Below are positions 1 through 11,972 of a DNA stretch of 11,972 nt, piece by piece. Under the pieces are notes generated by a model that was not told the origin of the DNA, did no database searches, and was given only the letters and a program-made list of their open reading frames with translations. Within the stretch, counting starts at the first letter, position 1, and each line of letters starts with the position of its first letter. Location of the stretch: assembly GCA_023425615.1 (NCBI GenBank), contig JAFACJ010000898.1:1-11972 (forward strand). The letters run 5' to 3'. This DNA comes from Actinomycetes bacterium. GTDB taxonomy: Bacteria; Actinomycetota; Actinomycetes; Streptosporangiales; Streptosporangiaceae. Both the position numbers and the translations under genes were made by a program.

Positions 1-28
1 GCCGCGGGCCGGGCCGGTCCCGTGCCGC

Positions 29-47
29 CTCGCCCCCGAGGGGCGGG
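29..47. other. GC-rich hairpin at left edge
   Basis: The 6-bp arms CGCCCC (31-36) and GGGGCG (40-45) flank a CGA loop. A T-G and a C-G pair can extend the stem to 8 bp. No T-run follows on either strand. It could be part of a terminator or the leader of a gene lying left of the window, or chance in GC-rich DNA. No gene can be supported in bases 1-50. Confidence 0.3.
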
Positions 48-50
48 AGT

Positions 51-118
51 GGAAAGTCGACATATAGCTACAATCGTCTAATTATAGGAAAATTATGATA
101 TGTACATTGTCGAGTGAC
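51..118. promoter_or_regulatory. AT-rich control island with degenerate operator
   Basis: A sharply AT-rich stretch in otherwise GC-rich DNA. Its first 16 bases (51-66, GGAAAGTCGACATATA) match 15 of 16 bases of the minus-strand sequence at 4593-4578, which contains the dctP operator. The left ten positions of the 16-bp motif TCGAYATWBWTATCGA are intact (57-66), but the right half is degraded. A perfect minus-strand TATAAT lies at 86-81; no convincing -35 was found 16-18 bp upstream. Since the only gene to its right is convergent, this most likely belongs to a gene reading leftward out of the window. That direction is an inference. Confidence 0.5.
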
Positions 119-130
119 GAGGGGGCACCG

Positions 131-161
131 TCCGGCGGCCCGGGGTCGACGGGCCGCCGGA
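131..161 (-). terminator. Inverted repeat downstream of the LLM gene
   Basis: A perfect 11-bp inverted repeat, TCCGGCGGCCC (131-141) and GGGCCGCCGGA (151-161), with a 9-nt loop. It begins 5 bases after the stop codon of the leftward LLM gene. There is no U-tract next to the stem, as is common for actinobacterial terminator hairpins. It probably ends the dctP-dctQ-dctM-LLM transcript and shields the AT-rich island beyond it. The repeat is symmetrical, so it could also act in the other direction. Confidence 0.6.
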
Positions 162-166
162 GCGGC

Positions 167-1240
167 TCATGACCACCGCAGCAGTTCGGGCAGGACCTCC
201 TCGACCAGGCGCAGATGCGATTCGCCGACGGCGCCCGTCCGGGAGAAGTCCTCGGTCAGGATGAACCGCGACACACCCAGCCGGCGGAGCTCCCAGAGCC
301 GTTCGAGCACGGCCTTCGAGCCGCCGATGACGGCGTTGCGGCTCATGAACTCCAGTGACAGGCCCTCGGTGTGCCGCGCGTCGGCCTTGCCATGGGCGGT
401 CATGTCGTACGTGCCGTTGAACCGTTCCAGTTCCTCGCGGTCCGCGCCGGTCGCGAATCCGGTGACGGACCCGTGCATGACCGAGAACCGGGTGAAGCTC
501 GCCAGCTTCCCCGACGTAATCCGCGCCGCGGTCGCCAGGTCGTCGTGGACCGCGACGTTGAGGTACGCGCCGATGACCAGGCTCTCCGGATCGAGCCCCG
601 CGGCCTCCCGCGCGGCGCGCGCGGCGCCGACCGCCGCGCCGATCCGCGCCGGATCGGCGCCGACGGACAGCGACACCCCGTCCGCCGCGACGGCGCCGAA
701 CGCGATCATCTTCGGCCCCGTCGCCGCGACGTTCACCGGCACCACCGGCTGGTCGGCCCTCAGCCAGCCGAGCCTGCTCGTGCCGGGGGCGGCGCCGAGG
801 TCGAGCGTGTCCAGGGGGCGCACCCCGGCCGGCACGAACCCGGGGTCGAAGTCCACCTCCTCTCCGCGCAGGTAGCCGCGCAGTGCCGCGACGTACCTCT
901 GGAAGGGCTTCACCCCCATCGGGGCGAAACCCAGGTGGGCGAGCGAGGAGTCGCCGCGCCCGATGTCGACCGAGATCCGGCCCGAGGACTCGGCCTGGAG
1001 CGTGGCCATCGCCCCGGCGAGCACCGCGGGGTGGCGGGTGACGGAGTTGGTGACACCGGGGGAGATGCGGACCCGGGAGGTCCGTGCCGCGCACATGGCC
1101 ATCTCGGCGACCAGTTCGGCGGCGAGGTTCTGGGAGTCGGCGAGCATGACGCCCGTCCAGCCCTCCCGTTCGGCGGCGACCGCGTCGCGGCTCGCGACCT
1201 TGGGCAGGCTGGGGAGGAGCGTCCAGGCTTCGGCGTTCAT
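167..1240 (-). CDS. LLM-class flavin/F420-dependent oxidoreductase
   Basis: A 357-residue luciferase-like TIM-barrel enzyme, usual length for the family. The stretch around residues 59-98 carries TNSVTRHPAVLAGAM and, after TLQAESSGR, VDIGRGDSS. These are the pattern of the methylene-tetrahydromethanopterin-reductase-like group, many members of which use reduced or oxidised F420, while others use FMN. ADSQ near residues 35-38 also fits. No signal peptide is seen, so it is cytoplasmic. It is the last gene of the leftward operon, 25 bp after dctM, with a GAGAGA-type ribosome-binding site before the ATG. Its likely role is oxidation or reduction of the imported substrate or an intermediate. The family call is firm; the cofactor and substrate are inferred or unknown. 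Confidence 0.88.
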   Translation of the reverse strand: MNAEAWTLLPSLPKVASRDAVAAEREGWTGVMLADSQNLAAELVAEMAMCAARTSRVRISPGVTNSVTRHPAVLAGAMATLQAESSGRISVDIGRGDSSLAHLGFAPMGVKPFQRYVAALRGYLRGEEVDFDPGFVPAGVRPLDTLDLGAAPGTSRLGWLRADQPVVPVNVAATGPKMIAFGAVAADGVSLSVGADPARIGAAVGAARAAREAAGLDPESLVIGAYLNVAVHDDLATAARITSGKLASFTRFSVMHGSVTGFATGADREELERFNGTYDMTAHGKADARHTEGLSLEFMSRNAVIGGSKAVLERLWELRRLGVSRFILTEDFSRTGAVGESHLRLVEEVLPELLRWS

Positions 1241-1265
1241 CGTCGTCTCTCTCGTCGGGTGGGGT

Positions 1266-2750
1266 TCATGCGCCGATCGTGCCCAGCGCGGGGAAGAAGA
1301 TGAGGAGCAGGATGATCAGCACCGCGACGGGCACCACGACGGCCGAGGCGATGAAGACGTCCGTCAGGGTGATGCGCCGGCCGAGGTTGACCTCCGGATC
1401 CCGGCACAGGTCATACAGCAGGTACCCGAGGATGCCGACCGGGGGATGGAGCAGCGCCAGCTCGCCGACGATCGTGATGAACACGCCGAACCAGATCAGC
1501 GAGACATCGAGCTGGACGAGGACGGGGGTCAGCAGCGGCACCGTGACCAGGATCAGGGCGAGCGTGTCCATGAACATGCCGAGCAGCAGGAAGACCACCA
1601 GGAGCAGGATCAGCAGCCCGACCCTGCCGAACCCGAGCCCGGTCAGCCACTCGGTCATCCGCGCGCCCAGCCGCGAGACCGTGATCATCAGGGCGATGCT
1701 CTTGGCGCCGAAGATGAGCAGGAAGATCGCTCCCGAGGAGATCAGCGCGTCCGCCGCCGCATCGGCGATGATCTTCAGCGATCCCTTCCCCTTGCGGAAG
1801 ACGGTGAGGGCGATCGACAGGAGCGAGGCGACCGCCGCGGCCTCGGTCGCGGTGACCCAGCCGCCGTAGATCCCGCCGATGACGGCCGCCATGATCGGCA
1901 CGATCGGCCACGCGCGGCCCAGGGAGCCGAGGCGCTCTCGCCACAGTCCGGCAGGGGCGGGAACCGGTTCGCCCGAGCCCCGCGCCCGCGTGATCTTGGC
2001 GTAGGCCATGAAGAGCGCGGAGAAGGCGACGGTGAACATCAGGCCGGGCACGATGCCGGCGATGAGCTGGGGGCCCACGGAGACTTCCGCGATGCCGGCG
2101 TACACCACCAGCAGGACGCTCGGCGGGATGAGCTGGCCCGGCATGCCCGCGGCCATGACGCTGGAGATCGCGACCCGGGGCGAGTAGCCGTTGCGCAGCA
2201 TCCCGGGGAGGGCGCTGCGGGCCAGTGTGTAGGTGCTCGCGATCGTGGTGCCGGTGACCGCCGACAGCCCGGCGCCCGCGACATTGGTCGCCACCGCCAG
2301 GCCGCCCGGCAGCCGGCCGAGGAACAGTTCGCCCGAGCGGAAGAGGTCGTCGGTGATCCCCGACTTCCACAGGAGCGTGCCCATGAAGATGAACAGCGGG
2401 ATCACGCTCATCGACCATGAGGCGGCCGCGCCGAAGGGCGTCTCGCTCATGAGCCCGGCCGCCGCGCCGCCGCCGCGGATGGCGTGTACCCCGAGCAGCC
2501 CCGGCACGAGCATGGAGATCCCGATGGGGACCCGGGCGAGGATCAGCGCGAGCATGAGCACGAGCGCGCTGGCGGCCTTCGCCTCGGGGATCAGCGGCGC
2601 GTAGATCCCGTAGGCGGACACCGCCGCCACCAGGAGGAGCACGACGGACCCCGGGCCGATGCCCGGCCGGGCGCCGCGTCCGCTCTCCCCGGCGCCGGTG
2701 CCCGTGCCGGCTCCCGCGGGGAGGGCCGTTTCGTTGACGGTTCCGCTCAT
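1266..2750 (-). CDS. dctM: TRAP transporter large permease (DctM)
   Basis: A 494-residue, very hydrophobic protein with many membrane segments after a Gly/Pro-rich N-terminal tail of about 28 residues. The DctM signature is clear: SAVTGTTIASTYTLA, then LPGMLRNGYSPRVA, then MAAGMPGQLIPPSVLLVVYAG. Near the C-terminus MFMDTLALILVTVPLLTP and HPPVGILGYLLYD match the second half of the family pattern; the usual TPPVG reads HPPVG here. It is the sodium- or proton-driven transport channel of a tripartite carboxylate importer in the cytoplasmic membrane. The ATG overlaps the dctQ stop codon (ATGA, 2747-2750) and has AAGGA 6 bases upstream, so translation is coupled to dctQ. Confidence 0.93.
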   Translation of the reverse strand: MSGTVNETALPAGAGTGTGAGESGRGARPGIGPGSVVLLLVAAVSAYGIYAPLIPEAKAASALVLMLALILARVPIGISMLVPGLLGVHAIRGGGAAAGLMSETPFGAAASWSMSVIPLFIFMGTLLWKSGITDDLFRSGELFLGRLPGGLAVATNVAGAGLSAVTGTTIASTYTLARSALPGMLRNGYSPRVAISSVMAAGMPGQLIPPSVLLVVYAGIAEVSVGPQLIAGIVPGLMFTVAFSALFMAYAKITRARGSGEPVPAPAGLWRERLGSLGRAWPIVPIMAAVIGGIYGGWVTATEAAAVASLLSIALTVFRKGKGSLKIIADAAADALISSGAIFLLIFGAKSIALMITVSRLGARMTEWLTGLGFGRVGLLILLLVVFLLLGMFMDTLALILVTVPLLTPVLVQLDVSLIWFGVFITIVGELALLHPPVGILGYLLYDLCRDPEVNLGRRITLTDVFIASAVVVPVAVLIILLLIFFPALGTIGA

Positions 2751-3265
2751 GCCTCGTCCTTCACCGTGCCGGGGGAGGAGCCCTCGGCTCCGCCCGTCCG
2801 CAGCGTCCCGGCCGCCGAGCGGAGGAACAGCACGCCGAGCACCGCCATGGCGACGGGCGCCGCGAAGGTCAGCGGCCAGGTCGCCAGATCGCTGACCGGA
2901 TCGCCCTTGCCCGTGAGCCGCGCGTCCCAGGCGTAGTGCCAGGAGTGGTAGGCGATCAGGAGGGAGCCGGCTCCCGACAGCAGCCGGCCGAGGAGGCCGA
3001 CGATCCGCTGCCCGCCCGGGCGCAGCCGGGCGAAGAGCAGGTCGACGTGCAGATGGCGGTCCTTCGCCTGGGCCAGGACGTATCCCAGGAAGACGATGGC
3101 GGGCATGAACCAGTACTGCACCAGCGGGAGCGCCTGGATGATCGGCGCCCCGAAGAACTCGCGCATCACCGCGTTCATGACCACGACGACCGTGAGCCCG
3201 AGGATGATCACCGTGGCGATGAGGGAGCCGGTGCGGCCCGCCGCCGCTTCGCGCCCGTCGCTCAT
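2747..3265 (-). CDS. dctQ: TRAP transporter small permease (DctQ)
   Basis: A 172-residue membrane protein with four predicted hydrophobic segments (about residues 14-34, 47-66, 87-107 and 130-150). The DctQ hallmark RHLHVDLLFARL follows the second segment. It is the small membrane subunit that partners DctM. The chosen ATG at 3265 overlaps the dctP stop codon (ATGA). The open frame continues further upstream to 4024, but that part would lie antiparallel-frame inside dctP and reads as Arg-rich noise. The ribosome-binding site is weak, so expression probably relies on translational coupling from dctP. The stop overlaps the dctM start in the same way, giving three genes in a tightly packed dctPQM order. 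Confidence 0.9.
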   Translation of the reverse strand: MSDGREAAAGRTGSLIATVIILGLTVVVVMNAVMREFFGAPIIQALPLVQYWFMPAIVFLGYVLAQAKDRHLHVDLLFARLRPGGQRIVGLLGRLLSGAGSLLIAYHSWHYAWDARLTGKGDPVSDLATWPLTFAAPVAMAVLGVLFLRSAAGTLRTGGAEGSSPGTVKDEA

Positions 3266-4491
3266 GCCGGCCGGTCCGCGGCGAGGATCTCGCGGGTCAT
3301 CGCGTCGACGAACGGCTGGGGGTCGGGGTTCGTGGCGAGCCAGGCGGCGAACTCCGACCAGTCGGTGGCGGGGAATCCCAGCTCCTTGGCCTTGGCCGAC
3401 CAGACCCCGGCCTTCTCCCGCGCCGCCTTGGCGACGTCCGGGTCTGCCTGGCCCAGCAGCGACTCGTTCACTCCCGTGAACTTCGTGATCACCTCGTCGG
3501 AGGCGGGCTCGATGGAGCCGCCGGCCTTCCGCACGATGTCGAGGGCCTCGCCGTTGGCCTTCCAGCCGGAGCGGATGTTGGCGTTGAGGTAGACGTCCAG
3601 CCTGTCGTGGAACAGCTGCCTCGCGGCGAGCGGCAGCCTGCCCCACACGTCCTTGTTCATGACGAGCGTCGCGGCGTTGTAGCCGATCGGCGCGGTCGTC
3701 ACATAGTGCGCCTCCTCCAGGGTGCCGGACTTGGCGGAGACCCGCATCGAGGTGACCTCGCAGTCCACGACGCCGCGCTGGAGCGCCTCGAAGGACTCGG
3801 CGGTGGAGATGTTGGCGGCGTCGGCGCCGACGGTGGCGACCTGGGCCTTGACCTTCGCCTCGGAGCTGCGCACCACGGCGCCCTTGAAGTCGCCGGCGGT
3901 GCGCCGCGGCTTCGTGCACTGGATCGAGTGCGGGGCGCTGGCGTACCCGGCGACCAGCACTTCGAGCCCCTGCTTTTGGAACTCCTCGCCGAACGAGGGC
4001 AGCGAGGCCGGTACGGCCAGCCACCAGGCCTGGGCCTGGAGCATGCTGGCCACGGGGTCGTCGCTCAGCACGCCCGAGACGTTGTTGAGCTCGGTGAAGG
4101 TCGGGTAGAGCTTGGGGTTGTACGACGGGATCACCGTCGCCATGTCGAGCAGCCCGGTGGCCACGGCCTCGTCGATCGCGGGCCCGGTGGCGACCGCCTG
4201 CGCGTAGTTCACCGTGAAGGTGATCTTGCCGCCCGACCAGTCGGTGACGGCTGCCATGTACTCCTCGTCCTTGGCGTCGTCGGCCGAGCCCTTGCTGCCC
4301 AGCGTCTGGACGTTCAGGTTGACGGGGTCCATGCCGGACAGCGCCTGCTGGAACTCGGCCTTGGTCGCGGTGGCCGGCAGCCCCGTTCCGCCGGACTGGT
4401 CGCCGCCGGAGCCGGTCTCCGCGCAGGCGGTCAGCGCGAGAGCCGCGGCCAGCAGCAGGGAGGCGTGCGCTCTCAGGGACTTGGGTGTCAT
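3262..4491 (-). CDS. dctP: TRAP transporter substrate-binding lipoprotein (DctP)
   Basis: A 409-residue protein with a lipoprotein signal peptide: a Lys/Arg-containing start, a hydrophobic run and the lipobox LTAC with Cys23, then a Gly/Ser/Gln-rich linker. The DctP fold is recognised from DFKGAVVRSSEAK (201-213), where Arg208 is the likely carboxylate-binding arginine, and from ESFEALQRGVVDCE (232-245). It would sit on the outer face of the membrane and deliver an organic acid to DctQM. The start at 4491 has AAAGG 9 bases upstream. A longer frame to 4611 is rejected because it lacks a ribosome-binding site and would read through the operator palindrome. The ligand cannot be read from the sequence; the pairing with a CoA ligase suggests a carboxylic acid. 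Confidence 0.9.
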   Translation of the reverse strand: MTPKSLRAHASLLLAAALALTACAETGSGGDQSGGTGLPATATKAEFQQALSGMDPVNLNVQTLGSKGSADDAKDEEYMAAVTDWSGGKITFTVNYAQAVATGPAIDEAVATGLLDMATVIPSYNPKLYPTFTELNNVSGVLSDDPVASMLQAQAWWLAVPASLPSFGEEFQKQGLEVLVAGYASAPHSIQCTKPRRTAGDFKGAVVRSSEAKVKAQVATVGADAANISTAESFEALQRGVVDCEVTSMRVSAKSGTLEEAHYVTTAPIGYNAATLVMNKDVWGRLPLAARQLFHDRLDVYLNANIRSGWKANGEALDIVRKAGGSIEPASDEVITKFTGVNESLLGQADPDVAKAAREKAGVWSAKAKELGFPATDWSEFAAWLATNPDPQPFVDAMTREILAADRPA

Positions 4492-4570
4492 GCGTGTGAA
4501 CCTTTCGATCGGTCTCATCCGGAAGGGGGATGGGGGAGTGCCTCGAGGCGCCTCGGACGGATAAGACGGA

Positions 4571-4588
4571 GTCGATATATATATCGAC
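4571..4588. promoter_or_regulatory. Perfect 18-bp palindromic operator upstream of dctP
   Basis: GTCGATATATATATCGAC is a perfect 18-bp palindrome, 80 bp upstream of the dctP start and within an otherwise GC-rich region. Its inner 16 bases match the motif shared with 4868-4883, 10052-10067 and 10273-10288. Symmetry and length suit a dimeric helix-turn-helix regulator. The TATATA core may also contribute to a promoter. It probably controls the TRAP-LLM operon; whether by repression or activation is not visible. Confidence 0.75.
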
Positions 4589-4793
4589 TTTCCGGATGTT
4601 ACCCCCGTCACATGGTTACCGCCAAGGGGCGGGGGTGGATTCCTCTCCAGCCCCTCCGTCCCCCTGCGATCCGCTCTGTCACGGCGGCCTCTGGCCCGCT
4701 ATGCGCCAGTGCTCCTGACATGGGCATTGCGAACCGATGGCACCGCCGCGCGGAGTGGGGGTCGGGGATGGGGTGCCAAGTCTGGCGGAAGGT

Positions 4794-4814
4794 CCGGAGG
4801 GGAGGTGCCTCCGG
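4794..4814. repeat. GC-rich inverted repeat in divergent region
   Basis: The 7-bp arms CCGGAGG (4794-4800) and CCTCCGG (4808-4814) surround a 7-nt loop. No T-run follows. It lies between the two operators, upstream of the operator facing the ligase gene. It could be an insulating terminator for stray transcripts or chance. Nothing ties it to a specific function. Confidence 0.3.
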
Positions 4815-4864
4815 GGTCCGGCATTGCCAGGGTAGGTGGTAGAGGTTACAGTGACGAAGGCCAA

Positions 4865-4886
4865 ATTTCGATAACTATGTCGAAAT
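4865..4886. promoter_or_regulatory. Operator upstream of the acyl-CoA ligase gene
   Basis: The perfect 7-bp arms ATTTCGA (4865-4871) and TCGAAAT (4880-4886) flank an AT-rich centre. The core 4868-4883, read on the minus strand, is TCGACATAGTTATCGA, which differs from the intragenic copy at 10052-10067 at one base. It ends about 40 bp upstream of the ligase start, a position overlapping the expected promoter or transcription start. It probably regulates the ligase-to-GNAT operon through the same factor as the other copies. Confidence 0.75.
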
Positions 4887-4926
4887 ACGCACGGGGAAGC
4901 CGGGCGAGAAGCAAGGATGGTGGTCG

Positions 4927-6438
4927 ATGAGCGCGACGGTCAGTCACGCGCTGCGGTGGTGGGCGCGGCAGCGTCCGGCGGATCCCGCTCTGGCGGTGGG
5001 CGGCGCCTCGCTGACGTACCGCGAGCTGGAGAACTGGACCAGCCGGGTGGCCGAGACGCTCGCCGAGTCGGGCGTCGCCCCCGGTGAGCGGGTCGGCGTG
5101 ATCGGGCGCAACTCGCTGGAGTGGGCGGTCGCGGCACTGGCGGTGATCAAGGCGGGGGCGATCCTGCTGCCCCTCAACAACCGCTTCCGGGCGCGGGAGC
5201 TGGCGGGCGTCGTCGAGGACATGACACCGGCGCTGATCCTGGGCGACGAGGAGTTCGCTGACGCCGTGGCGGGGCTGCCCGGCGGGGTCGGCTTCGGCGC
5301 GCTGGCGGACCTGCGCCGGCTGCGCCAGGGCCCCGACGCCGACTTCCGGCGCGACCGCGACCCCTCAGAGCCGCTGATCATCATGCTGACCAGCGGCTCC
5401 ACCGGGCGTCCCAAGGGCGTCGTCTACACCGACGCCGGCATCCTCGGCGCCATCTTCGAGTGGATGCTGATGGAGGAGACGGTGCGCCCCGGCGTCCGGA
5501 TCTTCCTGCCGATCCCGTTCGCGTTCGCGCCGGGAACGGTATGGGGCCTGATGCGCGCGGTGACACTCGGCGGGCTGCTCGTCTTCCAGCCCAAGTTCGA
5601 CCCGGCGGAGGCGGTCCGCCTCCTACAGGAGTACGAGATCCAGATCTCGCTCGGCGGCCCGATCATCTACGAGCAGATGGCGCGCACGCCCGACTTCGAG
5701 ACCGCCCGGTTCCCGCACCTGAGGACCGCCATCACCGGCGGAGCCCGGGTCCCGGTGGAACTCCTCGCCAAGTGGATGGAGAAGGGGCTGCCGATCCGGC
5801 AGCTCTACGGGATGAGCGAGATCGGCGGCATCGCGACGGCCACCACGGCGGAGGACGCCTTCGCCCATCCCGACACCTGCGGCTACGGCGGCATCTTCAG
5901 CCAGGTCAAGGTGATCCGCGAGGACGGCACCGAGTGCGCGCCGGGCGAGCAGGGGAGCATCATCGCCCACGGCCCCGCCGCCATGATCGGCTACTGGAAC
6001 GACGCCGAGCAGACGGCGCGGGTGCTGAAGGACGGGTGGATCCACGGCGGTGACGCCGGATACATCACCGAGGACGGCCGCCTGAAGTTCGTGGACCGGA
6101 TCAAGGACATCATCATCTCCGGCGGCATCAACATCTCACCCGCCGAGATCGAGATGGTGATCGGCGCGATCGACGGGGTCGAGGAGGTGGTCGTCATCGC
6201 CGCCGCGGACGACAAGTACGGCGAGGTGCCCGCCGCCATCGTCCGTCTGCGCGAGGACGTGACGGCCGAGGACGTGCTGGCCGTCTGCCGCGAGCAGCTC
6301 GCCGACTTCAAGGTGCCGCGGCGGGTGATCGTGCGGAGTGAGCCGCTGCCCCGGCTGGCGCACGGCAAGATCGCCAAGGTCGAGGTGCGGCGTGAGTACG
6401 CATGGCTCGGCGGCGCCGCGGAAGAGGGACGGAGGTGA
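4927..6438 (+). CDS. Acyl-CoA synthetase, AMP-forming (ANL superfamily)
   Basis: A 503-residue adenylate-forming ligase that would activate a carboxylic acid to its CoA thioester using ATP. The diagnostic motifs are in order: the phosphate-binding loop LTSGSTGRPKG (154-164), YGMSE (294-298), the Asp376 region GGDAGY, the hinge DRIKD (390-394) followed by IIISGG, and the catalytic lysine in GKIAK (Lys481). Length and spacing are those of a complete enzyme. The ATG has AAGGA 9 bases upstream. It is the first gene of the rightward operon, behind the operator at 4865-4886, and its TGA overlaps the next start (GTGA). Relatives include fatty-acid, cyclohexanecarboxylate and steroid-acid ligases (FadD3-like). 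The substrate is unknown; import by the divergent TRAP system is a reasonable inference. Confidence 0.93.
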   Translation: MSATVSHALRWWARQRPADPALAVGGASLTYRELENWTSRVAETLAESGVAPGERVGVIGRNSLEWAVAALAVIKAGAILLPLNNRFRARELAGVVEDMTPALILGDEEFADAVAGLPGGVGFGALADLRRLRQGPDADFRRDRDPSEPLIIMLTSGSTGRPKGVVYTDAGILGAIFEWMLMEETVRPGVRIFLPIPFAFAPGTVWGLMRAVTLGGLLVFQPKFDPAEAVRLLQEYEIQISLGGPIIYEQMARTPDFETARFPHLRTAITGGARVPVELLAKWMEKGLPIRQLYGMSEIGGIATATTAEDAFAHPDTCGYGGIFSQVKVIREDGTECAPGEQGSIIAHGPAAMIGYWNDAEQTARVLKDGWIHGGDAGYITEDGRLKFVDRIKDIIISGGINISPAEIEMVIGAIDGVEEVVVIAAADDKYGEVPAAIVRLREDVTAEDVLAVCREQLADFKVPRRVIVRSEPLPRLAHGKIAKVEVRREYAWLGGAAEEGRR

Positions 6439-6887
6439 GCGCCCGCCCCGAGATCCCGGTCGCCCTTCCGATCGGGCCGCAGGAGCCGGTGGAGGTCCCG
6501 TTCTGGGAGGGGCTGCGGGCCGGTGAGCTGCGCATGCAGCACTGCGGCGGGTGCGACCTGTGGATCTGGGCGCCGTCCTGGATCTGCCCGTCCTGCCACG
6601 CCTTCGATCCGCCGTGGCGCGCGGTCGAGCCACGCGGGGTCGTCTACTCGTGGACCGAGACCTTCCACGCTTTTCCGGCTTCCCAGGAGTTCCGTGACGC
6701 CCTGCCGTATGTGACGGCGCTGGTGGAACTCCCGCACGCGGGCGGACGCCGCCTGCTGGGCATCGTGACGGGCGACGGGCCCGTGCGCGTCGGGACCCCG
6801 GTGACGGCCTGGGTGCAGCCCGCGGGCGACCTCACCGGAGGCTGGCCGGTCCTGCGCTGGACGACGGACACGGAGGTGAGGGCATGA
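6435..6887 (+). CDS. DUF35 zinc-ribbon/OB-fold protein
   Basis: A 150-residue DUF35 protein. The N-terminal helix is followed by a rubredoxin-like zinc ribbon with Cys37-x2-Cys40 and Cys51-x2-Cys54 (CGGC and CPSC), then an OB-fold half starting near residue 65 (RGVVYSWTET). In known systems such proteins bind a thiolase-like partner and help hold the acyl-CoA, as in the Ltp2-ChsH2 steroid side-chain aldolase and SCP-type thiolases. The GTG start at 6435 overlaps the ligase stop (GTGA) and has GAGG just upstream. An ATG at 6402 is possible but adds an Arg-rich tail inside the ligase gene. Its stop overlaps the thiolase-like start (ATGA), which fits formation of a complex with that protein. Confidence 0.88.
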   Translation: MSARPEIPVALPIGPQEPVEVPFWEGLRAGELRMQHCGGCDLWIWAPSWICPSCHAFDPPWRAVEPRGVVYSWTETFHAFPASQEFRDALPYVTALVELPHAGGRRLLGIVTGDGPVRVGTPVTAWVQPAGDLTGGWPVLRWTTDTEVRA

Positions 6888-8032
6888 AGCCGGGACTGCG
6901 CGGCGCCACGGCCGTGGCCGGCATCGGCGGTACCCGCTACTTCAAGCGCGGCACCGGCCAGGCGGAGAAGCGCATGCTCCTCCAAGCCGTGCTCGCCGCG
7001 TGCGCGGACGCCGGGCTCGACCCGCACGAGGTCGACGGCTTCGCGACCTACGGCGACGGCCATGACGAGGGGCCGGTCCTGGCGACCTCGCTGGGCGTCC
7101 GCGACTTCAGATTCTCGATCGTCTCCTCGGGAGGCGGCGGCGGGATCGCCGGGGCGATCGCGGCGGCCTCGGCGGCGATCGCCGCCGGTTTCGCCGAGCA
7201 CGTCATCGTCTACCGGGCGCTGGCACAGGCGGAGTCCGGACGGCAGGAGTTCGTCCGCTACCACTTCACCTCGACCTACCGGGCCCAGGGCATCGTCTCG
7301 GCGGTGCAGTCCGGCTCGCTGCGCACCCGGAGGATGCTCGACTTCGAGGGCGTCCCGGCGTCGGCGATCGAGGAGTTCACCAGGGCCGTCCACTTCCACG
7401 GATCGACGAATCCCGACGGGCTCGCCTTCGGCAGGACCCTCTCCAAGGAGCAGTACGCGGCCGGCCGTGTGATCGCCAGCCCGCAGGGGCTCTACGACTG
7501 CTCGCGGGAGGCGGACGGCGCCTTCGCCGTGCTGGTCACCTCCGCCGAGACGGCGCGGAGGCTCAGGCAGACCCCCGCCTACATCCTGGGCGTGGAGCAG
7601 AGCGGATACGGCGAGGACGCCGGCAACGCCGACCCGTACGCCACGTCCGGCCTCATCCCGGCGGCCCGCCGGCTGTGGCGGCGGACCGGCTTCGGACCCC
7701 GGGACGTCGACGTCGTCCAGGTCTATGAGAACACCGCGGGCCCGGCGGTCCAGGCGCTCATCGACCACGGGTTCACGACGTTCGCCGAGGCCGCCGGGTT
7801 CTTCACCTTCGACAACCTGACCGCACCGAAGGGCGGGCTGCCCGTCAACACCGCCGGCGGCAACATGGCGGCCGGCTTCGTGCACGGCATGGGCCTGCCG
7901 GTCGAGGCGGTACGGCAGATCCGGGGCACCTCGGTCAACCAGGTGCCGGACGCCCGGTTGTCACTGTTCATCGCGGGTCCCCAGGCGCAGCTGACGGGCT
8001 CGGTGCTCTTCGGCACCGAGGCGACGCTCTGA
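6884..8032 (+). CDS. Cys-less thiolase-like protein (Ltp/aldolase type)
   Basis: A 382-residue thiolase-superfamily protein of the lipid-transfer (SCP-x/Ltp) branch. Where thiolases carry the nucleophilic cysteine it reads IVSSGGGGGIAGA (Ser82 region), with no Cys. The second half is typical: YDCSREADGA, VYENTAGPAV with Tyr281, LPVNTAGGNMA, HGM with His334, and VEAVRQIRG. Ltp2-type retro-aldolases share this lack of the thiolytic cysteine and depend on a DUF35 partner, which is encoded directly upstream with a 4-bp overlap and GGAGG before the ATG. The likely job is carbon-carbon bond cleavage of a hydroxylated acyl-CoA (inference). A non-catalytic or condensing role is possible. One of the aldolase tyrosines expected near the HGM motif appears to be Phe here (GFVHGM); this needs alignment to confirm. 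Confidence 0.85.
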   Translation: MKPGLRGATAVAGIGGTRYFKRGTGQAEKRMLLQAVLAACADAGLDPHEVDGFATYGDGHDEGPVLATSLGVRDFRFSIVSSGGGGGIAGAIAAASAAIAAGFAEHVIVYRALAQAESGRQEFVRYHFTSTYRAQGIVSAVQSGSLRTRRMLDFEGVPASAIEEFTRAVHFHGSTNPDGLAFGRTLSKEQYAAGRVIASPQGLYDCSREADGAFAVLVTSAETARRLRQTPAYILGVEQSGYGEDAGNADPYATSGLIPAARRLWRRTGFGPRDVDVVQVYENTAGPAVQALIDHGFTTFAEAAGFFTFDNLTAPKGGLPVNTAGGNMAAGFVHGMGLPVEAVRQIRGTSVNQVPDARLSLFIAGPQAQLTGSVLFGTEATL

Positions 8033-8068
8033 CCGCGGACGACACGCCATCACCGAAAGGCCGACATC

Positions 8069-9277
8069 ATGACCGAGACGATCCAGCCGCGGTACGCCGA
8101 GGACGCGCCGGAGCGGCGCCAGGACCGCATCAGACGGGTGATCAGGCATCTCAAGGACGGCACGACCGACTCCTATGAGAGCCTGGCCACCATCCACGCC
8201 TCGGAGTACACCGACCACGAGACCGCCCGGCGGGAACGAGATCTGATCTTCGGCCGTGTGCCGTCGATCGTCGCGCACAGCAGCGAACTCGCCTCGCCCG
8301 GCGCCTTCGTCACCCTCCAGATGCCGCGCAACAAGCTCATCGTGGTGCGCCAGCGCGACGGGTCGGTCAAGGCGTTCGTCAACGCCTGCCGCCACCGCGG
8401 GGCGATGCTGGAGTCCGAGCCGTCGGGCAAGTGCCGGCTCTTCTCCTGCCCGTACCACCGCTGGTCCTACGACACCGACGGCTCGCTGCGCTCCATCACG
8501 CGCGCCGACACCTTCGGGCCGGAACTCGACAAGACGGAGCTGTCCCTGGCCGAGGTGCCCTGCCAGGAGCGGCACGGCTTCATCTGGGTGGTCGACGACG
8601 TGGCGGGCGAGATCGACGTCTCCTCCTGGCTCGGCCCGGAGATGGACGCGATCCTGTCGGGCTACGGGATCGAGGAGCACGTCTGCTTCCGGTCGGGTTC
8701 GTTCGAGGAGCCGGTGAACTGGAAGCTGATGCAGGACGCGTTCCTGGACGGCTACCACATCCAGTACGCCCACCCGAACACCGCGGGCAAGTACATCCAC
8801 ACCAACGTGTCGGTCATCGAGGACTTCGGACGGCACTGCCGCTGGATCAAGCCGCGCAAGAGCATCGACCGCTGGATCGATGAGGACCCGGCCGACCGGC
8901 CGATGGAGAAGTACCTGATCGAGACCCACTACCTGGGCCCGAACAGCACGCTGCTCAAGCAGCCCGACCACTTCGAGCTGCTCACGTTCCGGCCGCACCC
9001 CAAGGACCCGGGCCGGTCCTTCATGGAGATGCGCGTGATCCCGCCGCGCCCGGAGGCCACCGGCCTGGACGGCGCGCGGTGGACCGAGCTCTGGGAGAAG
9101 AACTGGGACATCCTGCTCCGGGTGCTGCACGCCGAGGACTTCCCGATCCTGCGGGGCACGCAGGCCGCCGTGGAGAGCGCCGACGTCGCCCCGATGACGC
9201 TCGGGCGCAACGAGGTCACCAACCACATCTTCCGCCGCGAGGTGGAGCGGATGCTCGCGGCGGAGGACCGGGGATGA
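8069..9277 (+). CDS. Rieske non-heme iron oxygenase, alpha subunit
   Basis: A 402-residue ring-hydroxylating-type oxygenase. The Rieske [2Fe-2S] centre is Cys107-x-His109 and Cys127-x2-His130 (CRH, then CPYH, 17 residues apart). The catalytic domain starts with NWKLMQDAFLDGYHIQYAH, giving the mononuclear iron ligands His230 and His235, with Asp357 in HAEDFPILRGTQ as the third. A GAAAGG ribosome-binding site lies 10 bases before the ATG, 36 bp after the thiolase-like gene. It would insert oxygen into the substrate or a CoA intermediate in the cytoplasm. No beta subunit, ferredoxin or reductase is in the window, so electrons must come from elsewhere. The class is firm; the reaction (mono- or dioxygenation, demethylation) cannot be told. 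Confidence 0.93.
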   Translation: MTETIQPRYAEDAPERRQDRIRRVIRHLKDGTTDSYESLATIHASEYTDHETARRERDLIFGRVPSIVAHSSELASPGAFVTLQMPRNKLIVVRQRDGSVKAFVNACRHRGAMLESEPSGKCRLFSCPYHRWSYDTDGSLRSITRADTFGPELDKTELSLAEVPCQERHGFIWVVDDVAGEIDVSSWLGPEMDAILSGYGIEEHVCFRSGSFEEPVNWKLMQDAFLDGYHIQYAHPNTAGKYIHTNVSVIEDFGRHCRWIKPRKSIDRWIDEDPADRPMEKYLIETHYLGPNSTLLKQPDHFELLTFRPHPKDPGRSFMEMRVIPPRPEATGLDGARWTELWEKNWDILLRVLHAEDFPILRGTQAAVESADVAPMTLGRNEVTNHIFRREVERMLAAEDRG

Positions 9278-10218
9278 CACCGCCGCCCGGGCCGTACCTC
9301 CTCATCGAGTACGAGTGGTTCCCCGAGGTCGTGGGCGGGCTGCGCGAGACGCTGCGGGAGTTCGCCCGCAGGGCCGCGGCGCACGACGCGGAGGCGGGGT
9401 TCACCGCGCTCGGCCGGCTGGACGGTCCACCCGGTCCCGTGGACGGGCCCGCCCGGTACCTGGTGGTCCGGGGGATCGGCGACGGCGATCGCGCGGCCCC
9501 CGGTGAGATCGTCGCCCTCCTGGCCATCACCGACGTCGATGATCTCGGTGTCGGCGAGGTCTCCCTGGTGGTCGCCCCGGAACACCGAGCGCGGGGCGTC
9601 GCCACGCTGCTCATCGAGAGGCTGAGCGCCGAGGCGGCCGGTGACGACCGGTTCGGGACCGGGCTCACCGGCATCCGGGCCGTGGCGGACGGCGCGCACC
9701 CCGCGGCGGGACGGATCGCCGCCCGGTTCGGGTTCGGCCTCGTCGCCGAGACCTGGACCCTGCTGCGCATGGTCCGCGGTCATGCCGCGGGCCCGGAGGC
9801 ATCGTGGGACGGGGAGATCGAGGTGGTGGAGAGGCGGACCGCGGCGGAGTTGCGCGCGGGCGTTCCCGTGCCGGTGCCGGGAGAGGTGACCGAAGGCGTG
9901 AGGACCCTGTCCGAGCGCGTCTACCGGCCGCACGGCGGCGATGCGGGCGCGACGGTCACGATCCGGCACGGCGCCGATGGCGCGGGACGCCCGGACCAGC
10001 TGGCGAGGCTCGGTTTCGGCGGCGGCGCGGCGTTGCTCTCCGGCGAGATTATCGACATACTTATCGAAAAGGCGGTCGGCGATCTGCGCGCGGCCGGCGC
10101 GGGAGCGGTGCTCGCGGAGGTCGACCCCCGGGAGCAGGCCGTGGTTCGTGCCTGTCGGCGCAGGTATTTCCAGCACGACCAGTCGAACCTGGTCTACGCC
10201 GTACCGCTGGCTCGCTGA
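9274..10218 (+). CDS. Tandem GNAT acetyltransferase, MshD-like
   Basis: A 314-residue protein with a well-formed N-terminal GNAT domain: VSLVVAPEHRARGVATLL (97-113) is motif A with the acetyl-CoA-binding RxRGxA. This is followed by AAGRIAARFGFGLVAET. A second, eroded GNAT half ends the protein (LIEKAVGDLRAAGAGAVLAE, then RRRYFQHDQSNLVYAV). Length and tandem layout resemble mycothiol synthase MshD, but the role here is unknown; a link to mycothiol or to acyl-CoA chemistry is speculation. The ATG overlaps the Rieske stop (ATGA) and has GGAGG 7 bases upstream, so the two are translated together. Codons 259-265 are unusually AT-rich because a copy of the operator motif lies there (10052-10067). 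Confidence 0.75.
   Translation: MTPPPGPYLLIEYEWFPEVVGGLRETLREFARRAAAHDAEAGFTALGRLDGPPGPVDGPARYLVVRGIGDGDRAAPGEIVALLAITDVDDLGVGEVSLVVAPEHRARGVATLLIERLSAEAAGDDRFGTGLTGIRAVADGAHPAAGRIAARFGFGLVAETWTLLRMVRGHAAGPEASWDGEIEVVERRTAAELRAGVPVPVPGEVTEGVRTLSERVYRPHGGDAGATVTIRHGADGAGRPDQLARLGFGGGAALLSGEIIDILIEKAVGDLRAAGAGAVLAEVDPREQAVVRACRRRYFQHDQSNLVYAVPLAR
10052..10067. promoter_or_regulatory. Operator copy inside the GNAT gene
   Basis: TCGACATACTTATCGA lies within the coding sequence, about 150 bp before the GNAT stop. It matches the motif of the three intergenic copies and, on the minus strand reading, differs from the ligase copy by one base. It forces the codons ATT, ATC, GAC, ATA, CTT, ATC, GAA in a gene that otherwise prefers G/C-ending codons. 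Its centre is 221 bp from the centre of the copy at 10273-10288, close to 21 helical turns. This would suit a loop between the two sites. Function is inferred. Confidence 0.6.
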
Positions 10219-10272
10219 CCTTCCGACGTCTTTTTGCCGGTCATCCTCTCTGGGCCCTTTGTGCTCAAAGAA

Positions 10273-10288
10273 TCGACATTCATATCGA
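10273..10288. promoter_or_regulatory. Operator abutting the CoA-transferase ribosome-binding site
   Basis: TCGACATTCATATCGA in the 82-bp gap after the GNAT gene. It is followed immediately by AAAGGAG, the ribosome-binding site of the CoA-transferase. Together with the intragenic copy the shared block extends to ATCGACAT...TATCGAAAAGG. Its place means a bound regulator would cover the start of the transcript or block passing polymerase. It suggests the CoA-transferase unit has its own control although it follows the operon closely. No clear -35/-10 pair was seen. Confidence 0.7.
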
Positions 10289-10300
10289 AAAGGAGTGGTC

Positions 10301-11479
10301 GTGGCTGCACACCGTGGGCCGCTGGACGGCCTGCTGGTCCTGGACTTCAGCCAGATCGTCGCGGGCCCCCTCGCCGCGATGGTCCTCGGCGACCTCGGCG
10401 CCAGGGTCGTGAAGATCGAGCCTCCCTCCGGTGACGCCTCGCGCCAGCTCGGCAGCCGCGAGTCCACCGGATACCAGGTCATGTTCGAGTCCTTCAACCG
10501 GAACAAGGAGTCGATCGCGCTGGACCTGCGAAGCCAGGAGGGACGGCTGCGGGCACTGGAGCTGGCCGACGAGGCGGACGTGCTCATCGAGTCGTCGCGG
10601 GTCGGCGTCATGGACCGGCTCGGGCTCGGGGCGCGGGCGGTCAGGGGCCGCAATCCCGGACTGGTCTACGTCTCGATCAACGCCTACGGGGAGAGCGGAC
10701 CCAACGCCGCGCGCGGCGGCGTCGACGTGGTCGTCCAGGCCGAGACCGGCTGGATGTCGATCACCGGCGAGCCCGACGGCCCGCCCACCAAGCTCGGCTC
10801 GGTGCCGATCGACGCCGCGACCGGCCACGTCGCCGCGCAGGGCGCCCTCGCGGCGCTGTTCGCCCGCACGCGGACCGGCCTCGGCGACGTCGTCAGGGTC
10901 TCGCTCTACGACGTCGCGTGCAGCCTGCACACGCACGACTTCACCGACTTCCTCAGCCTGGGCCGTGTCGCCGGGCGCACCGGCAACTTCCCCGCGGCCA
11001 CCACCCCCTCGGGCGTGTACGCCACGGCGGACGGCACCATCGTGCTCGCGGCCTACATGCCCCACCACTGGAAGACGGCGGTCGAGATCCTCGACGACGA
11101 CCGGCTGCGCGACGACCCGCGGTTCCAGAGCATGAAGGACCGCATCCGCAACCGCGACGCGCTGTTGGAGATCCTCCGGGAAGTCCTTCTGCGGCGCACG
11201 ACCGCGCAATGGCGTGCGGACTTCGAGGCCGCGCGGATCACCTGCGGCGTCGTCCGCGACACCGACCAGGTCGTCGCCTCCGACCAGTTCGAGGCCGCGC
11301 GGCTGGCGGTCGAGCTGGAGGACGGGAACGGACGCCGGATCCGCACCATCCGCACCCCGGCCCGCTTCGACTCCTTCACCCGGGATCCGGGCAGACCGGC
11401 ACCCGCCCTCGACGCCGACCGCGAGACCGTCCTCGGCGACCTCGGCCGCGGCGCCTCCACCCCGGCGGGCCGGCCGTGA
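10301..11479 (+). CDS. CaiB/BaiF family III CoA-transferase
   Basis: A 392-residue protein with the family's N-terminal signature: LDGLLVLDFSQIVAGPLAA, then LGDLGARVVKIEPPSGDASR (about 8-48). Asp171 in VPIDAATGH sits where the catalytic aspartate of formyl-CoA transferase lies (Asp169), followed by LAALFARTRTGLGDVVRVSL. It would move CoA from a donor thioester to a carboxylic acid without ATP. The GTG at 10301 is 5 bases after AGGAG; an in-frame GTG at 10295 overlaps that site and is less likely. The frame stays open upstream to 9941, but that portion overlaps the GNAT gene and is discarded. The operator at 10273-10288 directly precedes it. Its TGA overlaps the next start (GTGA). Substrate and donor are unknown; the upstream ligase could make the donor thioester. 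Confidence 0.92.
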   Translation: MAAHRGPLDGLLVLDFSQIVAGPLAAMVLGDLGARVVKIEPPSGDASRQLGSRESTGYQVMFESFNRNKESIALDLRSQEGRLRALELADEADVLIESSRVGVMDRLGLGARAVRGRNPGLVYVSINAYGESGPNAARGGVDVVVQAETGWMSITGEPDGPPTKLGSVPIDAATGHVAAQGALAALFARTRTGLGDVVRVSLYDVACSLHTHDFTDFLSLGRVAGRTGNFPAATTPSGVYATADGTIVLAAYMPHHWKTAVEILDDDRLRDDPRFQSMKDRIRNRDALLEILREVLLRRTTAQWRADFEAARITCGVVRDTDQVVASDQFEAARLAVELEDGNGRRIRTIRTPARFDSFTRDPGRPAPALDADRETVLGDLGRGASTPAGRP

Positions 11480-11972
11480 CGCCGGGCGCCGCCATCGCCG
11501 GTCTCGGGCTCACCGACGTCGGCAAGGTCTACGGCCGGTCGGCGGCGGACTTCGCACGCGAGGCGGTCCGGCTGGCCGTGGAGGACGCGGGGCTGAGCCT
11601 CGCCGACGTCGACGGGCTGCTCGTCAGCTCGGGCAAGTCGGGAGGGGTGGACCTCGGTATCGCCGAGGCACTCGGAATGACGGACCTGTCCCTGCTGATG
11701 ACCGTCAACGCGTTCGGATCGTCGGCCGGCGCCATGGTCGAGCTCGCCGCGTCGGCGATCGGGGCGGGCAGCGCGCACACGGTGGTCTGCGTCTTCGCCG
11801 ACGCGCCGCTGCGCGAAGGCGTCCGCGGCTCCGACGTTTACAAGCGGCCGGTGGCCAAGGGGTTCGGCGGCCATCTCACGGCCAGCGGCATCACCAGCAC
11901 GACCGCCTACTACGCGCTCGCCGCCCGGCGGCACATGGAGACATACGGGACCACGTCCGAGCAGCTCGGCGC
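11476..11972 (+). CDS. Thiolase-like protein (partial, 3' end outside window)
   Basis: Starts at a GTG overlapping the CoA-transferase stop (GTGA) and stays open to the window edge, giving the first 165 residues. The N-terminus AAIAGLGLTDVGKVYGRSA, then AVEDAGLSLADVDGLLVSSG, is typical of the thiolase/SCP-x (Ltp) branch. VNAFGSSAGAMVELAASAIGAG occupies the nucleophile region and again has no cysteine. It is a distant paralogue of the protein at 6884-8032, clearly different in sequence. Its ribosome-binding site is weak, so coupling to the CoA-transferase is likely. By analogy a second DUF35 gene may follow outside the window; that is a prediction. Activity as an aldolase, a thiolase or a structural partner cannot be decided from the fragment. 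Confidence 0.85.
   Translation, partial: MTPGAAIAGLGLTDVGKVYGRSAADFAREAVRLAVEDAGLSLADVDGLLVSSGKSGGVDLGIAEALGMTDLSLLMTVNAFGSSAGAMVELAASAIGAGSAHTVVCVFADAPLREGVRGSDVYKRPVAKGFGGHLTASGITSTTAYYALAARRHMETYGTTSEQLG

What the first reader, a model, noticed from the sequence alone, without database searches (positions are those of the whole stretch)
4571..10288. A shared 16-bp palindromic operator defines an undescribed local regulon
Four near-identical sites fit TCGAYATWBWTATCGA: 4572-4587, 4868-4883 (minus-strand reading), 10052-10067 and 10273-10288. Three lie in the control regions of the TRAP-LLM operon, the ligase operon and the CoA-transferase unit. Their AT content stands out against very GC-rich DNA and the 4571-4588 copy is a perfect 18-bp palindrome. 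I do not recognise it as the site of the actinobacterial catabolic regulators KstR or KstR2. It implies one dimeric regulator coordinating uptake and breakdown; that regulator is not in the window.
Basis: partly seen in the sequence, partly recalled or inferred. Interest (0 to 1): 0.8.

Follow-up and report, generated by a model that had tools for sequence, protein, structure and literature searches.

The report
Shared TetR-type operator in catabolic cluster
Four copies of a 16-base mirror-image DNA site stand at an uptake-and-breakdown gene cluster, and the same kind of site stands beside an undescribed group of TetR-type regulator genes in other actinobacteria, which suggests a simple, testable on/off switch for the whole cluster.

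Summary
Four sites (4572, 4868, 10052, 10273) fit the motif; 0 of 200 shuffles reach the count. Three lie 12-80 bp before start codons; the fourth lies inside a GNAT-like gene, 205 bp before the CoA-transferase operator.

An exact copy of the 4868 site lies 48 bp upstream of a TetR gene in Rhodococcus jostii. TetR genes of that clade have the palindrome TCGAYA-N4-TRTCGA in their fetched locus in 10 of 13 cases (7 within 300 bp of the gene's 5' end), against 0 of 57 loci of more distant TetRs. In four of five clade genomes counted, sites crowd around that gene, in CoA-thioester catabolic clusters. A matrix built without the window scores the four sites 22-33 bits; the next best place scores 0.2. 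One such cluster holds a thiolase 59% identical to the window's second thiolase, another an exact copy of the 10273 site.

Best reading: operators of a TetR repressor encoded outside the window, coordinating TRAP uptake and CoA-dependent breakdown. The window's genome is not held, so its regulator is inferred. New member of a known kind; nothing tested at the bench.

The parts
4570..4589 (.). Operator O1, perfect 20-bp palindrome (core 4572-4587), 80 bp upstream of the TRAP operon (dctP)
   Evidence: matrix score 22.2 bits
4868..4883 (.). Operator O2, 43 bp upstream of the CoA-ligase operon; identical (minus-strand reading) to the site upstream of the TetR gene in R. jostii (L081:1501-1516)
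   Evidence: matrix score 32.8 bits
10052..10067 (.). Operator O3, inside the GNAT-like gene, 205 bp before O4
   Evidence: matrix score 29.1 bits
10273..10288 (.). Operator O4, 12 bp upstream of the CoA-transferase GTG; identical to a site in a TetR-clade cluster (L210:4928)
   Evidence: matrix score 29.7 bits
167..1240 (-). Luciferase-like monooxygenase (LLM), last gene seen of the TRAP operon
   Evidence: Pfam PF00296
1266..2750 (-). TRAP transporter large permease DctM
   Evidence: Pfam PF06808
2747..3265 (-). TRAP transporter small permease DctQ (start codon inferred)
   Evidence: Pfam PF04290; start read from the translation
3262..4491 (-). TRAP solute-binding protein DctP, first gene of the operon under O1
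   Evidence: Pfam PF03480, translation
4927..6438 (+). AMP-forming acyl-CoA ligase, first gene of the operon under O2
   Evidence: Pfam PF00501/PF13193
6435..6887 (+). ChsH2-like zinc-ribbon/OB-fold protein (start uncertain: 6402 or 6435)
   Evidence: Pfam PF01796/PF12172
6884..8032 (+). SCP-x/lipid-transfer type thiolase
   Evidence: Pfam PF22691; NCBIfam NF005892 below its cut-off
8069..9277 (+). Rieske ring-hydroxylating oxygenase alpha subunit; 90% to Actinocorallia aurantiaca
9274..10218 (+). GNAT-like gene holding O3; 81% to A. aurantiaca
   Evidence: Acetyltransf_1 match of the longer frame 9079-10218; no Pfam match at 1e-5 for this start
10301..11479 (+). Family III (CaiB-type) CoA-transferase under O4
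   Evidence: Pfam PF02515, translation
11476..11972 (+). Thiolase, cut by the window end; 59% to the thiolase in the operon beside the TetR gene of G578
   Evidence: Thiolase_N below its cut-off (23.2 against 26.4)

Best explanation
The four sites are operators of one TetR-family repressor, encoded outside the window. It belongs to a small actinobacterial clade marked by an N-terminal RTRGGW-PAGTAA-RR type arm and an EthR_C-like ligand domain. Without inducer a dimer sits on the 16-bp palindrome TCGAYA-N4-TRTCGA at the TRAP-LLM promoter (O1), the ligase-OB-fold-thiolase-Rieske-GNAT promoter (O2) and the CoA-transferase-thiolase promoter (O4, with O3 as an auxiliary site inside the upstream gene) and blocks transcription. 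A substrate or its CoA thioester binds the C-terminal domain, the dimer leaves, and uptake and breakdown genes switch on together. Shown: the sites, their placement, and the link of the palindrome with the TetR clade and with CoA-thioester gene clusters in other genomes. Inferred: presence of such a TetR in the window's genome, repression rather than activation, the inducer, and the role of O3.
For: Shuffle test 0 of 200. The R. jostii copy of O2 is 48 bp upstream of a TetR gene. Exact palindrome in 10 of 13 fetched TetR-clade loci (12 of 13 with one mismatch allowed) against 0 of 57 distinct loci of more distant TetRs (8 of 57 with one mismatch), Fisher p = 7e-10 for exact sites. In 7 of the 13 an exact site lies within 300 bp before the 5' end of the TetR match, in 3 more a one-mismatch site does. 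Genome-wide, 4 of 11, 4 of 13, 4 of 13 and 3 of 9 exact places fall in stretches of 5-17 kb at the TetR gene, and 1 of 4 in the fifth genome; the reversed control pattern is found at 0 or 1 place per clade genome (binomial p 3e-8 to 3e-5, and 0.03 for the fifth, with spans set after seeing the data). G865 has 7 exact sites in about 28 kb at its clade TetR, one identical to O4 (its whole genome was not counted). These clusters hold acyl-CoA ligases, acyl-CoA dehydrogenases, enoyl-CoA hydratases, thiolases, CaiB CoA-transferases and transporters. The window's second thiolase is 59% identical to the one in the operon beside the TetR of G578. A matrix from 20 non-window sites gives the window sites 22.2-32.8 bits, next best 0.2, and at most 14.5 in 200 random windows; one place in 1.58 Mb of related catabolic loci reaches 22 bits.
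Against: The window's genome is not held, so the TetR itself is unseen. One clade member (G401, 57% to the R. jostii TetR) has no site at its own gene, though one lies about 8.5 kb away. In three clade loci the exact site is not at the TetR's 5' end: L160 has it 744 bp upstream, L162 and L180 on the 3' side. The matrix is not fully independent: its sites were picked with a pattern that I had widened from the window motif, so its core positions favour the window by construction. Window half sites have C at position 5 in 3 of 8 readings, clade sites in 37 of 40, and O1 is the weakest. In the family searched first, 44 of 341 genomes carry an exact TCGAYATNNNTATCGA and only one of those (G344) was seen to have it at a clade TetR, so single copies elsewhere look like background. 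The clade clusters share few close homologues with the window, and none of the stretches read has its Rieske gene at E 1e-8.
Confidence: 0.8

Rival explanations
1. The sites are operators of a dimeric regulator of another family (MarR, GntR, IclR, PadR) that happens to use a similar palindrome.
For: The regulator of the window's genome has not been seen. Window sites are richer in T at position 5 than the TetR-clade sites.
Against: The O2 and O4 sequences occur letter for letter in TetR-clade clusters, and the palindrome follows the TetR clade in 10 of 13 loci against 0 of 57.
Confidence: 0.13
2. Chance: AT-rich stretches in GC-rich DNA that look alike without being regulatory.
For: Isolated exact copies do occur in other places in other genomes.
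Against: 0 of 200 shuffles reach the count; the matrix made without the window singles out exactly these four places; three stand 12-80 bp before start codons of three transcription units.
Confidence: 0.01
3. The TetR acts as an activator, or the local regulon has more than one regulator, with O3 and O4 serving a different protein from O1 and O2.
For: Some TetR proteins activate: Ms4022 of M. smegmatis is reported as an activator (PMC4895335, passages read). O3 lies inside a gene.
Against: All four sites fit one matrix. O4 and O2 lie 12 and 43 bp before start codons, as one would expect for a repressor; this is position only.
Confidence: 0.06

Closest known systems
TetR-family catabolic repressors KstR and KstR2 of actinobacteria
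   Same: TetR dimers on short palindromes before many CoA-dependent catabolic operons, including their own genes (recalled; KstR/KstR2 papers seen only as search listings with abstract starts).
   Different: The operator sequence differs (KstR and KstR2 consensus recalled, not looked up here); the R. jostii clade TetR matches the NCBIfam KstR model only weakly (32.5 bits against a cut-off of 280).
EthR (mycobacterial TetR repressor)
   Same: Best solved-structure relative of the R. jostii TetR (residues 33-243 of 259, E 1.5e-10); one clade member passes the Pfam EthR_C cut-off (28.9 against 27). TCGAYA half sites occur upstream of 8 of the 9 best EthR_C loci, a weak hint of related DNA reading.
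   Different: The R. jostii member is below that cut-off (23.1). Of 17 EthR_C loci examined in seven mycobacterial genomes, none has the exact 16-bp palindrome; three have a one-mismatch copy well downstream. A survey states that the EthR motif is larger and in multiple copies (PMC4482099, passages read).
BkaR and other mycobacterial TetR regulators of acyl-CoA gene clusters
   Same: TetR repressor that regulates nearby genes of branched-chain keto-acid metabolism (PMC3920632, abstract start in listing).
   Different: Not compared in sequence here; no shared operator was tested.

Membership tests
TetR regulon (TRGGW clade described here) | Palindrome TCGAYA-N4-TRTCGA at several transcription units of one cluster | tested here: met
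   four sites at three transcription units; matrix scores 22-33 bits
TetR regulon (TRGGW clade described here) | Target genes of CoA-thioester catabolism and uptake | tested here: met
   ligase, thiolases, CaiB, TRAP in the window; comparable clusters elsewhere
TetR regulon (TRGGW clade described here) | TetR gene of the clade in the same genome | not testable with these tools
   no genome held; the protein record identical to the window's GNAT-like gene lists a longest contig of 12,103 bases
KstR / KstR2 regulon | Regulator matches the KstR model above its cut-off | tested here: not met
   tested on the R. jostii TetR, not on the window's unseen regulator: 32.5 bits against 280
KstR / KstR2 regulon | KstR or KstR2 operator consensus | not tested
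   the consensus is recalled only; the four sites do not look like it by eye
EthR | EthR_C ligand domain | tested here: inconclusive
   above the cut-off in the G609 member, below it in the R. jostii member
EthR | Same operator architecture at EthR genes | tested here: not met
   0 of 17 EthR_C loci examined with the exact palindrome; 24 matches were listed, 20 loci fetched

The most novel reading that the evidence does not exclude
A patchily distributed, probably horizontally moving TetR clade with a conserved basic TRGGW arm acts as a portable switch: the regulator and its 16-bp operator have been attached to quite different CoA-dependent catabolic clusters (TRAP/LLM/Rieske here; P450, hydantoinase-like, acyl-CoA dehydrogenase and CoA-transferase sets elsewhere), and an operator is even kept inside the coding sequence of an upstream gene. 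The arm would read the A/T flanks of the palindrome.
Probability: 0.35. Interest if true: 0.55.

Novelty: new member of a known kind. Interest (0 to 1): 0.48.

Why it matters
It turns an unnamed motif into a concrete, testable pair: a TetR clade and its operator. That lets one list likely target genes of uncharacterised actinobacterial catabolic clusters from sequence alone, and gives candidate operator-repressor pairs for sensing organic acids or their CoA thioesters.

Tried and rejected
Own-genome scan: not possible, the genome is not held. Orthologous loci by the Rieske protein: the 80 best of 105 genome-contig loci are a 51-66% paralogue group with no exact copy of TCGAYATNNNTATCGA; the Rieske protein found only 56-64% matches in 4 of 341 genomes at E 1e-150 and nothing at E 1e-180 in 59 and 28 genomes (without a positive control). 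Plasmid records: no near match of 8,973 bases, and all matches under 60% in protein mode for the Rieske and the TetR. Isolated motif copies in the family of G001 (44 of 341 genomes): mostly background; among the 30 loci fetched from that call (L082-L111) no frame matched the clade profile at E 1e-8, although G344, from the unfetched part, has sites at its TetR. EthR as the family: operator architecture not met; 3 of the 20 loci fetched (L228-L230) were not examined. Promoter scan: one sigma-70-like match upstream of the ligase (4824-4852), none near the CoA-transferase; not used. AT-rich stretch 56-116 with two half sites: not a full site (matrix 0.2 bits at best). Clade border: L123 (234 bits) and L181 (226 bits) were counted outside; counted inside, exact sites are 10 of 15 against 0 of 55. 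L179 and L183 were dropped as repeats of L120 and L131. An early script used a wrong frame for the GNAT gene; repeated correctly. Structure prediction was not run: a TetR model would be expected to match other TetRs.

Literature: eight library searches and passages of six papers (and, for the survey, 39 again; five papers in all: PMC4482099, PMC6016246, PMC8634040, PMC4895335, PMC3742746) showed no description of this palindrome as a TetR operator. One search listed 20 of 40 papers. Open-licence papers only, so this is weak evidence that it is undescribed. To be plain about the count: five papers were opened, by passages only.
Full report
WHAT IS THERE. The window carries three transcription units read from sequence: a leftward TRAP transporter operon (dctP, dctQ, dctM, then a luciferase-like monooxygenase), a rightward operon (CoA ligase, ChsH2-like OB-fold protein, SCP-x type thiolase, Rieske oxygenase, GNAT-like gene) and a rightward CoA-transferase plus thiolase. 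Several genes overlap by an ATGA or GTGA type junction (read), which fits operons. The closest named Rieske (90%) and GNAT (81%) proteins are from Actinocorallia aurantiaca, each reported with a longest contig of 138,096 bases, so the neighbourhood is probably kept there; that DNA could not be read.

THE SITES. All four sites are confirmed at 4572, 4868, 10052 and 10273 and are far beyond chance. O1 is a perfect 20-bp palindrome. O1, O2 and O4 lie 80, 43 and 12 bp before start codons. O3 lies within the GNAT-like gene; its codons end in A or T in 4 of 9 cases against 31 of 287 in the rest of the frame (p = 0.0135), a modest sign of selection on the DNA. The A. aurantiaca protein keeps residues compatible with the site (EIDIVIE), while three more distant relatives do not; a fourth aligned relative is too short there (five of the seven relatives found were aligned). 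This is compatible with a kept site, not proof of one.

WHICH REGULATOR. The pattern TCGAYATNNNTATCGA was looked for in four genomes reached through loci. The only hit, in R. jostii, is identical to O2 and lies 48 bp upstream of a TetR gene; a second palindrome of the same build lies before the neighbouring MFS transporter gene. This widened the motif to TCGAYA-N4-TRTCGA. The TetR was then sought in 331 genomes of that family, 338 of the family of Actinomadura physcomitrii, and as a profile in 394 genomes of the class; each search scored 7-8 candidates per genome. Thirteen clade loci were read (L118-L122, L158-L164, L180). Ten hold the exact palindrome, two more with one mismatch, and one (L120, Gordonia hirsuta by its contig length) none. 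By position, 7 of 13 have an exact site within 300 bp before the 5' end of the TetR match (L164 touching it), 3 more a one-mismatch site there; L160 has its exact site 744 bp upstream, L162 only on the 3' side. Of 57 distinct loci of more distant TetRs, none has the exact palindrome and 8 have a one-mismatch copy. Fisher p for exact sites is 7e-10. The clade border was set after looking; moving the two nearest outsiders inside gives 10 of 15 against 0 of 55. Motif-bearing TetRs share an N-terminal arm (RTRGGW-PAGTAA-RR or a variant) that nearly all the others lack; exceptions are L164, which has sites but not the TRGG part, L120, which has the arm but no site, and L167, which has TRGG but no site.

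THE REGULON ELSEWHERE. Whole-genome counts of the exact palindrome are low (3 to 13 places per genome in eight genomes; the reversed control pattern at 0 places in six of them, 1 in G609 and 2 in G519). In four of the five clade genomes tested they crowd at the TetR: 4 of 11, 4 of 13, 4 of 13 and 3 of 9 places; in the fifth, 1 of 4 lies on the same contig. These clusters encode acyl-CoA ligases, acyl-CoA dehydrogenases, enoyl-CoA hydratases, thiolases, CaiB CoA-transferases and MFS carriers, and in one case a luciferase-like monooxygenase with hydantoinase-like genes. In G609 a TRAP system related to that of the window (DctM 45%, DctP 36%) stands nearby, but no site with up to one mismatch was found before it. 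Predicted divergent gene pairs carry two sites about 90 bp apart in R. jostii and G609, as the window has two between its divergent TRAP and ligase operons. In G865 seven exact sites lie in about 28 kb, including one identical to O4 and one 90 bp before the predicted start of a CaiB gene. Other clade stretches are poorer: in L170-L178 (six genomes) 1-2 sites each with at most one mismatch were seen where any were.

CROSS-CHECK. A matrix made from 20 non-window sites (read on both strands) scores O2 32.8, O4 29.7, O3 29.1 and O1 22.2 bits; the next best place in the window scores 0.2 and the best of 200 Markov-1 random windows 14.5. In 1.58 Mb of related catabolic loci (L001-L080) one place reaches 22 bits. 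The matrix sites were chosen by a pattern widened from the window motif, so the core positions are not independent of it; the flanks and the centre are.

MECHANISM. Most likely a TetR dimer represses uptake and breakdown together and is released by a substrate or CoA thioester. Repression, inducer and the contribution of O3 are inference. The ligand domain is EthR-like, but the operator arrangement is not that of the EthR_C genes examined. I therefore file it as a new TetR regulon, related to but not a member of the EthR or KstR systems.

LIMITS. The window's genome is not held and its source contig seems to be about 12.1 kb, so its own TetR is unseen. Orthologous loci were not found in the genomes at hand. 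I have no binding data. The literature search covered open-licence papers only.

Noticed in passing
window 56-116: An AT-rich stretch downstream of the LLM gene holds two facing half sites (TCGACAT and ATTGTCGA) too far apart for one operator; it may be a promoter of a leftward gene outside the window.
   Followed up: partly
window 8069-9277: Among the 120 listed Rieske relatives, those at 70-90% identity are 12, with three named bacteria (Actinocorallia aurantiaca, Rhodococcus olei, Gordonia sp. DT30) and otherwise unnamed records, which hints at horizontal movement.
   Followed up: partly
L209-L210 (G865): Seven exact palindromes over about 28 kb with P450, aldehyde and alcohol dehydrogenases, ligases, acyl-CoA dehydrogenases, amidohydrolase and CaiB: a second, different regulon of the same TetR clade.
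   Followed up: partly
L011:10059 and L072:10059: Two of the 80 loci of the Rieske paralogue group carry motif-like places about 60 bp into the Rieske match (21.9 and 22.2 bits); probably coding coincidence.
   Followed up: no
L120 / L155-L156 (G401): A clade TetR with the full TRGGW arm but no palindrome at its own gene; the only exact site on that contig is about 8.5 kb away.
   Followed up: no
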